Source: an uncultured Aquitalea sp.
GTDB lineage: Bacteria > Pseudomonadota > Gammaproteobacteria > Burkholderiales > Chromobacteriaceae
Direction of reading: 5' to 3'
DNA length: 64,000 nucleotides
Assembly (NCBI RefSeq): GCF_945957525.1
Contig: NZ_CAMFLA010000017.1
Coordinates: 1 to 64,000 of the forward strand
A model generated the notes under the pieces. It worked only from the letters and a program-made list of their open reading frames with translations. It was not told where the DNA came from and made no database searches. Of the stretch, positions 1 to 64,000 are shown in pieces (position 1 is the first letter of the stretch; each line of letters begins with the position of its first letter). The position numbers and the translations under genes were made by a program.

Positions 1-31
1 ACTAGGTGGCAGTTTCCTGCCAAATGTCCGT

Positions 32-178
32 TTACACAAAATTCAGTACACGCCCTTTGGCACACACCATGCAGCTGGCCCCGTCCGGCCCGCTAGTGCA
101 GGTACCTGTTCCCTTGCAATGCGCGCAGGCGTGCAAGGTGTAGTGGCTGCGGTCCAGTTCGTCCATTTTCATCCACAT
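32..178 (-). CDS. small Cys-rich (zinc-ribbon-like) protein, 48 aa
   Basis: A 48-residue ORF read on the minus strand, with two further Met codons just inside its start (172 and 166). Its middle carries CAHCKGTGTC followed about ten residues later by CMVC, that is, paired CxxC knuckles with a KGTG turn like the zinc centres of DnaJ-type zinc ribbons. Zinc binding is inferred from this spacing. It ends with TAA at 32-34. No good ribosome binding site precedes the start. I do not recognise the family and propose no function. Its neighbour to the right is a nuclease-like gene on the opposite strand. Confidence 0.5.
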   Translation of the reverse strand: MWMKMDELDRSHYTLHACAHCKGTGTCTSGPDGASCMVCAKGRVLNFV

Positions 179-398
179 GGTCTGTTCAGGCTTTTTCAGT
201 TGATGGCAATGTTATTGCAGTTCTTTCGCGGCTGCCAGAAGTACCTGACCGGAATCAGCTTGCTTCTATCCTATCCAGATGGTGATGCTGATGTTTTTGA
301 TAAATGCCAATGTCACCTCATTGCGATATGGTGATACTGTTTGCTTTTGCAGCGCCACCGCATGGTGGCTTCCTACCCTGAGACCGGACAACCAAATC

Positions 399-1268
399 AT
401 GACTACTTATACGGTCGAGCAGCTATCCGAGGAAGGCCCTCAGTACGCCATGGCTTTGCTGTTACAGGCACTATCCCGGCATGAACCTTTCGTCACCTAT
501 GGAGCGATCGGGCGTGAGCTGGAGTTCCAGCTGGGTGTGAAAAAGATCTTTCCGACGCAGATCGGTCATGTGGCGGGCAGCCTGATGAATCGTATCCTGG
601 AGCTGGACTCGGATGCGCCATTGATCAACGTCATGATTACCCAGCCGAGCGGAATTCCTGGTTCTGGTGCTGGCGGGTACCTTGCGAACCGCTACAAGAA
701 AAGAAAATACCGCGATTGGGAAAAGCTGACGCGTGAACAGAAGCTGGAGGCGGTAGCGCAGGAGCGTGCGCTGATCTATGCCTATCAGGCCGAGGGGCGT
801 TGGGAAAAGATCAATGGGCTCCTGTTTGGGACCGATGTGCTGGTGCGCCTGAAGAAAGAGCAGAACCCGGACGACTATCCGGGGGGCTATGGTGGCGTTG
901 CCGAAAGTGAAGAGCATCGCCGTCTGAAGCTGTGGGTTGCCGAAAATCCGGCGGCCATCGGTTTGCCGAAGCGCTTTATCCAGGGAGAGACAGAACATCT
1001 TTTGCTTTCGGGCGATGAGGTGGATGTGATGTTTTCCTGTGGCAACGAACATTACGCGGTGGAAGTGAAATCGCGCCGATCGAACGAGGCGGATTTACAG
1101 CGTGGCATTTATCAATGCGTGAAATACCGGGCCGTAAAAGAGGCGGAAAACCTACCTTACGAAACCAATGTGAAATGTATCCTGGTAACGGAGACGCCGC
1201 TGCCGCCGGAGCTGGCACAGCGTGCCAAAGAGCTGGGGGTGAGGTGTAAGGTAACTCAAGTGCAGTAA
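399..1268 (+). CDS. PD-(D/E)xK nuclease-like protein, 289 aa
   Basis: The open frame extends back to 279, but the conserved-looking protein starts at the ATG at 399. The N-terminal ~100 residues have a winged-helix flavour (YGAIGREL ... QIGHVAG). The middle is rich in Lys and Arg. Around residues 205-225 it reads GDEVDVMF, a short gap, then AVEVKSRRS, the D...ExK spacing of the PD-(D/E)xK nuclease fold, followed by a QCVKYRA helix typical of restriction-like enzymes. DNA cleavage is inferred from that motif. It lies 310 bases before a large helicase gene on the same strand, so a joint role in defence or DNA processing is possible but unproven. Confidence 0.6.
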   Translation: MTTYTVEQLSEEGPQYAMALLLQALSRHEPFVTYGAIGRELEFQLGVKKIFPTQIGHVAGSLMNRILELDSDAPLINVMITQPSGIPGSGAGGYLANRYKKRKYRDWEKLTREQKLEAVAQERALIYAYQAEGRWEKINGLLFGTDVLVRLKKEQNPDDYPGGYGGVAESEEHRRLKLWVAENPAAIGLPKRFIQGETEHLLLSGDEVDVMFSCGNEHYAVEVKSRRSNEADLQRGIYQCVKYRAVKEAENLPYETNVKCILVTETPLPPELAQRAKELGVRCKVTQVQ

Positions 1269-1374
1269 TTTTTATCTATTGATATCAAAGGGACTTTCAT
1301 ATCTGCTTGTGTTCGTTATTGGCATGTTGAGCGACGCAGGGTTTTCCGTGGAGCTGTGATTGAATATTGAGTAA

Positions 1375-1566
1375 ACCAGGGCGTTTCTGTCAGATTTTGT
1401 CGCGGGTAACCAGGCATTGTTTGGCGGCACACTGGCGCTGACGTTTGCCGATCCTTTGCGGGCGGCCAGTTTTCCGGATGAGCTGCACTGGCAGGGTGAC
1501 CAGTGCAGCAGCCTGTATTGGTATGCCTTGATCTTCAACGCGATGGCACAATCGGATCTTCAGTAA
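1375..1566 (+). pseudogene. 3' remnant of an unidentified gene
   Basis: A frame is open from just after a TAA at 1372 to a TAA at 1564-1566. It encodes about 63 residues with a natural-looking composition (for example GGTLALTFADPLRAA and WYALIFNAMAQSDL) but has no plausible start codon or ribosome binding site. Just upstream, in another frame, is a shorter protein-like stretch ending near 1372. I read this as the C-terminal remnant of a gene destroyed by rearrangement. The family is not recognised. Confidence 0.35.
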
Positions 1567-1579
1567 GGGGGTATTCGCA

Positions 1580-4522
1580 ATGGATGTTGATGTCGATTTC
1601 TACCGAGAAAATGCCGTCTACCGGAGTTGGGCCGATGGCAGGTTGAACTTCGCGGTCGAGAGTAATTTCAACAACTTCACAGGATTTCGAAAACCGCAGC
1701 GGGCAGCAGCATTTGCGGTATTCTCTCACCTCGATTCCGATCCCGCAGTCCCGGCAACAGTGGTCATGCCGACAGGTACCGGGAAAACGGATACTATCTT
1801 TTCGATCATCATTGCGGGCCTTTTTCCCCGCACTTTGCTGATTGTCCCCTCCGATGCACTGCGCACACAGATTGGCGACCGCCTTGCCACGCTAGCGCGA
1901 CTTCGCGCGATAAACGCAATTTCCCCGGATATTCTCTCCCCTATTGTTCATCGCATCGATGGCCGTAATGCCACGCTGAACCTCGGTGCGATCGTTGGAG
2001 CTAACGTAACGATCGCAACGCCTGCTGCGCTCGCGCAGTTGAGCGATGATGAACTGAATGCATTCGCTGCTAACTACACGCATTTGATATTTGACGAGGC
2101 ACATCATGTAGCGGCAGTGACTTGGGGCCGAATTCGTAAAGCGTTTGAGCCAAAGCCGACGGTGTGTTTCACTGCTACTCCCTTCCGGCTCGACCAGCAG
2201 CGTCTCAACGGCAAAATCATCTTCAACTACTCTTTGAGTCAGGCGCAACGAGACAACTACTTTCAGAGAATCGACTTTTTCCCTGTCCGAGAATATGTGA
2301 CTAGCGAAATCGACCGAACGATCGCCGCCAAGGCAATCGAGCTCCTAGTCGCCGACGTCGAGGCAGGCTTCGACCACATCCTTATGGCCCGGTGTGCCAA
2401 GATCGCCAAGGCGAACCAGATTTTTAGGCTCTACTCCGAACTAGGTGCCGAGTTCGAACCGGTGGTCATCCACAGTAAAAGTAAGCACAAAGAGCGCGAT
2501 TTCGAGCAAATCAGGGCGAGGAAAAGTCGGATTGTCGTTTGTGTCGACATGTTCGGAGAAGGATTCGATCTGCCTGAGCTCAAGATCGCCGCGATCCATG
2601 ACCAACATCAGAGCCCAGCCGTCACTTTGCAGTTCATCGGTCGCCTCACTCGCACTGACTCTCGTCTGGGAACCGCGAAGTTTGTGGCAAACATTGCCAA
2701 CCAGCGCGCTGACAGCCCGATGAAACGTCTATACGAGGAAAGTGCAGATTGGAGCCTGATAATTCGCGAAGTTAGTACTGATCGTATCAGTCGCGAGCTA
2801 CAACGGCAGGAGTTTGAGGCGAGGTTCGAAGGCGACACGGATAGCGCCAAAATCGCGGCTCTCAACCCAGCCCCTAATATCAGTACTCTCGCGTACCGGC
2901 TTACCTCAGCAAATTGGCACCCCCAATCGGTCCGGCATCTGGGTAGTCCCAAAGAGGAGCTGGCGCTTCATTCAGTTAGCGATGATGGCACCATTGTCAT
3001 GGCGGTCACCAACGAAGTTGCCCCTGTAGCGTGGGCGAAGAGCGACTCAATCTATGGCTCGACGTGGCACCTGTATCTCGCCTATTACCGTCAGAGTGAT
3101 TCAACACTCTTTATCTCGTGTACGGGTGATGAGCGCCAAGCTGCGCGTTTTCAATCTCTTGTGGCCAAGACAGCGCGGCGAATTAACGGCGACGACGTTT
3201 TCAGAGTCATGCATGGCATCAACCGACTCAAGCTCCAAAACGTTGGGCTAAGTCGGTCCGGTCGAGATGTTCGCTTTACCATGCACGTCGGACAAGATGT
3301 TAACCGTGTCATGGATGACTTAGAGAATGGTCGCTCAATCAAGTCGAATATCTTTGGCGTTGGTCACGCAGCTGGCGAGAGTACAACGGCGGGGTGTTCG
3401 GCCAAGGGCAAGCTATGGAAGATGGACACTGGAGCCGTCAACGAGTGGGTGGAGTGGTGCGACATGGTTGCTTCGAAGATCAACGACTCCTCTATCGACA
3501 CTGCGGCGATCCTTCGTAACGTCATGCGTGCAGAGAAATTGCAGGGGCACTGGCCAGATGGGATATTTTTTGCAGATTGGCCAGACTCACTGGGTGTCGA
3601 GACTGAGAGCCGATGCACGATCTCCGTCGGAGGAACATCCTACTCGCTGTTAGATACCAAGCTTGGCCTGCCCGTGAAGGAGAGCGCAAATACGCTTGCC
3701 ATTCCACTTTCCGCAGTGACGCCTGCCGGCGAAGAGCTTGATTTACTGACAATCCGCGCCAGCCTTGAAGATGACGGATATCGGTACTCAACGGGGCAGG
3801 CAAGTATTCGCATCGGTAGCAAACAACACGACCTTCACGAGTACCTTGATCGCGAGCGTCTGCGCCTACTTCAAGCCGATGGCTCAATCGTCATCGGAAA
3901 TTATCGCTATTACACCCACGCGTCACTGAATGTGACTCTGCCGAGCAGCCTGCTTTCTAGCTGGGACTGGGGTACGACGAACATCCACAAAGAGTCCATG
4001 ACGCATGCCGCAGATTTTGACTCTGTGCAGGGCTTTACCTATCAGAAGATCTCTGAAGGCTACGACATTGTCTTCAACGATGACGGTGCCGGAGAAGTTG
4101 CTGACCTGGTTGCGGTTCGACATGCTGCAGATCACATCGTGGTGGATCTTTACCACTGCAAGTACTGTAGTAGCGGCCACCAGCCAGGTGCGCGTGTAAA
4201 TGATGCATATGTCGTTGCAGGACAAGCAAGCCGCTCTGCGAAATGGCTACACAAGGGGCCTGAGCTCTTCCAACGCCTGCTCAATCGGTATAGCAATGGT
4301 CAAGAGGGAGGTATGCAACGCTTGCTTAAAGGCACACCCCAGCAAATTGACTTGCTGAGGCTTAAGTCGCGCGATGTGGAAATGCGCATGGGCTTTTTCA
4401 TTGTGCAGCCGGCCATCTCTGTTCGCGAGGTTACCGATAGAGTGATGACAGTTCTTGGTACCAGCTATATGTATCTGAGGGACATTGCGAACGTGGACAT
4501 TCGTGTGATTGCAAGCCCATGA
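1580..4522 (+). CDS. DEAH-box superfamily II helicase with nuclease-like C-terminus, 980 aa
   Basis: The first ~370 residues form a superfamily II helicase core: Walker A MPTGTGKT (about 63-70), DEAH (172-175), TATPF (198-202) and the arginine-finger motif QFIGRLTR (351-358). This arrangement is typical of the Res subunit family of restriction enzymes and of stand-alone defence helicases. The middle is unrecognised. Near residues 834-862 a segment GEVADLVAV ... VDLYHCKY resembles a divergent restriction-like nuclease site, with His where Asp or Glu is usual. Translocation or unwinding of nucleic acid driven by ATP is inferred from the motifs. There is no methyltransferase gene nearby, so this is not a classical restriction-modification pair. 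It sits between a nuclease-like gene and an integron remnant, a setting that suggests phage or plasmid defence (inference). Confidence 0.8.
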   Translation: MDVDVDFYRENAVYRSWADGRLNFAVESNFNNFTGFRKPQRAAAFAVFSHLDSDPAVPATVVMPTGTGKTDTIFSIIIAGLFPRTLLIVPSDALRTQIGDRLATLARLRAINAISPDILSPIVHRIDGRNATLNLGAIVGANVTIATPAALAQLSDDELNAFAANYTHLIFDEAHHVAAVTWGRIRKAFEPKPTVCFTATPFRLDQQRLNGKIIFNYSLSQAQRDNYFQRIDFFPVREYVTSEIDRTIAAKAIELLVADVEAGFDHILMARCAKIAKANQIFRLYSELGAEFEPVVIHSKSKHKERDFEQIRARKSRIVVCVDMFGEGFDLPELKIAAIHDQHQSPAVTLQFIGRLTRTDSRLGTAKFVANIANQRADSPMKRLYEESADWSLIIREVSTDRISRELQRQEFEARFEGDTDSAKIAALNPAPNISTLAYRLTSANWHPQSVRHLGSPKEELALHSVSDDGTIVMAVTNEVAPVAWAKSDSIYGSTWHLYLAYYRQSDSTLFISCTGDERQAARFQSLVAKTARRINGDDVFRVMHGINRLKLQNVGLSRSGRDVRFTMHVGQDVNRVMDDLENGRSIKSNIFGVGHAAGESTTAGCSAKGKLWKMDTGAVNEWVEWCDMVASKINDSSIDTAAILRNVMRAEKLQGHWPDGIFFADWPDSLGVETESRCTISVGGTSYSLLDTKLGLPVKESANTLAIPLSAVTPAGEELDLLTIRASLEDDGYRYSTGQASIRIGSKQHDLHEYLDRERLRLLQADGSIVIGNYRYYTHASLNVTLPSSLLSSWDWGTTNIHKESMTHAADFDSVQGFTYQKISEGYDIVFNDDGAGEVADLVAVRHAADHIVVDLYHCKYCSSGHQPGARVNDAYVVAGQASRSAKWLHKGPELFQRLLNRYSNGQEGGMQRLLKGTPQQIDLLRLKSRDVEMRMGFFIVQPAISVREVTDRVMTVLGTSYMYLRDIANVDIRVIASP

Positions 4523-4665
4523 TTCGCCCCGAGATACCACACAGCATGCCCGCCTCCCGAAGGGCTGCTTTCCTGGAAATTGCTGACATCGCGGTCAAAA
4601 AACTGAGCGACCGCTCTGGCCGGCTTGCAGCCGAGCAGGCGGGAATGGAGGCAGATCGGCCTTAG
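4519..4665 (+). CDS. possible small protein overlapping the helicase stop, 48 aa
   Basis: An ATG overlaps the helicase stop codon as ATGA (4519-4522), the arrangement seen for translationally coupled genes, and the frame runs 48 codons to TAG at 4663-4665. The product is rich in Ala, Arg and Glu. I recognise no domain. The following 200 bases hold no gene in either direction and abut the truncated integrase, so this could equally be a gene cut short by the same rearrangement. Confidence 0.25.
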   Translation: MIRPEIPHSMPASRRAAFLEIADIAVKKLSDRSGRLAAEQAGMEADRP

Positions 4666-4773
4666 TGGTCCTACACCCAGCCTGCCCTGAGCGTCCGTTC
4701 AGGGCACATACCGGCCAACTGCTGCCGGTCGCCATTTCCGCAGACCTGCCATTTGAGTAGCCGCTTCGATTGG

Positions 4774-5214
4774 TTACCTGACGGACAGCCTGAACGTACA
4801 ACTCGGCCAAAGCTGGCTGTCGATAACATCGATGTCATTGGCAGCTAGTGGCAGTAAAGCCGACATTAGAACGACTGGCAGATGCCTGGACGGTTTGGCC
4901 AGAACAACTTCATCTAGCCAGGGCAAGCTCAGCATTAGTACATCACGATAAAGGAACAGAAGCGCAGACAATGCTTGATTTTGCGTGGATGCCGGCACCT
5001 GACCTTCAACGGCCAGATGGGTGAGAAAGCTACTGACCTCTGCCGCCCCCATCTCGCGAGGGTGCCGATGATGGTGAAAGCGCAAAAAGCGCCATCCCCA
5101 ATTGACGTATTGCTGCTCGGTGCGCAGGCGGTAGTGCCTGACTCGCAGCGTCTGGCGCAACACATCGAGCAAGCGTGGCGCAGCAGTTCCATCTGGCTGT
5201 GTACTTTCAGGCAT
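4774..5214 (-). pseudogene. intI: truncated integron integrase (N-terminal domain only)
   Basis: The first ~117 residues match the N-terminal SAM-like DNA-binding domain of integron integrases (tyrosine recombinases): RLLDVLRQTLRVRHYRLRTE, then QQYVNWGWRFLRFH, HP, FLTHLAVEGQV, ALSALLFLY, LPWL and RHLPVVL. Full-length IntI is about 320 residues and carries the catalytic Arg, His, Arg and Tyr plus the IntI-specific extra helix after this point. Here homology stops at PVVL (about 4867) and an unrelated tail runs to a stop at 4774. The enzyme must therefore be inactive. The start at 5214 is chosen because it follows a GGGG-containing leader; an upstream in-frame ATG at 5247 also exists. It points away from the cassette array, as in functional integrons. 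Confidence 0.85.
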
Positions 5215-5254
5215 TGGCAACCCCAATAGCTTGCAAAGCAATGACAAATGCGCA

Positions 5255-5320
5255 TGCCATACCTAGTTATACACTCAGATAAACCAAATACATCTGCATA
5301 GGCGTATATTTCACGTTAGA
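5255..5320 (+). other. candidate attI primary integration site
   Basis: In integrons the attI site lies between intI and the first cassette. The A/T-rich stretch between the truncated intI and the first cassette ends in GTTAGAA at 5314-5320, close to the core recombination site GTTRRRY. No classical Pc promoter could be picked out with confidence. Confidence 0.45.
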
Positions 5321-5379
5321 AGGTTGCTGTCAGGTGGGTTTCTTCGACTGGCGGCGACTTGCCAGCTTGGCGCTTCGTC

Positions 5380-5544
5380 ATGCAACTTGGGTTGCCACCC
5401 GTAAAACTTGCCGCGTTGGACGCAAACAAGCTGGCTGACGGCATTACAGGTTTATGCGGCCAACTTCTGGCTGCTTCGTTGGTTGCTGTTGCAAGGTTTT
5501 TTGGTGGGCTGCGCGGGTGCGATTCTGCTTCGACGCAGCTCTAA
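5380..5544 (+). CDS. possible small cassette-encoded protein, 54 aa
   Basis: First cassette. An ORF from ATG 5380 (or an in-frame TTG at 5359) ends with a TAA that lies inside the R'' box CTCTAAC of the following attC, the position where cassette genes often stop. The product is small and hydrophobic (LCGQLLAASLVAVARFFGG), possibly with one membrane segment. No family is recognised and no clear ribosome binding site is seen, so coding is uncertain. Confidence 0.35.
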   Translation: MQLGLPPVKLAALDANKLADGITGLCGQLLAASLVAVARFFGGLRGCDSASTQL

Positions 5545-5597
5545 CATTTCATTCAACCGGACGCGCTGACGCGCGCCAGTTAATTCACACGTTAGGC
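5539..5597 (+). repeat. attC site 1 (59 bp)
   Basis: R'' is CTCTAAC at 5539-5545 and R' is GTTAGGC at 5591-5597. Between them lie a TTCAACCGGACG-type L'' arm, a short hairpin and a partly complementary CCAGTTAA L' arm. The 59-bp total is the size of the classical 59-base element. Confidence 0.85.
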
Positions 5598-5619
5598 CGT
5601 ACACAAAGGAACGACTCAG

Positions 5620-6306
5620 ATGGTCAATCTCTTGAACGATGGCACCGGGCAATTACGTCTAGTTAGTGAATCCTCATTTCCAGTCTGGTCAATCGTTCAT
5701 TACTTGAATCGCTTGTCCACGACATATTTCAAGCTCCTAACTATTCAAAGGGTTTGTGAGGCATTGGCAGAAGGTTGCGCCGATGATGACCTGATTGTCG
5801 CCGAGGAATCGGCAAAGCTTGTCTCAAACGAAGCGTTTACATTTGATTATTCGACGCCCTACAGGACGCTTGCGAACAAAGGTGAAAACTATAAGCAATT
5901 CTGGGATGTAATAAAAACACATCATCGCCCCATTGTTTTTCGCCGAAGCCTTGACAGTTTTTCTCCGTTATTTGAAATAAGCCGCGATGATTTAATCATC
6001 ACTCGCCTCACGGTTACCTCACCACCAGACATCACTGTAACAGGCATCAGCACGACAATAACTGACTTGTATTACGCTGCGGAGAGAGAAGAAAGGCAAC
6101 GACAGGACCACAGAAATCGTCAAATTGGGCAGACAGCAAGAAACATTCGCGATTTAGCTTCGGCCCAAGCAATGTTGAACAATCCGAATATCTCCCCGGG
6201 GGCAAAAGCCTATCTTGAGACTCTCATGCTCGGATTGATCGAGCGTCAAGCCGAACTGACACAAGAAATGGGCATTCGGCCTCAAGGAATAAATACCCGT
6301 ACCTAA
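5620..6306 (+). CDS. cassette-encoded protein of unknown function, 228 aa
   Basis: The ATG follows 23 bases after the attC 1 crossover, normal spacing for a cassette gene, and the frame stops at TAA 6304-6306, inside the next R'' box ACCTAAC. No signal peptide or membrane segment is seen. The C-terminal third is a charged helical stretch (AAEREERQRQDHRNRQ) followed by another helix, suggesting a coiled coil or oligomerisation region. I do not recognise a family. Expression would depend on an integron promoter or a cassette-borne one, neither of which I could identify. Confidence 0.7.
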   Translation: MVNLLNDGTGQLRLVSESSFPVWSIVHYLNRLSTTYFKLLTIQRVCEALAEGCADDDLIVAEESAKLVSNEAFTFDYSTPYRTLANKGENYKQFWDVIKTHHRPIVFRRSLDSFSPLFEISRDDLIITRLTVTSPPDITVTGISTTITDLYYAAEREERQRQDHRNRQIGQTARNIRDLASAQAMLNNPNISPGAKAYLETLMLGLIERQAELTQEMGIRPQGINTRT

Positions 6307-6328
6307 CATGGCGCTCAACCCGGACCGC
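6301..6328 (+). repeat. half attC site (R''-L'' only)
   Basis: ACCTAAC (R'', 6301-6307) is followed by GCTCAACCCGGACCGC, a typical L'' arm. No complementary L' arm or GTTRRRY box follows before the next gene, so the right half is missing, most simply by deletion at this junction. Confidence 0.65.
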
Positions 6329-6721
6329 AAAATGCGCAGCACTACAATCCTTCGACGACTCTTTTGCCGCTTAAAAATCTCGCTTGAGTGGACTGCATTC
6401 CCACCCAACTGTTTCTACCTTACAGCCTATCTCTGCAAGGTCAAGGTTGGGCACGCTACAGGTGACTTCGTAGCGGGAGGAGTCTTTCGAATTGTGACGA
6501 TCGACATTTACCAAGGGTACCGATGCCATGGTTACGGTTCGAAAATAATTGATCAACTGATCCATGAAGCAATTCAAAAAAATTGCTCGCAACTCGTATT
6601 CGTTGGCGTATCGACATCGAATACAAAAGCAGCAAAGTTGTATAGCACACGCTATGGAGCAACGTTGAAGCATATTCCTAATTGCCCGAACAAAAATGAC
6701 TATGTCCGAGTCCTACCTTAG
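6308..6721 (+). CDS. GNAT-family N-acetyltransferase, 137 aa
   Basis: Residues ~45-125 match the Gcn5-related acetyltransferase core: VTIDIYQGYRCHGYGSKIIDQLI contains the R-x-x-G-x-G acetyl-CoA loop (here RCHGYG) and its helix, and STSNTKAAKLYSTRYGA is the C-terminal N-x-x-A-x-x-x-Y motif. It would transfer an acetyl group from acetyl-CoA to an amine; the substrate cannot be told. The first ~10 codons of the longest frame (MALNPDRK) are made from the half attC, so the true start may lie downstream or the gene may have been fused or N-truncated when the upstream site was damaged. It ends 53 bases before attC 2. Confidence 0.75.
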   Translation: MALNPDRKMRSTTILRRLFCRLKISLEWTAFPPNCFYLTAYLCKVKVGHATGDFVAGGVFRIVTIDIYQGYRCHGYGSKIIDQLIHEAIQKNCSQLVFVGVSTSNTKAAKLYSTRYGATLKHIPNCPNKNDYVRVLP

Positions 6722-6774
6722 CTTCAAAGCAAACCATAATTATCGACTCATTAGTTCTTGCTTTTTGGCGAACA

Positions 6775-6892
6775 GCCTAACTGGTCGTTCAAGCGGACGC
6801 CGATAAAGGCCATGCCTTCGGCATTATCATGGCCTGTATTGGTACCCTGCGCATCCTCGGTGCTCCGGCACCGCTTAACTCAGGCGTTAGGC
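6775..6892 (+). repeat. attC site 2 (118 bp)
   Basis: R'' GCCTAAC at 6775-6781, L'' CGTTCAAGCGGACGC just after it, a long imperfect hairpin, L' CACCGCTTAACTCAGGC, and R' GTTAGGC at 6886-6892. The length is within the known attC range. Confidence 0.85.
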
Positions 6893-6912
6893 ATCGCTCA
6901 ACTTTCACGACC

Positions 6913-7401
6913 ATGTTTAGCAAGATTCTCAACATGCTTTCTCCGCCCCCCTTGTCTGACAAATGGCTATCCATTAATGCGACGCCGTATTCTCGCGCTA
7001 ACTTTGAATCGGATACGAAACAGTCGAGGGCCTTACCGATTTATCATGTGTCTGACCACGAATCTGGCCAATCTATCTATGCCACAGGAAAGATTTTTGG
7101 TATTGGCGTTGTAAGTTCTGCACACTTTCATCACACGCCACAGGGTGCAAATCGGCAACCCGCTGCTGACGGAATCCTTCTTGGGTTCACTTGGCGTGGA
7201 GCTGTTGCAAACGTCGACTTGTCCAACGACGCTTCCTCCCATCGGGACTGCAGGCCAAACATCCTCTTTGATGTACCCATATTGGAATACAACAATCAAA
7301 CATGGGAGCTACGGCTGCATCCGGGTACAGCAGGCTTACTACCTGGCTTTCTTGAAATATCCAATACTTGCTACTTGCTTCGAAGCCCAAGAGATATCTA
7401 A
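6913..7401 (+). CDS. cassette-encoded protein of unknown function, 162 aa
   Basis: The frame is open back into attC 2 (6829), but the ATG at 6913, 21 bases after the R' box, fits a cassette gene. The product has no signal peptide or membrane span and includes beta-type segments (PNILFDVPILEY, TWELRLHPG). No family is recognised. A second open frame overlaps at 7145-7513 but runs through attC 3, so it is less credible. The stop lies 25 bases before attC 3. Confidence 0.55.
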   Translation: MFSKILNMLSPPPLSDKWLSINATPYSRANFESDTKQSRALPIYHVSDHESGQSIYATGKIFGIGVVSSAHFHHTPQGANRQPAADGILLGFTWRGAVANVDLSNDASSHRDCRPNILFDVPILEYNNQTWELRLHPGTAGLLPGFLEISNTCYLLRSPRDI

Positions 7402-7425
7402 GTTGTCCCGGGCGGATGACGTGAT

Positions 7426-7494
7426 GCCTAACCCTGCGGTCAACACGGACCTTGCGCATAAAGCCGCGCAAGGCCGGTTACTTCCATGTTATGA
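7426..7494 (+). repeat. attC site 3 (69 bp)
   Basis: R'' GCCTAAC at 7426-7432, complementary L'' ACGGACCTTGCGC and L' GCGCAAGGCCGG arms, and R' GTTATGA at 7488-7494. The unusual R' belongs to the next cassette, whose own R'' is the matching TCATAAC. The R'' here (GATGCCTAAC) is complementary over 10 bases to the 5' end of its own cassette (GTTAGGCATC at 6886). Confidence 0.85.
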
Positions 7495-7509
7495 GTGTAA
7501 GGAGCACAC

Positions 7510-8403
7510 GTGAATATTTCAGAAGAAATAGATAAAATTGCAATGCGTAATCTAGAACACAACAAGTCCAATCTTATTGACTTAAAGATTAAGCTGGAAA
7601 ATTATTTAAACAATAAAAATACAGACCAATACCTTTACCACCTGTACAGTAGCGATATAGATCAAGACTGGTTTAACGCACAATGCAAATCAGCTTGTAA
7701 TCAAATTGAGAAAGTTACTAACGAAGAGTCTAAGTTCAACGAATATTATCGAAATTTTCTAACTGAAAACGATTTAGTGTTACTTACCGAAGAATTAATT
7801 TGTGATATCTCATTGCTTGATCAAATTTCAGTCGGCAATTTAGCCTTGGAAAATCGAGTCATCCGTGATAACTGTCTATCAAGTCATCAATTCTTTCTAC
7901 ATGCGAAGTTTTCATACTTCACCCACAAAAACATAGCTGAAACAACTTGTAGAAACTTTAATTTCTCTACAATGCCAACCTTAATACGTCAATCTATAGA
8001 AATTAGGTTAAAGAACATGATTGGCTTGAAAAAAATCGAAAAAGTTGGTGGTGGGTTTAAGTTTGTTCCAATAAATTCTCTGCTAGACTTTTTTGCTGAC
8101 AACCCTAATTTTATAAATTTCCCTGTATGTATAGACTTATTGAAATCAATAAATTCATGGACAAATACCTTTATTCACTCTGGTGTCGTTCCTTTTTGCT
8201 GGCAGAGCCTAGAAGCGATTGATTTAATAGAAGACTTATTCTCTATAAAGAATGATGTATCAGGTTCCTTGAGTTTGCACGGATTTACATACCTAAAGGG
8301 CAACGTAACTATTAATGATATTCAAAAGGCATTAAATGAACATTTTAAAGCTGAATTTACCTTGAATGAAAGGAGTGTAGAGGGCTGTGTAGTACACTCA
8401 TAA
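7510..8403 (+). CDS. AT-rich cassette-encoded protein of unknown function, 297 aa
   Basis: It starts with GTG at 7510, 11 bases after a TAAGGAG ribosome binding site and 16 bases into the cassette, and ends with TAA inside the R'' of attC 4. Base composition is strikingly AT-rich (codons such as aat, aaa, tta) compared with the GC-rich surroundings, pointing to a different donor genome. The product is largely helical, with many Asn, Lys and Leu and no obvious membrane segment. The helix PTLIRQSIEIRLKNMIG followed by a glycine-rich turn may be a fold landmark. No family is recognised. Confidence 0.75.
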   Translation: MNISEEIDKIAMRNLEHNKSNLIDLKIKLENYLNNKNTDQYLYHLYSSDIDQDWFNAQCKSACNQIEKVTNEESKFNEYYRNFLTENDLVLLTEELICDISLLDQISVGNLALENRVIRDNCLSSHQFFLHAKFSYFTHKNIAETTCRNFNFSTMPTLIRQSIEIRLKNMIGLKKIEKVGGGFKFVPINSLLDFFADNPNFINFPVCIDLLKSINSWTNTFIHSGVVPFCWQSLEAIDLIEDLFSIKNDVSGSLSLHGFTYLKGNVTINDIQKALNEHFKAEFTLNERSVEGCVVHS

Positions 8404-8469
8404 CAAGGCAAATGCACTCGGACGCCCAAAAGCGCTGCTTTTTGTCGCCTGTGATTTGCGGCGTTAGGC
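8398..8469 (+). repeat. attC site 4 (72 bp), last in array
   Basis: R'' TCATAAC at 8398-8404, L'' AAATGCACTCGGACGC, L' GCCTGTGATTTGCGGC, R' GTTAGGC at 8463-8469. The ten bases CACTCATAAC at 8395-8404 are the exact complement of GTTATGAGTG at 7488-7497, where this cassette begins. Confidence 0.85.
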
Positions 8470-8660
8470 CGGACGTGTCCGGTATTCTGTGTAAACCTGT
8501 CGCTCCACACTTACCTGTTGAGTGACCGCTTAGGTCGAGCAACAGCCGGTGGCGAGGCCTGGTCGGCTGCCATTCGGCCTAAGCTAGCATTCAGCAGAAC
8601 AGCGGCCAATGGCAGCTTTAAACAAAATTTCGGACACGGCCATGCATGGGCTGTTGTTGT

Positions 8661-8822
8661 CATGAGTAAATCTCATGGATGGCTTTTGTCTGCGAAATTT
8701 GGGAGAAATTTGGGAGAAAACCAGAACGGTTTGTGGCGACGTGAGACAGAAATGAAAAACGGCAGACAACTTGGAAAGTCGCACCACATATGGGTTTTGA
8801 CTGTCTTTTGTTGTCTGCCGTT
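8661..8822. repeat. direct and inverted repeats beside ssrA (candidate attachment-site arm region)
   Basis: This stretch has no credible gene. It holds an inverted pair CATGAG/CTCATG (8661-8677), a tandem direct repeat of AAATTTGGGAG (8695-8705 and 8706-8716), and a perfect 13-bp inverted repeat AACGGCAGACAAC / GTTGTCTGCCGTT (8758-8770, 8810-8822). ssrA 3' ends are frequent targets of tyrosine integrases whose attachment regions carry such arm repeats, so this could be one edge of an integrated island. The bases 8470-8660 before it hold nothing I can identify. Confidence 0.4.
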
Positions 8823-8832
8823 GCCTAGAGTT

Positions 8833-9194
8833 TGGTGGAGGCGGCGGGAATCGAACCCGCGTCCGAAAGTCCTCTACGGTGAGTTCTACATACTTAGCCG
8901 TGTCATTTGGATTTAACCAGTATCACGCCGACGGGCAGGCTGGATAATAGCGAGTCACCTTGGATTTAACCTAGAGTCAAGTAACCCGACTTCAGGCGAG
9001 CTGATGTAAAGTGACTCTGCGGGAGTTGCCTCCACGGCCCATCAGCGAACCGCTGCAGAGTCTGGCGGCGATTAAGCGGCCAGAGCGTAAGTTTCGTCGT
9101 TTGCGACTATATAAATTCAGCGTTTTACGGGGTGACTGAAATCCCGGTATGCCCTCATCCGCTTCGCAACCCCCGTCGAAACCAGGTCGCCCCC
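8833..9194 (-). ncRNA. ssrA: transfer-messenger RNA (tmRNA)
   Basis: The 5' end GGGGGCG (from 9194) pairs with CGCCTCC just before the encoded 3' ACCA (ending at 8833), making the alanyl acceptor stem. The 3' part has a T-arm-like GGAATCGAACCCGC element on the plus strand. The resume frame, read on the minus strand from 9104 to 9075 and followed by TAA, encodes ANDETYALAA, a typical betaproteobacterial degradation tag. It rescues stalled ribosomes together with SmpB. The 3' end abuts the accessory block and is a common integration target. Confidence 0.95.
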
Positions 9195-9362
9195 AGATAA
9201 GAGCTGCGATTGTACTGCAAACGGCGCGTTGTGGCTAGCCGGCGGCTGTGCTGGTTTTCTTCCTGGTTGGTTGGCTGCTGTGCCGCTAGACGCAGTGAAA
9301 ACAGTCTTGACCCGTGGGCACTGAACGACTGGGCTGCAGGAGTGCTGAAAAGCAGGCGCAGC

Positions 9363-9740
9363 TTAGCTGGTTGATGTGTTTTCCTGCTGGGCCAGCACGG
9401 CCAGTTCGTCTTCGGCAAACAGCCTGGAGTGGGTGATGAAGCGCATGTCTTCCGTGGTTTCCAGGGAGAAGCCGCCGCCTCGGCCCGCTTCGGCGTCCAG
9501 CGTCAGTTGGCAGTTTTTCCAGTACTCGAATATTTCCGGGCTCATGTAGAAGGGCGTGCCCGTCATTTCACCAAGCAGGATGTCGTGGTCGCCAATGTGA
9601 AATTCATCTCGGCGGTAGCACAGCGGGACGCTGCCGTCGCAGCAGCCGCCTGACTGGATCAGCAGCAAGGGGCCGTGGCGTTGGCTCAGGCGTTGCAGCA
9701 AGGCCCTGGCTGCTGGGGTGGCGGTAATGCGGTCTGTCAT
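9363..9740 (-). CDS. DUF779 family protein, 125 aa
   Basis: The frame is open to 9854, but the ATG at 9740 is preceded by GGAGACCGAC, a good ribosome binding site. The sequence has the hallmarks of the DUF779 family: an N-terminal LLIQSGGCCDGS with adjacent cysteines, then the conserved FYMSPEIFEYWK helix and a FSLETTEDMRFITHSRLF segment. Family members are often found beside aldehyde dehydrogenases, but none is adjacent here. The biochemical role is unknown. It lies between ssrA and ssb, all on the minus strand. Confidence 0.8.
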   Translation of the reverse strand: MTDRITATPAARALLQRLSQRHGPLLLIQSGGCCDGSVPLCYRRDEFHIGDHDILLGEMTGTPFYMSPEIFEYWKNCQLTLDAEAGRGGGFSLETTEDMRFITHSRLFAEDELAVLAQQENTSTS

Positions 9741-9842
9741 GTCGGTCTCCGGGGCTTGGGGAGCGAGAGCGCTGCGTCCAAGTATATGATCCGGCTCGGA
9801 TTTTGGGCGAAATGCTTGGGTGGGTGAATGCCACTGCAAATG

Positions 9843-9876
9843 AAAAACCCCCACTGGCTTGCCGGTGGGGGTTTTG
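9843..9876 (-). terminator. terminator after ssb
   Basis: The palindrome AAAACCCCCAC ... GTGGGGGTTTT has a GC-rich stem flanked by A and T runs, 23 bases after the ssb stop in its direction of transcription. Confidence 0.85.
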
Positions 9877-9898
9877 CTTTGAGCGTCTGGGAAACGGA

Positions 9899-10360
9899 TC
9901 AGAACGGAATGTCGTCGTCCATGTCGTCCAGTTTGGGCGCCGGTTTCGGCTCCATGCGGCGGGGGGCGGCGGGAGGGGCGGAGGGGCGGGCGGCGGCCGG
10001 GGCTTCATAGCCGTAGGCGTCGCCATTGTCCATGTTGGAGCCGCTGGATTCGTTGCGGCCGCCTTGCATGCTCAGCTCATTGACGCGCACGTCCGGCGAC
10101 AGGCGCTTGTTGCCTTCCTTGTCTTGCCATTCGCGCAGGGTGAGTTGGCCGTACACGGTAACTTGCTGGCCCTTGGCCAGATAGTTCTTCAGGGATTCGC
10201 CGCGCTTGCCCCATACCTGGCAGCTGAACCAGTTGGTGGTTTTGCGCTCGCCGAAGCCGATGTCGCTGGCCACGCGGAAGCTCAGCACCGGTTCGCCGCT
10301 CGGGGTGTAGCGCAGTTCGGGGTCCGCCGCCAGGCGACCGTCAAAAGTGATGCTGTTCAT
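9899..10360 (-). CDS. ssb: single-stranded DNA-binding protein
   Basis: 153 residues, slightly shorter than E. coli SSB. Residues 1-105 form the OB-fold: MNSITFDGRLAADPE, FRVASDI, WFSCQVWGKRGE, YLAKGQQVTVYGQL. A Gly/Pro/Ala-rich linker leads to the acidic tip DDDIPF, the docking peptide for replication, repair and recombination proteins. It coats single-stranded DNA as a tetramer. The start at 10360 has an upstream GGAGAACAC. Upstream on the same strand is an MFS transporter gene with a 64-base gap, so readthrough is possible. Confidence 0.95.
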   Translation of the reverse strand: MNSITFDGRLAADPELRYTPSGEPVLSFRVASDIGFGERKTTNWFSCQVWGKRGESLKNYLAKGQQVTVYGQLTLREWQDKEGNKRLSPDVRVNELSMQGGRNESSGSNMDNGDAYGYEAPAAARPSAPPAAPRRMEPKPAPKLDDMDDDIPF

Positions 10361-10424
10361 GTGTTCTCCGAATCAATGATGCCGGCAGCGCGCTGGCTGC
10401 CGGTGTTGCTGTTGCCTGCGCCGC

Positions 10425-11801
10425 TCAGGCGGCGCTGTGCTGCGTTGTTGCGATCAGGGCTTTTACCTGGTCTTCATGCCACCCTTGCTGGGCCACTTTC
10501 AGGTAGGCAACGCGGTCTTCCAGCACCACGATAGCCTCGCTGACGCCGGCGACAGCGGCCAGCTGGCGGGACAGGGTCAGGGCGTCGCCCTGCCAGTGCT
10601 CGCCGATGTGGAACATGACGGACTTGACTGCCTTGGGGGCTTCCATGCTGAGCGAGGCGATGAGCCAGGCCAGCATCAGCAAGCTGGTGAAGCTGAACAC
10701 GCCGGCTGGGCCGAAGTGAGTGTAAATCGAACCGCCAATTGCGGCGCCCAGGAAAAGGCCGAAAGACTGGGCGGTATTATACACACCAATGGCCGTGCCC
10801 TTGGCGTCGGCCGGTGCGATTTTGGAGATCAGCGAGGGCAGGGTGGCTTCCAGGATGTTGAAGGCGATGAAGTACAGGCCCAGCCAGATCACGATCTGCC
10901 AGAAGCTGTCCAGCGCCAGCGCCATGCCCAGCTGGGCGGCGGTCATCAGGGCGATGGCGCCGATGAATACCTGCTTCAGGCGGGCTTTTTTCTCGCCGTA
11001 GATGATGGCCGGCACCATCAGCAAGAAGCCGAGTACGGTCACGGGCAGGTACACCTCCCAGTGGTGGGCCTTGTCGAGTCCGGCGGTTTTGACAAGGGCG
11101 AAGGGGATGGTGACAAACATGGCCATCTGCGAGGCGTGCAAGGCGAAGATGCCGAAGTTGAAACGAAGCAGCTGGCTGTTCTTGAGCACGGCCGGCAGGT
11201 GCTTGGTTTTGGTGCCGGTGTCGGAGTGCGCCCGGGAGATGATTGGACTGGGAATGATGAATCGGACGCCGAAAATAGCGAGGATGGACAGCGCGCTGAT
11301 GAGCAGGAAAATGCCATGCAAACCAATGTAGCGGTCAAGGATCGGGCTGATGACCAGACTGGCCGCAAAAGTGGTGCCGATGCTCATGCCGATCATGGCC
11401 ATCGCCTTGGTGCGGTTTTCTTCTCGGGTCAGGTCCGCGAGAAGGGCCATGGTGGCGGCGGAAATGGCCCCCGCGCCTTGGATGCAGCGGCCTGCCAGCA
11501 TGGTTTCGTAGTTGGTGGCAATGGCTGAGACGAGGCTGCCTGCCGCAAAAATCAGCAGGCCTGCGTAAATAACTTTCTTTCTGCCGATGCGATCGGAGAG
11601 CATGCCCAGTGGAAGCTGAAGAACAGTTTGCACCAGGGCGTAGGCCCCCATGACATAGCCAATCTTGGTGTGATCGCCATCGATGCCCGGCAAGTGCTGC
11701 AGGTAGAGCGCAAAGATGGGCATGATCAGGAACATGCCCAGCATGCGCAGGGCGTAAATGCCTGCCAGCCCGAGGCTGGCGCGTAGTTCTAGCGAATTCA
11801 T
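10425..11801 (-). CDS. MFS transporter with C-terminal YAM-like domain (YajR type), 458 aa
   Basis: The start at 11801 (MNSLELRASLGLAGIYALRMLGMF) is preferred over upstream in-frame ATGs (11852, 11882) because family members begin this way. Twelve hydrophobic segments are visible. The loop between helices 2 and 3 carries GMLSDRIGRKK, the major facilitator signature. After the last helix, about 65 residues (HWQGDALTLSRQLAAVAGVSEAIVV and on) form a small soluble beta-alpha domain like the YAM domain of E. coli YajR. Proton-driven efflux is presumed; the substrate is unknown. It is divergent from uvrA, with about 155 bases of shared upstream DNA. Confidence 0.85.
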   Translation of the reverse strand: MNSLELRASLGLAGIYALRMLGMFLIMPIFALYLQHLPGIDGDHTKIGYVMGAYALVQTVLQLPLGMLSDRIGRKKVIYAGLLIFAAGSLVSAIATNYETMLAGRCIQGAGAISAATMALLADLTREENRTKAMAMIGMSIGTTFAASLVISPILDRYIGLHGIFLLISALSILAIFGVRFIIPSPIISRAHSDTGTKTKHLPAVLKNSQLLRFNFGIFALHASQMAMFVTIPFALVKTAGLDKAHHWEVYLPVTVLGFLLMVPAIIYGEKKARLKQVFIGAIALMTAAQLGMALALDSFWQIVIWLGLYFIAFNILEATLPSLISKIAPADAKGTAIGVYNTAQSFGLFLGAAIGGSIYTHFGPAGVFSFTSLLMLAWLIASLSMEAPKAVKSVMFHIGEHWQGDALTLSRQLAAVAGVSEAIVVLEDRVAYLKVAQQGWHEDQVKALIATTQHSAA

Positions 11802-11958
11802 CAGGTGGATTCTGGATTGGAAGGCGGAAATAAGCCTAATAACGTCGGGCATGGCTGGCGGTTTACCAGCGAACTTTCGCACGCGCTGGTGGAGCCTGCC
11901 TCATCAAGTCGGGTATATTATCAGGTTCCCCGACTGACTGAGTAACTTGGCTCTGGAC

Positions 11959-14790
11959 ATGGACACCATACGCATTCGCGGCGCACGGACGCACAACCTG
12001 AAAAACGTCAATCTGGACCTTCCGCGCCATCAGCTGATCGTCATCACCGGCTTGTCCGGCTCCGGCAAGTCTTCGCTGGCGTTCGACACCCTGTATGCCG
12101 AAGGCCAGCGCCGCTATGTGGAGAGTCTGTCCGCCTACGCCCGCCAGTTTTTGCAGCTGATGGAAAAGCCGGATGTGGATCTGATTGAAGGCCTGTCGCC
12201 GGCCATTTCCATCGAGCAGAAGGCCACCAGCCATAACCCGCGCTCCACGGTGGGCACCGTGACGGAAATTCACGACTACCTGCGCTTGCTGTTTGCCCGC
12301 GTGGGCGAGCCGCATTGCCCGGACCATCACGTGCCGCTGGCCTCGCAAACGGTTAGCCAGATGGTGGATCGCGTGCTGGCGCTGCCGGAAGAGAGCCGGG
12401 TGATGATCCTGGCCCCGGTAATCATGGGGCGCAAGGGCGAGAATCTGGACTTGTTCGATGATCTGCGCGCGCAGGGCTTTGTACGGGTGCGGGTGGATGG
12501 CGAGGTATGCGAAATCGACAGCCTGCCCAAGCTCGACAAGAACAAGAAGCACACCATCGAAGTGGTGATAGACCGCCTCAAGGTGCGCGCCGACATGCAG
12601 CAAAGGTTGGCCGAAAGCTTCGAAACCGCTTTGCGCCACGCCGATGGCCGCGCCATCGCGGTGGAAATGGATAACGGCCAAGAGCACTGGTTTTCCGCCA
12701 AGTTTGCCTGCCCGGTGTGCAGCTACAGCTTGCCGGAGCTGGAGCCGCGCCTGTTCTCGTTCAACAACCCGATGGGGGCTTGCCCCAAGTGCGACGGGCT
12801 GGGCGAAATCACCTTCTTCGATCCGCGCCGGGTTGTGGCGCATCCGGAGCTGACCCTTGCCGCGGGCGCCATCAAGGGCTGGGACAAGCGTAACCAGTTT
12901 TACTTCCAGATGCTGCAGGCGCTGGGCGAGCACTATGCTTTCTCCGCCGAGGACCTGGCCTTTGAGGACCTGCCGGAAAAAGTGCGCCATGTGGTGCTGT
13001 ACGGATCTGGCCGCGACCAGATCGAATTCTCTTATCTGTCGGAAAAGGGCACCCGCTTCACGCGTGCTCACCCCTTCGAGGGCATCATTCCCAATCTGGA
13101 GCGCCGCTACCGCGAAACGGACTCCATGGCGGTACGCGAAGAGTTGGCCAAGTACCAGAATAATCAGCCATGCCCGCATTGCGCCGGTTCGCGGCTGCGA
13201 CAGGAGGCCCGTCACGTATTCATCGGCGGCCATACCCTGCATCAAATCAACCAGATGCCGCTGAAAGAGACCGCGGGCTTCTTCGGCCAGCTGACCTTTG
13301 ACGGTCACAAACAGCAGGTGGCGGAGAAAATCGTCAAGGAAATCAGCGAGCGGGTGTCCTTCCTCAATAATGTAGGTCTGGACTACCTCAATCTGTCCCG
13401 CTCCGCCGACACCCTGTCAGGCGGCGAGGCGCAGCGCATCCGTCTTGCCAGCCAGATAGGCTCTGGCCTGACCGGCGTGATGTATGTGCTGGACGAGCCG
13501 TCCATCGGCCTGCATCAGCGCGACAATGACCGCTTGCTGTCCACTCTGATGCGACTGCGCGATCTGGGCAACAGCGTCATCGTGGTGGAGCACGATGAAG
13601 ACGCCATCCGCGCCGCCGATTATCTGGTGGACATGGGGCCGGGCGCGGGCGAGCACGGCGGCGAAGTGCTGGTGGCCGGCACCCCGGAAGAAGTGGCGGC
13701 GTGCGATGCCTCCGTCACCGGCGCTTTCCTGTCCGGCCGCCGCCGCATCACCTGGCCCAGCGCGCGGCGCGAGGTCAACGCGGAGCGCCTGCTCAAGCTG
13801 GAAGGCGCTACCGGTAACAACCTCAAGGACGTGACGCTGGAATTGCCGCTGGGCATGATGGTGTGCATTACCGGCGTATCCGGTTCAGGCAAGTCCACGC
13901 TGATCAACGACACCCTGTACAAGATTGCCGCGCGCGATCTGAACGGCGCCAGCGAAGAGCCGTCGCCGTATCGCCAGATCACCGGGCTGGACCAGCTGGA
14001 CAAGGTCATCAATGTGGATCAGAGCCCCATTGGCCGCACGCCGCGTTCCAACCCCGCCACCTATACCGGGCTGTTTACGCCCATCCGCGAACTGTTTGCC
14101 GGCGTGCCGCTGTCGCGAGAGCGCGGTTACGGGCCGGGCCGTTTCAGTTTCAACGTCAAGGGCGGCCGCTGCGAGGCTTGCCAGGGCGACGGCGTCATCA
14201 AGGTGGAGATGCATTTTCTGCCGGACATCTACGTGCCCTGCGACGTTTGCCACGGCAAGCGCTACAACCGCGAAACGCTGGAAGTGCAATACAAGGGCCG
14301 CAATGTCTATGAAGTGCTGGACATGACCGTGGAGCAAGCGCTGGAGTTCTTCAGCGTGGTGCCGTCGGTGGCGCGCAAGCTGAAGACGCTGATGGACGTG
14401 GGGCTGGGCTACATCCGGCTGGGGCAAAGCGCCACCACGCTGTCTGGCGGCGAGGCGCAGCGGGTCAAACTGGCGCTGGAGCTGTCCAAGCGCGATACCG
14501 GCCGCACGCTTTACATTCTGGACGAACCCACCACCGGCCTGCATTTTCACGATATCGACCTCTTGCTGCAGGTGCTGCACAAGTTGCGTGAGAACGGCAA
14601 TACCGTGGTGGTGATCGAGCACAATCTGGACGTGATCAAAACCGCCGACTGGTTGATCGATCTGGGGCCGGAAGGCGGGGCGGGCGGCGGACAGATCATC
14701 GCCAGCGGCACGCCGGAACAGGTGGCGGCCAATCCTGTCAGTCATACCGGCCGTTATCTGCGTCCTTTGCTGGAACGCACTGCGGACTAA
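11959..14790 (+). CDS. uvrA: excinuclease ABC subunit A
   Basis: Damage-recognition ATPase of nucleotide excision repair, 943 residues. It has two ABC ATPase halves: Walker [10 protein letters not shown] at 31-39 and GVSGSGKST near 640, with signature [18 protein letters not shown] and DEPS/DEPT Walker B motifs. Both zinc modules are present (CPVCSYS ... CPKC and CEACQGDG ... CDVCHGK). The ATG at 11959 is chosen; a TTG at 11947 is in frame. No SOS box of the CTGT-N8-ACAG type was seen in front of it. Confidence 0.97.
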
Positions 14791-14892
14791 GCTGCGGACA
14801 AGCCGGCGCCCGGTGCGGTTTGGTCGCTGGCGGCAATACCAGTAGAATGAGCCTCCTTCGGCCAACCTGTCGAACCAACACACGAGGAAGCG

Positions 14893-15336
14893 ATGCTAAC
14901 GCTTGGCAAGATCGACCACATTCATATCCGCGTCACCGACCTGCTGCAGGCGCAAGCCTGGTACCAACGGGTGCTCAATCTGGCGCCTGATGCGCGCTAC
15001 AAGCATTTGCAAAGCGGCGACCACGGCGTGGTGATGCTGGCCAATAGCAGCGGCAGTGTGCGGCTGGCCATTTCACAGGAAAGCAAGCTTGTGTGCGAGC
15101 CGGGCTCGGTGGCGTTTGGCGTCAGCGGGCAGGATTTTCTCGAGTGGATCGATCAGCTGGCTGGCGAGCGGGTGATTACCCGCGATGGCCAGAGCGTGGC
15201 GCGCGACTCCGCCCGCGATCATCAGTTTTTCTTCTCCATCAGCTTTGTCGACCCCTTCGGCAATCCTTTCGAGATTGTCAGCTACGACCACACCTGGCTG
15301 GCTGGCAAACTGAAACTCAACGGTCGCCACGGCTGA
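14893..15336 (+). CDS. VOC (glyoxalase/dioxygenase superfamily) protein, 147 aa
   Basis: The sequence shows the paired beta-alpha-beta-beta-beta units of the vicinal oxygen chelate fold: KIDHIHIRVTDLLQAQAWYQ at the start (His as a potential metal ligand) and DPFGNPFEIVSYDH near the end (Glu as a second ligand). Such proteins bind divalent metal and act as lyases, dioxygenases or resistance proteins; the substrate is not predictable here. The ATG at 14893 follows GAGGAAGCG, a good ribosome binding site. It is a single gene, with a terminator directly downstream and one copy of the dispersed 10-mer upstream. Confidence 0.8.
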   Translation: MLTLGKIDHIHIRVTDLLQAQAWYQRVLNLAPDARYKHLQSGDHGVVMLANSSGSVRLAISQESKLVCEPGSVAFGVSGQDFLEWIDQLAGERVITRDGQSVARDSARDHQFFFSISFVDPFGNPFEIVSYDHTWLAGKLKLNGRHG

Positions 15337-15354
15337 ATGCGCATGGCTTCAGTC

Positions 15355-15381
15355 AAAACCCGCCCGCCAGGCGGGTTTTTT
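15355..15381 (+). terminator. terminator after the VOC gene
   Basis: AAACCCGCC ... GGCGGGTTTTTT forms a GC-rich hairpin with a run of six T's, 19 bases past the stop codon. Confidence 0.9.
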
Positions 15382-15558
15382 CATGCCTGAAAGCCTGAGT
15401 AGCGCTCGTTCTGGGCAATGCGGCGATGAACCTGTCCCTTCTGCCATCTATGCCAGATTCTTCGTTGCCGGTACTAGGAAACTGCCTTTATTTTCCGATC
15501 TCTGGCTCAGATCATCCTGATCAAGTCGGATATGTGCCAAACGGCGGAGGGAGTGAGC

Positions 15559-17574
15559 GTGAAAGAATTGATTACCCAATTCGGATTCAATGAACTGCAT
15601 GTGTTCATTCCTCTGTTTCTGATGCAGATGGGTGCCGCGCTGGGCGGCGTCGGCATGGTGCTGATCGTCAAGCAGTACCTTGGCATGCACGCGCGCTGGA
15701 ATGGCGTGTTGATTCCGCTGGCTTTCGCCGTGGTCTACTTTATCAACTTCCAGTTACTGGTTTCCCTGCTGGAGGGTCTGCATCGTTATAACGAAACGGC
15801 CCAGGCTGGCGGGGGCGGGCTGGACCGGCAGTTGGCGCAGGCTGCTTTGCGCGTGAGCTTGGTAACCGATTTCATGGTGCTGGCGGCCTATCTGGGTGGT
15901 TGGCGCGGCAGCGCCTTGTTTTTGCTGGCGGTGCTGCCTGTCCGTTATGACTGGGTCAGTACGGAAAATTTCTGGGCTTCCACGGCGGATCTGCTGGTGC
16001 AGTGTGCTGCGGGTTTGCTGCTGCGGCGCTACGGCCAACGCCTGCACGAAGTGTTGTCCTTGCAGGTGCTTGCCGTGTGGACTGTGCGCATGCTGGCATC
16101 GCTGCTGGGCATCCTGCTGGCAATGCTTCTGCTGCCGGATGCGGCCATTCCCTTCAGCCATGTGGCGGTAGCCAGAGCCTATGTGTTTCCTTTCTCGCTG
16201 TTTCTCATCGCCGTCATCCTGGTGATGCTGCGGCTGGATGCCCGGGTATACGATCGGGTGCGGCTGCGCAACGGCGAACTGATGACGGATCTGGATACCG
16301 GCATCCCCAATCGGCGCGCGCTCAGTCTGTATCTGCAAAAAAAACAAAGCAGCCGCGACGGCAAGTTGCTGGTGTGGGAAGTAGCCAATACCGCTTACCT
16401 GTTGGAGTGCATGGGCGTGGAGGAGCTGAGTGTGTCCTGGAAGCGGGCCGTGCGGCTGATGGCCCGGCGCGCCAAACGGGAGTGGGGCGTCGATATTGCC
16501 AAGGTTTTCCTGTTTGGCGATTTCAGTATTGCGCTGTGGGCTTCCGGCGATGCGGGCAACAAGCGCGAGGAGGAGCTGGCTGGCTGGCTCACGCGTTGCG
16601 CCGATGAGGTGTTTGCCGGTTTGTACGTGGTGGGCAAGGCCGTGGTGTTCCAGCCGGCGGTGATCGAGCGCTTTTCCACCGGGCAGTTGCCCTACCGCGA
16701 GATTGCGCTGGCGCTCAATTCGATTCGCGGCGGGGTGGTGCACCTCGGCATGGACTTCTTCGAAGCGGGCGGCTTGCACCGGAATATCCATCAGCAGATT
16801 GAGCGCTGGAAGAGTGGCGAGGCGGTGAAAATGGCTTTCCAGCCCAAAATCCACCTGCGCACAGGCAAAATCATCGGCGCCGAAGCTTTGCTGCGGCCTA
16901 GCGATGGCGGCGGGCTGCCGCTTTCGCCGCTGGAAGTGGTGAATCATGCGCGGCGTACTGGTTGGCTGCCGGAGCTGGAGTGGCGCACGATCGAGCATGT
17001 GATCCGGTGGATCCAGTCCTGGCCGGATCGCCCCGAGCGCTTTGCCGTGGCGGTGAACCTGTCCGGTGACTCCCTGTGCGAACCGGGTTTCGGCCAACGT
17101 TTACTGACGCTGATGCAAAGCGAGCGGATCAGCCCGCAGGCCTTGAAGGTGGAGGTGCTGGAGTGGTCGGACCGGATACTTGAACCCACGGCCAGCGGCA
17201 ATATCCGGTTGCTGATAGAGCATGGTGTGCGGATGTCGCTGGATGATCTGGGCGCGGGTTACTCCTCCCTGTCTTTATTGTCTCGCTACGACTTTTTCGA
17301 AGTGAAGATAGATATGTCGCTGGTAAAGGAAATCAGCAGCAATCGCTCGGCGGCCATTGTGGAAATGGCGGTGAAGGCGGCGCATGAGTGCGGTGCCAGC
17401 GTGGTGGCCGAAGGGGTGGAAACGCCGGAAATGGCGCGCCAGTTGCTGGATATGGGCGTGGACTGCGGTCAGGGATGGCTGTTTTCGCGCGCAGTGTCCT
17501 TCAGCGAGTTGCGGCAAATGGTATCGACAGAGCGAGTCAGCTTTGCCATGCCGGCGAGTGTCGTTGAGGGGTGA
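15559..17574 (+). CDS. membrane-bound EAL-domain c-di-GMP phosphodiesterase with degenerate GGDEF, 671 aa
   Basis: The GTG at 15559 is chosen because GGAGGG lies 7-8 bases upstream; an in-frame ATG at 15532 lacks one. About 230 residues with six or seven hydrophobic segments form a membrane sensor. A GGDEF-like region follows (DTGIPNRRAL), but its active site reads FGDFS, so cyclase activity should be lost. The EAL domain keeps EALLRP, AVNLSGDSL, EVLEWSDR, DDLGAGYSS, the KID lysine and EGVETPE, so hydrolysis of c-di-GMP to pGpG is likely. It would lower c-di-GMP in response to an unknown membrane cue. It is a single gene followed by a terminator-like hairpin. Confidence 0.88.
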   Translation: MKELITQFGFNELHVFIPLFLMQMGAALGGVGMVLIVKQYLGMHARWNGVLIPLAFAVVYFINFQLLVSLLEGLHRYNETAQAGGGGLDRQLAQAALRVSLVTDFMVLAAYLGGWRGSALFLLAVLPVRYDWVSTENFWASTADLLVQCAAGLLLRRYGQRLHEVLSLQVLAVWTVRMLASLLGILLAMLLLPDAAIPFSHVAVARAYVFPFSLFLIAVILVMLRLDARVYDRVRLRNGELMTDLDTGIPNRRALSLYLQKKQSSRDGKLLVWEVANTAYLLECMGVEELSVSWKRAVRLMARRAKREWGVDIAKVFLFGDFSIALWASGDAGNKREEELAGWLTRCADEVFAGLYVVGKAVVFQPAVIERFSTGQLPYREIALALNSIRGGVVHLGMDFFEAGGLHRNIHQQIERWKSGEAVKMAFQPKIHLRTGKIIGAEALLRPSDGGGLPLSPLEVVNHARRTGWLPELEWRTIEHVIRWIQSWPDRPERFAVAVNLSGDSLCEPGFGQRLLTLMQSERISPQALKVEVLEWSDRILEPTASGNIRLLIEHGVRMSLDDLGAGYSSLSLLSRYDFFEVKIDMSLVKEISSNRSAAIVEMAVKAAHECGASVVAEGVETPEMARQLLDMGVDCGQGWLFSRAVSFSELRQMVSTERVSFAMPASVVEG

Positions 17575-17584
17575 CGAAAAAAAG

Positions 17585-17598
17585 GCTGATATATCAGC
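17585..17598. other. perfect 14-bp palindrome
   Basis: GCTGATATATCAGC lies 10 bases past the EAL gene and about 105 bases upstream of a sigma-54 promoter. A perfect palindrome at that distance would suit a dimeric activator site, but the family of the regulator is unknown. Confidence 0.35.
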
Positions 17599-17624
17599 GG
17601 GTTGACGGTCTTATGCGAATGGTT

Positions 17625-17646
17625 GTCGCCCTTGGGCGACGGTTTT
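17625..17646 (+). terminator. terminator-like hairpin after the EAL gene
   Basis: GTCGCCC / GGGCGAC arms followed by GGTTTT, about 50 bases after the stop codon. Confidence 0.65.
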
Positions 17647-17704
17647 GGCGTGTTTTGACTAAGGCGATATTGAAAAGTCTTTATTTTTCAGTTGCTTAAA
17701 AGGC

Positions 17705-17719
17705 TGGCACGGTGATTGC
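17705..17719 (+). promoter_or_regulatory. sigma-54 (RpoN) promoter
   Basis: TGGCACGGTGATTGC matches the -24/-12 consensus TGGCAC-N5-TTGC exactly, with GG at 17706-17707 and GC at 17718-17719 correctly spaced. Transcription would start near 17731, about 38 bases before the ATG at 17769. Such promoters need an enhancer-binding activator and ATP. Confidence 0.85.
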
Positions 17720-17768
17720 AATACAGTCAGCGCTACTTGTTCAACCAAGCTATAAGGATGACTCAACA

Positions 17769-18026
17769 ATGACCCATAACACGATGCTGATCGCTGCTGC
17801 TTTTGCCTCCATCACTGCTTTTGCCGCTGTTGCCGCTGAACCCGCTCCGGCCAGCGCGCCGCAGGTTGAAAGCAGTGCCCCGCAAATGGGCCAGGCCGCA
17901 CAGACTGAAGAGGCCAGCGCGCCGCAGGTAGGTCAGGCCGCTCAGGCTGAGGAAGCCAGCGCGCCGCAGGTAGGTCAGGCTGCTCAGGCTCAGGAAGCCA
18001 GCGCGCCGACTACCGAGCAGAAGTAA
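17769..18026 (+). CDS. small exported Ala/Gln-rich repeat protein, 85 aa
   Basis: The ATG at 17769 is preceded by TATAAGGATGAC (AAGGA ribosome binding site). Residues 1-22 look like a signal peptide (hydrophobic core AAAFASITAFAAVAA ending in A-x-A). The mature part is about 60 residues built of three near-identical units of the type EASAPQVGQAAQA, acidic and without cysteine. No enzyme or binding motif is visible. A low-complexity exported peptide controlled by a sigma-54 promoter suggests a conditionally made surface or periplasmic product. Function unknown. Confidence 0.8.
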   Translation: MTHNTMLIAAAFASITAFAAVAAEPAPASAPQVESSAPQMGQAAQTEEASAPQVGQAAQAEEASAPQVGQAAQAQEASAPTTEQK

Positions 18027-18173
18027 GCGTGTGATATCAGGCGGGGCCGTCCGGCCTTGCCTGATTGCTGCGCAAAGACTTGCTACCAACCCCCTGATCC
18101 TGCGTTGCAACACCTTGTCGTACTCCGTGCGCTGCTTGCGTTTCAGGCTCACCAGGAGGTTTGGCAAGCGGCT

Positions 18174-19073
18174 CTAGTCAGTCTGTACGCATTCCTCATT
18201 CAAATGGCTGAGGAAACCCGCCACCAAGGGCGATATCTCGCCTTCTCGCGTGGCGATGCCCATCGCCAAGTAGGCCCCCTCGTCCATCAGGGGAATATAT
18301 TTCACCCCCTCGATTTTCACGCACTCCAGCGGAGACGGCAGGATGGCGATGCCCAGTCCGGCCGCCACCAGTCCAATCTGGGTAATGGCCTCTCCCGCTT
18401 CCTGATTGATCTTCGGCTCAAAGCCGTTGTCGGCGCACAGCTGACGGATCACGCTGTGCAGCCCGGTGCCGGCGCTGCGCGGATAGCACACCAGACCTTC
18501 GTTCTTGAGCTGCCCCAGCGACAAGCTGCGCTCGCCGGCGAGCGGATGGCGCTGGTTGATCACCACTTGCAACGGATCGCGGCGCAATTCGCGCACCAGG
18601 ATGTGCGCGGCGGGCGACAGGCCGTTGAAGCGCACAAAACCAACGTCGATTTCTTCTTGTTGCAGGGCAAGAAACTGATCGGTGGTGAACATCTCGCGCA
18701 GTATCAGCCGCACTGCCGGATAGTGCTGGCGATAGCGGTGCAGGGTACCGGGCAATACCGGGGTAAGCGGCAGGGAGGAGGTGAAACCGATGCGCAGCTC
18801 GCCCACTTCGCCGCGAGCGGCGCGGCGGGCCTGCTCCGCGGCCTCTTCGGTATCGGCGAGAATGCGGCGCGCGCGAATCAGAAACTGCTTGCCCGCTTCG
18901 GTCAGCAAAACCTTGCGGCGATGGCGCTCGAACAGGCGGACACCCAGCTCCGCCTCCAGCGCCTGTATCTGTTGCGACAGCGGCGGCTGGGCGATGTGCA
19001 GCCGCTCCGCCGCGCGGGTGAAGTGCAGTTCTTCGGCGACTGCAACGAAATAACGCAGATGACGCAGTTCCAT
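18174..19073 (-). CDS. LysR-family transcriptional regulator, 299 aa
   Basis: An N-terminal winged helix-turn-helix (MELRHLRYFVAVAEELHFTR, then AERLHIAQPPLSQQIQALE) is followed by a two-lobed ligand-binding domain (LRIGFTSS..., VFV/GLGIAILP), with normal family length. It resembles the BenM/CatR-like branch that starts MELRHLRYF. It is divergent from an MFS transporter gene (start 19160), which is its most likely target. The 86-base gap contains AT-rich dyads such as ATATGTTTTTGATAT compatible with a T-N11-A site. The ligand is unknown. Confidence 0.9.
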   Translation of the reverse strand: MELRHLRYFVAVAEELHFTRAAERLHIAQPPLSQQIQALEAELGVRLFERHRRKVLLTEAGKQFLIRARRILADTEEAAEQARRAARGEVGELRIGFTSSLPLTPVLPGTLHRYRQHYPAVRLILREMFTTDQFLALQQEEIDVGFVRFNGLSPAAHILVRELRRDPLQVVINQRHPLAGERSLSLGQLKNEGLVCYPRSAGTGLHSVIRQLCADNGFEPKINQEAGEAITQIGLVAAGLGIAILPSPLECVKIEGVKYIPLMDEGAYLAMGIATREGEISPLVAGFLSHLNEECVQTD

Positions 19074-19159
19074 TTGATATGTTTTTGATATTAATTCTTG
19101 CAGAAATATATATTGGACTGCTGTTTAGTCAAGTTCTATTCTCGAGTCCTGAATGATTG

Positions 19160-20422
19160 ATGGACCATGCCATGCCCTCCGACTCCGCCTCAGTCGCCGC
19201 CCTGAACAGGCCTGCCGACATCGCTTCCACTGCTGCCCGTCTGGAAAGCGGCACGCCGGCATTCCGCGCTACCGCGCGCGCCATGTTTGTGGGGGGCTTC
19301 TCCACATTTGCCATGCTGTACAGCATGCAGCCGTTGATGCCGATGTTTGCGCAGGATTTTCATCTCTCGCCGGCGGCGGCCAGTAGCGTGCTGTCCATTC
19401 CTACAACCGGGTTGGCGCTGGCTTTGATTCCGGCCAGTTTTCTTGCCGACAAAGTTGGCCGAAAGCCGGTGATGAACGCCGCCTTGTCGCTGGCGGCGCT
19501 GTTGATGCTGCTGGGTGCGTTTGTCTCCAGCTTTGAGCAGTTTCTCTGGTTGCGGGCGGTGTTCGGCATCGTGCTGGCCGGCTTGCCGGCCGTGGCCATG
19601 GCCTACCTGAGCGAAGAGGTGGCGCCCTTGTCGCTGGGGCACTCGATTGGCCTCTACATTGCCGGCAACGCGTTGGGCGGGATGAGCGGGCGCTTCATCG
19701 CCGCCGTGGTGGCGGATCACTTCGGTTGGCGGGCAGCTGTGCTGACGCTGGGGGTCATCGGCGTGCTTGGCGCTTGGGAATTCTGGCGCAGCCTGCCGGC
19801 TTCGCGGCATTTCCGGCCAGTGCCGTTCAACGGCGCTGAGTTGAAACGCGATATCGGTGGCCATTTCGCCGATGGCGGCCTGCCGTGGCTTTATGTCTGC
19901 GCCTTCCTGTTCATGGGTTGTTTCGTCAGCTTGTACAACTATCTGGGCTTTCGCCTGCTGGGCGCGCCTTTCCATCTGAGTCACAGCGTGCTGGGTTTTG
20001 TGTTCTCGCTTTACATGGTGGGCATCTGGTCGTCGGCCTGGGTGGGCGGCATGGCCGACCGGTTTGGTCGCCGCAACATGCTGTGGTTGATGGTGCTGCT
20101 GATGGGGCTGGGGCTGGCATGCACCCTGTCCGATTCACTGTGGCTGATGGTGCCCGGCATCGCGCTGTTCACTTTCGGTTTTTTCGGCGGTCACTCTGTT
20201 GCCAGCAGTTGGGTTGGCCGAAGAGCCCAGCGCGGCAAGGCATTGGCGTCGGCTTTTTATCTGGCGGCCTATTATCTGGGCTCCAGCGCGGTGGGTTCTT
20301 TCTCCGGCTTGTTATGGGATCACGGGCAGTGGAACGGCGTGGCGGCCATGATCGGCCTTGGGCTGGCGCTGCTGATGGCCATTGCGTTGAAGTTGCGCAA
20401 GCTGGAACCGCTGGCGGTGTAG
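19160..20422 (+). CDS. MFS transporter, 420 aa
   Basis: Twelve transmembrane helices begin after a ~45-residue cytoplasmic N-terminus. The loop signature ADKVGRKP lies between helices 2 and 3 and ADRFGRRN in the second half. The overall pattern resembles the YnfM/inner-membrane efflux group. The ATG at 19160 is chosen; TTG at 19157 is adjacent in frame. It is divergent from a LysR regulator that probably controls it. A strong terminator follows about 160 bases downstream. The substrate cannot be read from the sequence. Confidence 0.88.
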   Translation: MDHAMPSDSASVAALNRPADIASTAARLESGTPAFRATARAMFVGGFSTFAMLYSMQPLMPMFAQDFHLSPAAASSVLSIPTTGLALALIPASFLADKVGRKPVMNAALSLAALLMLLGAFVSSFEQFLWLRAVFGIVLAGLPAVAMAYLSEEVAPLSLGHSIGLYIAGNALGGMSGRFIAAVVADHFGWRAAVLTLGVIGVLGAWEFWRSLPASRHFRPVPFNGAELKRDIGGHFADGGLPWLYVCAFLFMGCFVSLYNYLGFRLLGAPFHLSHSVLGFVFSLYMVGIWSSAWVGGMADRFGRRNMLWLMVLLMGLGLACTLSDSLWLMVPGIALFTFGFFGGHSVASSWVGRRAQRGKALASAFYLAAYYLGSSAVGSFSGLLWDHGQWNGVAAMIGLGLALLMAIALKLRKLEPLAV

Positions 20423-20582
20423 CGCGGCCGCCTGGCAATTGGCATGCCGCCTTTTCGCTTTCTTGTCGGAAAACGCGGCGATCTTGCAGAGCAAGGGCGC
20501 AGGTCGGGGAGCGCGCGGAATGGCTGCTGCAGCGATAGGTGAAATCAGGGGCCTGTTCTGTCCTGGCCGATGATTTTGTCGG

Positions 20583-20622
20583 CAACAACAAGGCCGCGGC
20601 GTATGCCGCGGCCTTGTTGTTT
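20583..20622. terminator. strong bidirectional terminator
   Basis: AACAACAAGGCCGCGG ... CCGCGGCCTTGTTGTT forms an almost perfect long stem between the convergent MFS and serine dehydratase genes. Confidence 0.85.
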
Positions 20623-20689
20623 GGGGCTGATCCTGCCATCTTGCGTCGCCGGCGCGGCGCAAGGCTGGCTGGGTGGTCGCGATGGCGAC

Positions 20690-22090
20690 TCAGCACTCGA
20701 CAATGTTGACCGGCACTTCAATCACATTGATGGCCAAGCCGCCGCGCGCGGTTTCCTTGTACTTGGTGCTCATGTCGCGGCCGGTGTCGCGCATGGTCTT
20801 GATCACGCGGTCCAGCGACACGCAATGCTGGCCGTCGCCGCGCAGCGCCATGCGGGCGGCGTTGATGGCCTTGATGGAGGCCATGGCGTTGCGTTCGATG
20901 CAGGGCACTTGCACCAGGCCGCCCACCGGGTCGCAGGTCAGGCCCAGGTTGTGCTCCATGCCGATTTCCGCCGCGTTTTCCACTTGTTCCGGCGTGCCGC
21001 CCATTACCTCGGCCAGCGCGCCGGCCGCCATGGAGCAGGCCGAGCCCACCTCGCCCTGACAACCCACTTCAGCGCCCGAGATTGAGGCATTGAGCTTGAA
21101 CAGGATGCCGATGGCGCCGGCAGTCAGCAGATAGCGCACGATGCCGTCTTCGTTTGCGCCCGGCACAAAACGGCTGTAGTAGTGCATCACGGCGGGAATG
21201 ATGCCTGCCGCGCCGTTGGTAGGCGCAGTCACCACGCGGCCGCCGGCGGCGTTTTCTTCGTTGACCGCCAGTGCGTACAGGTTGACCCAGTCCATGACGG
21301 TGAGGGGGTCGCGCAGCGAGGCTTCCGGCGTGGCCAGCAGTTTCTTGTGCATGTCCGGCGCGCGGCGTTTTACCTTCATGCCGCCGGGCAGGATACCGTC
21401 GCGTTCGCAGCCGCGTTTCACGCAGCCTTGCATCACGTTCCAGATATTGAGCAGTTCACGGCGCACTTCTTCTTCGCTGCGCCAGGCCAGTTCGTTTTCC
21501 AGCATGATCTGGCTGATGCTCTTGCCTTGTTCCTTGCACAGGTTCAGCAGTTCGGCCGCGGTGTTGAAGGGGTGGCGCAGTTCGGTGACGCCTGGCGGCG
21601 CAAAACCTGCTTCAATGGCGGCTTCGTCCACCACAAAACCACCGCCCACCGAGTAGTAGGCGCGCTTGGACAGGCAGACGCCATTGGCGTCGTAAGCCTC
21701 GAAGATCATGCCGTTGGGGTGGTAGGGCAGGGTCTTGCGCTTGTGCAGGATCAGATCATCCGGCTCGTTGAAGGCAATGTCGTGACTGCCCAGCAGCTTG
21801 AGCCGGCGTTGCTGGCGGATGGCGTCCAGCAGGCCCGGCACGGCGTCGGTGTCCACCTGGTCGGGCAATTCGCCCGACAGGCCCAGCAGCACGGCCACGT
21901 CGGAACCGTGGCCCTTGCCGGTAGCGCCCAGCGAACCGTACATCTCGGAGCGGACGCGGCGGGTGCTGTCCAGCAGGCCGTCTTTTTCCAGGCGAGCGAC
22001 AAACTGGCGCGCGGCGCGCATCGGGCCCACGGTGTGTGAGCTGGAAGGGCCAATGCCAATCTTGAACAAATCGAAAACGCTGATGGCCAT
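20690..22090 (-). CDS. sdaA: L-serine dehydratase (iron-sulfur type)
   Basis: 466 residues, the length of single-chain bacterial serine deaminases, which convert L-serine to pyruvate and ammonia. The N-terminal [13 protein letters not shown] motif and the C-terminal cysteines in [17 protein letters not shown] and [18 protein letters not shown] are those that hold the catalytic 4Fe-4S cluster. The ATG at 22090 starts [16 protein letters not shown], the family start; the frame continues upstream through the leader but is not coding there. A tandem glycine riboswitch lies in the leader, so expression probably responds to glycine. Confidence 0.95.
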
Positions 22091-22312
22091 AAGGTGTTGT
22101 CTCGTGGTGTGTGTCGTGTTGCAGGCGAGCATTCCATAGCGCGCCTGCGGCAGCTGTTCCCGTTGCGGCCATGACCGGCCACAATCCGTCATCAATCCCA
22201 AGGCCCACGCAAGGCTTGCGCCGTGGCGGCAGGCGCTGCCTGGGCGCGGTGCGAAGAATGGATGACGGAGCTGAACGGGCAGTCCGGGCGCCGATCGTCG
22301 TCGGCTTGCCCC

Positions 22313-22512
22313 CTCTGTCCGTTTGCCTGAGAGATTGGGGTGGCGGGGCCACCTTGTTTCCTTCGGCGAGGCCGTGCGGGCGGCGGCAGCGGTGAAGCTG
22401 CGTCCTGCCCGGGCCTGCTCTCCAGAGAGCCGTCGATGCACCGTCCTTTTGCCTGAGAGTTTCTGGGGCGATACCCCTTCGGCGCCATCCTTCAGGATAG
22501 TCTCTCCGGTGC
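22313..22512 (-). promoter_or_regulatory. tandem glycine riboswitch upstream of sdaA
   Basis: Read on the minus strand, aptamer 1 (22512-22438) has GCACCGGAGAGAC, GCGCCGAAGGGG, AAACTCTCAGGCAAAAGGAC and a closing CGGTGC. Aptamer 2 (22429-22313) has CTCTGGAGAGC, TCGCCGAAGGAAAC, CAATCTCTCAGGCAAACGGACAGAG split by its P3 region. These are the conserved cores of the gcvT-type glycine riboswitch in its two-aptamer form. About 220 bases follow before the sdaA ATG; I see no clear T-rich terminator there, so the expression platform is not obvious. Confidence 0.93.
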
Positions 22513-22574
22513 GATCCCATGCGGCTGGCTGGCAATGTAGATAAGCCTTGCGCGGCTGTCAATGCCGATGCGCA

Positions 22575-22613
22575 AAGGGCCTTCGATGTGCATTTGCAGC
22601 ATCGAAGGCCCTT
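22575..22613 (-). terminator. hairpin after the NAD(P)H-binding protein gene
   Basis: A perfect 14-bp stem AAGGGCCTTCGATG / CATCGAAGGCCCTT with an 11-base loop starts 25 bases past the stop of the minus-strand gene at 22639; only a short T tail follows. Confidence 0.6.
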
Positions 22614-22638
22614 GGTGAAGCAGGGGTTTGGCGGGGCG

Positions 22639-23286
22639 TCAGTCCACGCTGGCCACCGTGAAGCGGCGGCGCTGATGACGAGCCTGTTCCGCCTCGTCAA
22701 CGATGGCCACGGCCAGGTCGGCCACGCTGATGCCGGCCGGTTGTTCGCCCGCCATCAGCAGATCATCAGCGCCCAGGCGGTAGCGCCCGCTGCGCTCGCC
22801 CGGGGCCAGCATGGCCGGCGGCGATACAAAGGCCCAGTCCAGTGCGGTTTCGCCTTGCAGGCGGCGCAGGGCCTCGCGCGCACCCAGCGCGCCTTCTTTC
22901 CATTCGGCCGGAAAGTGCGGCGTGTCGATCAGTTGCATGCCGGGAGCGACAAACAGACTGCCCGCGCCGCCCACCTCGATAAAGCGCGCCACGCCGGCCA
23001 GTTTGATGCCCGCGACGATGGCTTCATGACCGCGCAGGAACAAAGCCTGGATGTCGGCCTTGTCCCAGCCCGGGTTGAATGCGCTGATCACCACATCGTG
23101 TCCGGCAACGGCGGTGGCCACGCTGTTGGCGTCGTAAGCATCCACCTTGGTCACCGTAAGGCCGCTGGCCGGCGCGATGCGCTCCGGACGGGATACGAGG
23201 GCGCTGACGTCATGGCCGCGCGACAGCAGCTCTGCCAGTACTGCCGAACCGACAAAGCCGCTGGCGCCGATGAGTGCGATTTTCAT
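22639..23286 (-). CDS. NAD(P)H-binding protein (NmrA/atypical SDR type), 215 aa
   Basis: The N-terminus MKIALIGASGFVGSAVLAEL has the Rossmann GxxGxxG nucleotide-binding loop, followed by VVISAFNPG and FIEVGGAGSL. The length and the lack of a Ser-Tyr-x3-Lys triad fit the NmrA-like NAD(P)H-binding group (YhfK/YwnB-like), proteins that act as redox sensors or reductases. An AAGGAGATCAGC ribosome binding site precedes the ATG. It is divergent from the LysR gene at 23397, which probably regulates it. Confidence 0.85.
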   Translation of the reverse strand: MKIALIGASGFVGSAVLAELLSRGHDVSALVSRPERIAPASGLTVTKVDAYDANSVATAVAGHDVVISAFNPGWDKADIQALFLRGHEAIVAGIKLAGVARFIEVGGAGSLFVAPGMQLIDTPHFPAEWKEGALGAREALRRLQGETALDWAFVSPPAMLAPGERSGRYRLGADDLLMAGEQPAGISVADLAVAIVDEAEQARHQRRRFTVASVD

Positions 23287-23396
23287 GCTGATCTCCTTGC
23301 AATGCGTTAATTAAACAATGTTGGCAGTATATTGGCTTGCCAATCAGCTGATAATCGCTGGAAAATGGCATTGATAATGTAGTGGAGCTTAACTAT

Positions 23397-24332
23397 ATGG
23401 ATGCGCTCAGACGCATGGCCATCTTTGCCATGGTGGTGGAAAAGGGCTCGATGAACGGCGCGGCGCGCGAGTTGGGCATGACGCCCTCGGCGGTAAGCCA
23501 GCACATCAGCAAGCTGGAGAAAGAGCATGAGGTGTCGCTGCTGCACCGCACCACGCGCAAGCTCACCCTGACCGAAGCCGGCAGCCTGTTCTATCAGGGC
23601 TGCGCCGACATGCTGGCGGCGGCAAGGTTGGCCGAACAGCGGCTGGCCGAACTGCGCGACGCGCCGGTGGGCGAGCTGCGCATCTCTGCGCCCACCGGCT
23701 TTGCCGGCCCCATGCTTACCCGTGCGCTGGCTCCCTTGCTTGCCGCTCACCCCAGGCTTAGTCTCAAGCTGTTTTTCCAGGACGAGCTGATTGATCTGGT
23801 GGAACATCGTATTGATCTCGCCCTGCGCGCCGGCGAGTTGAAGGATTCCAGCCTGGTGGCGCGGCATCTGGGGGATTGGGACAGCGTGTTGTGCGCCGCG
23901 CCGGCCTATCTTGCCCGCCATCCCGCCATTCAGCACCCTTCGCAGCTGCTGGAGCACCAGTGGGTGCTGCTGGGCGGTTCGCGCGGCTTCAATTGGCTGA
24001 CTTTGACCGGGCCCGCCGGCGAGGTGGTGCAGCCGGAAGTCAGCGCGCGGGTGGTCAGCAATAATATCGTGGCGGCGCGCCAGTTTGTGCTGGCCGGCAT
24101 GGGCCTTTCGGTGCAACCCTTGCCGGAGGTGCAGGACGATCTGGATCGCGGCCGCTTGTTGCAGGTATTGCCTGAATGGCGTTTGCCGGCCATCGCCGTG
24201 CACGCCGTCACCCCCAGGCGCGACGCCCAGCCGGCCAAGGTGCGTTATGCCATCGAAGCCCTGCGTCAGCACATGCGTCCGCGCATGCAGCCCAAAGCCG
24301 GCCAACAGGAGAAAAACCATGCCGTTTCATGA
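23397..24332 (+). CDS. LysR-family transcriptional regulator, 311 aa
   Basis: An N-terminal winged helix-turn-helix (MDALRRMAIFAMVVEKGSMN, AARELGMTPSAVSQHISKLE) and the standard effector domain (ELRISAPTGFAGPML ... VLAGMGLSVQPLPE) are visible, a pattern typical of the CrgA/AaeR-like branch that often controls oxidoreductase genes. The ATG at 23397 is preferred over an in-frame GTG at 23382. The gene is divergent from the NAD(P)H-binding protein gene. Its 3' end overlaps the mmuM start by 14 bases, so the two are cotranscribed and may be translationally coupled. Confidence 0.88.
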   Translation: MDALRRMAIFAMVVEKGSMNGAARELGMTPSAVSQHISKLEKEHEVSLLHRTTRKLTLTEAGSLFYQGCADMLAAARLAEQRLAELRDAPVGELRISAPTGFAGPMLTRALAPLLAAHPRLSLKLFFQDELIDLVEHRIDLALRAGELKDSSLVARHLGDWDSVLCAAPAYLARHPAIQHPSQLLEHQWVLLGGSRGFNWLTLTGPAGEVVQPEVSARVVSNNIVAARQFVLAGMGLSVQPLPEVQDDLDRGRLLQVLPEWRLPAIAVHAVTPRRDAQPAKVRYAIEALRQHMRPRMQPKAGQQEKNHAVS

Positions 24333-25284
24333 CCCGCTGAAGGCATTGCTGGCGCGGCAGCCATTTGCATTGCTGGACGGCGCCATGGCCACCGAGCTGG
24401 AAAAGCGCGGTTGCAATCTCAACGACCCGCTGTGGTCCGCCAAAGTGCTGCTGGAAGCGCCGGAGCTGATCCGCGACGTGCATCTGGATTACCTGCGCGC
24501 TGGCGCGGACATCATCACCACCGCCAGCTATCAGGCCACCTTTGAGGGCTTGGCTGGTCGAGGCCTGGAGCGGAGCGAGGCCGCGGCGTTGATGCGCTTG
24601 TCCGTGCAACTGGCGCTGGAGGCGCGCGCGCAATGGTTGGCCGAAGCACCGCAAGCTGCGCCTCCGCTGGTGGCGGCATCGGTGGGTCCTTACGGCGCCA
24701 TGCTGGCCGATGGCTCGGAATATCGCGGCGGCTATGGTATGAGCGTGGGGCAGTTGATGGACTTTCACCGACCCCGCCTGGCGGTGCTGGCTGCGGCCGG
24801 CGCGGATCTGTTGGCCTGCGAAACCCTGCCGTGCCCCGAGGAGGCGGTGGCGCTGGCGCGACTATTGGCCGAAGAGCTGCCGCAGACGGCGGCCTGGCTG
24901 GCATTCTCTTGCAAGGATGGCGAGCATGTGTCGCAGGGTGAGCGGCTGGCGGCCTGTCTAGCCTTGCTGGAAGGCACGCCGCAGATTGTCGCGGTCGGCA
25001 TCAACTGTACCGATCCTGCGCTGTTGCCGGCGCTACTGGCAAGCGTGCGCGGCGCCACCGGTAAGCCCTTGCTGGTGTATCCCAATTCCGGCGAGCACTA
25101 CGACCCCGCCGGCAAATGCTGGCATGGACAGGCGGATGCGGAGAGGTTTGCCGAAGACGCCGGACGCTGGCGAGAGGGCGGCGCCAGGCTGATAGGCGGC
25201 TGCTGCCGCACCGGGCCGGCACAGATAAACGCCTTGCGCGCTCTGAGAGCGGCGGCGCAAGGCGGGTTTGCGTCGGGCGGATGA
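24319..25284 (+). CDS. mmuM: homocysteine S-methyltransferase
   Basis: 321 residues, the size of MmuM/YagD, which makes methionine from homocysteine using S-methylmethionine or S-adenosylmethionine. The start ALLDGAMATELEKRG, the VAASVGPYGA segment, VGINC and the C-terminal GGCCRTGP supply the zinc-binding cysteines of the Pfam S-methyl_trans fold. CAGGAGAAAAACC in front of the ATG is a good ribosome binding site inside the preceding LysR gene. The usual partner mmuP (S-methylmethionine permease) is not adjacent. Confidence 0.92.
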   Translation: MPFHDPLKALLARQPFALLDGAMATELEKRGCNLNDPLWSAKVLLEAPELIRDVHLDYLRAGADIITTASYQATFEGLAGRGLERSEAAALMRLSVQLALEARAQWLAEAPQAAPPLVAASVGPYGAMLADGSEYRGGYGMSVGQLMDFHRPRLAVLAAAGADLLACETLPCPEEAVALARLLAEELPQTAAWLAFSCKDGEHVSQGERLAACLALLEGTPQIVAVGINCTDPALLPALLASVRGATGKPLLVYPNSGEHYDPAGKCWHGQADAERFAEDAGRWREGGARLIGGCCRTGPAQINALRALRAAAQGGFASGG

Positions 25285-25336
25285 GCGGAGGAGCGGTCGG
25301 GCGGCGACTGTTGCGCCCGCCGGCCCGATCAGTGGT

Positions 25337-26443
25337 TCAGGCCCGCACCTTGTTGCAAGGCTCTTGTTCCAGGCCGGTAAGCAGGTCCATCACCTGCTCG
25401 GAAGCCTCTTCCATGCGTTGCAGCGATTGCCGAGCCCGCTTGAAGTCGCGGGCGTGGAAGGCGTCCAGCGCATCTTTGCCGAAGGCGTGCACATTGGCGT
25501 GCGGCCCTTCCAGCAGGGTAAAGTGGCTGTTGCCCTTGCACTCGCGCGCGCCGCGTCCCTCGTAATACCACTTGCCCAGCCGGCAGTGATGATGGTCGGC
25601 CAGTTTGTCGGCGGTCAGCTGGTGGTAGCCGATGAAGGTCTTGTACACCTCCAGCTTGAACACAATGTGGTCCAGCTTCACCACTTCCATGAAGCTGGTG
25701 TTGGTGCCCTGGGCAATGACATTGGCCATTTGCTGGCTGATGTCCACCATGTCGCGGATGGTGTTGGCGGTTTGCATGCCGGTTTCGCGGTAGCCCGCCA
25801 CTTGCTCGGCGGCCTCGGTTACCTGCTGTTTGGTGCTTTGCGAGGCGTGTTCCACTTCGCCCACCAGCGTGGCGATTTCGCTGGTGGCGTTGGCCGTGCG
25901 TTCGGCCAGCTTGCGCACTTCATCGGCCACCACGGCAAAGCCGCGGCCCTGCTCGCCGGCGCGCGCGGCTTCAATGGCGGCGTTCAAGGCCAGCAGGTTG
26001 GTCTGGTCGGCCACGTCCTTGATCAGCTGCACAAACTGGCGAATCTGGCCGGTCTTGCTATTGAGCGAATCCATGGATTCCGCCGTGCGGCCCTGTGCTT
26101 CGGCGATCTCGTCAAAACTGTTGGCCAGCTTGTCTACCGCGCCGCGCGTGCCGTGCAGGGTGGTGACCGCATTGGCGGCGGAGTCGAAATTCTGCTCCAT
26201 CAGCGTGGCTAGTTCGGCGAAAGAAGCGCGAATACCGCCCATGCTGTTGCAGAAGTCGCCAAACGGGGCGGTGTAAGCCTCGTTCAGCAGGTCTTGCGCC
26301 TGTTTGCCGCGCAGTTGGTTTTCCAGCTCACTACAGCGGGCGTTGGCGGTGTCCAGTTGTTGCTGAGCGCCTTTGAGTTGGCTCTCCAGCGCCGCAACCT
26401 GTTGTTCCAGATCGCGAATCCTTGTCTTGCTTGCTCCAAACAT
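25337..26443 (-). CDS. soluble chemoreceptor with C-terminal CZB zinc-binding domain, 368 aa
   Basis: There is no transmembrane segment. The N-terminal ~55 residues are a coiled coil ([20 protein letters not shown]). The central signalling domain has the strongly conserved hairpin tip [20 protein letters not shown] and [18 protein letters not shown], which contacts CheA/CheW. The C-terminal ~120 residues carry the His and Cys residues of a CZB (chemoreceptor zinc-binding) domain: [32 protein letters not shown] and [12 protein letters not shown] domains sense zinc or, through their zinc-cysteine centre, hypochlorous acid; here the ligand is inference. Confidence 0.93.
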
Positions 26444-26593
26444 GCATCCGTCTCCATTCTGGTTGTTCTGGCACTGGTGGTGTTTTTAAGTAATTATGCT
26501 GAAACGTTAAAGCCTGTCTTTCAAGTGAGTCAAGCAAAAACCGGGGTCTATTTGATGTGAAACACGCATTTTGCAGCGTGGGGCATGGATATG

Positions 26594-26616
26594 AAAAAAG
26601 CCCGGCAGGGCCGGGC
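26594..26616 (-). terminator. terminator downstream of dbpA
   Basis: GCCCGGC / GCCGGGC arms with a 3-base loop, followed on the minus strand by TTTTTT. It sits about 180 bases past the dbpA stop. The rest of the 353-base gap 26444-26796 holds only a second weak hairpin (CCCCTGATCCGGGG) and the leader of the chemoreceptor gene. Confidence 0.65.
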
Positions 26617-26796
26617 CATCCATGCATTTCGCAAAAGGTATATCAGCGTTGCTTGCTTGGCTTGGATGCCAGGCGGCAGCGGCAAGACCCGCACACAAAA
26701 CCCCTGATCCGGGGTGGTGCTCCGCTGTTGTTCAACGGGTACTGCCTGCGTCGAAGCGCCTTGGCGCAAGGGCCCGCGATGTTTTCTTCGCAGCGC

Positions 26797-28179
26797 CTAG
26801 GCGATTAGGCGCATTTTGAACAGGCGGTTCTTGATGCGGCATTGGCTCAGTTTGGGCAGGGCCGCTTCGGCGATATCGCGCTCCAGCGCCACAAAGCTGG
26901 CGAATTCCAGAATGGCGATTTTGCCGATTTGCGCGCCGGCCAGGCCGCCGTCGCCGGTAAGCGCGCCAAGGATGTCGCCCGGGCGCAGCTTGTCGCGCTT
27001 GCCGCCGGCAATCTCGAGCGTCACCATCGGCGGCAGCAGCGGGCCGCCCGGCGCCGGCGTCAGGCTGTCCGCCTCTGCCCAGATGATGTCGGCCTGCTGG
27101 TATTTCTCGATCATGCCCAAGCGTTTTTCGTCGCGCTCGGTGGCCAGCGTCAGCGCCAGACCGCGCTCGCCGCTGCGGCCGGTACGACCAATGCGGTGAA
27201 TGTGCACTTCCGGGTCGTGCGTCACATCCACATTGATCACCAGATCCAGATCCTTGATGTCCAGCCCGCGCGCCGCCACATCGGTGGCCACCAGCACGCT
27301 GGTGCTCTTGTTGGCGAAGCGCAGCAGAATCTGGTCGCGGTCGCGCTGTTCCAGATCGCCGTACAGCGCCAGCGCCGAGAATCCGCGGTCTTGCAGGTCG
27401 CGCGCCAGGTTGCGGCAGGCTTCCTTGGTGTTGCAGAAGGCCAGCGTGGACGACGGTCGCACGTGCTGCAGGATGCGGGTCACCATGTCAGCCTTGTCAT
27501 CCTGACGGGTTTTGTAGCACCACTGTTCGATGTGGTCCGCGCTGTGCAGCGACTCTACCTTCACCTCTACCGGCTGGCGCAGAAAACGCGCGCTGGCTTC
27601 ACGGATGGAGTCGGGATACGTGGCGGAGAACATCAGCGTCTGTCTTGAACGGGGGCAGGCGCGCACAATGCCGACAATCTCTTCAATAAAGCCCATGTCT
27701 ATCATGCGGTCCGCCTCGTCCAGCACCAGCGTTTGCACGCCGGTCAGATTCAGCGTTTCGCGGAACAGATGGTCCTGCAGCCGGCCCGGCGTACCCACCA
27801 CGATATGCGCGCCATGTTCCAGCGAGGCAATTTGCGGTCCCATCGGCGAACCTCCGGTCAGCGTCACCACCTTGAGGTTGTCGATACAGCGCGCCAGCCG
27901 GCGAATCTCCTGCGCCACCTGCTCAGCCAGTTCGCGAGTAGGGCACAGCACCAGCCCCTGCACGCCGAACCAGCGCGGATTCACGGCGGCCAGCATGCCC
28001 AGCGCAAAGGCGGCGGTCTTGCCGCTGCCGGTCTTGGCCTGAGCGATCAGATCGCGGCCTTCCAGAATCACGGGCAGGCTGGCCGCCTGGATTGGCGTCA
28101 TGCTGGTGTAACCTAGGCTGTCCAGGTTGGCGATGAAGGCGTCCGGCAGGGACAAAGAAGAGAAAGCGGCTTTTTTCAC
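26797..28179 (-). CDS. dbpA: ATP-dependent RNA helicase DbpA
   Basis: 460 residues with the full DEAD-box series: TPIQAASLP (Q motif), AKTGSGKT, PTRELAEQ, TPGRLQDH, VLDEADRM, FSATYP, LVATDVAARGLDI and HRIGRTGRSGE. The C-terminal ~75 residues (VTLEIAGGKRDKLRPGDILGAL, IGKIAILEFASFVAL) form the RNA-recognition domain by which DbpA binds hairpin 92 of 23S rRNA during 50S ribosome assembly. The start is MKKAAFSSLSLP at 28179. Confidence 0.95.
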   Translation of the reverse strand: MKKAAFSSLSLPDAFIANLDSLGYTSMTPIQAASLPVILEGRDLIAQAKTGSGKTAAFALGMLAAVNPRWFGVQGLVLCPTRELAEQVAQEIRRLARCIDNLKVVTLTGGSPMGPQIASLEHGAHIVVGTPGRLQDHLFRETLNLTGVQTLVLDEADRMIDMGFIEEIVGIVRACPRSRQTLMFSATYPDSIREASARFLRQPVEVKVESLHSADHIEQWCYKTRQDDKADMVTRILQHVRPSSTLAFCNTKEACRNLARDLQDRGFSALALYGDLEQRDRDQILLRFANKSTSVLVATDVAARGLDIKDLDLVINVDVTHDPEVHIHRIGRTGRSGERGLALTLATERDEKRLGMIEKYQQADIIWAEADSLTPAPGGPLLPPMVTLEIAGGKRDKLRPGDILGALTGDGGLAGAQIGKIAILEFASFVALERDIAEAALPKLSQCRIKNRLFKMRLIA

Positions 28180-28475
28180 AATGACTTGGCGTACGCGGAG
28201 GAATCAGGCTGCGAAGTGTACCAGCAGCCCGGCGCAGGACCAAACGCCATGACGGCTTGGGGCTGGATTGTGTGGGGAGCTTGGCTGCAGGGGATGAATC
28301 TTGGTGTGATGCGGGTGTGATATGGTGGTGAATCGGTTTGGACTGTAGTCATGCAGCTTTTAACGGAGAGGGCGCTTGTCAGCCAAGAGCTGACTGTTAC
28401 GATTACGCGCTTGCAAGTGCTATTTAAGTAATGTTATGGAAATAATTCGAAAACAAATTATGAAATGCATTAATA

Positions 28476-28955
28476 ATGAATATTAAAAATTTTTCAATGG
28501 TGTTTATTAAAATATGCGCCGGAAGTGCGCTGTTGGGAATTCCGTTTGCATATATTGTGGCTATTGGCTTTGGGGTGGATCCAAGCAACTTGCTTTCCTG
28601 CTCAAATCAGGGTCGGGGAATGTTTTTCTGGCAAGTTATTTCTCGATATGCATTAACTGCATTATCTGTTGTGATGTGTGTTTGTTTTTTTATAGACAAG
28701 TCAAACATGAGCAGAAGAGCAGTTTTCTTTAAGGCTGGGACGGATTCATTAATTATTGGTTTGTTGGTTTTTTTGGTTGCCTTTGTCTATCTTTTTGATG
28801 GTGTTGTACATTATAAATATTTTTGCGGGCATCCTAGGACGGGCTGGGTGGTTGCATACGTGGTCTCATTTGCTGAAGCAGCCATGCTGCACTTTGATTT
28901 ATTTTTTATAATATTTATTATTATTTCCATAAAGAAAAGAATGGCAGGGCAGTGA
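28476..28955 (+). CDS. small integral membrane protein of unknown function, 159 aa
   Basis: Four hydrophobic segments are visible (around residues 10-32, 50-72, 92-112 and 125-152), with a lysine-rich C-terminus (IKKRMAGQ). The base composition is AT-rich compared with the flanking genes, suggesting acquired DNA. No ribosome binding site is obvious at the start. Its stop overlaps the start of the next gene (TGATG), so the two probably form a unit. No family is recognised. The 296-base gap before it holds an inverted repeat GTCAGC/GCTGAC at 28378-28394 and nothing else evident. Confidence 0.7.
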   Translation: MNIKNFSMVFIKICAGSALLGIPFAYIVAIGFGVDPSNLLSCSNQGRGMFFWQVISRYALTALSVVMCVCFFIDKSNMSRRAVFFKAGTDSLIIGLLVFLVAFVYLFDGVVHYKYFCGHPRTGWVVAYVVSFAEAAMLHFDLFFIIFIIISIKKRMAGQ

Positions 28956-30938
28956 TGGACATGCTCAAACGCATCCTCTCCGCCCTGAGCGGCAAAAAAA
29001 AAACCATCCACATCCTCGTCTCTGGTAGTGCCTATTGCCTCAACTATTGAGACTAACGAGGGGCTCATTACGGTTTATGACGCCTACGGTCGCGAGATCA
29101 AGATCACGCGCAACGAGTGGCGCGACAAAGTTTTCCTGCCGAATTTGCAACAGAAGTGGAATGAAGCAGGCGAGCTCTATAACCTCATCATCTCGGGCCT
29201 CAACGATGGTTTCGCACCAGACCTGTTGTCAGCGACAGAACGTTTGCTGGAGATCGACGACATCCCCGAGCGTAGTCACACGATCCGTAGCATCGTATTA
29301 ATGAAAAACGGTCTGTTAGACGCTGCAGAAGATGTGTTGCATGCAGGAATGGTTAAGGCTGGAGAAACAGCTACTCTGCTGACTAATCAGGCCAAAATAT
29401 TTGCTGAACGTGGCAATCAAGCCCTTGCAGATGAAACTCTCTGGAGAGCGATACAAGCCGATCCGAACATGGACAATGGTCTGCTCTGGTGGGTCGCTAT
29501 TCAGCGAGAGCGTGGCGGTGAGGCCGGTTATCTGCAAGCACTGCACACTGCAGCAGCACTGCCTGGCAGTTGGCGCGCGAAGCTGTGGTTGGCACGCCAT
29601 CATATAGAACACAAAGAGGTCGAAGCGGCCCGTGCACTGTATGTTGAGGTGCTGGCAGGTGGCTTATACGACGGCAATTCGCTGATGATGATCTCTGGCG
29701 ACTTGGGTAACAATGGCCAGGTTCAGCTGATATTGGAGCTGATTGGCCCGATCTTCGATGAGCATAAGCACGATCCGATGGCAGGTCTCAACCTGCTGAG
29801 AGCGTGTCAGGAGCTCGGTAATGCGGATGAAGGAGAGGCGCTACTAAATCGCATGTACGCGCTGGGTTTGGTGCCTTTCAAGCAGCACCTCGACCAATTC
29901 GCACAAGCCTTTCAAGAAATGCGCAAGCAGGCTGCACAAGGCGTGCCAGTCGATCCGAATAATCTGAAAGTCACCACCCTTGCCCTGAGTCAGCCGATAT
30001 GGCACTACGGTCTGTGCAATGCGGACTGGCTCTTCGCGCAGAAGCCTGAAAATGCGCCGAAAGTGGGCTTCTTCGCACTTTCAAAAATCATGGATGGCAA
30101 CGAGCGCGTCGAATCTCAACGCGAAGACGATCTTGGCCGCCTCACCCGGGCCATTCCGCTCTATCTGGCCGAGGCTGCGCATTACTGGAGCGACTACGCG
30201 ACTAGTTGCTACATCATGATCGTTGAAGGGGGTGGCCCGGTTGTATCGGGAGGTGAAACCGATGGCAATGCACTCTTCGATATAGTGCCGTACGAGATGA
30301 AGTATTTCGTAACCGGGGAAATTGGCAGTTACGGTGAGGGCGATGCCATTCAGTGGCAGATTTCCCTGAGCCTCTGGGACTGCAGTACCCACACCAAACA
30401 AGCCAGCGAAAGTGGCACCGCAACTCAGGCAGAGTTAGGAGCCATGGTACTCACACTGGAGAAGCGCCTATTGACCCGTATCGGCCTCAGGCGCGAGCAA
30501 CCATTGGACTCCTTCTATCAGCATCCTACCGCAGGGGTTATGTCGGTTTATCTGACCGAGCTCGGGCAAGCTTTCATGCTGACGTTGCTTGCTAACGAGC
30601 ACATATCAAAGTCTAGTTTATGGGGAGAGCGAGCCATGCTTGACTGGCCTCTCAATATGACCCTTCATTGGCCCGCAGTAGAAGTACCGAAGTTGATGTA
30701 TTTTTCCGGGCTGGGTAAAGCATATGATTACAATTCCGATGTTCTTCAGGAATACAAGGAATGCAGCCTGCAGTTGCTACGTGAGGCCGAGCAGTCGAAC
30801 AGCCCCGCTGCGCGACTAGCGCCTATGGTGTGGAAAGTCTTCGGTATGGCTGAGGAGTTTCAATCCCACATAAAGAGTCAGCCTTCTGATGTAAACCCGG
30901 GGTATCAGGCGTGGCTGCGAAGAGTTTCTGAGCGATAG
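28955..30938 (+). CDS. large repeat-rich (TPR-like) protein interrupted by a frameshift at an A10 run
   Basis: From ATG 28955, which overlaps the upstream stop, the frame reads MDMLKRILSALSGKKK and then meets ten A's (28994-29003); as written it continues to a stop about 20 codons later. Removing one A joins it without a break to the 636-codon frame that runs on from 29028 to 30938, which otherwise would have to start at a GTG with no ribosome binding site. The long product is helical and alpha-solenoid-like in its first ~300 residues (LEIDDIPERSHTIRSIVLMK, LLDAAEDVLHAGMV, ALADETLWRAIQADP), compatible with divergent TPR repeats. No enzyme motif is seen. Polymerase slippage, a phase-variable tract or a sequencing error could each explain the shift. 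Confidence 0.65.
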
Positions 30939-31014
30939 AGTCGCGCTACCGCACAGGGTCGGCCAGCTACGCTTCACGTCGTACTCGGAATGACTGCTTC
31001 CCGAAAATCCAACG

Positions 31015-31056
31015 GTCTTCAGCGGATCGAAAGCCGCTGAAGACGGCTTTTTTCTC
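31015..31056 (+). terminator. terminator after the TPR-like gene
   Basis: GTCTTCAGCGG / CCGCTGAAGAC, a perfect 11-bp stem, followed by GGCTTTTTTCT. Confidence 0.88.
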
Positions 31057-31195
31057 TTTAAACCCAGAATCCCATCTCGTAAAGCCATTACGGGTGATGG
31101 TCTCATGCACCAAGGGTTGCCGAAGGCTCAGGCTGCTTGGGCACCCATTCAGTCCTCATCGCCGTCACCCCAATCCCAACCCGAAGCCGCAAACA

Positions 31196-31221
31196 AAACG
31201 GCGCGCTGTAGCGCGCCGTTT
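31196..31221 (-). terminator. terminator after the haem chemoreceptor gene
   Basis: AAACGGCGCGC / GCGCGCCGTTT stem with a 4-base loop; on the minus strand it ends in GTTTTGTTT, 13 bases past the stop codon at 31234. Confidence 0.85.
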
Positions 31222-31233
31222 GATGGCGTGGGC

Positions 31234-32862
31234 TCACACGCGGAAGCGTGACACGGAATCGTTGAGCTGGCGGGCCAGTTGTTCCAGTTCTTCGGCCGCC
31301 TGCACGGTGTGCTGGATGCCCTGGTCGTTGTCGCGCGCCAGCGTGGCGATGCTGTCGATATTGTCGCTGACGGTGAGGCTGGTGCTGCGCTGCTGTTCAG
31401 TTACTTGCACGATTTGCTGCAGTCCATCGCGCACAGCTTCGGCGCTGTCGCTGGCGGCTTCCAGTACGTTGGCTACTTGCGCGGCGGACTGATGGCTGGC
31501 TTCCAGCGAGCTGAGGCCGGCGGCCACGGCGTTGCGCACGGCTTCGGTCTTGTTGTTGAGCGCGGCGGTAACGGTGTCGATCTGGTGGGCGGAGGCGGCG
31601 GATTTTTCCGCCAGTTTGCGTACCTCATCGGCCACCACGGCAAAGCCGCGGCCCATTTCGCCGGCCCGGGCGGCTTCGATGGCGGCATTGAGCGCCAGCA
31701 GATTGGTTTGCTCGGCAATGTCGCGCACTTGCTGGGTCATGCCAGTGATGGCGGTGGTGGATTGCACCAGTTCGGTTTCCGCTTCGCTCATCATTTCCAC
31801 AGCGCTTTGCACCTGATTCACCTGCTGCTGCAGACGGGCCAGGCTTTGCTGGCCTTCCTGCGAGCGTTGCAGGCTTTGGTCGGATAGGTTCAGCACCTTG
31901 CCGGTATGGCTGGCGATGTCGGCGATGTGTTCGGCCAGTTGTTCCACGGCGCCGGCGGCGGTTTGCGACTGCCGGGTTTGCAGGCGAGAGCCTTCGGCCA
32001 ACTTTTCGGCTCCGCCGGCCAGGCTGGCTGAGGAGGATGCCACGGAGCGGGCGGCGGTGCTGACTTGTCGCACCAGGTCTGCTATGGAGCCCAGCATCTG
32101 GTTGAACAGGCTGGCTGTCTGGCCGATTTCATCCTGATGGCGCACTTCCAGTCGGCGGGTGAGGTCGCCTTCCCCCTTGGCCAGCTCGGACAGGCCGTGC
32201 GACATGCCGCCCAGCGGCCGGGTGACGAAGCGGCGGATGAAGAAGTACACCACGGCCATCAGCGGCAGCGAGGCGATGATGGCGAACAGGATGCTCTGGT
32301 TGCGGAAGCTGGCGACGGAGGCGTAGGGCTTTTCCAGTGAGATGCGCATGCTGACCGCGCCCAGCGGGGTGCCCTGGCTGACGATGTGGCAGCTCATGCA
32401 GTTTTTGCCAAGGTATTTGGGAGAGGCGAGGGCGGGATAGATCACGCGCAGGTGTTCGCCCAGCTCCGGCGTGCTTTCAATGGCGAGATAGGGCTTGCCG
32501 CTGGCCAGCGCGTTTTTTTCCGCGTCGTCGGCGGCGCGAGCCTTGTCGCCTTCGTTGCCGGGGCCGAACTGCTTGCTGACGGCGTCGCCGCGAATCACGC
32601 GCAGGTCGCGCACGGAAGAGAGTTCGCGGATTTGGTCAAGAAACACATCGCGCTGACCCACGGTGCCGGTGATCATCATGCCGGTGAGGCCGGCCAGCGT
32701 CATTTCATTCATGCTGTGGGCCAGGTCTTGCGCCTGGGAGACGGCGATATCGCGGCTGACGTTGGTTTCCCAGACGATCATGGCGCTCCAGGCTACTACC
32801 AGACAGCACCAGATGGCGCTGGTAAGTCGCAGCCAGATCGGCCATTCGGAAAATTTGCGCAT
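31234..32862 (-). CDS. chemoreceptor with periplasmic c-type haem motif, 542 aa
   Basis: Membrane segments at about 13-31 and 188-208 flank a ~155-residue periplasmic domain. That domain contains CMSCH (155-159), the CxxCH signature for covalent haem c attachment, in a context ([28 protein letters not shown]) like the Tll0287/DUF3365 haem sensor family. A HAMP domain follows ([23 protein letters not shown]), then the signalling domain with tip [24 protein letters not shown]. There is no C-terminal NWETF-type methyltransferase-binding pentapeptide. It probably senses redox state or a small gas or oxidant; the ligand is inference. Confidence 0.92.
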
Positions 32863-33245
32863 GTTGTTACGGGCTTCCCCGCCTCCTGATCATGATGTTT
32901 TGTTGTTTGCTTATAGTTATATGCCGCGTGCATTGATAATGCTTGCCGCAGGCGGTCTGGCGTTGCTGCAGCAGGCTAGCGCACGCCAAGATGATGCTGT
33001 TTGGCTTATGTCAAAGTTTACCTGTCTTGGCCACTTTGTTTGCAAGCTTTGCTTTAAAAAAGCAATAAATTACGCCAGTGGTGCATGGATTCCGTTTGAA
33101 AACCAACAGAGTGCAAAAACCTCGCCGTGGCGGTCGCTCTGCATGAAGCTGGCGCGTGGCGCTTGGGTTGCGCGGGGTTTTCTGCAACAATCCGCCCCCG
33201 TGCCGCGCCAGCGGCGCGCCAGTATTGAAACAAAGGAAAGCAGGC
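32863..33245. other. intergenic region between divergent genes
   Basis: This 383-base gap must carry the promoters of the haem chemoreceptor (minus) and the flavoprotein (plus). I see a TTGACA on the minus strand near 33010, a small TTGCTTT/AAAGCAA hairpin at 33049-33065 and no gene that I can support. Confidence 0.5.
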
Positions 33246-34490
33246 ATGAGCGGAATCTCACAATGTAGCGTCGCTGTCATCGGCGGCGGCCCGGCGGGCT
33301 TGATGGCGGCGGAGCAGCTGTCGCGGCGGGGCGTGGCGGTAACGGTGTTCGATGCCATGCCGTCGGTGGGGCGCAAGTTCTTGCTGGCCGGCGTGGGGGG
33401 GATGAACATCACCCATGCGGAAGAAAAAAGCCTGTTCCTGTCGCGTTACGGCGCGCGCGAGGCGCAGCTGGCGCCTTTGCTGAAGGATTTTGCCGCCGAC
33501 GAGTTGCGGCAGTGGGCGCTGGAACTGGGGGTGGAAACCTTTGTCGGCAGTTCCGGCAAAGTCTTCCCGCGTGAGATGAAGGCTGCGCCCTTGCTGCGCG
33601 CCTGGCTGTCACGGCTGCGCGAGGCCGGGGTGTGCTTCATGGTGCGCCACCGTTGGCTGGGTTGGGACGAGCAGGGCGGCTTGCGTTTTGCTACTCCCGA
33701 AGGCGAGATGGTATGCCGGGCGGACGCCGTGCTGCTGGCGCTGGGCGGCGGCAGTTGGAAAAAACTGGGTTCCGACGGCGCTTGGCTGCCCTTGTTGGCG
33801 CAGCGCGGCGTGGGGACTGCGCCGCTAAAGCCGTCCAATTGCGGTTTTGAGGCCAATTGGAGCCAGCACTTTGTCGACAAGTTTGCCGGCCAGCCTTTGA
33901 AGTCGGTCACTCTGGATTTTACCGACTTGCAGGGTAATCGCGTCAGCCGCACCGGCGAGTGCGTGGCTACCGCGTATGGCGTGGAAGGCAATTTGGTTTA
34001 TGCCTTCTCCGCCGCCTTGCGCGACGTTATCGATGCGCGCGGCTCCGCTACCTTTCATCTGGATTTGATGCCGCAGAAAAGCGCCGAGCAGGTGCTGGCC
34101 GAAGTGGCGCACCCGCGCGGCTCGCGCTCGCTCTCCAGCCACTTGCAAAGCCGGCTCAATCTCAAGGGCGTGAAGGCGGGATTGCTGCGTGAATGTTTGC
34201 CGAAGGAGGTTTTCGCCGACATGCCGGCTCTGGCTGCCGCCATCAAGCGCTTGCCGGTAACGGTGTATGCCGCGCGCCCTATCGACGAGGCCATCAGTAC
34301 CGCGGGCGGGGTAGCCTTCGACGCCATGGACGAGCATTTGATGCTGCGGGCCTTGCCTGGCGTGTTCTGCGCGGGAGAGATGCTGGACTGGGAAGCGCCT
34401 ACCGGGGGGTATTTGCTGACCGCCTGTCTGGCCAGCGGCCGGGCGGCGGGCTTGGGCATGTTGCGCTGGCTTGAAAACCACAAGGGCTGA
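33246..34490 (+). CDS. FAD-dependent oxidoreductase of the HI0933/BaiN-like family, 414 aa
   Basis: The N-terminus SVAVIGGGPAGLMAAEQLSR is the dinucleotide-binding loop for FAD, followed by SVGRKFLLAGVGGMNITH, the hallmark of HI0933-like flavoproteins (the TIGR03862-type subgroup). The C-terminus PGVFCAGEMLDWEAPTGGY closes the FAD site. The start at ATG 33246 follows GAAAGCAGGC; the open frame runs further upstream (33156) without a conserved extension. The reaction is not established for this subgroup. It appears to be monocistronic. Confidence 0.88.
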   Translation: MSGISQCSVAVIGGGPAGLMAAEQLSRRGVAVTVFDAMPSVGRKFLLAGVGGMNITHAEEKSLFLSRYGAREAQLAPLLKDFAADELRQWALELGVETFVGSSGKVFPREMKAAPLLRAWLSRLREAGVCFMVRHRWLGWDEQGGLRFATPEGEMVCRADAVLLALGGGSWKKLGSDGAWLPLLAQRGVGTAPLKPSNCGFEANWSQHFVDKFAGQPLKSVTLDFTDLQGNRVSRTGECVATAYGVEGNLVYAFSAALRDVIDARGSATFHLDLMPQKSAEQVLAEVAHPRGSRSLSSHLQSRLNLKGVKAGLLRECLPKEVFADMPALAAAIKRLPVTVYAARPIDEAISTAGGVAFDAMDEHLMLRALPGVFCAGEMLDWEAPTGGYLLTACLASGRAAGLGMLRWLENHKG

Positions 34491-34660
34491 GTTTTTTGCG
34501 GGTGACTGAGGGGTTGATTTGCATCAAGTAGTGCATTTTTTTGGCAAGTAACTATGCTGAAAGGACAGGTAAAACTGCCTGTCTGCATTCAGGGTCTGCA
34601 GGCTGCCGCACCCCCGGCGGCCGAGCAAAGTCGATATTGAGCGATGCCGGAGTCTGAGAC

Positions 34661-34873
34661 ATGAAAATTGATGATTTCAACCAGGTGGCCGATCTGATCG
34701 GCCTGAAAAAACGTTCACGCGAAGCAGTTTGGCTGATGGAAGTCGAGGGCATGACGGGTTATTTCGCCGCCCAGCAGATGGATATCAGCGAGTCCACCGT
34801 ATCGCGGGCACACACCCGTTTTCGCCGCGCGCTGCGTCAGATCAATTCGCTGGCCACCCACTTGCCGCTGTAG
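34661..34873 (+). CDS. TrfB/KorA-like helix-turn-helix protein, 70 aa
   Basis: Almost the whole protein is one DNA-binding domain: RSREAVWLMEVEG, then AAQQMDISESTVSRAHTRFRRAL, which matches the helix-turn-helix of the TrfB superfamily (plasmid KorA-type repressors). On plasmids such proteins repress replication and transfer operons. Here it stands alone on what looks like chromosome, with its own terminator, and no plasmid genes nearby. Its target is unknown. Confidence 0.75.
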   Translation: MKIDDFNQVADLIGLKKRSREAVWLMEVEGMTGYFAAQQMDISESTVSRAHTRFRRALRQINSLATHLPL

Positions 34874-34921
34874 TCCGGCCATCTACTGATTTCCCTCTGT
34901 ACTTGGCGGTATGTCCACGTT

Positions 34922-34954
34922 GGCCCGGCGCGAAAGCCCGGGCCTTTTGTCTTT
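34922..34954 (+). terminator. terminator after the KorA-like gene
   Basis: GGCCCGG / CCGGGCC stem followed by TTTTGTCTTTG. Confidence 0.8.
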
Positions 34955-34993
34955 GAGCTCTCCGGCACGGCGGGCGACATCATGCATAGGCGC

Positions 34994-35890
34994 TTAGTCA
35001 GACTGCGACCGGGCTTCGGCCAACAGCCATTCCCGCAGCGCCTGCAAGGCCGGGTTCTCGGCATACTCTTCCGGATAGACCAGGTAGTAGCCGGCCCCGG
35101 TGCGCAGCACGTGCTCAAAGGGCTGCACCAGCCGTCCGGCGCGTAATTCTTCCTTGAGGATTTCCATGTCGCCAATGGCGACGCCCAAGCCTTCCGCCGC
35201 CGCTGTCCATGCCAGATGGTGCAGATCCACCATCTGGTGCTGATAGGACGCCAGCGAGCGGATGTTCTGCGTGGCCAGCCAGCTGCCCCATTCCTCGTAA
35301 TCCTTGGTGGTGTGAAACAGGGTGCGGCCTGCCAGATCGTCCAGCGTTTTCAGCGGGCGATCGCCCTTGAGCAGGGCTGGCGCGCATACCGGGCTGAGTT
35401 TCTCCGGCACCAGCAGCTCGGACGCCATGTCCGGCCATTGCCCGGCGCCAAACAGGATGTAGGCCTGGTTGGCCGAAGGATCGATGTCTTCCGGCTCGTA
35501 CACCATGCTTTCCATGCGCAGTTGCGTCAGCGGATTGCGCGCGTAAAAGCCGCCCAGCCTCGGCATCAACCAGCGCACAGCAAAACTCACATACACCTGC
35601 AGGGTAAGGATGTCCGACTGGGTTTTCAGCCGCCGTTCCACTTCGCGCAGCCGCTCCACCACGTCTTGCGCCACCGGCAACAGTTGCTTGCCGGCTGGCG
35701 TGGTGGTGATCAGCCGGTTCTGCCTTTGCAGCAAGGGCATGCCGTAGTGCTCTTCCAGCAGGCGGATCTGCTTGCTGATGGCGCCCTGCGTCAGGTATAG
35801 CCGGCGCGCCGCTTCGGTAAAGCTGCCGGTTTGCGCCACCTGCACGAAGGCGCGCAGCGCGTTGAGTGAGGGTAGGTGATGGCTGATCAT
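34994..35890 (-). CDS. LysR-family transcriptional regulator (GcvA-like), 298 aa
   Basis: LPSLNALRAFVQVAQTGSFT and AARRLYLTQGAISKQIRLLE form the winged helix-turn-helix of the GcvA-type branch, followed by a complete effector domain ending near LREWLLAEARSQSD. The start at 35890 (MISHHLPSLN) is preferred; an ATG at 35911 adds seven residues and neither has a clear ribosome binding site. It is divergent from a PLP-dependent decarboxylase and an amino acid binding protein, which form its probable regulon. Confidence 0.88.
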   Translation of the reverse strand: MISHHLPSLNALRAFVQVAQTGSFTEAARRLYLTQGAISKQIRLLEEHYGMPLLQRQNRLITTTPAGKQLLPVAQDVVERLREVERRLKTQSDILTLQVYVSFAVRWLMPRLGGFYARNPLTQLRMESMVYEPEDIDPSANQAYILFGAGQWPDMASELLVPEKLSPVCAPALLKGDRPLKTLDDLAGRTLFHTTKDYEEWGSWLATQNIRSLASYQHQMVDLHHLAWTAAAEGLGVAIGDMEILKEELRAGRLVQPFEHVLRTGAGYYLVYPEEYAENPALQALREWLLAEARSQSD

Positions 35891-35985
35891 GACAATGCGG
35901 AATAGGCCCATGCCAATAATTCGTTCGTGAAAAGTAGGTGATTTCTTTACTTTGGTAAAGCAACAACACCCACCACGGAGCAGAC

Positions 35986-37371
35986 ATGCACGGCCACTTT
36001 GATTCCCAAAGGAAATACACGCTTGCGCACGATCGGCGCTTTGCCGCCTCGGCGGATCATCTGCTGTTCGAAGGGGTGGATCTCACTCTGCTGCCGGCAC
36101 GGTTCGGCTCGCCGCTCTATGTGTATTCCGCGCCGGAAATCCGTCGCAACATCGCGGAAATCCGCGACGCCTTTGCCGAGCACCCGGCCACCCGTATTTG
36201 CTACGCCTCCAAAGCCTGTTCCTTGCTGGCGGTGCTGCAGGTGGTGCGGGAAACCGGCATCAGCATCGAAGCCAACTCCGCCAATGAAATTCGCCGCTGC
36301 CTGGCCGCCGGGTTTCGCGGGGACCAGATCGTCTACAACGGCGTGGTGAAGCGCGAGGAAGAGTTGGAGTTCGCCATCGCCCAGCAATTGCACGCCATCA
36401 ATGTGGACAGCGAAGAGGAACTGGCGGCCATCGATCGCATCAGCCGCCGGCTGGGGCAGACGGCTCGGGTGTGCATCCGTGTGGAGCCCAACGTCAAGGC
36501 CGATACCCACGAGGGGCTGATGACGGCCTATCGGGCCAAATCCGGCATCGATCTGGCCGACGCCGAGCGCGTGTGCCGCGCGGTGCTGGATATGCCCAGG
36601 GTGACGTTGTGCGGTTTGCACATGCATGTGGGCGATCAGGTGCCGGACGCCCAGCCCTTTGGCTTGGCCACCCGCGTGCTGGTCAATGCCGCGCGCGATC
36701 TGGAAACCGCGCTGGGCATCCGTTTCAGCATGATCAACGTGGGCGGCGGCATTCCCACGCCGTATCGCTACGCCACCGATCAGGGCGGCGGCGGGCCGGA
36801 GAACATGCAGCCACAGATCGGCGCAGCGGAATTCGCCCGCGCGGTGTTGGCCGAAGTGCGCGCCTGGCGCACCGATATCGAGGTGTGCATCGAACCTGGG
36901 CGCAAGGTGGTAGGCAGCGCGGCAGTGCTGCTCACTACGCTGGTCAACGGCAAAAGCAAAACCTTGCACGCAGAAGACGGCTCGGTGGAAGGACAGGTTC
37001 TCTGGCGTATGCTGGACGCCGGCTTCAATGCCGTGCCGGATTACAAAGACTGGTATTTCTATGTGTACAACGCCAGCCGCGCCACGCAGGTTCACGATCT
37101 GGCGGTGAAGCTGGGCGGCCCCTTGTGTGACGGCGGCGACTGGTTCCGCCATGGCCCGCTGGGCGAGCAATTCTTGTTGCCGGCAGACAGCGCGCCCGGC
37201 GATGTGGTCGTCTTCCTCGATGTGGGCGCCTACCAGTTGGAAAACCAGACCAATTACAACGCGCAGCCGCGTTCGGCCGCCGTGCTGATCGACCGTGCCG
37301 GGCAGTACCGGCTGGTGCGCCGGCAGGAGCGCTTCGACGACATGCTGAGGCTGGAGCGCGATCTGTCCTGA
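35986..37371 (+). CDS. PLP-dependent decarboxylase, diaminopimelate/ornithine decarboxylase fold, 461 aa
   Basis: A fold-type III PLP enzyme. YASKAC near residue 76 holds the Schiff-base lysine, HMHVGDQ and NVGGGIPTPY bind the cofactor phosphate, EPGRKVVG follows, and the late CDGGDWF resembles the C-x-x-x-D substrate-binding motif contributed across the dimer interface. It is longer than typical LysA because of an insert (about residues 260-275, GGGGPENMQP). The start ATG follows ACGGAGCAGAC. Its substrate may be lysine, ornithine, arginine or a related amino acid, given the adjacent lysine/arginine/ornithine-type binding protein; this remains inference. Confidence 0.85.
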   Translation: MHGHFDSQRKYTLAHDRRFAASADHLLFEGVDLTLLPARFGSPLYVYSAPEIRRNIAEIRDAFAEHPATRICYASKACSLLAVLQVVRETGISIEANSANEIRRCLAAGFRGDQIVYNGVVKREEELEFAIAQQLHAINVDSEEELAAIDRISRRLGQTARVCIRVEPNVKADTHEGLMTAYRAKSGIDLADAERVCRAVLDMPRVTLCGLHMHVGDQVPDAQPFGLATRVLVNAARDLETALGIRFSMINVGGGIPTPYRYATDQGGGGPENMQPQIGAAEFARAVLAEVRAWRTDIEVCIEPGRKVVGSAAVLLTTLVNGKSKTLHAEDGSVEGQVLWRMLDAGFNAVPDYKDWYFYVYNASRATQVHDLAVKLGGPLCDGGDWFRHGPLGEQFLLPADSAPGDVVVFLDVGAYQLENQTNYNAQPRSAAVLIDRAGQYRLVRRQERFDDMLRLERDLS

Positions 37372-37480
37372 CGCCCTGCGCCGTCAGACAAACCGGCCGG
37401 AACGGCCCCGACCGGTCATGGCGCGCGCAGCATGGCGCGCCGCATACCAAGGCCGATTCTGTCACACCGGAGAAATCGAG

Positions 37481-38269
37481 ATGAAGAAAACCCAGACCCT
37501 GTTGTCCGTTTTGCTGTCTCTTGCCGCGCTGCAGGCCGGCGCGGTTGATCTGAACAACCTGCGCATCGGCATGGACGCCACCTATCCCCCGTTTGAATCG
37601 CTGAACCCCTCCGGTCAGATCGTCGGCTTTGAAGCCGACCTTGCCCAGGCGCTGTGCAAGGAAATGAAGGCCCGCTGCAGCATGATCAATCAGGACTGGG
37701 ACGGCATCATTCCCGGCCTTGTCGCCAAAAAATACGACTTCATTCTGTCTTCCATGACCATCACCGCCGAGCGCGCCAAGGCGGTCAATTTCACCGAGCG
37801 CTATTTTCGCACCCCGCAACGGCTGATCGCGCCGAGGGGCAGCGCGCTCAAGTTCACGGCTGACGGTATGAAAGGCAAGCGGGTGGGCGTGCAGCGCGGC
37901 ACCACGGCGGACATGTACCTGAGCAAGTTCTGGGCGCCGCGCGGCATGGAGGTTGTGCGCTATGAGGATCAGGACAAGGCCTATGCGGATCTGGTCAACA
38001 GCAGGCTGGACGCCACTTTCCAGGATGAGCTGCAGGTAGAGGCCGGTTTTCTCAAGAGCGAGCAGGGCAAGCAGTTTGCGTTTGTCGGCCCGTCCATCAA
38101 CGGCGACAACGCCGCCGAGCGCGAGGTATTGGGCGCCGGCGCCGGCATGGCAGTGCGCAAGGAGGACAAGGAATTGCTGGTGCGGCTCAACAAGGCCATT
38201 GCAGCGGTCCGCGCCAACGGTACTTTCCACAAGCTGAGCCTGCAGTATTTTGGCCGGGATATTTACTGA
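37481..38269 (+). CDS. basic amino acid ABC transporter substrate-binding protein, 262 aa
   Basis: The signal peptide is MKKTQTLLSVLLSLAALQAGA. The mature protein starts LRIGMDATYPPFESLN and has FEADLAQALCKEMKARC, DGIIPGLVAKKYDFILSSMTIT and the rest of the family 3 solute-binding fold seen in ArgT/HisJ (lysine, arginine, ornithine or histidine). CGGAGAAATCGAG is a good ribosome binding site. No permease or ATPase gene follows, so it must share a transporter encoded elsewhere. It lies 110 bases after the decarboxylase, across an inverted GCGCGC-rich repeat that could be a processing or attenuating hairpin. Confidence 0.9.
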   Translation: MKKTQTLLSVLLSLAALQAGAVDLNNLRIGMDATYPPFESLNPSGQIVGFEADLAQALCKEMKARCSMINQDWDGIIPGLVAKKYDFILSSMTITAERAKAVNFTERYFRTPQRLIAPRGSALKFTADGMKGKRVGVQRGTTADMYLSKFWAPRGMEVVRYEDQDKAYADLVNSRLDATFQDELQVEAGFLKSEQGKQFAFVGPSINGDNAAEREVLGAGAGMAVRKEDKELLVRLNKAIAAVRANGTFHKLSLQYFGRDIY

Positions 38270-38298
38270 AGCGATTTGTCAGCCAAGAGTGAGACAGA

Positions 38299-38333
38299 CA
38301 ACAAAGCCCCGCAAGTCGGGGCTTTGTTGTTGT
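38299..38333. terminator. bidirectional terminator
   Basis: ACAACAAAGCCCCG / CGGGGCTTTGTTGT stem between convergent genes, with A and T runs on both sides. Confidence 0.9.
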
Positions 38334-38382
38334 CGCGCCTGCGCACGCCTGCTGGCGCTGCCAGAGCGAAAGCAGGCCGGCT

Positions 38383-38928
38383 TCAGCCCAAGCGAGCGGC
38401 CCAGGCCCGGAGCGCAGCCAGCTGCTGCGTCAGCATGTCTTGCAGTTTGGGGTCGATCAGATTGCCGTCCGCGTCAAAGCCGCCGGCAAAGGCGTTGGCG
38501 AAGAATTCCGGTTTTTGCAGCGGATGCAGGTCCAGATACACGCAGGTTTGCCGCAGATGGTACTGGGCGCGCGAGGTGCCCATGCCGCCGCCGGCGCCGA
38601 CAATGGCGACTGGTTTGCCGGCCAGCAGATGGTTGTCCGGTTCGCGCGAGGCCCAGTCCAGCGCGTTTTTCAGCGCCGGAGCCATCGAGTAGTTGTATTC
38701 CGGACAGGCCAGCAGCAGGGCGTCGGCTTCGGCCAACTGTGCGAACAGTTGCGTGGCCGCGGCCGGCTTGGCGCTGAGGTCGGCATTGAAGAAGGGCAGT
38801 GCGCCGATATCGGCGATGGTGATGCTCATGCCTTCCGGCGCATGTGCCTGGGCGTAGCGCAGCAAGCCCATATTGGTGGAAGCGCGGCGCAGGCTGCCGC
38901 AAATGGCCAGAACTTTCAGCGTGCTCAT
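38383..38928 (-). CDS. NADPH-dependent FMN reductase family protein, 181 aa
   Basis: Flavodoxin-like fold: ICGSLRRASTNMGLLR binds the FMN phosphate, LLLACPEYNYSMAPALKNALDWASR is the PEYN-x-S signature of the YieF/ChrR/AzoR-like quinone and chromate reductases, and AIVGAGGGMGTSRAQYHLRQ closes the site. It would reduce quinones, azo dyes or metal oxyanions with NAD(P)H. GAAAGGAGAG-type spacing (AAGGAGAGTTCTG on the minus strand) precedes the ATG. It is a single gene. Confidence 0.9.
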   Translation of the reverse strand: MSTLKVLAICGSLRRASTNMGLLRYAQAHAPEGMSITIADIGALPFFNADLSAKPAAATQLFAQLAEADALLLACPEYNYSMAPALKNALDWASREPDNHLLAGKPVAIVGAGGGMGTSRAQYHLRQTCVYLDLHPLQKPEFFANAFAGGFDADGNLIDPKLQDMLTQQLAALRAWAARLG

Positions 38929-39029
38929 CAGAACTCTCCTTGAATGTTGCTAATGGTCGCCCCTGACGGGGCAGCGAACCGTCTGATTGTAGATGGCCTT
39001 GGCGCGGCTGTCGGCTTGCGGCGGTGTTT

Positions 39030-39058
39030 TTGGCAGGCGGAGGCGCGGCGGGTATAAT
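39030..39058 (+). promoter_or_regulatory. sigma-70 promoter for psd
   Basis: TTGGCA (39030-39035) and TATAAT (39053-39058) are separated by exactly 17 bases, and the psd start codon lies 30 bases further on. Confidence 0.8.
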
Positions 39059-39088
39059 GTGCGGCTGTCTTGATGGGATGAATCTCAC

Positions 39089-39934
39089 GTGTCCGAACGA
39101 TTTTCCGTAATGCTGCAATACCTGCTGCCCAAGCAGGCGCTCACTGAACTGCTTGGCAAACTGGCCAGTGCCCGGGGCGGCGCGCTGACCACCTCGGTCA
39201 TCCGCTGGTTTGTGGGCCGCTACAAGGTCAATATGGCCGAGGCGGCCAATCCGGACATCGCCGCCTATCCCACCTTCAATGAATTCTTCACCCGCCCTCT
39301 GAAACCGGGTGCTCGCCCGCTGTCCAAGGCCGATTTCATCTGCCCAGTGGACGGCGCGATCAGCCAATTCGGCCCCATCGAACGCGACCAGATCTTCCAG
39401 GCCAAGGGACACAGTTACAGCACGCGCGCGCTGGTGGGCGGGGATGCCGACATGGCGGCTCGCTACCAGGACGGCCACTTCGCCACCATCTACCTGAGCC
39501 CGCGCGATTATCACCGCATTCATATGCCCAATGCCGGCCGGCTGCGTCGCATGATCCACGTGCCGGGCGATCTGTTTTCTGTCAATCCGGCCACGGCGCG
39601 CGGGGTGCCGGGTCTGTTTGCCCGCAACGAGCGCGTGGTGTGCGAGTTTGACGGCGAGCACGGTCCTTTCGTACTGGTGCTGGTGGGCGCCACCATTGTC
39701 GGCAGCATGGCTACGGTATGGCATGGTGTTGTCAATCCGCCGCGTCCGGGCAAGGTCCGGGAATGGCGCTATGACGATCAGGACATTCGTCTGGAGAAGG
39801 GGGCGGAAATGGGCCGTTTTCTGCTGGGCTCCACCGTGGTGCTGCTATACCCCAAGGACACTTTGACGTTTGCCGAAGGCTGGGAGCCGGCTCGCCCGGT
39901 GCGTCTGGGCGAGGCGATGGCCTACAGGCCCTGA
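39089..39934 (+). CDS. psd: phosphatidylserine decarboxylase proenzyme
   Basis: 281 residues, like E. coli Psd. It converts phosphatidylserine to phosphatidylethanolamine at the inner membrane. The LLGST motif near residue 249 is the self-cleavage site that makes the pyruvoyl group on the new alpha chain; YLSPRDYHRIHMPNAG and CPVDGAISQFG are the other conserved blocks. Translation starts with GTG at 39089. A near-consensus sigma-70 promoter precedes it and a terminator follows 20 bases after the stop. Confidence 0.95.
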   Translation: MSERFSVMLQYLLPKQALTELLGKLASARGGALTTSVIRWFVGRYKVNMAEAANPDIAAYPTFNEFFTRPLKPGARPLSKADFICPVDGAISQFGPIERDQIFQAKGHSYSTRALVGGDADMAARYQDGHFATIYLSPRDYHRIHMPNAGRLRRMIHVPGDLFSVNPATARGVPGLFARNERVVCEFDGEHGPFVLVLVGATIVGSMATVWHGVVNPPRPGKVREWRYDDQDIRLEKGAEMGRFLLGSTVVLLYPKDTLTFAEGWEPARPVRLGEAMAYRP

Positions 39935-39953
39935 ACCCGCCGGATTGTTGCCG

Positions 39954-39978
39954 AAGGCCGTCATGGACGGCCTTTTTT
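39954..39978 (+). terminator. terminator after psd
   Basis: AAGGCCGTC / GACGGCCTT stem with a 3-base loop and a run of T's. Confidence 0.9.
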
Positions 39979-40126
39979 GCGTCTTGCCTTCATGACGTTC
40001 ACATCGATTTACTTCCGGTTGTGATATTGTCCAATGAAACAAATCCAGTGGTCAGCGCAAGGATCGGACGGCGGCGGGAGCCAGTCGCTGCCTGGTAATC
40101 AATTGTCTTTCAGGGGCCCGCACACT

Positions 40127-41611
40127 ATGCCGGATGCGCCAGTAACGCAGATTCCGCTCAGCCAGCGCGCTCGCTTGCATCAGGCTGCGGTGTCGCCTGT
40201 GCGTTTGTGGCGGCATGGATCGCGCAGAGAAAAAACCTTCATTTTCGCCGGCTGGTTGCTGTCGCTTGTGCTCAGCGTGCTGCTGGGTATGCTGTCGGTG
40301 CTGGATAACTGGTCCGGCCTGTCCCTGACTCTGGGCGGCGTGGACATCTACATTACGGTGTATCCGCCGCTGCTCGTTGCCGTGTTCTGGGCCTTGTGCT
40401 TTGGCTGGTGGTGGGGCGCAGTGCCTGCCTGGATATCCACCATGACGCTGGCGCTGTATGCCGGGATGTCGCCCGGCTGGGCAGCGCTGTTCGCCTGTGC
40501 CGACCCCTTGGGTATAGGCGTCATGGTGATGGGGTACCGGGCCATCACCACCTTGCGGCACTTGCGTGGATTCGACTCCCTGCTGTACTTCACCATGCTG
40601 TCCTTTGTCAGCAGTATTTTCGGCTCCAGCGGCGCTCTGATCTGGTGTTACAACCAGCACCTGGCTGCCGCGCAGTCCTTGCCGATCTGGCAAGGGTGGT
40701 GGGTGGGCTTTTTCCTGCAGAACCTGTTGCTGGCAGGGCCGTTGATCTGGCTGGTATGGCCCCGGCTGGAGCGCTGGTACCGACACCGTCCTGCGCTGAT
40801 GCGGCCGGATGAGCGCGATTCGCGCCGGCTGATGCTGCTTTTGCTGGCGCTGGTGACGTTGGGCGTGCTGGTGTACGGTTTCGCCACTTTGTATCTGGGT
40901 AGCGGCAAGCTTTCCGCCATATCGCTTTCAGCCTTGCCCGCGGCATTGGCCAATGCGGTGATGGTGATGAACCAGACTGCCTGGGTGTTTTTCTGGGTAT
41001 TCGGTTTGCTGGTGGTGTTCAACGCGTTGTTTGGCTATCGGCTGTTCTTGCACTGGCAAGGCATCAACGACCGCCTGATGGCCGAGCTGAAGTCAGCCAA
41101 CGCCAGCCTGGAAGCGTTGGCGCGGCTGGATGGACTCACCGGCTTGCTCAACCGTCGAGCGGGCGATGCGGAAATCAATCTGGCCTGGCAACGCAGTCGT
41201 CGCTACAGGCAGTCTGCCTCCGTGATCATGCTGGATATCGATCACTTCAAACGGGTGAACGATCGCTACGGGCATGATGCTGGCGACGCGGTAATCATGA
41301 TGGTGGCCCGCGTTATTCAGTCCACACTGCGGGTGGGCGACGTAGCCATCCGCTATGGGGGTGAAGAGTTCTTACTGGTATTGCCGCAAACCGGCGGCGA
41401 TGGCGCAGCGCAGTTGGCGGAACGCTTGCGCCAATTGATAGCGCAGGGGCCGACGGTTTATTGCGGCTTGACCATTCCGGTAACAATCAGCCTGGGCGTG
41501 GCCGAGTTGACCGGAGGCGATGTCAGTCGCGAAGACTGGGTGCGCCGGGCCGACAAGGCCTTGTATCTGGCCAAGCGGGGCGGCAGGGACCGGGTGGAGT
41601 TGCACCGTTAA
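40127..41611 (+). CDS. membrane diguanylate cyclase (MASE1-like sensor + GGDEF), 494 aa
   Basis: The start at ATG 40127 follows CAGGGGCCCG; an in-frame ATG at 40034 would add 31 residues of unlikely composition. Residues ~40-325 carry eight or so transmembrane helices in a MASE1-like arrangement. The last ~170 residues are a GGDEF domain with DGLTGLLNRRA, IDHFKRVNDRYGHDAGD, the active-site RYGGEEF, and an RVGD product-inhibition (I) site five residues before it. It should make c-di-GMP from two GTP and be feedback-inhibited. The membrane signal is unknown. Confidence 0.92.
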   Translation: MPDAPVTQIPLSQRARLHQAAVSPVRLWRHGSRREKTFIFAGWLLSLVLSVLLGMLSVLDNWSGLSLTLGGVDIYITVYPPLLVAVFWALCFGWWWGAVPAWISTMTLALYAGMSPGWAALFACADPLGIGVMVMGYRAITTLRHLRGFDSLLYFTMLSFVSSIFGSSGALIWCYNQHLAAAQSLPIWQGWWVGFFLQNLLLAGPLIWLVWPRLERWYRHRPALMRPDERDSRRLMLLLLALVTLGVLVYGFATLYLGSGKLSAISLSALPAALANAVMVMNQTAWVFFWVFGLLVVFNALFGYRLFLHWQGINDRLMAELKSANASLEALARLDGLTGLLNRRAGDAEINLAWQRSRRYRQSASVIMLDIDHFKRVNDRYGHDAGDAVIMMVARVIQSTLRVGDVAIRYGGEEFLLVLPQTGGDGAAQLAERLRQLIAQGPTVYCGLTIPVTISLGVAELTGGDVSREDWVRRADKALYLAKRGGRDRVELHR

Positions 41612-41718
41612 GCCAGACTCGGCAGAGCCGGCGTTCGGCAAGGCAGGGTGGTTGCAGTTGTTCCGCCGGGTCAGGCTTTCGTGTGTTCTGACCGGTGCGG
41701 GGGCAGTAAGAAAAACAA

Positions 41719-41759
41719 AAACGGCCGTCCTTTTGCAAGGGGCGGCCGTTTGATTTTTT
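41719..41759. terminator. bidirectional terminator
   Basis: AAACGGCCG / CGGCCGTTT arms with A-rich and T-rich flanks between the convergent cyclase and prpF genes. Confidence 0.85.
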
Positions 41760-41774
41760 GGTACTGGCCAAGCG

Positions 41775-42968
41775 TCAGAAAGTATCGCCCGGCACCCGCA
41801 CCCAGCCTTCCATCAGCACGCGGGCACTGCGGCTCATGATGGCTTTGGTGACTGTCCACTCGCCGTTCTGCTGCGAGGCTTGCGCGCCCACGCGCAGCGT
41901 GCCGGAAGGATGACCGAAGCGCACGGCTTCGCGCTCCCCGCCGCCGGCCGCCAGATTCACCAGTGTGCCGGGTATGGCGGCCGCCGTGCCAATGGCTACC
42001 GCCGCCGTGCCCATCATGGCGTGGTGCAGCTTGCCCATGGACAGTGCCCTTACCAGCAGGTCGATCTCGCTTGCGGCGATGGCCTTGCCGCTGGAGGCGG
42101 TATACGCAGCCGGCGGCGCGACAAACGCCACTTTGGGCGTGTGCTGGCGGGTGGCGGCTTCGTCGATATGTTTGATCAGGCCCATGCGCACCGCGCCGTG
42201 GGCGCGGATGGTTTCAAACATTGCCAGCGCCTTGGCGTCGCCGTTGATGGCGTCTTGCAGCTCCGTGCCGCTATAGCCGACATCGGCGGCGCGGATGAAG
42301 ATGGTGGGAATGCCGGCGTTGATCAGCGTGGCCTGGAGCGTGCCCACGCCGGGTACGTCCAGGTCATCCACCAGTTTGCCGGTGGGAAACATGCTGCCGC
42401 CGCCTTCGCTATCGCCTTCATCGGCGGGGTCGAGGAACTCCAACTGGATTTCCGCCGCCGGGAAGGTGACGCCGTCCAGTTCGAAATCGCCGGTTTCCTG
42501 CACGTTGCCGTCCACGATGGGTACGCGCGCGACGATGGTCTTGCCGATGTTGGCTTGCCAGATGCGGATGGTGGCCATGCCGTCCTTCGGCAAACCTGCC
42601 GGGTCGATCAGCCCGCTTATGATGGCGAAGGGACCGACGGCGGCGGACAGGTTGCCGCAGTTGCCGCTCCAGTCCACAAATGCCTTGTCGATGGATACCT
42701 GGCCGAACAGGTAATCCACATCATGGCCGGGGCGCTGGCTTTTGCCGACGATCACCGTTTTGCTGGTGCTGGAGGTGGCGCCGCCCATGCCGTCGATCTG
42801 CTTGCCGTAAGGGTCGGGGCTGCCGATGACGCGCATCAGGAGGGCATCGCGGGCACGACCCGGTACTCGGGCAGCAGCGGGCAGGTCTTCCAGATTGAAA
42901 AAGACGCCCTTGCTGGTGCCGCCGCGGATGTAGGTGGCGGGGATGCGGATTTGTGGCGCGTGTGCCAT
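41775..42968 (-). CDS. prpF: 2-methylaconitate cis-trans isomerase
   Basis: 397 residues. IPATYIRGGTSKGVFF is the conserved PrpF N-terminus, and WSGNCGNLSAAVGPFA carries the catalytic cysteine region of this diaminopimelate-epimerase-like fold. In organisms using AcnD in place of PrpD, PrpF is needed to isomerise the methylaconitate made in propionate breakdown. It is the last gene of the prpB-prpC-acnD-prpF operon, 62 bases after acnD. Confidence 0.95.
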   Translation of the reverse strand: MAHAPQIRIPATYIRGGTSKGVFFNLEDLPAAARVPGRARDALLMRVIGSPDPYGKQIDGMGGATSSTSKTVIVGKSQRPGHDVDYLFGQVSIDKAFVDWSGNCGNLSAAVGPFAIISGLIDPAGLPKDGMATIRIWQANIGKTIVARVPIVDGNVQETGDFELDGVTFPAAEIQLEFLDPADEGDSEGGGSMFPTGKLVDDLDVPGVGTLQATLINAGIPTIFIRAADVGYSGTELQDAINGDAKALAMFETIRAHGAVRMGLIKHIDEAATRQHTPKVAFVAPPAAYTASSGKAIAASEIDLLVRALSMGKLHHAMMGTAAVAIGTAAAIPGTLVNLAAGGGEREAVRFGHPSGTLRVGAQASQQNGEWTVTKAIMSRSARVLMEGWVRVPGDTF

Positions 42969-43030
42969 GCGGTTTACCTCATACGATCAGCGTCTACGGC
43001 CAAGCTTGCCCGCAGACGCTGCGGCGGCCC

Positions 43031-45637
43031 TCAGGCCGTGGCGGATTCGAGAAAGTCCTGGGCGAAGCGTTGCAGCACGCCCCCCGCCTTGTACACGCGC
43101 ACTTCGGCGGCAGTGTCCAGGCGGCAGGTTACCGGGGTTTCCACGGTGTCGCCGTTGCGGCGGTGGATCACCAGCGTCAGGTCGCAGCGCGGAGAAATCT
43201 CGCCCTTCACGTCGTAGGTTTCGCTGCCGTCCAGCGCCAGTGTCTTGCGGTTGACGCCCGGCTTGAACTCCAGCGGCAGTACACCCATGCCCACCAGATT
43301 GGTACGGTGGATGCGTTCGAAGCCTTCGGCGGCGATGGCTTCCACGCCGGCCAGACGCACGCCCTTGGCGGCCCAGTCGCGCGAAGAGCCCTGGCCGTAG
43401 TCGGCGCCGGCCACGATGATCAGGTTCTGCTTGCGATCCATATAGGTTTCGATGGCTTCCCACATGCGCAACACCTTGCCGTCCGGCTCCACGCGCGTCA
43501 GCGAGCCTTGCTTCACCTCGCCGTCGATCACGGCCATTTCGTTCACCAGCTTGGGGTTGGCGAAGGTGGCGCGCTGGGCGGTGAGGTGGTCGCCGCGGTG
43601 GGTGGCGTAAGAGTTGAAGTCCTCTTCCGGCAGGCCCATCTTGGCCAGGTACTCGCCGGCGGCGCTGTCCGGCAGGATGGCGTTGGAGGGCGACAGGTGG
43701 TCGGTAGTGATGTTGTCCGGCAGTACGGCCAGCGGGCGCATGCCCTTCAGCGTGCGTTCGCCGGCCAGCGCGCCTTCCCAGTAGGGCGGACGGCGGATAT
43801 AGGTGGACATCGGTCGCCAGTCGTAGAGCGGGCTTTCGGCTTGCTCGGCCACGCCCAGATCGAACATGGGGATGTAGATCTGCTTGAATTGCTCCGGCTT
43901 GACGCTGGCGGCCACGATGGCGTCGATTTCCTCGTCGCTGGGCCACAGGTCCTTCAGGCGGATTTCCTTGCCGTCCACCACGCCCAGCACATCCTGTTCG
44001 ATGTCGAAGCGCATGGTGCCGGCGATGGCGTAGGCCACCACCAAGGGCGGCGAGGCCAGGAAGGCCTGTTTGGCGTAGGGGTGGATGCGACCGTCAAAAT
44101 TGCGGTTGCCGGACAGGACGGCGGTGGCGTAGAGATCGCGATCGATGATTTCCTGCTGTATTTTCGGGTCCAGTGCACCGGACATGCCGTTACAGGTGGT
44201 GCAGGCATAGGCCACGATGCCAAAGCCCAGCGCTTCCAGATCGCCCAGCAGGCCGGCTTCTTCCAGATACAGCTTGGCCACTTTGGAGCCGGGCGCGAAG
44301 GAGGTCTTCACCCAGGGTTTGCGGCTGAGGCCCAGTTGCTTGGCTTTGCGCGCCAGCAGGCCGGCGGCTACCACGTTGCGCGGGTTGGAGGTGTTGGTGC
44401 AGCTGGTGATGGCTGCGATGATCACCGCGCCGTCCGGCAGCAGGCCCTGTGCCTCTTCGGCGCGGGCGGCGTCTAGCAGAGCGGCGTCGGCGATGCCCCG
44501 CTCCTGCAGGGCGGTGGTAGGCAGGCGCTTGTGCGGGTTGGACGGGCCGGCCATATTGCGCACCACAGTCGACAAATCAAAGCTCAGCACGCGTTCGTAT
44601 TCGGCGCCGGATAGCGCGTCGGCCCACAGGCCGGTGGTCTTGGCATAGTTTTCCACCAATGCCACTTGCTCCGGCTCGCGGCCGGTCAGCTTCAGGTAAT
44701 CGATGGTCTGGCCGTCGATGTAGAACATGGCGGCGGTAGCGCCGTATTCCGGGCACATATTGGAGATGGTGGCGCGATCGCCGATGGACAGGCTGTCCGC
44801 GCCTTCGCCGAAGAATTCCACATAAGCGCCCACTACGCGCTCCTTGCGCAGAAACTCGGTCAGCGCCAGGACGATATCGGTGGCGGTGATGCCGGGCTGG
44901 CGTTTGCCGGCGAGCTTGACGCCGACGATGTCCGGCAGACGCATCATGGACGGGTGGCCCAGCATGACGGTTTCCGCCTCCAGGCCACCCACGCCGATGG
45001 CGATCACGCCCAGCGCGTCCACGTGCGGCGTGTGGCTATCGGTGCCGACACAGGTATCGGGGAAGGCCACGCCGTCGCGCGACTGGATCACCGGCGACAT
45101 TTTTTCCAGATTGATCTGGTGCATGATGCCGTTGCCCGCCGGAATCACGTCTACGTTCTTGAAGGCAGTACGCGTCCAGTTGATGAAGTGGAAACGGTCC
45201 TCGTTGCGGCGATCTTCAATCGCGCGATTTTTCTCGAAAGCCTGCGGGTCGAAACCACCGCATTCCACTGCTAGGGAGTGGTCGACGATCAGCTGCGTCG
45301 GCACCACTGGGTTCACCAGCGATGGGTCGCCGCCCTGATCCGCAATCGCATCGCGCAGGCCTGCCAGATCCACCAGCGCGGTTTGCCCCAGAATGTCGTG
45401 GCACACCACGCGCGCCGGATACCAGGGGAAATCCAGATCGCGCTTGCGGTCGATCAGCTGGCGCAGCGAGGCGGTCAGCGCTTCCGGTTCGCAGCGGCGC
45501 ACCAGATTCTCGGCCAGCACGCGCGAGGTGTAAGGCAGCTTGTCGTAAGCGCCAGGCTGAATGGCGTTGACGGCTTCGCGGGCGTCGAAATAATCCAGCT
45601 GTGCGCCGGGCAGGGGTTTGCGGTGTGCTTTGTTCAT
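43031..45637 (-). CDS. acnD: iron-sulfur 2-methylcitrate dehydratase (AcnD)
   Basis: 868 residues, aconitase superfamily. The cysteines of the 4Fe-4S cluster sit in SCTNTSNP and CTTCNGMSG, and the C-terminal swivel domain has GADYGQGSSRDWAAKG and GMGVLPLEFKPG. With prpF beside it and no prpD, this is AcnD, which dehydrates 2-methylcitrate, rather than a housekeeping aconitase. The start at 45637 (MNKAHRKPLPG) is preferred because the upstream frame to 45778 is low-quality sequence over the prpC-acnD gap. Confidence 0.95.
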   Translation of the reverse strand: MNKAHRKPLPGAQLDYFDAREAVNAIQPGAYDKLPYTSRVLAENLVRRCEPEALTASLRQLIDRKRDLDFPWYPARVVCHDILGQTALVDLAGLRDAIADQGGDPSLVNPVVPTQLIVDHSLAVECGGFDPQAFEKNRAIEDRRNEDRFHFINWTRTAFKNVDVIPAGNGIMHQINLEKMSPVIQSRDGVAFPDTCVGTDSHTPHVDALGVIAIGVGGLEAETVMLGHPSMMRLPDIVGVKLAGKRQPGITATDIVLALTEFLRKERVVGAYVEFFGEGADSLSIGDRATISNMCPEYGATAAMFYIDGQTIDYLKLTGREPEQVALVENYAKTTGLWADALSGAEYERVLSFDLSTVVRNMAGPSNPHKRLPTTALQERGIADAALLDAARAEEAQGLLPDGAVIIAAITSCTNTSNPRNVVAAGLLARKAKQLGLSRKPWVKTSFAPGSKVAKLYLEEAGLLGDLEALGFGIVAYACTTCNGMSGALDPKIQQEIIDRDLYATAVLSGNRNFDGRIHPYAKQAFLASPPLVVAYAIAGTMRFDIEQDVLGVVDGKEIRLKDLWPSDEEIDAIVAASVKPEQFKQIYIPMFDLGVAEQAESPLYDWRPMSTYIRRPPYWEGALAGERTLKGMRPLAVLPDNITTDHLSPSNAILPDSAAGEYLAKMGLPEEDFNSYATHRGDHLTAQRATFANPKLVNEMAVIDGEVKQGSLTRVEPDGKVLRMWEAIETYMDRKQNLIIVAGADYGQGSSRDWAAKGVRLAGVEAIAAEGFERIHRTNLVGMGVLPLEFKPGVNRKTLALDGSETYDVKGEISPRCDLTLVIHRRNGDTVETPVTCRLDTAAEVRVYKAGGVLQRFAQDFLESATA

Positions 45638-45747
45638 GGCGTTGACTTGTCGGCTAGTGGGGCGGGGCAATCGAATCGGTAAGGGTGCGGCTGGCGATGT
45701 TCGGCCTGACGCACCGGGAGCGGCCTGCGCCCCCGGTGCGCTTAATC

Positions 45748-46896
45748 TTAACGCTGATCGATCGGTACGAAACGGCAATCCTCAGGGCCGGTGTAGTTGG
45801 CCGAAGGACGGATAATCTTGCCGTCGATGCGTTGCTCGATCACATGCGCGCTCCAGCCGCTGGTGCGGGCGATCACGAACAGGGGCGTGAACATGGCGGT
45901 AGGCACGCCCATCATGTGGTAAGACACGGCGGAGAACCAGTCGAGGTTGGGGAACATCTTCTTGATGTCCCACATCACGCTTTCCAGGCGCTCGGCGATG
46001 TCGTACATGCGGGTATCGTTGGCGGCCTGGGACAGTTCCAGCGCCACCTCCTTGATCACCTTGTTGCGCGGATCGGAGATGGTGTACACCGGGTGGCCGA
46101 AGCCGATGACCACTTCCTTGCGTTCAACGCGGGCCTTGATGTCGGCCTCGGCTTCATCCGGATTGTCATAGCGCTTCTGAATTTCAAACGCCACTTCGTT
46201 GGCGCCGCCGTGCTTCGGCCCGCGCAGCGCGCCGATGGCGCCGGTGATGCTGGAGTACATGTCCGACCCGGTGCCGGCGATCACGCGGCTGGTGAAGGTC
46301 GAGGCGTTGAATTCATGCTCTGCGTAGAGAATCAGCGAGGTGTGCATCGCCTTCACCCACAACTCGGATGGCTTTTCGCCGTGCAGCAAGTGCAGGAAAT
46401 GGCCGCCGATGGAATCGTCGTCGGTTTCCACTTCGATGCGCTTGCCGTTATGGCTGAAGTGATACCAGTACAGCAACATGGAGCCCAGCGATGCCATCAG
46501 GCGATCGGCGATGTCGCGCGCGCCGGCCACATTGTGATCGTCTTTTTCCGGCAGCGCGCAGCCCAGCGCGGAGACGGCGCTGCGCATCACATCCATCGGG
46601 TGAGAGGCGGCGGGCAGGGCTTCCAGAACGGCTTTCACCGAAGCCGGCAAACCGCGCAGGGCCTTCAGCTTCTTCTTGTAGCCCACCAGCTCGGCGCGGT
46701 TCGGCAGCTTGCCGTGCACCAGCAGGTAGGCCACTTCTTCGAATTCGCACTTGTCGGCGATGTCCAGGATGTCGTAGCCGCGGTAGTGCAGGTCGTTGCC
46801 GCTGCGGCCGACGGTGCAGAGGGCAGTATTGCCGGCGGCCACGCCGGACAGGGCTACCGACTTCTTCGGCTTGCCGGTGATAACCACTTCAGTCAT
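45748..46896 (-). CDS. prpC: 2-methylcitrate synthase
   Basis: 382 residues of the citrate synthase family, short type II length. It joins propionyl-CoA and oxaloacetate. Conserved blocks include [19 protein letters not shown] at the start, [12 protein letters not shown] and [14 protein letters not shown] with the active-site His, and the late [31 protein letters not shown] on the minus strand is a strong ribosome binding site. It lies between prpB (95 bases upstream) and acnD. Confidence 0.96.
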
Positions 46897-46991
46897 GCCA
46901 TTTCTCCTTGGTAAACCGTGTGTTTGCAGCCGCTCCGGGTATCGCCTCTAACGGGTGGAATGTCCGGAGCCAGCCTGTCGGATGGAAAGCC

Positions 46992-47873
46992 TTACTTGTT
47001 CTTGCCTTCGGCAAACAGCGCGTCCAGCTTCTGCTCGTAGTTGTGGTAGCCCAGGTGGTCGTAGAGTTCCATGCGGGTTTGCATGGTATCCAGCACGCCT
47101 TTCTGGGTGCCGTCGCGACGCAGGGTTTCATAGACGTTCAGCGCCGCCTTGCTCATGGCGCGGAAGGCGGAAAGCGGGTAGAGCACCAGTGATACGCCGT
47201 TTTCGCCCAGCTCTTCTGTGGTGAACAGCGGGGTGGAGCCAAACTCGGTGATGTTGGCCAGTACCGGCACCTTCACCGCTTCGGCAAACCGGCGGTACAT
47301 CGCCAGATCGGTCATGGCTTCAGGGAAAATCATGTCGGCGCCGGCCTCTACGCAGGCCACGGCGCGCTCGATGGCGGCGTCCAGCCCTTCCACGGCCAGC
47401 GCGTCGGTACGCGCCATGATGACGAAGCTATCGTCGCGGCGGGCGTCGGTGGCGGCTTTCACCCGGTCAACCATTTCTTCCTGACTGACGATGGCTTTGT
47501 TGGGACGATGGCCACAGCGCTTTTGCTGCACCTGGTCTTCAATATGCACGGCGGCGGCGCCGGCTTTTTCCAGATTGCGGATGGCGCGGGCAATATTGAA
47601 AGCGCCCCCCCAGCCGGTGTCGATGTCCACCAGAAGCGGCAGCTCGGTCACGTCGGTGATGCGGCGCACATCGATCAGCACGTCTTCAAGGGTAGTGATG
47701 CCAAGGTCGGGAATGCCGCAAGAACATGCCGCCACGCCGCCGCCGGACAAGTACAGGGACTTGAATCCGCTATGTTCGGCCAAACGTGCAGTATAGGCAT
47801 TGACGGCACCCACAACCTGCAGCGGTTTTTCCTGTTCTACGGCGAGGCGGAATCGTTGTCCGGGAGTGCTCAT
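46992..47873 (-). CDS. prpB: 2-methylisocitrate lyase
   Basis: 293 residues, isocitrate lyase/PEP mutase superfamily. It cleaves 2-methylisocitrate to pyruvate and succinate, the last step of the methylcitrate cycle. VDIDTGWGG binds Mg, KRCGHRPNK contains the catalytic cysteine, and [12 protein letters not shown] and [11 protein letters not shown] are conserved. The start at 47873 ([11 protein letters not shown]) is chosen; the frame extends to 47960 over the promoter. It is the first gene of the operon. Confidence 0.96.
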
Positions 47874-47912
47874 GGCGTCGTCCTTGGCTGTCTGGTAAAT
47901 TTTGGAATCATT

Positions 47913-47926
47913 CAAGCAAGTGCTTG
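47913..47926. promoter_or_regulatory. inverted repeat at the prp transcription start (candidate operator)
   Basis: CAAGCA-AG-TGCTTG lies just downstream of the -10 box, overlapping the expected transcription start. The position suits a repressor; the regulator gene is not in the window. Confidence 0.45.
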
Positions 47927-47931
47927 GTTGG

Positions 47932-47960
47932 AGTGTAATCACTCTACTGACCCAGCGCAA
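47932..47960 (-). promoter_or_regulatory. candidate sigma-70 promoter of the prp operon
   Basis: On the minus strand TTGCGC (47960-47955) and TACACT (47937-47932) are 17 bases apart, about 60 bases before the prpB start. Confidence 0.55.
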
Positions 47961-48030
47961 GCAGGCTGTGCGTGAATGTTCAAGTTTTGGCCCGGCTCTG
48001 GTATGGTTCGCACCAGAAATAATGCTCGGG

Positions 48031-48058
48031 GAACTTCAAGACACGCGCCATGGTCTAG
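48031..48058 (+). promoter_or_regulatory. sigma-E-type promoter in front of rpoE
   Basis: GGGGAACTT (hexamer GAACTT at 48031-48036), 17 bases, then TCTAG (48054-48058) match the RpoE consensus GGAACTT-N16-TCTGA. It lies 65 bases before the rpoE start, so sigma-E probably activates its own operon. An 8-bp inverted repeat TAGTGTTG/CAACACTA (48056-48088) follows in the leader. Confidence 0.7.
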
Positions 48059-48122
48059 TGTTGAGTCCATAGCATCACCACAACACTAAACCCGTGGACA
48101 CATCAGGGAGCATTACAACGAC

Positions 48123-48722
48123 ATGAGTGATCGTGAGATCGATCAACAGTTGGTGGAGCGTGCCCAGCGAGGTGAAAAAAGAGCTTTCGATCTGCTTGTT
48201 GCTAAATATCAGCGACGTCTGGCCAGGTTGTTGTCACGTTTCATTCGCGACGGTTCGGACATCGAAGATGTAACGCAAGAGGCGTTTGTCAAAGCGTATC
48301 GTGCCTTGCCGTCCTTTCGCGGCGAGAGTGCTTTTTACACATGGCTTTACAGGATTGGCATCAATACCGCCAAGAATTTCCTGAGTTCATCGGGGCGTCG
48401 CCCCGTCGTTCACAGCGAGTTCGAAGACGAGGATGGCGAAAGTTTCGACCTGGCTTCCCAGGTGCCGGACTTCAACACCCCCGAAACCGAAATGATGAAC
48501 AAGGAAATCGTGGCGACGGTCAATGCGGCCGTGGAGGCTTTGCCGGAGGAGCTACGTACCGCCATCACGCTGCGCGAGATGGATGGACTGTCCTACGATG
48601 AAATCGCCAAGGTCATGAACTGTCCGATAGGCACCGTGCGTTCCCGTATTTTCCGGGCGCGCGAGGCTATTGCTGCTGAACTGAGGCCATTGCTGGATAC
48701 GGCCAAAAACAGAAGGTGGTAG
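48123..48722 (+). CDS. rpoE: RNA polymerase sigma-E factor
   Basis: 199 residues, group 4 (ECF) sigma factor. Region 2 reads AFDLLVAKYQRRLARLLSRF ... DIEDVTQEAFVKAYRAL ... FYTWLYRIGINTAKN. Region 4 reads EELRTAITLREMDGLSYDEIAKVMNCPIGTVRSRIFRAREAI, which would contact the -35 GAACTT element. It directs the envelope-stress response. It is the first gene of rpoE-rseA-rseB-mucD; rseA starts 2 bases after its stop. Confidence 0.96.
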   Translation: MSDREIDQQLVERAQRGEKRAFDLLVAKYQRRLARLLSRFIRDGSDIEDVTQEAFVKAYRALPSFRGESAFYTWLYRIGINTAKNFLSSSGRRPVVHSEFEDEDGESFDLASQVPDFNTPETEMMNKEIVATVNAAVEALPEELRTAITLREMDGLSYDEIAKVMNCPIGTVRSRIFRAREAIAAELRPLLDTAKNRRW

Positions 48723-48724
48723 GT

Positions 48725-49198
48725 ATGAAAGAGACGATATCCGCGCTGATGGACAGCGAGCTGGATGGGCAGCAGTCGCAAAAGGCGATCGGCGCAATTT
48801 GCGCAGACGAAGGCCTGAAGCGCGCTTGGGATGAATACCATCTGATCGGCGAGGCCATGCGGTCGGGCAGCCATCTGTCCGTAAACGTAAGTCGGCAAGT
48901 TGCCGACAGGTTGGCGGAAGAGCCTACCGTGCTGGCTCCGCGTCGCTGGTTTGCTCCGATACGCACCCGCAGGGCGGGCGCGGTGGCGCTGGCCGCCAGT
49001 GTCAGCTTTGCCGCGGTCGTGGGGTGGCAGCAGCTTTCCCATAACGGTTCGCCGGCGGGCATGATGGCCGACAGGGGCGTGCCTGTCGCCGCGCAAGCAA
49101 TGCAGGATCGCGATGATCTCTATCTTTCCGCTCACCAGGAAATGACGGCGGATCAGAGCGTGTACAAGGTATCCTACGGCAACGGAGCACGTCGTTGA
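48725..49198 (+). CDS. rseA: anti-sigma-E factor RseA/MucA
   Basis: 157 residues. The N-terminal cytoplasmic domain (MKETISALMDSELDGQQS, LKRAWDEYHLIGEAMR) is the zinc-free anti-sigma fold that traps RpoE. A membrane segment AGAVALAASVSFAAVVGW at about 80-97 anchors it, and the periplasmic part is short. On envelope stress it is cut by site-1 and site-2 proteases. The start at 48725 follows GGTGGTAGGT. Its stop overlaps the rseB start as TGATG. Confidence 0.9.
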   Translation: MKETISALMDSELDGQQSQKAIGAICADEGLKRAWDEYHLIGEAMRSGSHLSVNVSRQVADRLAEEPTVLAPRRWFAPIRTRRAGAVALAASVSFAAVVGWQQLSHNGSPAGMMADRGVPVAAQAMQDRDDLYLSAHQEMTADQSVYKVSYGNGARR

Positions 49199-50154
49199 TG
49201 CGATTGTTTTTATTGTCCGGAATCGTGATGATGGGGGCGGCTGTGGCCGCCCAGGCGGATGATGATTGGCAGGTAGTGCGCAAGGCGGCGGTGGCTGCAA
49301 GGCAGCAACCGTTGTCCGGTACCTACTTGCATCAGATGAACAACTCGCTTGAGACTTTCCGCATGGTGCGTTCGGGCGCTGGCGACGCCGTGCAGGAAAA
49401 GCGCGCCTCGCTGGATGGCCCTTCCCGCGAGATTGTGCGCAATGGTCTGGAGCTGACCTGTTACGCGCCGGACAAAAAGTCGCTGGCTGCGGCGAAGATC
49501 AGCGCCATGCGACTCTTTCCTGCGTTGCTGCCGGATGATATAGGCAACATCGCACAGTCTTATTCCGTGAAAAAATCCGGCAAGGACCGGGTGGCGCAAA
49601 AAGACTGCAATTGGGTTGATCTCAAGCCCAAGGATAAACAGCGCTTTGTGCAGCGCATGTGCCTTGAGTCCGCCACGCTGCTTCCCTTGAAGATTGTCAC
49701 GCAGAATGGCACCGGCGATGTCATAGAGCAGTTCACTTTTACCGATATCGATCTGCAGTCTCCCAAAGACAAAAACCTGTTCAAGCCGCAATACAAGCTG
49801 AGTTACGTCTTGCGCAGCGCCAGTGCGCCGCCGTTGACCATTGATCCCGACGCGCAAAATGAAGTGACTGGGATGCCGGCTGGTTTCAAGTTGCTGCGCG
49901 CGGTGCAGCGGAGTTTGCCGGGGCAGCCTGATCGTCAGGTACGGCACATGGTGTATAGCGACGGGCTGGTGATGCTGTCCTTGTTCATCGAGCCTCAAGG
50001 CGAGGCCAAGTCAGAGCGCGTGGTGAACCTGCATGGCGCGGTCAATATGGCAACGGCGGAGCAAGGTGACTATCAGGTAACACTGGTGGGTGACATGCCT
50101 GAGCCGGTGATGCTGGGCATGATCAAGAATCTCAAGATAGCGCTCAAACCATAG
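49198..50154 (+). CDS. rseB: periplasmic sigma-E regulatory protein RseB/MucB
   Basis: 318 residues with a signal peptide (MRLFLLSGIVMMGAAVAAQA). The MucB/RseB fold is recognisable from QQPLSGTYLHQMNNSLETFRM and the C-terminal PAGFKLLRAVQRSL ... HMVYSDGLVMLSLFIEP. It binds the periplasmic part of RseA and protects it until mislocalised outer-membrane lipids or lipoproteins titrate it away. The start overlaps the rseA stop by one base. Confidence 0.92.
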   Translation: MRLFLLSGIVMMGAAVAAQADDDWQVVRKAAVAARQQPLSGTYLHQMNNSLETFRMVRSGAGDAVQEKRASLDGPSREIVRNGLELTCYAPDKKSLAAAKISAMRLFPALLPDDIGNIAQSYSVKKSGKDRVAQKDCNWVDLKPKDKQRFVQRMCLESATLLPLKIVTQNGTGDVIEQFTFTDIDLQSPKDKNLFKPQYKLSYVLRSASAPPLTIDPDAQNEVTGMPAGFKLLRAVQRSLPGQPDRQVRHMVYSDGLVMLSLFIEPQGEAKSERVVNLHGAVNMATAEQGDYQVTLVGDMPEPVMLGMIKNLKIALKP

Positions 50155-50335
50155 CCGGCGAGAGGCCGGGCCCGGGAGGGCCTGGTCTCAGTGTTGTTGC
50201 AGAACAATACGACGATATTTTCCAAGCGGCGCTTAAGTTGGTCGCTACCTGCGCCATGGTTTGTGGCGCAGTGTCTTTCAGGCCTGAGATGATTGTCGAG
50301 TCAGGCTGTATGCCTAAATTCAAGATGGAGCGAAC

Positions 50336-51751
50336 ATGCCAATCAAGAAGCTGATTGTGTCCGCCATGTTGGCGGTGTCTGTGTTGACAATTGCAGCGCC
50401 GGCGGCAATGGCCGCCGATTTGCCGGACTTTACACGGATTGTGGAGAGTGAAGGGCGGGCAGTGGTGAACGTCAGTACGACAGCAACTGTGCGTGAAAAT
50501 GTCAGCATGGTGCCGCAAGGCATGGAGGGCGACCCGTTCTTTGAATTCTTCCGCCGTTTTGCGCCGCAGCAACAGCAGGAGCGCAAAGAAAGCTCGCTGG
50601 GTTCCGGTTTCATTATCTCCAAAGATGGCTATGTCTTGACCAATGCGCATGTGGTGGCGCGCGCCGATGAGATTACTGTCAAGCTGACCGACAAGCGCGA
50701 GTTCAAGGCCAAGGTGATTGGTTCGGATGCGCGGACTGATGTGGCGCTGTTGAAGATAGACGCCAACGATTTGCCGGTGGTGCGTATGGCCGACGTGGCC
50801 AACCTCAAGGTTGGCGAGTGGGTGCTGGCGATCGGCTCACCGTTTGGCTTTGACAATACGGTGACCTCCGGCATCGTGTCCGCCAAGAATCGGATGCTGC
50901 CTGACGAGAATTTCGTTCCCTTCATTCAGACCGACGCTGCGGTGAATCCGGGCAATTCCGGCGGCCCTTTGTTCAACCTGCGCGGCGAAGTGGTGGGCAT
51001 CAACTCCCAAATCTACAGCCGCTCCGGCGGTTTCATGGGCATTTCCTTTTCCATTCCGATTGATGTCGCCATGAATGTGGCCGACCAGTTGAAGGCCAAG
51101 GGCAAGGTGAGTCGTGGCCGTATTGGCGTGGCCATTCAAGAGTTGAGCAAGGATTTGGCTGCTTCGTTTGGTCTGGGCAAGCCGAATGGCGCTCTGATCA
51201 ATGATGTGGAAAAGAAAAGTCCTGCGGAGAAAGCAGGCTTGCGTACTGGCGATATCGTCTTGTCGGTGGGTGGTCAGCCGGTGGAGTCGTCCTCGGATCT
51301 GCCTCGCCTGATCGGCAACATTCAGCCGGGCAAGCCGGTGGCGATGGAAGTCTGGCGCAATCGCGCTCGCACCACGGTGACCGTCGTGCCTGAAGAGCTG
51401 AAGAACGAAGACCCGCGCATAGCGCAGCGTGAATACAAAGGTCAGCAGCAGGCTCCCGAGTCCCGCAGCATGAATCAGGTGGGTCTGGCCCTGGCTGAAC
51501 TCACCCCGCAGCAATTGTCGAAATTGGGCGTCAAGTATGCATTGCTTGTGCAGCGTGCCAGCGGCGCTGCCGCGCGTGCGGGCCTTCTGCCGGGTGATGT
51601 GATTCTTGGTGTCGGCGGCGAGGCAATCAGCAGTTTTGCCCAGTTCAAGTCTGTGATTGCCGGCGCGGCCAAGGGTAGCACCTTGGCTTTGCAGATCAAT
51701 CGCCGCGGCATGATCGTGTTTGTGCCCCTGACCGTGGGGGCGGCGGAATGA
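50336..51751 (+). CDS. mucD: periplasmic serine protease of the Do/DegP family (MucD)
   Basis: 471 residues. A signal peptide ends at PAAMAADLPD. The catalytic triad is His105 (LTNAHVVA), Asp135 (RTDVALLK) and Ser208 (NPGNSGGPLF). Two PDZ domains follow, with VKKS/AEKAGLRTGDIVLSVGGQPV and AARAGLLPGDVILGVGGEAI. It degrades or refolds damaged envelope proteins. It is 181 bases after rseB, and its stop overlaps the next gene as ATGA. In this position the pseudomonad name MucD fits. Confidence 0.94.
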   Translation: MPIKKLIVSAMLAVSVLTIAAPAAMAADLPDFTRIVESEGRAVVNVSTTATVRENVSMVPQGMEGDPFFEFFRRFAPQQQQERKESSLGSGFIISKDGYVLTNAHVVARADEITVKLTDKREFKAKVIGSDARTDVALLKIDANDLPVVRMADVANLKVGEWVLAIGSPFGFDNTVTSGIVSAKNRMLPDENFVPFIQTDAAVNPGNSGGPLFNLRGEVVGINSQIYSRSGGFMGISFSIPIDVAMNVADQLKAKGKVSRGRIGVAIQELSKDLAASFGLGKPNGALINDVEKKSPAEKAGLRTGDIVLSVGGQPVESSSDLPRLIGNIQPGKPVAMEVWRNRARTTVTVVPEELKNEDPRIAQREYKGQQQAPESRSMNQVGLALAELTPQQLSKLGVKYALLVQRASGAAARAGLLPGDVILGVGGEAISSFAQFKSVIAGAAKGSTLALQINRRGMIVFVPLTVGAAE

Positions 51752-51987
51752 GGCTGACGCTGTATTTTCGGGAGTACTGCAGTTTGTGCCACCAGATGTT
51801 GGCCGAACTCAAGCCCTGGCAAGCCAGATACGGGTTTGAGCTTGATGTGGTGGATGTGGACGCAGACCCGGAGCTGGAAGCCCGCTTCAATGAATTGGTG
51901 CCGGTGTTGATGGATGGCGACAAGGAAATCTGTCACTGGCATCTCGACGTCACTGCGCTGGCTGCACATTTGGGCGAAATCGGCTAA
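51748..51987 (+). CDS. glutaredoxin-like protein (DUF836), 79 aa
   Basis: A minimal thioredoxin fold: MRLTLYFREYCSLCHQMLAEL has a CxxC redox site after the first strand, and NELVPVLMDGDKEI provides the cis-proline strand. The family sits next to mucD and lepA in many betaproteobacteria. It overlaps the mucD stop by four bases, implying coupling. A thiol-disulfide role is inferred. A hairpin terminator follows. Confidence 0.88.
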   Translation: MRLTLYFREYCSLCHQMLAELKPWQARYGFELDVVDVDADPELEARFNELVPVLMDGDKEICHWHLDVTALAAHLGEIG

Positions 51988-52012
51988 AATCCGCGCCAGT
52001 GTGAGTGATCTC

Positions 52013-52040
52013 AAGGGCACGCGAGCGTGCCCTTCTCTTT
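52013..52040 (+). terminator. terminator between the sigma-E operon and lepA
   Basis: AAGGGCACGC / GCGTGCCCTT stem followed by CTCTTTT, just in front of the lepA leader. Confidence 0.8.
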
Positions 52041-52052
52041 TGCTGGATATCG

Positions 52053-53846
52053 ATGAAACACATCAGAAACTTTTCGATCATTGCCCATATTGACCATGGC
52101 AAGTCGACCCTGGCCGACCGCTTCATTCAGTATTGCGGCGGCCTCGAATTGCGTGAAATGAGTGCTCAGGTGCTCGACTCGATGGATATCGAGAAAGAAC
52201 GCGGCATTACCATCAAGGCGCAGACGGCCGCCCTGCAGTACAAGGCGCGCGACGGCCAGATCTACAACCTCAACCTGATCGATACCCCGGGGCATGTGGA
52301 CTTCTCCTACGAAGTGTCCCGTTCCCTGTCCGCGTGCGAAGGCGCGCTGCTGGTGGTGGATGCTTCTCAGGGCGTTGAGGCGCAAACCGTGGCTAACTGC
52401 TACACCGCCATTGATCTTGGCGTTGAAGTGGTGCCGGTGCTGAACAAGATTGACCTGCCTGCCGCCGAACCCGAGCGCGTGAGCCAGGAAATCGAAGACA
52501 TCATCGGCATCGAGGCCATCGACGCCGTGCGAGCTTCGGCCAAGTCCGGCATCGGCATAGAAGATATCCTCGAGACCGTGGTCAGCAAGATCCCGCCGCC
52601 GAAGGGCAATCCGGACGGCCCGCTCAAGGCGCTGATCGTTGATTCGTGGTTTGACAACTACGTTGGCGTGGTGATGCTGGTGCGCGTGGTGGACGGCGAA
52701 GTAAAGCCCAAGGACAAGATCAAGTTCATGGCTACCGGCGCAGAGCATCTGGTGGAGCAGGTGGGCGTGTTCTCGCCCAAGTCCGTGCAACGCGATGCCT
52801 TGAAAGCGGGCGAGGTGGGTTTCATCATCGCCGGTATCAAGGAGCTGAAGTCGGCCAAGGTGGGCGATACCATAACCTTGCTGAAAGAGCCGGCCGCAGA
52901 GGCCTTGCCGGGCTTCAAGGAAGTTCAGTCTCAGGTATTCGCCGGTCTGTACCCGGTGGAAAGCCATGACTACGAAGCGCTGCGCGATGCGCTGGAAAAG
53001 CTGCAACTGAATGATGCTTCGCTGAAGTTTGAGCCGGAAGTGTCGCAGGCGCTGGGCTTCGGCTTCCGTTGCGGTTTCCTGGGCCTGTTGCACCTGGAAA
53101 TCGTGCAAGAGCGTCTTGAGCGCGAATTCGACATGGACCTCATCACCACCGCGCCGACCGTGGTGTACGAAGTGGTGATGAAAGATGGCAGCATCATCGA
53201 AGTGGAAAACCCGTCTCGCCTGCCGGACGTCGGTCGCATCGAGGAAATTCGCGAGCCCATCATCACGGCACACATTCTGGTGCCGCAGGATTATGTTGGC
53301 GCAGTGATTACGCTGTGTACGCAAAAACGCGGCGTCCAGAAGAACATGCAGTACCTGGGCCGCCAGGTAATGCTCACCTACGACATGCCGATGAACGAAG
53401 TGGTGATGGACTTCTTTGACAAGCTCAAATCCACCAGCCGCGGCTATGCTTCGCTGGACTACGAGTTCAAGGAATTCCAGTGCGCCGATCTGGTGAAGCT
53501 GGATGTGCTGGTCAATAGCGAGAAGGTGGATGCCTTGTCGCTGATCGTGCATCGCGCCTCCAGCCAGTATCGCGGTCGCGAACTGGTGGCGAAGATGCGA
53601 GAGCTGATCCCGCGGCAGATGTTCGACATCGCAGTGCAGGCCGCCATCGGTGGTCATATTGTCGCGCGCGAAACCGTGAAGGCATTGCGCAAAAACGTTT
53701 TGGCCAAGTGTTACGGCGGCGATATCACGCGTAAGAAAAAGCTGCTGGAAAAGCAAAAAGCCGGCAAGAAGCGCATGAAACAAGTCGGCAATGTGGAAAT
53801 TCCGCAAGAAGCATTCCTTGCGATCCTTCAAGTAGGGGACAAATAA
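52053..53846 (+). CDS. lepA: elongation factor 4 (LepA)
   Basis: 597 residues, a translational GTPase. It has [15 protein letters not shown] (P-loop), RGITIKAQT (switch I), [12 protein letters not shown] (G3) and NKIDLP (G4), then EF-G-like domains and the LepA-specific C-terminus ([32 protein letters not shown], in two parts). It back-translocates or remodels stalled ribosomes. The start at ATG 52053 ([14 protein letters not shown]) is the family start. lepB begins immediately after the stop. Confidence 0.97.
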
Positions 53847-54818
53847 GTGGGCGAGAACCTGTTCTGGGTATCTGTGGTAGCAGTAGTCATCGGCATGTTG
53901 CTGGTGGCGTTCGGCGGCCAGCGCGAGCCGGGGGCCAAGGATTGGCCCGCTTCGGTGCAGTGGGGGTACTTGGCGCTGGTGATCGGCGGCTTCGGCGTGC
54001 TGGCCAACTACATGAGCTTCACCGCCGTCATGCTGGTGTTCGTGCTGATCACCGGGGCGGTATGGGCCTTGGACAAGTGGTTGCTGGCAAAGAAGCGCGA
54101 TGCTTCCGGTGCGCCGACCACCCATTTTGTCGAGTACTCCAGCGGCTTCTTTCCGGTCATTCTGGTGGTGTTCCTGCTGCGCTCCTTCCTGGTGGAGCCG
54201 TTCCAGATTCCTTCCAGCTCCATGCGCCCGGGTCTGGTGGTGGGCGACTTCATCCTGGTGAACAAGTTCACCTACGGCATCCGTGTGCCGGTGCTCAACA
54301 ATGTGGTGGTGCCGGTCAATAAAGTGGAGCGCGGCGATGTGGTGGTGTTCAACTATCCGCCCAACCCGAAGGTGAATTACATCAAGCGCGTTATCGGTCT
54401 GTCCGGCGACGTTGTGGAGTACCGCAACAAGCGGCTGACCATCAACGGAAAACCGCTGAAGGACGAGAACGACGGCACCTACGATTACCTTGAACAGGGC
54501 ATGGCCATGATTCACAACGATCAGTTCAAGGAAACGCTGGACGGCAAGACCTTCAAGACCCTGAACATTCCGGACACGCCTGTGGTGGCGCTGGGACAAG
54601 TGTCGGACTTTCCCTACCGCGATCAGTGCCAGTATGATGACAACGGTTTCATCTGCAAGGTGCCTGCCGGCCACTATTTCATGCTGGGCGACAACCGCGA
54701 CAACAGCCTGGACGGCCGTTACTGGGGTTTTGTCGACGACAAGCTGATGGTGGGCAAGGCCTTCCTGATCTGGATGAACTTCAGCGCGCCGTCCCGTATC
54801 GGCACCATGATCCGCTAA
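53847..54818 (+). CDS. lepB: signal peptidase I
   Basis: 323 residues with N-terminal membrane segments. The catalytic Ser is in QIPSSSMRPGL and the general-base Lys in NYIKRVIGLSGD; the C-terminal GHYFMLGDNRDNSLDGRYWGFV is box E. It removes signal peptides from exported proteins at the outer face of the inner membrane. It starts with GTG directly after the lepA stop, with AGTAGGGG as ribosome binding site. Confidence 0.96.
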   Translation: MGENLFWVSVVAVVIGMLLVAFGGQREPGAKDWPASVQWGYLALVIGGFGVLANYMSFTAVMLVFVLITGAVWALDKWLLAKKRDASGAPTTHFVEYSSGFFPVILVVFLLRSFLVEPFQIPSSSMRPGLVVGDFILVNKFTYGIRVPVLNNVVVPVNKVERGDVVVFNYPPNPKVNYIKRVIGLSGDVVEYRNKRLTINGKPLKDENDGTYDYLEQGMAMIHNDQFKETLDGKTFKTLNIPDTPVVALGQVSDFPYRDQCQYDDNGFICKVPAGHYFMLGDNRDNSLDGRYWGFVDDKLMVGKAFLIWMNFSAPSRIGTMIR

Positions 54819-54847
54819 GCTGCGGCCTTTCCGTCACAGGGGGACAC

Positions 54848-55207
54848 ATGAAGCATAAACAAGGTGGTTTGACGGCGATTTCCGTTATCGTGCTGGTGGC
54901 GATTTTCGGCATGATCCTGCTGCTGGCAGGCAAGGTGATTCCGGTTTACAACGAGTACTCGCAAGTGCGCCGGCTGATCACCAAGCTGGCGGAGACGGGT
55001 GGCCAGAGCGAGGCGGATATCCGCAAGAATTTTTCGCTGCAGTCTTCCGTCGCGGATATTTCCTCCATCAAGGCGGACAATCTGGTGGTGGTGATCAATG
55101 GCAGCGCTGCCTATATCCGGGCTACCTACCGTCGTGAGGTCCCCCTGTTCGCCAATGTTGGCCTGGTGTTCGACTTCGACACCCAGGCTGGTCAGACCCC
55201 TCAGTAA
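54848..55207 (+). CDS. DUF4845 membrane protein, 119 aa
   Basis: One N-terminal membrane segment (GGLTAISVIVLVAIFGMILLLAGKVIP) is followed by a small periplasmic domain with PVYNEYSQVRRLI and YRREVPLFANVGLVFDF. The family is found between lepB and rnc in many beta- and gammaproteobacteria; its function is not known. CAGGGGGACAC precedes the ATG. It lies 29 bases after lepB and 7 bases before rnc. Confidence 0.88.
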   Translation: MKHKQGGLTAISVIVLVAIFGMILLLAGKVIPVYNEYSQVRRLITKLAETGGQSEADIRKNFSLQSSVADISSIKADNLVVVINGSAAYIRATYRREVPLFANVGLVFDFDTQAGQTPQ

Positions 55208-55214
55208 GCAAACA

Positions 55215-55925
55215 GTGACACAGACTGATACCCGTTTCCGGCGCCTGAGCCAGGCGCTGGATTATGCTTTCGGCAAACCCGACTTGCTGCGCCAGGCGCT
55301 GACGCACCGCAGCTATGGCGCGTCCAACAACGAGCGCTTCGAGTTTATTGGCGATAGCATTCTCAATTACACCGTTGCCCGCATGCTGTACGACCAGTTC
55401 CCAAAGCTGAGCGAGGGCGAGCTGTCGCGTTTGCGCGCCAACCTGGTGAACCAGAATACGCTGGCTGAAATCGCGCACGAACTCAAACTGGGCGACTACC
55501 TGTATCTAGGAGAAGGCGAGCTGAAAAGCGGCGGTTTCAACCGGCCGTCCATTCTGGCCGACGCACTGGAAGCCACCTTTGCCGCAGTCAGCTTTGACGC
55601 GGACTTCGCGCGGGCGGAAGAGGTGGTGCGTCGTTTGTACCAGCATCGGGTCACCGCAATCGACCCCACCAAACACGCCAAGGACGCCAAAACCCGTTTG
55701 CAGGAAGCCCTGCAGGCGCGCAAGTGGTCCTTGCCCAAATACCGTATCCAGTCGCAAACCGGCGAGGCCCACGAGCAGTGGTTCAAGGTGGCCTGCGATC
55801 TGGGTGACATCATGATTGAAACCAGCGGGGAGGGCGGCAGCCGTCGCGCCGCCGAGCAGCAGGCCGCCGAGGCGGCGCTGGCCTTGCTGGAACAGAAGCT
55901 TGCCCAGAGCAAGAAAAGCGCATGA
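55215..55925 (+). CDS. rnc: ribonuclease III
   Basis: 236 residues. NNERFEFIGDSILN is the RNase III signature with the Mg-binding acidic residues; the dsRNA-binding domain is at the C-terminus (DAKTRLQEALQARKWSLPKYR ... GEGGSRRAAEQQAAEAAL). It processes rRNA precursors and double-stranded RNA. The GTG at 55215 (VTQTDTRFRRLSQALDYAF) is chosen because the longer frame to 55098 lies over the previous gene. Its stop overlaps era as ATGA. Confidence 0.95.
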   Translation: MTQTDTRFRRLSQALDYAFGKPDLLRQALTHRSYGASNNERFEFIGDSILNYTVARMLYDQFPKLSEGELSRLRANLVNQNTLAEIAHELKLGDYLYLGEGELKSGGFNRPSILADALEATFAAVSFDADFARAEEVVRRLYQHRVTAIDPTKHAKDAKTRLQEALQARKWSLPKYRIQSQTGEAHEQWFKVACDLGDIMIETSGEGGSRRAAEQQAAEAALALLEQKLAQSKKSA

Positions 55926-56812
55926 CAGACATCGATTATCACTGTGGCTTCGTGGCCATTGTCGGCCGACCCAATGTGGGAAAGTCGACCCTGATGAACC
56001 ATCTCATCGGCCAGAAAGTCAGCATCACCTCCAAGAAGGCGCAAACCACGCGCCACCGCGTCAACGGCATTCATACCGAACCGACGGCGCAGTTCATTTT
56101 TGTGGATACGCCCGGGTTCCAGACCTTCCACAAAGGCGCGCTGAACGAAACGCTCAACCGCAGTGTGAAAGACACGCTGGGCAGCGTGGACTGCGTGCTG
56201 TTTGTGCTGGAAGCGGGTCGCCTGACCGGCGCCGACCGCGAAGTGATGGCCTTGCTGCCCACCAATACCCCGGTGGTGCTGGTGGTGAACAAGCTGGACA
56301 AAGTGAAGGACAAGCAGGTGCTGGCCGAATTCATCGATAGCGTCCGCGCCGAATTCTCCTTCACCGATTGCGAAGTGGTCAGCGCCAAGCACGGTCAACG
56401 TCTGTCCGAGCTGCTGGATCGCGTGCGTCCGCATCTGCCCAACTCGGTGCCGCTGTATCCGGAAGACATGGTCACCGACAAGAGCGAACGCTTCCTGGCG
56501 GCCGAAATCGTGCGCGAGAAACTGTTCCGCTATCTGGGCGAAGAGCTGCCGTACGAGATGAATGTGGAAGTCGAGCAGTTTGAGCTGGATGGCGAGCTGC
56601 GCCGCATTCACATCGCCGTGCTGGTGGACAAGGAAAACCAGAAGCCCATCGTCATCGGCAAGGGTGGCGAAAAATTGAAGAAAATCTCTACCGAAGCACG
56701 TCTGGACATGGAAAAGCTGTTCGACGGCAAGGTCTTCCTGCAAGTGTGGGTCAAGGTCAAGTCCGGCTGGGCCGACGATGTCCGCTTCCTGCGCGAATTC
56801 GGCCTCAACTGA
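55922..56812 (+). CDS. era: GTPase Era
   Basis: 296 residues. GTPase motifs are AIVGRPNVGKSTLMN (P-loop), KAQTTRH (switch I), FVDTPGFQ (G3) and NKLDKVKD (G4). The C-terminal KH domain with PIVIGKGGEKLKKISTEAR binds the 3' end of 16S rRNA during 30S maturation. It is coupled to rnc by a four-base overlap. Confidence 0.97.
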   Translation: MTDIDYHCGFVAIVGRPNVGKSTLMNHLIGQKVSITSKKAQTTRHRVNGIHTEPTAQFIFVDTPGFQTFHKGALNETLNRSVKDTLGSVDCVLFVLEAGRLTGADREVMALLPTNTPVVLVVNKLDKVKDKQVLAEFIDSVRAEFSFTDCEVVSAKHGQRLSELLDRVRPHLPNSVPLYPEDMVTDKSERFLAAEIVREKLFRYLGEELPYEMNVEVEQFELDGELRRIHIAVLVDKENQKPIVIGKGGEKLKKISTEARLDMEKLFDGKVFLQVWVKVKSGWADDVRFLREFGLN

Positions 56813-56816
56813 TCCC

Positions 56817-57152
56817 ATGCCCAACGCCATGCCGCGCCCGCCTTACTGGGCGGTGATTTTCTCCTCGCTACGCCGTGACGGCGATAACGGTTACGCCGAA
56901 ATGGCCGACCGCATGGTGAGGTTGGCCGAAGTGCAACCCGGCTTTCTCGGCGCTGAAAGCAGTCGGGATGCTCAGGGTTTCGGCATTACCGTTTCCTATT
57001 GGGAAAGTGTGGAAGCCATTGCGGCCTGGCGCGCCAATGCCGAGCATCTGGTGGCGCAAAAGCTGGGGCGCGAAGTGTGGTATGAGCGTTTCTCGCTCAA
57101 AGTGGCTCGCGTCGAGCGCGCCTACGATTTTTCCAACGAAGGGACGGAATGA
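56817..57152 (+). CDS. antibiotic biosynthesis monooxygenase (ABM) domain protein, 111 aa
   Basis: A ferredoxin-like beta-alpha fold of the ABM family: YWAVIFSSLRRDG, then MADRMVRLAEVQPGFLGAES and ITVSYWESVEAIAAWRANAEH with the conserved W. Such small proteins act as heme-degrading or quinone monooxygenases, or have unknown roles. It starts four bases after era and overlaps recO by four bases, so it is embedded in the housekeeping operon. Confidence 0.85.
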   Translation: MPNAMPRPPYWAVIFSSLRRDGDNGYAEMADRMVRLAEVQPGFLGAESSRDAQGFGITVSYWESVEAIAAWRANAEHLVAQKLGREVWYERFSLKVARVERAYDFSNEGTE

Positions 57153-57874
57153 GCCAGCAGGGCAAGGTGGACCGGCAAGCCGGCTACGTTCTGCATGCCC
57201 AGCCGTATCGTGAAACCAGCTTGCTGCTGGAAATCTTCACGCCCAATCATGGCCGCCTCACCTTGGTGGCGCGCGGCGCGCGCCGCCCGCGTGCCGATGT
57301 GCGCGGCATTCTGCTGCCGTTTCAGCCGCTGACGCTAGCGTGGTTCGGCAAGACCGAAGTCCGTACCCTGCATACCGCCGAATGGAACGGCGGCGTGCCG
57401 CAACTGTCCGGTCTGCGTCTGGTGTGCGGCTTCTATCTGAACGAACTCATGATGAAGCTTACCGCGCGGGACGATCCCGAACCGCGCGCCTACGCGGTGT
57501 ATGATGAGGCGGTGCGCGCGCTGGCCGCCGGCAAGCCCTTGTCGGCCGTGCTGCGGCGCTATGAGTTGCGTTTGATGCAAACCCTGGGCTATGCGCCGTC
57601 CTTTGGCCGGGACGCTGAAGGCGAGGCGGTGTTGGCCGAAGAGGACTACCTGTGCCGTCCTGGCGAATTTCCCCAGCGCGACCAAGGATTCGACGGTGAC
57701 GGCTTGCGCCTTGCCGGACGCAGTCTGCTGGCTATCGAAGCGGACGATTACGCCGAACCTGCTACTCGTCGTGAAGCGCGCTTGCTGACGCGCATGTTGT
57801 TGAACGGATTATTGGGCGAGACCCCACTGGCCTCGCGCGAACTCTTGCAGGCCATTCAGGCCATTGCCGACTGA
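57149..57874 (+). CDS. recO: DNA repair protein RecO
   Basis: 241 residues. The N-terminal OB-fold ([39 protein letters not shown]) is typical of RecO, which works with RecR to load RecA on SSB-coated DNA. The helical C-terminal part has [16 protein letters not shown] and [13 protein letters not shown]-like sequence; the usual zinc cysteines are largely absent, as in several proteobacterial RecO proteins. It overlaps the ABM gene. Confidence 0.93.
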
Positions 57875-57896
57875 GCCTGCCTTACAGGAGCAAATC

Positions 57897-58634
57897 ATGA
57901 TTCTGCTTGGTGTGAATATCGATCACGTCGCCACTCTGCGTCAGGCGCGCGGCACCCGCTACCCCAGCCCGGTTGAGGCCGCTCTCGTGGCGGAAACCGC
58001 CGGCGCCGACCTCATTACCCTGCATCTGCGCGAAGACCGCCGCCATATCCAGGACGCTGATGTGGTGGCCATGCGTCAAACCATCAAGACACGCATGAAT
58101 CTGGAAATGGCGATGACGCCGGAGATGCTGGCCAATGCGTTGGCAGTGAAGCCGGAGGATGTCTGCCTGGTGCCGGAAAAACGCGAGGAAGTCACCACTG
58201 AAGGCGGTCTGGACGTGCTGACTCATTTCGACGACGTACGCCGCTACACCCAGGCGCTGAACGAAGCCGGCATTCGTGTCTCCATCTTCATCGACCCGGA
58301 TGCGGCACAGATTCGCAAAGCGCATGAGGCTGGCGCAAGAGTCATCGAGCTGCATACAGGCGCCTACGCCGATGCGGTGCATGCCGCCGAGCGCGACAAG
58401 GAGCTGTCGCGCATCCGCGATGCTGCCGCCTTTGGCGCGGGCTTGGGCATGGTGGTGAATGCCGGTCACGGCCTGAATTATCACAATGTTAAGCCTGTGG
58501 CCGCCATTCCGGAAATCGCCGAGCTGAACATCGGCCACGCCATTGTCGGCCACGCCTTGTTTGTCGGCTTCTCCGAGGCGGTGCGTGAAATGAAGGCGCT
58601 GATGGTGGAAGGGCGCCGCCTGGGGCGCGACTGA
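57897..58634 (+). CDS. pdxJ: pyridoxine 5'-phosphate synthase
   Basis: 245 residues, a TIM barrel. [17 protein letters not shown] and [14 protein letters not shown] at the start, [26 protein letters not shown] and GHGLNYHNV contain the active-site residues. It condenses 3-amino-2-oxopropyl phosphate with deoxyxylulose 5-phosphate in vitamin B6 synthesis. The ATG at 57897 follows AGGAGCAAATC. Its stop overlaps the next gene by one base. Confidence 0.96.
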
Positions 58635-59194
58635 TGCCCACCATTGTCGGGCATGCGGTGTTTGGCGCCACGCTGGCTCGGTTGCGACTGAGTGGCGTCG
58701 CCGACGGCGCTGGCGCATGGCGGGCGCTGACCTTGTGCGGGGCTGCCGCCATGCTGCCTGATCTGGATGTGGTCACTTTCAAACTGGGCATTCCCTATGC
58801 CAGCCCCTGGGGGCATCGCGGCTTTTCCCATTCCCTGTTTTTTGCCGCGGCAGCCGCCTTGGTGTTGCTGTGGCTGTCGCGCGGCCTTTGGCCGCGCCTG
58901 GGTTTTTCCCTGCGAGCGGGCTTTGTCTTGCTGTTTGGCGTGATCGCCAGCCATGCCTTGCTCGACATGTTTACCGACGCGACCCATGGACCGGCGTTGT
59001 TCATGCCCTTCAGTCCGCAGCGTTTTCTGTTGGACTGGCGGCCGATCGAAGGTTCTCCCATTGCTCCCCGATTCTGGATGACGGCCAAGGGTCGGCGCGT
59101 AGTCTGGACCGAGGCGCTCTATATCGGCTTGCCCTGCCTTGCACTGATGCTGGCGTGCCGTTGGCGCGAGCGCCGGAAAGACTGCGCGGCATGA
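58634..59194 (+). CDS. YdjM/DUF457-like membrane-bound metal-dependent hydrolase, 186 aa
   Basis: The N-terminal [17 protein letters not shown] and [12 protein letters not shown] supply His and Asp ligands, and [22 protein letters not shown] gives the conserved HRG-x-x-HS motif of the YdjM family, combined with four membrane segments. Family members are predicted metal-dependent phosphatases or hydrolases, mostly uncharacterised. It sits between pdxJ and acpS with one- and four-base overlaps. Confidence 0.82.
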
Positions 59195-59571
59195 TCTACG
59201 GCATCGGCACCGACATGGTGGAAATCTCCCGCATGGAAAAGCTGCTGGCGCGCTGGGGCGACAAAGCCGCCCGGCGAATCCTCGCGCCGGAAGAGCTGCC
59301 GCATTTTGCCTCCGCCAAAGAGCCCGGGCGCATGCTGGCTAAGCGGTTTGCCGTGAAAGAGGCCTTTGCCAAGGCCGTGGGCACCGGGGTGGTGGATCCG
59401 GTACTGTTGACCGCAGTTGGCGTCAGTCATAATGAACTGGGTAAGCCGCACCTGGTCGTATCCGACAAGCTGGGGGCTTTTCTCGCGGCGCGCGGGATTG
59501 GCGCCATGCACGTCTCCATTACTGATGAAGTCCGGCACGCCATGGCGTTTGTAGTGCTGGAACACGCTTAA
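59191..59571 (+). CDS. acpS: holo-[acyl-carrier-protein] synthase
   Basis: 126 residues. [17 protein letters not shown] and [17 protein letters not shown] contain the Asp and Glu residues that bind Mg, and GKPHLVVS the substrate loop. It attaches phosphopantetheine from CoA to acyl carrier protein. It overlaps the preceding gene by four bases (ATGA). Confidence 0.96.
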
Positions 59572-59608
59572 ATCGCGGGCTATGGCTTTGCTCGCGCAAG
59601 GAAAACAC

Positions 59609-60691
59609 ATGCAGACTCTTCATGCTCCTCGTGGCCCCGTCATGGTGGATGTGGCCGGTTTTAGTCTTACCGATGAAGAAAAAAGCCGGTTGAGCCACCC
59701 GCTGGTGGGCGGCGTGATTCTGTTTCGCCGCAATTTCGAGAATATTGAGCAGCTCAAGGCGTTGACTGCCGAGATCCGCGCTTTGCGCTCGCCGCATTTG
59801 CTGATTGCCGTCGATCATGAGGGCGGTCGCGTGCAGCGCTTTCTTGAGGGCTTTACCCGCCTGCCGCCCATGAGCGTACTGGGCGCGCTGTGGGATCAGG
59901 CGCCGGATCGCGCCTGCGAAGAGGCTCGCCAGGTGGGCCAGGTATTGGCGGCTGAGCTGCGTGCCTGTGGCGTCGATCTCTCCTTTACTCCCGTGCTGGA
60001 TCTGGACTGGGGCCGCTGCGCGGTGATCGGCAATCGCGCTTTCCATCGCCAGCCCGAGGTGGTCAGCGCTTTGGCCGAGGCCCTGCAGCAAGGGTTGGCC
60101 GAAGGCGGCATGGCTACCTGCGGCAAACATTTTCCCGGCCATGGACACGTGGCGGGCGACAGCCATTTTGTGATGCCGGAAGACAGTCGCAGCCTGGCCC
60201 AGCTGGAGGCCGACGACCTGTTGCCTTTTGCTCGCCTGGTGGCCAGAGGCCTGGCCTCGGTGATGCCGGCGCATGTGGTGTATCCGGCGGTGGACAGCCG
60301 CCCGGCAGGCTTCTCTCCGATATGGCTGCAGGACATTCTGCGCGGCAAGTTGGGTTTTGACGGCGTGATCTTCTCTGATGATCTGGGGATGGAGGGAGCA
60401 GCCGGCGCGGGTGGTTTCGTGCAACGCGCAGAAGCGGCGCTGGCCGCCGGCTGCGACATGGTACTGGTCTGCAACAAACCGGAGCGCGCCGATGAGGTGC
60501 TGGCCGGCCTGCAAGCGCCTGCCCAGCCGGAGCTGGCGCGACGCCTGGAAAACATGGCCGGCAAGGGCGAACAGGTGGATTGGGAAGCGCGCGTGCGCAG
60601 TCAGTCCTTTGTTGCCATGCAGCAGCGCGTAGCTGCTTTGGGTTTGCCGAAGGATGCGCTGGCAGGCCCCGCGGTGGGCGAGGCGCATTGA
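59609..60691 (+). CDS. nagZ: beta-N-acetylglucosaminidase NagZ
   Basis: 360 residues, glycoside hydrolase family 3 single-domain type. GGVILFRRNFEN and AVDHEGGRVQRF precede the catalytic loop CGKHFPGHGHVAGDSH (His general acid/base), and FSDDLGMEGA supplies the nucleophile Asp. It removes GlcNAc from anhydromuropeptides in cell-wall recycling and generates the inducer of AmpC-type beta-lactamases where ampR exists. The start at 59609 follows CAAGGAAAACAC. A terminator follows. Confidence 0.95.
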   Translation: MQTLHAPRGPVMVDVAGFSLTDEEKSRLSHPLVGGVILFRRNFENIEQLKALTAEIRALRSPHLLIAVDHEGGRVQRFLEGFTRLPPMSVLGALWDQAPDRACEEARQVGQVLAAELRACGVDLSFTPVLDLDWGRCAVIGNRAFHRQPEVVSALAEALQQGLAEGGMATCGKHFPGHGHVAGDSHFVMPEDSRSLAQLEADDLLPFARLVARGLASVMPAHVVYPAVDSRPAGFSPIWLQDILRGKLGFDGVIFSDDLGMEGAAGAGGFVQRAEAALAAGCDMVLVCNKPERADEVLAGLQAPAQPELARRLENMAGKGEQVDWEARVRSQSFVAMQQRVAALGLPKDALAGPAVGEAH

Positions 60692-60716
60692 GTCGCCGTA
60701 CTATGCAGCACGCAGT

Positions 60717-60744
60717 AAAAAAGCCGGCATGCGCCGGCTTTTTT
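60717..60744. terminator. bidirectional terminator
   Basis: AAAAAAGCCGGC / GCCGGCTTTTTT stem between the convergent nagZ and HD-GYP-like genes. Confidence 0.93.
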
Positions 60745-60767
60745 CATGGAGAACCGGGTTGGGCGGC

Positions 60768-61940
60768 TCAGGCGTGGCCATGCTGGCCGCGCCACAAGCG
60801 AGCCAGGTGCGAGGCGCGCACGCCGGCCATGGTGGCCGGGCAGGGCGCCAGTACCTTGTGCGCGGGATTGCTGGTTTCGCGAATCAGCGCGTCGATATAG
60901 GCCGGGCCGTCCAGCTTGCGCAGGGCGGCCACTTGCGGTTCGCTGGCCTTGGGGCGACGCGCCAGTACAACGCCGATTTCATTGCTGGCCAGTTTGACGA
61001 AGCTGCCGGGCGGATAAATGCCCAGTTCCTTGATCAGCAAGGTGGTGATGGCGGGGTCGAATTCGATGTCCTTGCGCTTGAACAGATGGCCAAGCGCCGT
61101 AGCCGGTAGCAGGCCAGGACGGTAGCTGCGCGGCGTGAGTTTGGCGCAGGTGATATCCGCGATGTGCAGGATGTGGCTGAGCGACTGGATTTCTTGCCGC
61201 GCCAGCCCATAGGGGTAACCGTTGCCCAGCCACGATTCATGGTGGGTTTGCACCAGCCAGTGCCAGAGTTCGTCCTCTACGCCGGCTTCGCGCAGGATGG
61301 CGGAGCTAACCAGTGGGTGGGATTCGATCTGCTGTTCCTGCTCCGGGCTCAAGGCCTCTTGTTGGTGGTGCAGCTGGTTTTGCAGGTCGGAAATCGACAT
61401 GTTCATGGTCAGCGCGGCGCCCAGCACGCTGTGGCGCTGTTCTTCGCTCAGCGGCATGCGCCGGGTCAGCAGCGCCAGCAGCGCGGCGGTGTGCAAGGCA
61501 TGTGCCGGGCCGTACTCCTTGAACGGCACTAGCAGCAGGCTGGCGATGACGCCGTCCGGATGGCTTTCCGCCAAGTCGATGACATCGTTGGACAGACGCG
61601 CGACGCGCTGGGAAAAGTCGGGTAGTTGCAGCGAGTACTTCAGCAGGGTGCGGGTGCGCTGCTGGAGGAAAGCCATTTCGTGCAGTACGTTTTCGTGCGG
61701 GTTTTCCGGGCGTTCGGCCTGCTCCAGCGCGGGTGGCTCGATGCGCTGGCCGTCGGCGGTGTAACCCATCTCCAGCAGTTTTTCACGTTGCAGGCCGGTC
61801 AGTACGTAATGGCCCTTGCTGAGCAGAAGGATGCCGTTGCGGGCGTACACATCCAGCGCCAGCTCTTTGCCGACGTTGATCTGTTCCGGGACAACCTTGT
61901 CTTGTAATTGTTTTTTGAGGTCTGGGAGCCTGCTGGGCAT
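60768..61940 (-). CDS. degenerate HD-GYP-like protein, copy 1, 390 aa
   Basis: The N-terminal ~60 residues form a PilZ-like or receiver-like leader (VGKELALDVYARNGILLLSKGHYVLT), also found in copy 2. The remainder follows the HD-GYP phosphodiesterase fold: HALHTAALLALL, AALTMNMS, HPLVSSAILREAGVEDELWHWLVQ, THHESWLGNGYPYGL, HILHIADITCAKLTPRSYRP. The metal-binding HD pair expected where AALTMNMS stands is absent, while the NGYP loop is present. Loss of hydrolysis with retained c-di-GMP binding is inferred. Its neighbour at 62044 is a paralog. Confidence 0.8.
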   Translation of the reverse strand: MPSRLPDLKKQLQDKVVPEQINVGKELALDVYARNGILLLSKGHYVLTGLQREKLLEMGYTADGQRIEPPALEQAERPENPHENVLHEMAFLQQRTRTLLKYSLQLPDFSQRVARLSNDVIDLAESHPDGVIASLLLVPFKEYGPAHALHTAALLALLTRRMPLSEEQRHSVLGAALTMNMSISDLQNQLHHQQEALSPEQEQQIESHPLVSSAILREAGVEDELWHWLVQTHHESWLGNGYPYGLARQEIQSLSHILHIADITCAKLTPRSYRPGLLPATALGHLFKRKDIEFDPAITTLLIKELGIYPPGSFVKLASNEIGVVLARRPKASEPQVAALRKLDGPAYIDALIRETSNPAHKVLAPCPATMAGVRASHLARLWRGQHGHA

Positions 61941-62043
61941 GGCGGTATCTGGCCGATTGGCGAAAGTAAGCCCCGATTATAGTGCGATGGCATGACTGCG
62001 GGTGTGCAATTTCACCCTGGCGCGCAGAAATTTCGGGCGTGGG

Positions 62044-63180
62044 TCACGCTTTCCACAAACCGGCGAGGAAGGAGATGCGCACCCCGGCCTGCGCAACGGT
62101 GCAGGGTCCGGTGATTTTATAGCCGGCGTGAAAGGTTTCCCGCAGCAGCGGTTGCCCATAAGCGGGGCCATCGACCTTGCGCAAGGCAGCCACCAGCGGC
62201 TCGCTGGGGCGATGCGGCCTGCGCTGCAACACCACGGCGATTTCATTGCTGGCCAGTTTGACGAAACTGCCGGGCGGGTAAACGCCCAGTTCGCGGATCA
62301 GCATGGCGGTGAAGTTGGCGTCGAAATCCACGTCCTTGCGAGTAAAGACATTACCCAGCGCGGCAGCGGGCAGTTGCGCCGGACGATAGCGGCGCGGCGT
62401 GAGCTTGGCGCAGACGATATCGGCCAGGTGCAACAGGTGGGCCGGCGGCAGTATCTGTTCTCGCGGCAGGCCATAGGGATAGCCGGTGCCTTGCCAGTTC
62501 TCGTGATGAGATTGCACCAGCGTGTGCCACAGCTCGTCCTCGATGCCGGCTTCGCGCAGGATGGCGGAGCTGAGCAAGGGGTGAGCGTTGATCAGTTCGC
62601 GCTGATCGTTGTGCGGCTGTTCCTGTTGGGCGAAAAGCGCGTTGTGCAGCTCCAGCTTGGAGATATTCATGGTGAGCGCCGCGCACAGCAGTGTTTCGCG
62701 GTGGCCGGCCGGCAACCGCAGGCGGCCGGTGAGCAGGGCCAGCAAGCTGGCGGTGTGCGCGGCGTGGGCCGGCGAATATTCCTGGAAAGGCAGCAAGAGC
62801 AGGGCGGCGATCAGTCCGTCGGGATTCCGCTCTGAAAGGGTGATGATGTCGGCGGCGATGGCGCGCACGCGCTGTTCCAGCTGGGGGAGGCGCAGGGCAT
62901 TGTGCAGCAGGTTGCGCACGCGCTGATGCAGGAACATCACCTCATCAAACAGTGATTGGGTCTTGTGATCGTTGAGGTCCGGTTTTTCCACCGGTTTGGC
63001 TTCGATTTTCTGGTCGGTGTAGCCCATGTTGACCAGTTTTGCCTTCATGTCCGGCGTCAGTACGTAATGGCCGCGCTTGAGGAGTAGCAGGCCGTTCTTG
63101 GCGTAGACGTTCATCGCCAGTTCCTGGCCGATGATGATGGCGCTGGATTTCAGCTTATCGTTGTGCGCGTTGTCTTTCAT
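62044..63180 (-). CDS. degenerate HD-GYP-like protein, copy 2, 378 aa
   Basis: Paralog of the gene at 60768, with the same order: GQELAMNVYAKNGLLLLKRGHYVLTPD, HAAHTASLLALLTG, AALTMNISK (no HD pair), HPLLSSAILREAGIEDELWHTLVQ, SHHENWQGTGYPYGL, LLHLADIVCAKLTPRRYRP and YPPGSFVKLASNEIAVVLQRRP. The start at 63180 (MKDNAHNDK) keeps the leader length close to copy 1; an ATG at 63204 would add eight residues. It is separated by 103 bases from copy 1, so the pair is probably cotranscribed and arose by tandem duplication. Confidence 0.8.
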   Translation of the reverse strand: MKDNAHNDKLKSSAIIIGQELAMNVYAKNGLLLLKRGHYVLTPDMKAKLVNMGYTDQKIEAKPVEKPDLNDHKTQSLFDEVMFLHQRVRNLLHNALRLPQLEQRVRAIAADIITLSERNPDGLIAALLLLPFQEYSPAHAAHTASLLALLTGRLRLPAGHRETLLCAALTMNISKLELHNALFAQQEQPHNDQRELINAHPLLSSAILREAGIEDELWHTLVQSHHENWQGTGYPYGLPREQILPPAHLLHLADIVCAKLTPRRYRPAQLPAAALGNVFTRKDVDFDANFTAMLIRELGVYPPGSFVKLASNEIAVVLQRRPHRPSEPLVAALRKVDGPAYGQPLLRETFHAGYKITGPCTVAQAGVRISFLAGLWKA

Positions 63181-63214
63181 GTCGCCGGCCCGCTCCGGTG
63201 GCATCGTGGAATGA

Positions 63215-63246
63215 ACAAAATGCCGGATGGTAATGCATCCGGCATT
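63215..63246 (-). terminator. terminator after hrpA
   Basis: AATGCCGGATG / CATCCGGCATT stem; on the minus strand it is followed by TTTTGTTC, 19 bases past the hrpA stop. Confidence 0.85.
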
Positions 63247-63264
63247 GTTGCTGTTTGACTGGCG

Positions 63265-64000
63265 TCATTGTTTCGGCAGCTCTTGCCAGACCTTTTGCAG
63301 CCGCTTCAGGGAGACAGGATAAGGCGTTTTCAGTTCTTGGGCGAACAGGCTGACGCGCAACTCCTCAATGTGCCAGCGGAAGGCGCGCAAGGGTTCGGAA
63401 GCGCCGCCCTTGTCCTCTTCTTCGGCCAACCTGTCTTCCCATTGTTGCCACAGTTGGCGGATTTCCGCCGCGCGCTGGCCATCGCGCTGCGGATTGGTCA
63501 CCTGTTTTTCCATACGCAGGGTCATGGCCTTCATATAGCGGGTGATATGCGGCAGCTGGGACCAAGGCGTGTCGCTGAGGAAACCGGTGTAAACCAGCTT
63601 GCCCAATTGCTGCTGCAGCTCATAACCCAGCTTGTGCTTCTGCAGGCGGGGCTGCAGCGCGTTGTACTCGGCGGCGATCTGGCTCAAGTACTGGGTGACG
63701 GCCTGAATGACGGCCGGCAGGCGGGTGCGGGCGCGGGATTTCTGATCGTTGAACGCTTTTTCGCTGCGCGGCAAAGCGTCTTCACCGATGAAGGCGCGGT
63801 CGCAGATGCAGGCGATGGCGTCGGCCAGCAACTGGTCGACATTGCCCACCGCGCGCAGTTGCAGGCCAATCTGCGTCATGCCCGGCAAGCCCTTGGACAG
63901 CTGCTTCATCTGCTCTTTGAGCTGCAGTTGCAAGAGACGGATCACGCCCTGGCGGTGGTGCCGCTCGGCTTGCGGCTGGGTGTCGAACAGGCGGATGGCC
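63265..64000 (-). CDS. hrpA: ATP-dependent RNA helicase HrpA, C-terminal part (runs off the window)
   Basis: The frame is open from the right edge (AIRLFDTQPQAERHHRQGV) to TGA at 63265. It matches the DUF3418 C-terminal domain of HrpA, the DEAH/RHA helicase of proteobacteria: GVIRLLQLQLKEQMKQLSKG, ICDRAFIGEDALPRSEKAF, GFLSDTPWSQLPHITRYMKAM, LRAFRWHIEELRVSLFAQELKTPYPVS, each conserved in the family. The helicase core lies beyond position 64000. HrpA acts in mRNA processing and in rescuing colliding ribosomes. Confidence 0.9.
   Translation of the reverse strand, partial: AIRLFDTQPQAERHHRQGVIRLLQLQLKEQMKQLSKGLPGMTQIGLQLRAVGNVDQLLADAIACICDRAFIGEDALPRSEKAFNDQKSRARTRLPAVIQAVTQYLSQIAAEYNALQPRLQKHKLGYELQQQLGKLVYTGFLSDTPWSQLPHITRYMKAMTLRMEKQVTNPQRDGQRAAEIRQLWQQWEDRLAEEEDKGGASEPLRAFRWHIEELRVSLFAQELKTPYPVSLKRLQKVWQELPKQ

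Follow-up and report, generated by a model that had tools for sequence, protein, structure and literature searches.

A predicted GlrR-type sigma-54 promoter upstream of a gene for a putatively exported repeat peptide in an uncultured Aquitalea sp.

Comparison of an uncultured Aquitalea sp. with nine other genomes of its genus suggests that the gene for a small, presumably exported repeat peptide (hereafter P85) is very probably a target of the envelope-sensing system composed of the kinase GlrK, a lipoprotein, and the regulator GlrR (also called QseE/QseG/QseF). The comparison reveals the parts of the P85 promoter, their conserved layout, a link between its upstream boxes and the glrR gene, and a companion target with the same kind of promoter, so that the predicted regulation is well supported by comparison. 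Most likely, P85 would be produced under envelope surveillance and not under nitrogen or motility control. A role in nitrogen status or motility, raised in an earlier sequence-only reading, is unsupported; regulator and companion target alike suggest an envelope function. The consensus of NtrC boxes is TGCACC-N5-GGTGCA; none was seen on reading positions 17559-17705, where GlrR-type boxes are found instead. Positions refer to the window, namely the whole 64-kb stretch of DNA that was analysed (Table 1).

Table 1. Predicted features of the P85 locus, in window coordinates.
Feature	Position	Strand	Basis or remark
Distal GlrR-type box TGTCGTTGAGGGGTGACG, weak	17559..17576	+	PWM score 7.7; register shared with nine relatives
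14-bp palindrome GCTGATATATCAGC	17585..17598		Probably incidental; chance frequency, no palindrome in relatives
IHF-like site TATCAGCGGGTTG, one mismatch to WATCAANNNNTTR	17592..17604	+	Constant offset between the boxes in 10/10 promoters
Proximal GlrR-type box TGTCGCCCTTGGGCGACG, predicted upstream activating sequence	17624..17641	+	Top PWM score of the window; aligned box in nine relatives
Sigma-54 -24/-12 element TGGCACGGTGATTGC	17705..17719	+	Sole exact match in the window; kept in nine relatives
Shine-Dalgarno-like AAGGA	17754..17758	+	Sequence; 10 nt 5' of the ATG
P85, predicted 85-aa exported repeat peptide	17769..18026 (ATG to stop)	+	Signal-like N-terminus, Ala/Pro/Gln/Glu-rich region, three 14-aa repeats
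13-bp hairpin 3' of the stop codon, candidate transcript end, no U-tract	18036..18065	+	Fold z-score -5.1; 0/200 shuffles as stable

Promoter elements upstream of P85

The element TGGCACGGTGATTGC agrees with the sigma-54 consensus (TGGCAC/T-N5-TTGC, with GG and GC 10 bp apart) and lies 50 bp upstream of the 85-codon open reading frame, which bears out the earlier description of a correctly placed consensus -24/-12 element. When one mismatch to TGGCAC-N5-TTGC is allowed, 11 more matches appear within the window, which is the chance level, and the 4.05-Mb genome contains 15 exact sites versus four in a reversed control, several of them intragenic, so that the hexamers by themselves are not decisive. 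The genome has a gene for sigma-54 (RpoN), and all nine relatives conserve the element at the orthologous position as TGGCAT-N5-TTGC. Sigma-54 control of the putative exported repeat peptide, which the sequence-only reading had put forward, is well supported by this conservation of the promoter.

Upstream of the -24/-12 element lie two boxes of the GlrR/QseF type, for which both a TGTCN10GACA consensus (PMC8745638) and an alternative, IHF-assisted TGTN12ACA consensus (PMC6075780) have been published. The proximal box reads TGTC-N10-GACG and deviates from TGTC-N10-GACA in its last base. Scored with a position weight matrix (PWM) from the building of which this genome was excluded, it reaches 18.2 (runner-up in the window, 12.3), a value equalled by one site in 2 Mb of Markov random sequence. 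The E. coli glmY promoter contains boxes of like kind (TGTCTGTAAATCACGACA, TGTCGCTTTCTGGCGACA, and TGTCTCTTTTTAGCGACA); the proximal box scores above the glmY boxes at 16.3 and 11.7 and below the one at 21.2. Sites as good as the distal box number about 77 in 2 Mb of random sequence. The two boxes are placed at -81 and -146 with respect to the -24 element, 65 bp apart, and those of the nine relatives at -82/-80 and -147/-145; the boxes of all nine are inverted repeats that follow TGTCG-N8-CGACA, a few of them departing from it at one or two positions. The IHF-like site between the boxes has a chance expectation of 0.03 per spacer. Both this site and the distal box are degenerate in the window, from which a second IHF-like site, present in the relatives between the proximal box and the -24 element, is missing.

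The two GlrR/QseF-type boxes are, on this comparison, the likely activator sites. That role had previously been proposed for a perfect 14-bp palindrome, which is present but is rejected as the activator site: the window contains seven such palindromes versus 4.65 +/- 1.6 in shuffled sequences, and the relatives do not preserve its palindromic symmetry. Its right half overlaps the conserved IHF-like site. Minus-strand reading, in which CTTTTTTT comes after the palindrome, gives it the look of a weak terminator.

GlrR and its companion target

A strict pattern combining box and sigma-54 element occurs at two places in the genome and nowhere in its reversed control. Besides the P85 promoter, it picks out a promoter on contig 13 located directly 3' of an enhancer-binding protein gene, glrR, the last gene of a kinase-lipoprotein-regulator operon. 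Over the ten genomes of the genus, the same two-part pattern yields 23 matches versus 9 in the reversed control and is therefore insufficient alone, so that the case rests on conserved spacing, weight matrix, glrR link, and recognition helix together. As a relaxed box search of the P85-bearing genome gave seven matches versus five in the control, we do not claim further targets. The best model for the regulator is the NCBIfam GlrR model, at 586 bits, which is under its curated cutoff of 763 (next model, 432). The protein shares 54% identity with E. coli GlrR and carries a matching DNA-binding helix (RNRTEFYRLL, compared with RNRTEFYKLL in E. coli) that is absent from the six other enhancer-binding proteins of this genome that were aligned. 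Control of the sigma-54 promoter by another enhancer-binding protein, of the NtrC, flagellar, or PilR type, seems improbable: the genome does encode 11 full-length sigma-54 activator domains, but the upstream boxes are of the GlrR type, the sole other strict match in the genome adjoins glrR, and the six activators aligned, out of the ten others, have different recognition helices. PilR had been considered as the regulator and was dropped once the motif search gave the glrR-adjacent copy. Behind glrR, the distal box forms part of a terminator-like hairpin with a T-run after it (CCCCTGTCGTTAAGCAGCGACAGGGGTTTTT), both on contig 13 (L115, ~3470-3510) and in relatives (L107, L110, and L112), so that one sequence may act both as the terminator of glrR and as an activator box.

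The glrR-adjacent promoter precedes a gene for an exported BON-domain protein (Pfam PF04972). Two other genera of the family (g7 and g8) show the same order of glrR, two boxes, sigma-54 element, and exported BON-type protein, the BON domain being confirmed by Pfam in the protein of this genome and in two g7 examples. OsmY is a known exported protein with this domain. P85 shares its kind of promoter with these proteins but, unlike them, has no BON domain. In several g7 genomes (L116, L117, L118, and L125), the exported protein under the GlrR-box/sigma-54 promoter has many DASAP...QAQ repeats ahead of its BON domain; these repeats are near-identical, 17-18 residues long, and differ in number among species. 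Homology of P85 to these fused repeat-plus-BON proteins is not claimed, the likeness being one of composition and matched by shuffled controls. A tentative and rather unlikely generalization would be that the GlrR output in this family consists of an exported, disordered Ala/Pro/Gln repeat peptide plus a BON domain, fused in g7 and divided between two co-regulated genes in the genus studied here. On this view, the repeat peptide may work on the outer membrane from within the periplasm, or may feed back on the GlrK sensor.

Some genes behind other promoters were identified by eye. On contig 13 of G011 (L135/L233), a gene for an OsmY-like exported protein with two BON domains lies behind a consensus sigma-54 site and boxes at -156 and -81, with no glrR gene within the 5.5 kb covered. 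A Propionivibrio and a gammaproteobacterial MAG supply two further loci, both on the minus strand (L137, 6516; L139, 6619) and close to glrR-like genes, where GlrR-type boxes occur before TGGCACGGATATCGC and a bactofilin-like gene. In the P85-bearing genome itself, a consensus sigma-54 site on contig 19 (~36305-37475; L014, L100) precedes a dimethylargininase-like gene that adjoins another enhancer-binding protein gene.

The peptide and its genomic context

The earlier count of an 85-residue protein with three repeats was accurate: the open reading frame contains three 42-nt units, starting at 17868, 17910, and 17952, which encode the 14-residue sequences ESSAPQMGQAAQTE, EASAPQVGQAAQAE, and EASAPQVGQAAQAQ. 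Differences between the repeats fall mainly in third codon positions (8/12, 8/13, and 2/3), so that the reading frame looks selected and its translation is supported. The signal peptide also described for this protein is Sec-like in its overall N-terminus (MLIAAAFASITAFAAVAA, with the cut before EP), whereas its n-region lacks Lys or Arg. P85 matches no family in Pfam or NCBIfam.

All nine other genomes of the genus carry, beside a glyoxalase gene, a gene for an exported Ala/Pro/Gln-rich peptide of 65-68 residues that starts 39-40 nt past the TGGCAT-N5-TTGC element. A codon-by-codon comparison covering seven of these nine relatives counted 58, 50, and 254 differences at codon positions 1, 2, and 3, a bias indicating that the peptides are real proteins. 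All ten genomes retain the upstream glyoxalase gene (14893-15336), and all except the incomplete G009 retain the LysR gene located downstream on the minus strand (18174-19073). Sequence homology between P85 and the relatives' peptides was not significant, 391 of 2000 composition shuffles scoring equally well; as this similarity is no better than composition, P85 orthology rests on position and promoter. Protein-level searches with P85 found no relative in the genome contigs searched and, among 101 genomes, a single match (G028) that was low-complexity, contained an internal stop, and was not considered homology. The glyoxalase and peptide genes of the window are not adjacent but have an EAL-domain gene (15532-17574) between them; the N-terminal half of the EAL-domain product appears membrane-bound, the stop codon of this gene falls inside the distal GlrR box, and the gene is absent from the other genomes searched at E <= 1e-60.

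The relevant product could in principle be an RNA, like GlmY in the case of E. coli GlrR, with the open reading frame being incidental. E. coli GlrR does activate small-RNA genes (PMC6075780), and the predicted P85 transcript is short and would end in a strong hairpin. Against an RNA product stand the third-position bias among relatives (254 of 362 differences) and among the repeats, the conservation of signal-like N-termini and Shine-Dalgarno-like sequences, and the lack of any Rfam family at gathering score, the one weak Rfam match being downstream, on the opposite strand, and at chance level; we consider an RNA product very improbable. Least probable of all is that the sigma-54 site and boxes are coincidental or degenerate matches and that another promoter is used: exact sigma-54 sites are also found inside genes of this genome and the strict pattern has chance matches in the relatives, but the four promoter elements keep their order, with spacing within 2 bp, across ten genomes, and a consensus scan found no sigma-70-like site.

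Proposed mechanism and comparison with the E. coli system

In the mechanism that we propose, an envelope signal would activate the GlrK-like kinase, and phosphorylated GlrR would bind the two boxes, whose centres lie ~98 and ~163 bp before the predicted transcription start (~17731). IHF would probably help by bending the DNA between them, such help having been reported for the E. coli system (PMC6075780), and GlrR would then drive open-complex formation by the sigma-54 RNA polymerase at 17705-17719. The 85-aa precursor would be exported by the Sec pathway and cut to ~62 residues, leaving in the periplasm a repeat peptide that is acidic, rich in Ala/Pro/Gln/Glu, and probably disordered. Made alongside the exported BON-domain protein, P85 probably helps to keep the envelope intact, a role that we infer from what the regulator is known to do in enterics and from the companion BON protein.

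This predicted circuit resembles the E. coli glmY promoter and the GlrK-QseG-GlrR (QseE/G/F) system in its TGTC-N10-GACA boxes, IHF-like site(s), and TGGCA-type sigma-54 element, as well as in the kinase-lipoprotein-regulator operon order and the near-identical recognition helix of GlrR. By contrast, E. coli QseG has no detectable similarity to the lipoprotein encoded with the kinase and regulator here, and the known targets of E. coli GlrR are the small RNA GlmY and rpoE, whereas the targets predicted here encode two exported proteins, a repeat peptide and a BON protein. GlrR/QseF has been described, in the literature that we found, in enteric bacteria, with the small RNAs glmY/glmZ and rpoE as reported sigma-54 targets. 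BON proteins in several genera, together with a fast-evolving small peptide in one genus, would represent a different, directly exported GlrR output in an apparently betaproteobacterial family. The exact boxes given here are open to mutation, and the role of GlrR outside enterics becomes testable.
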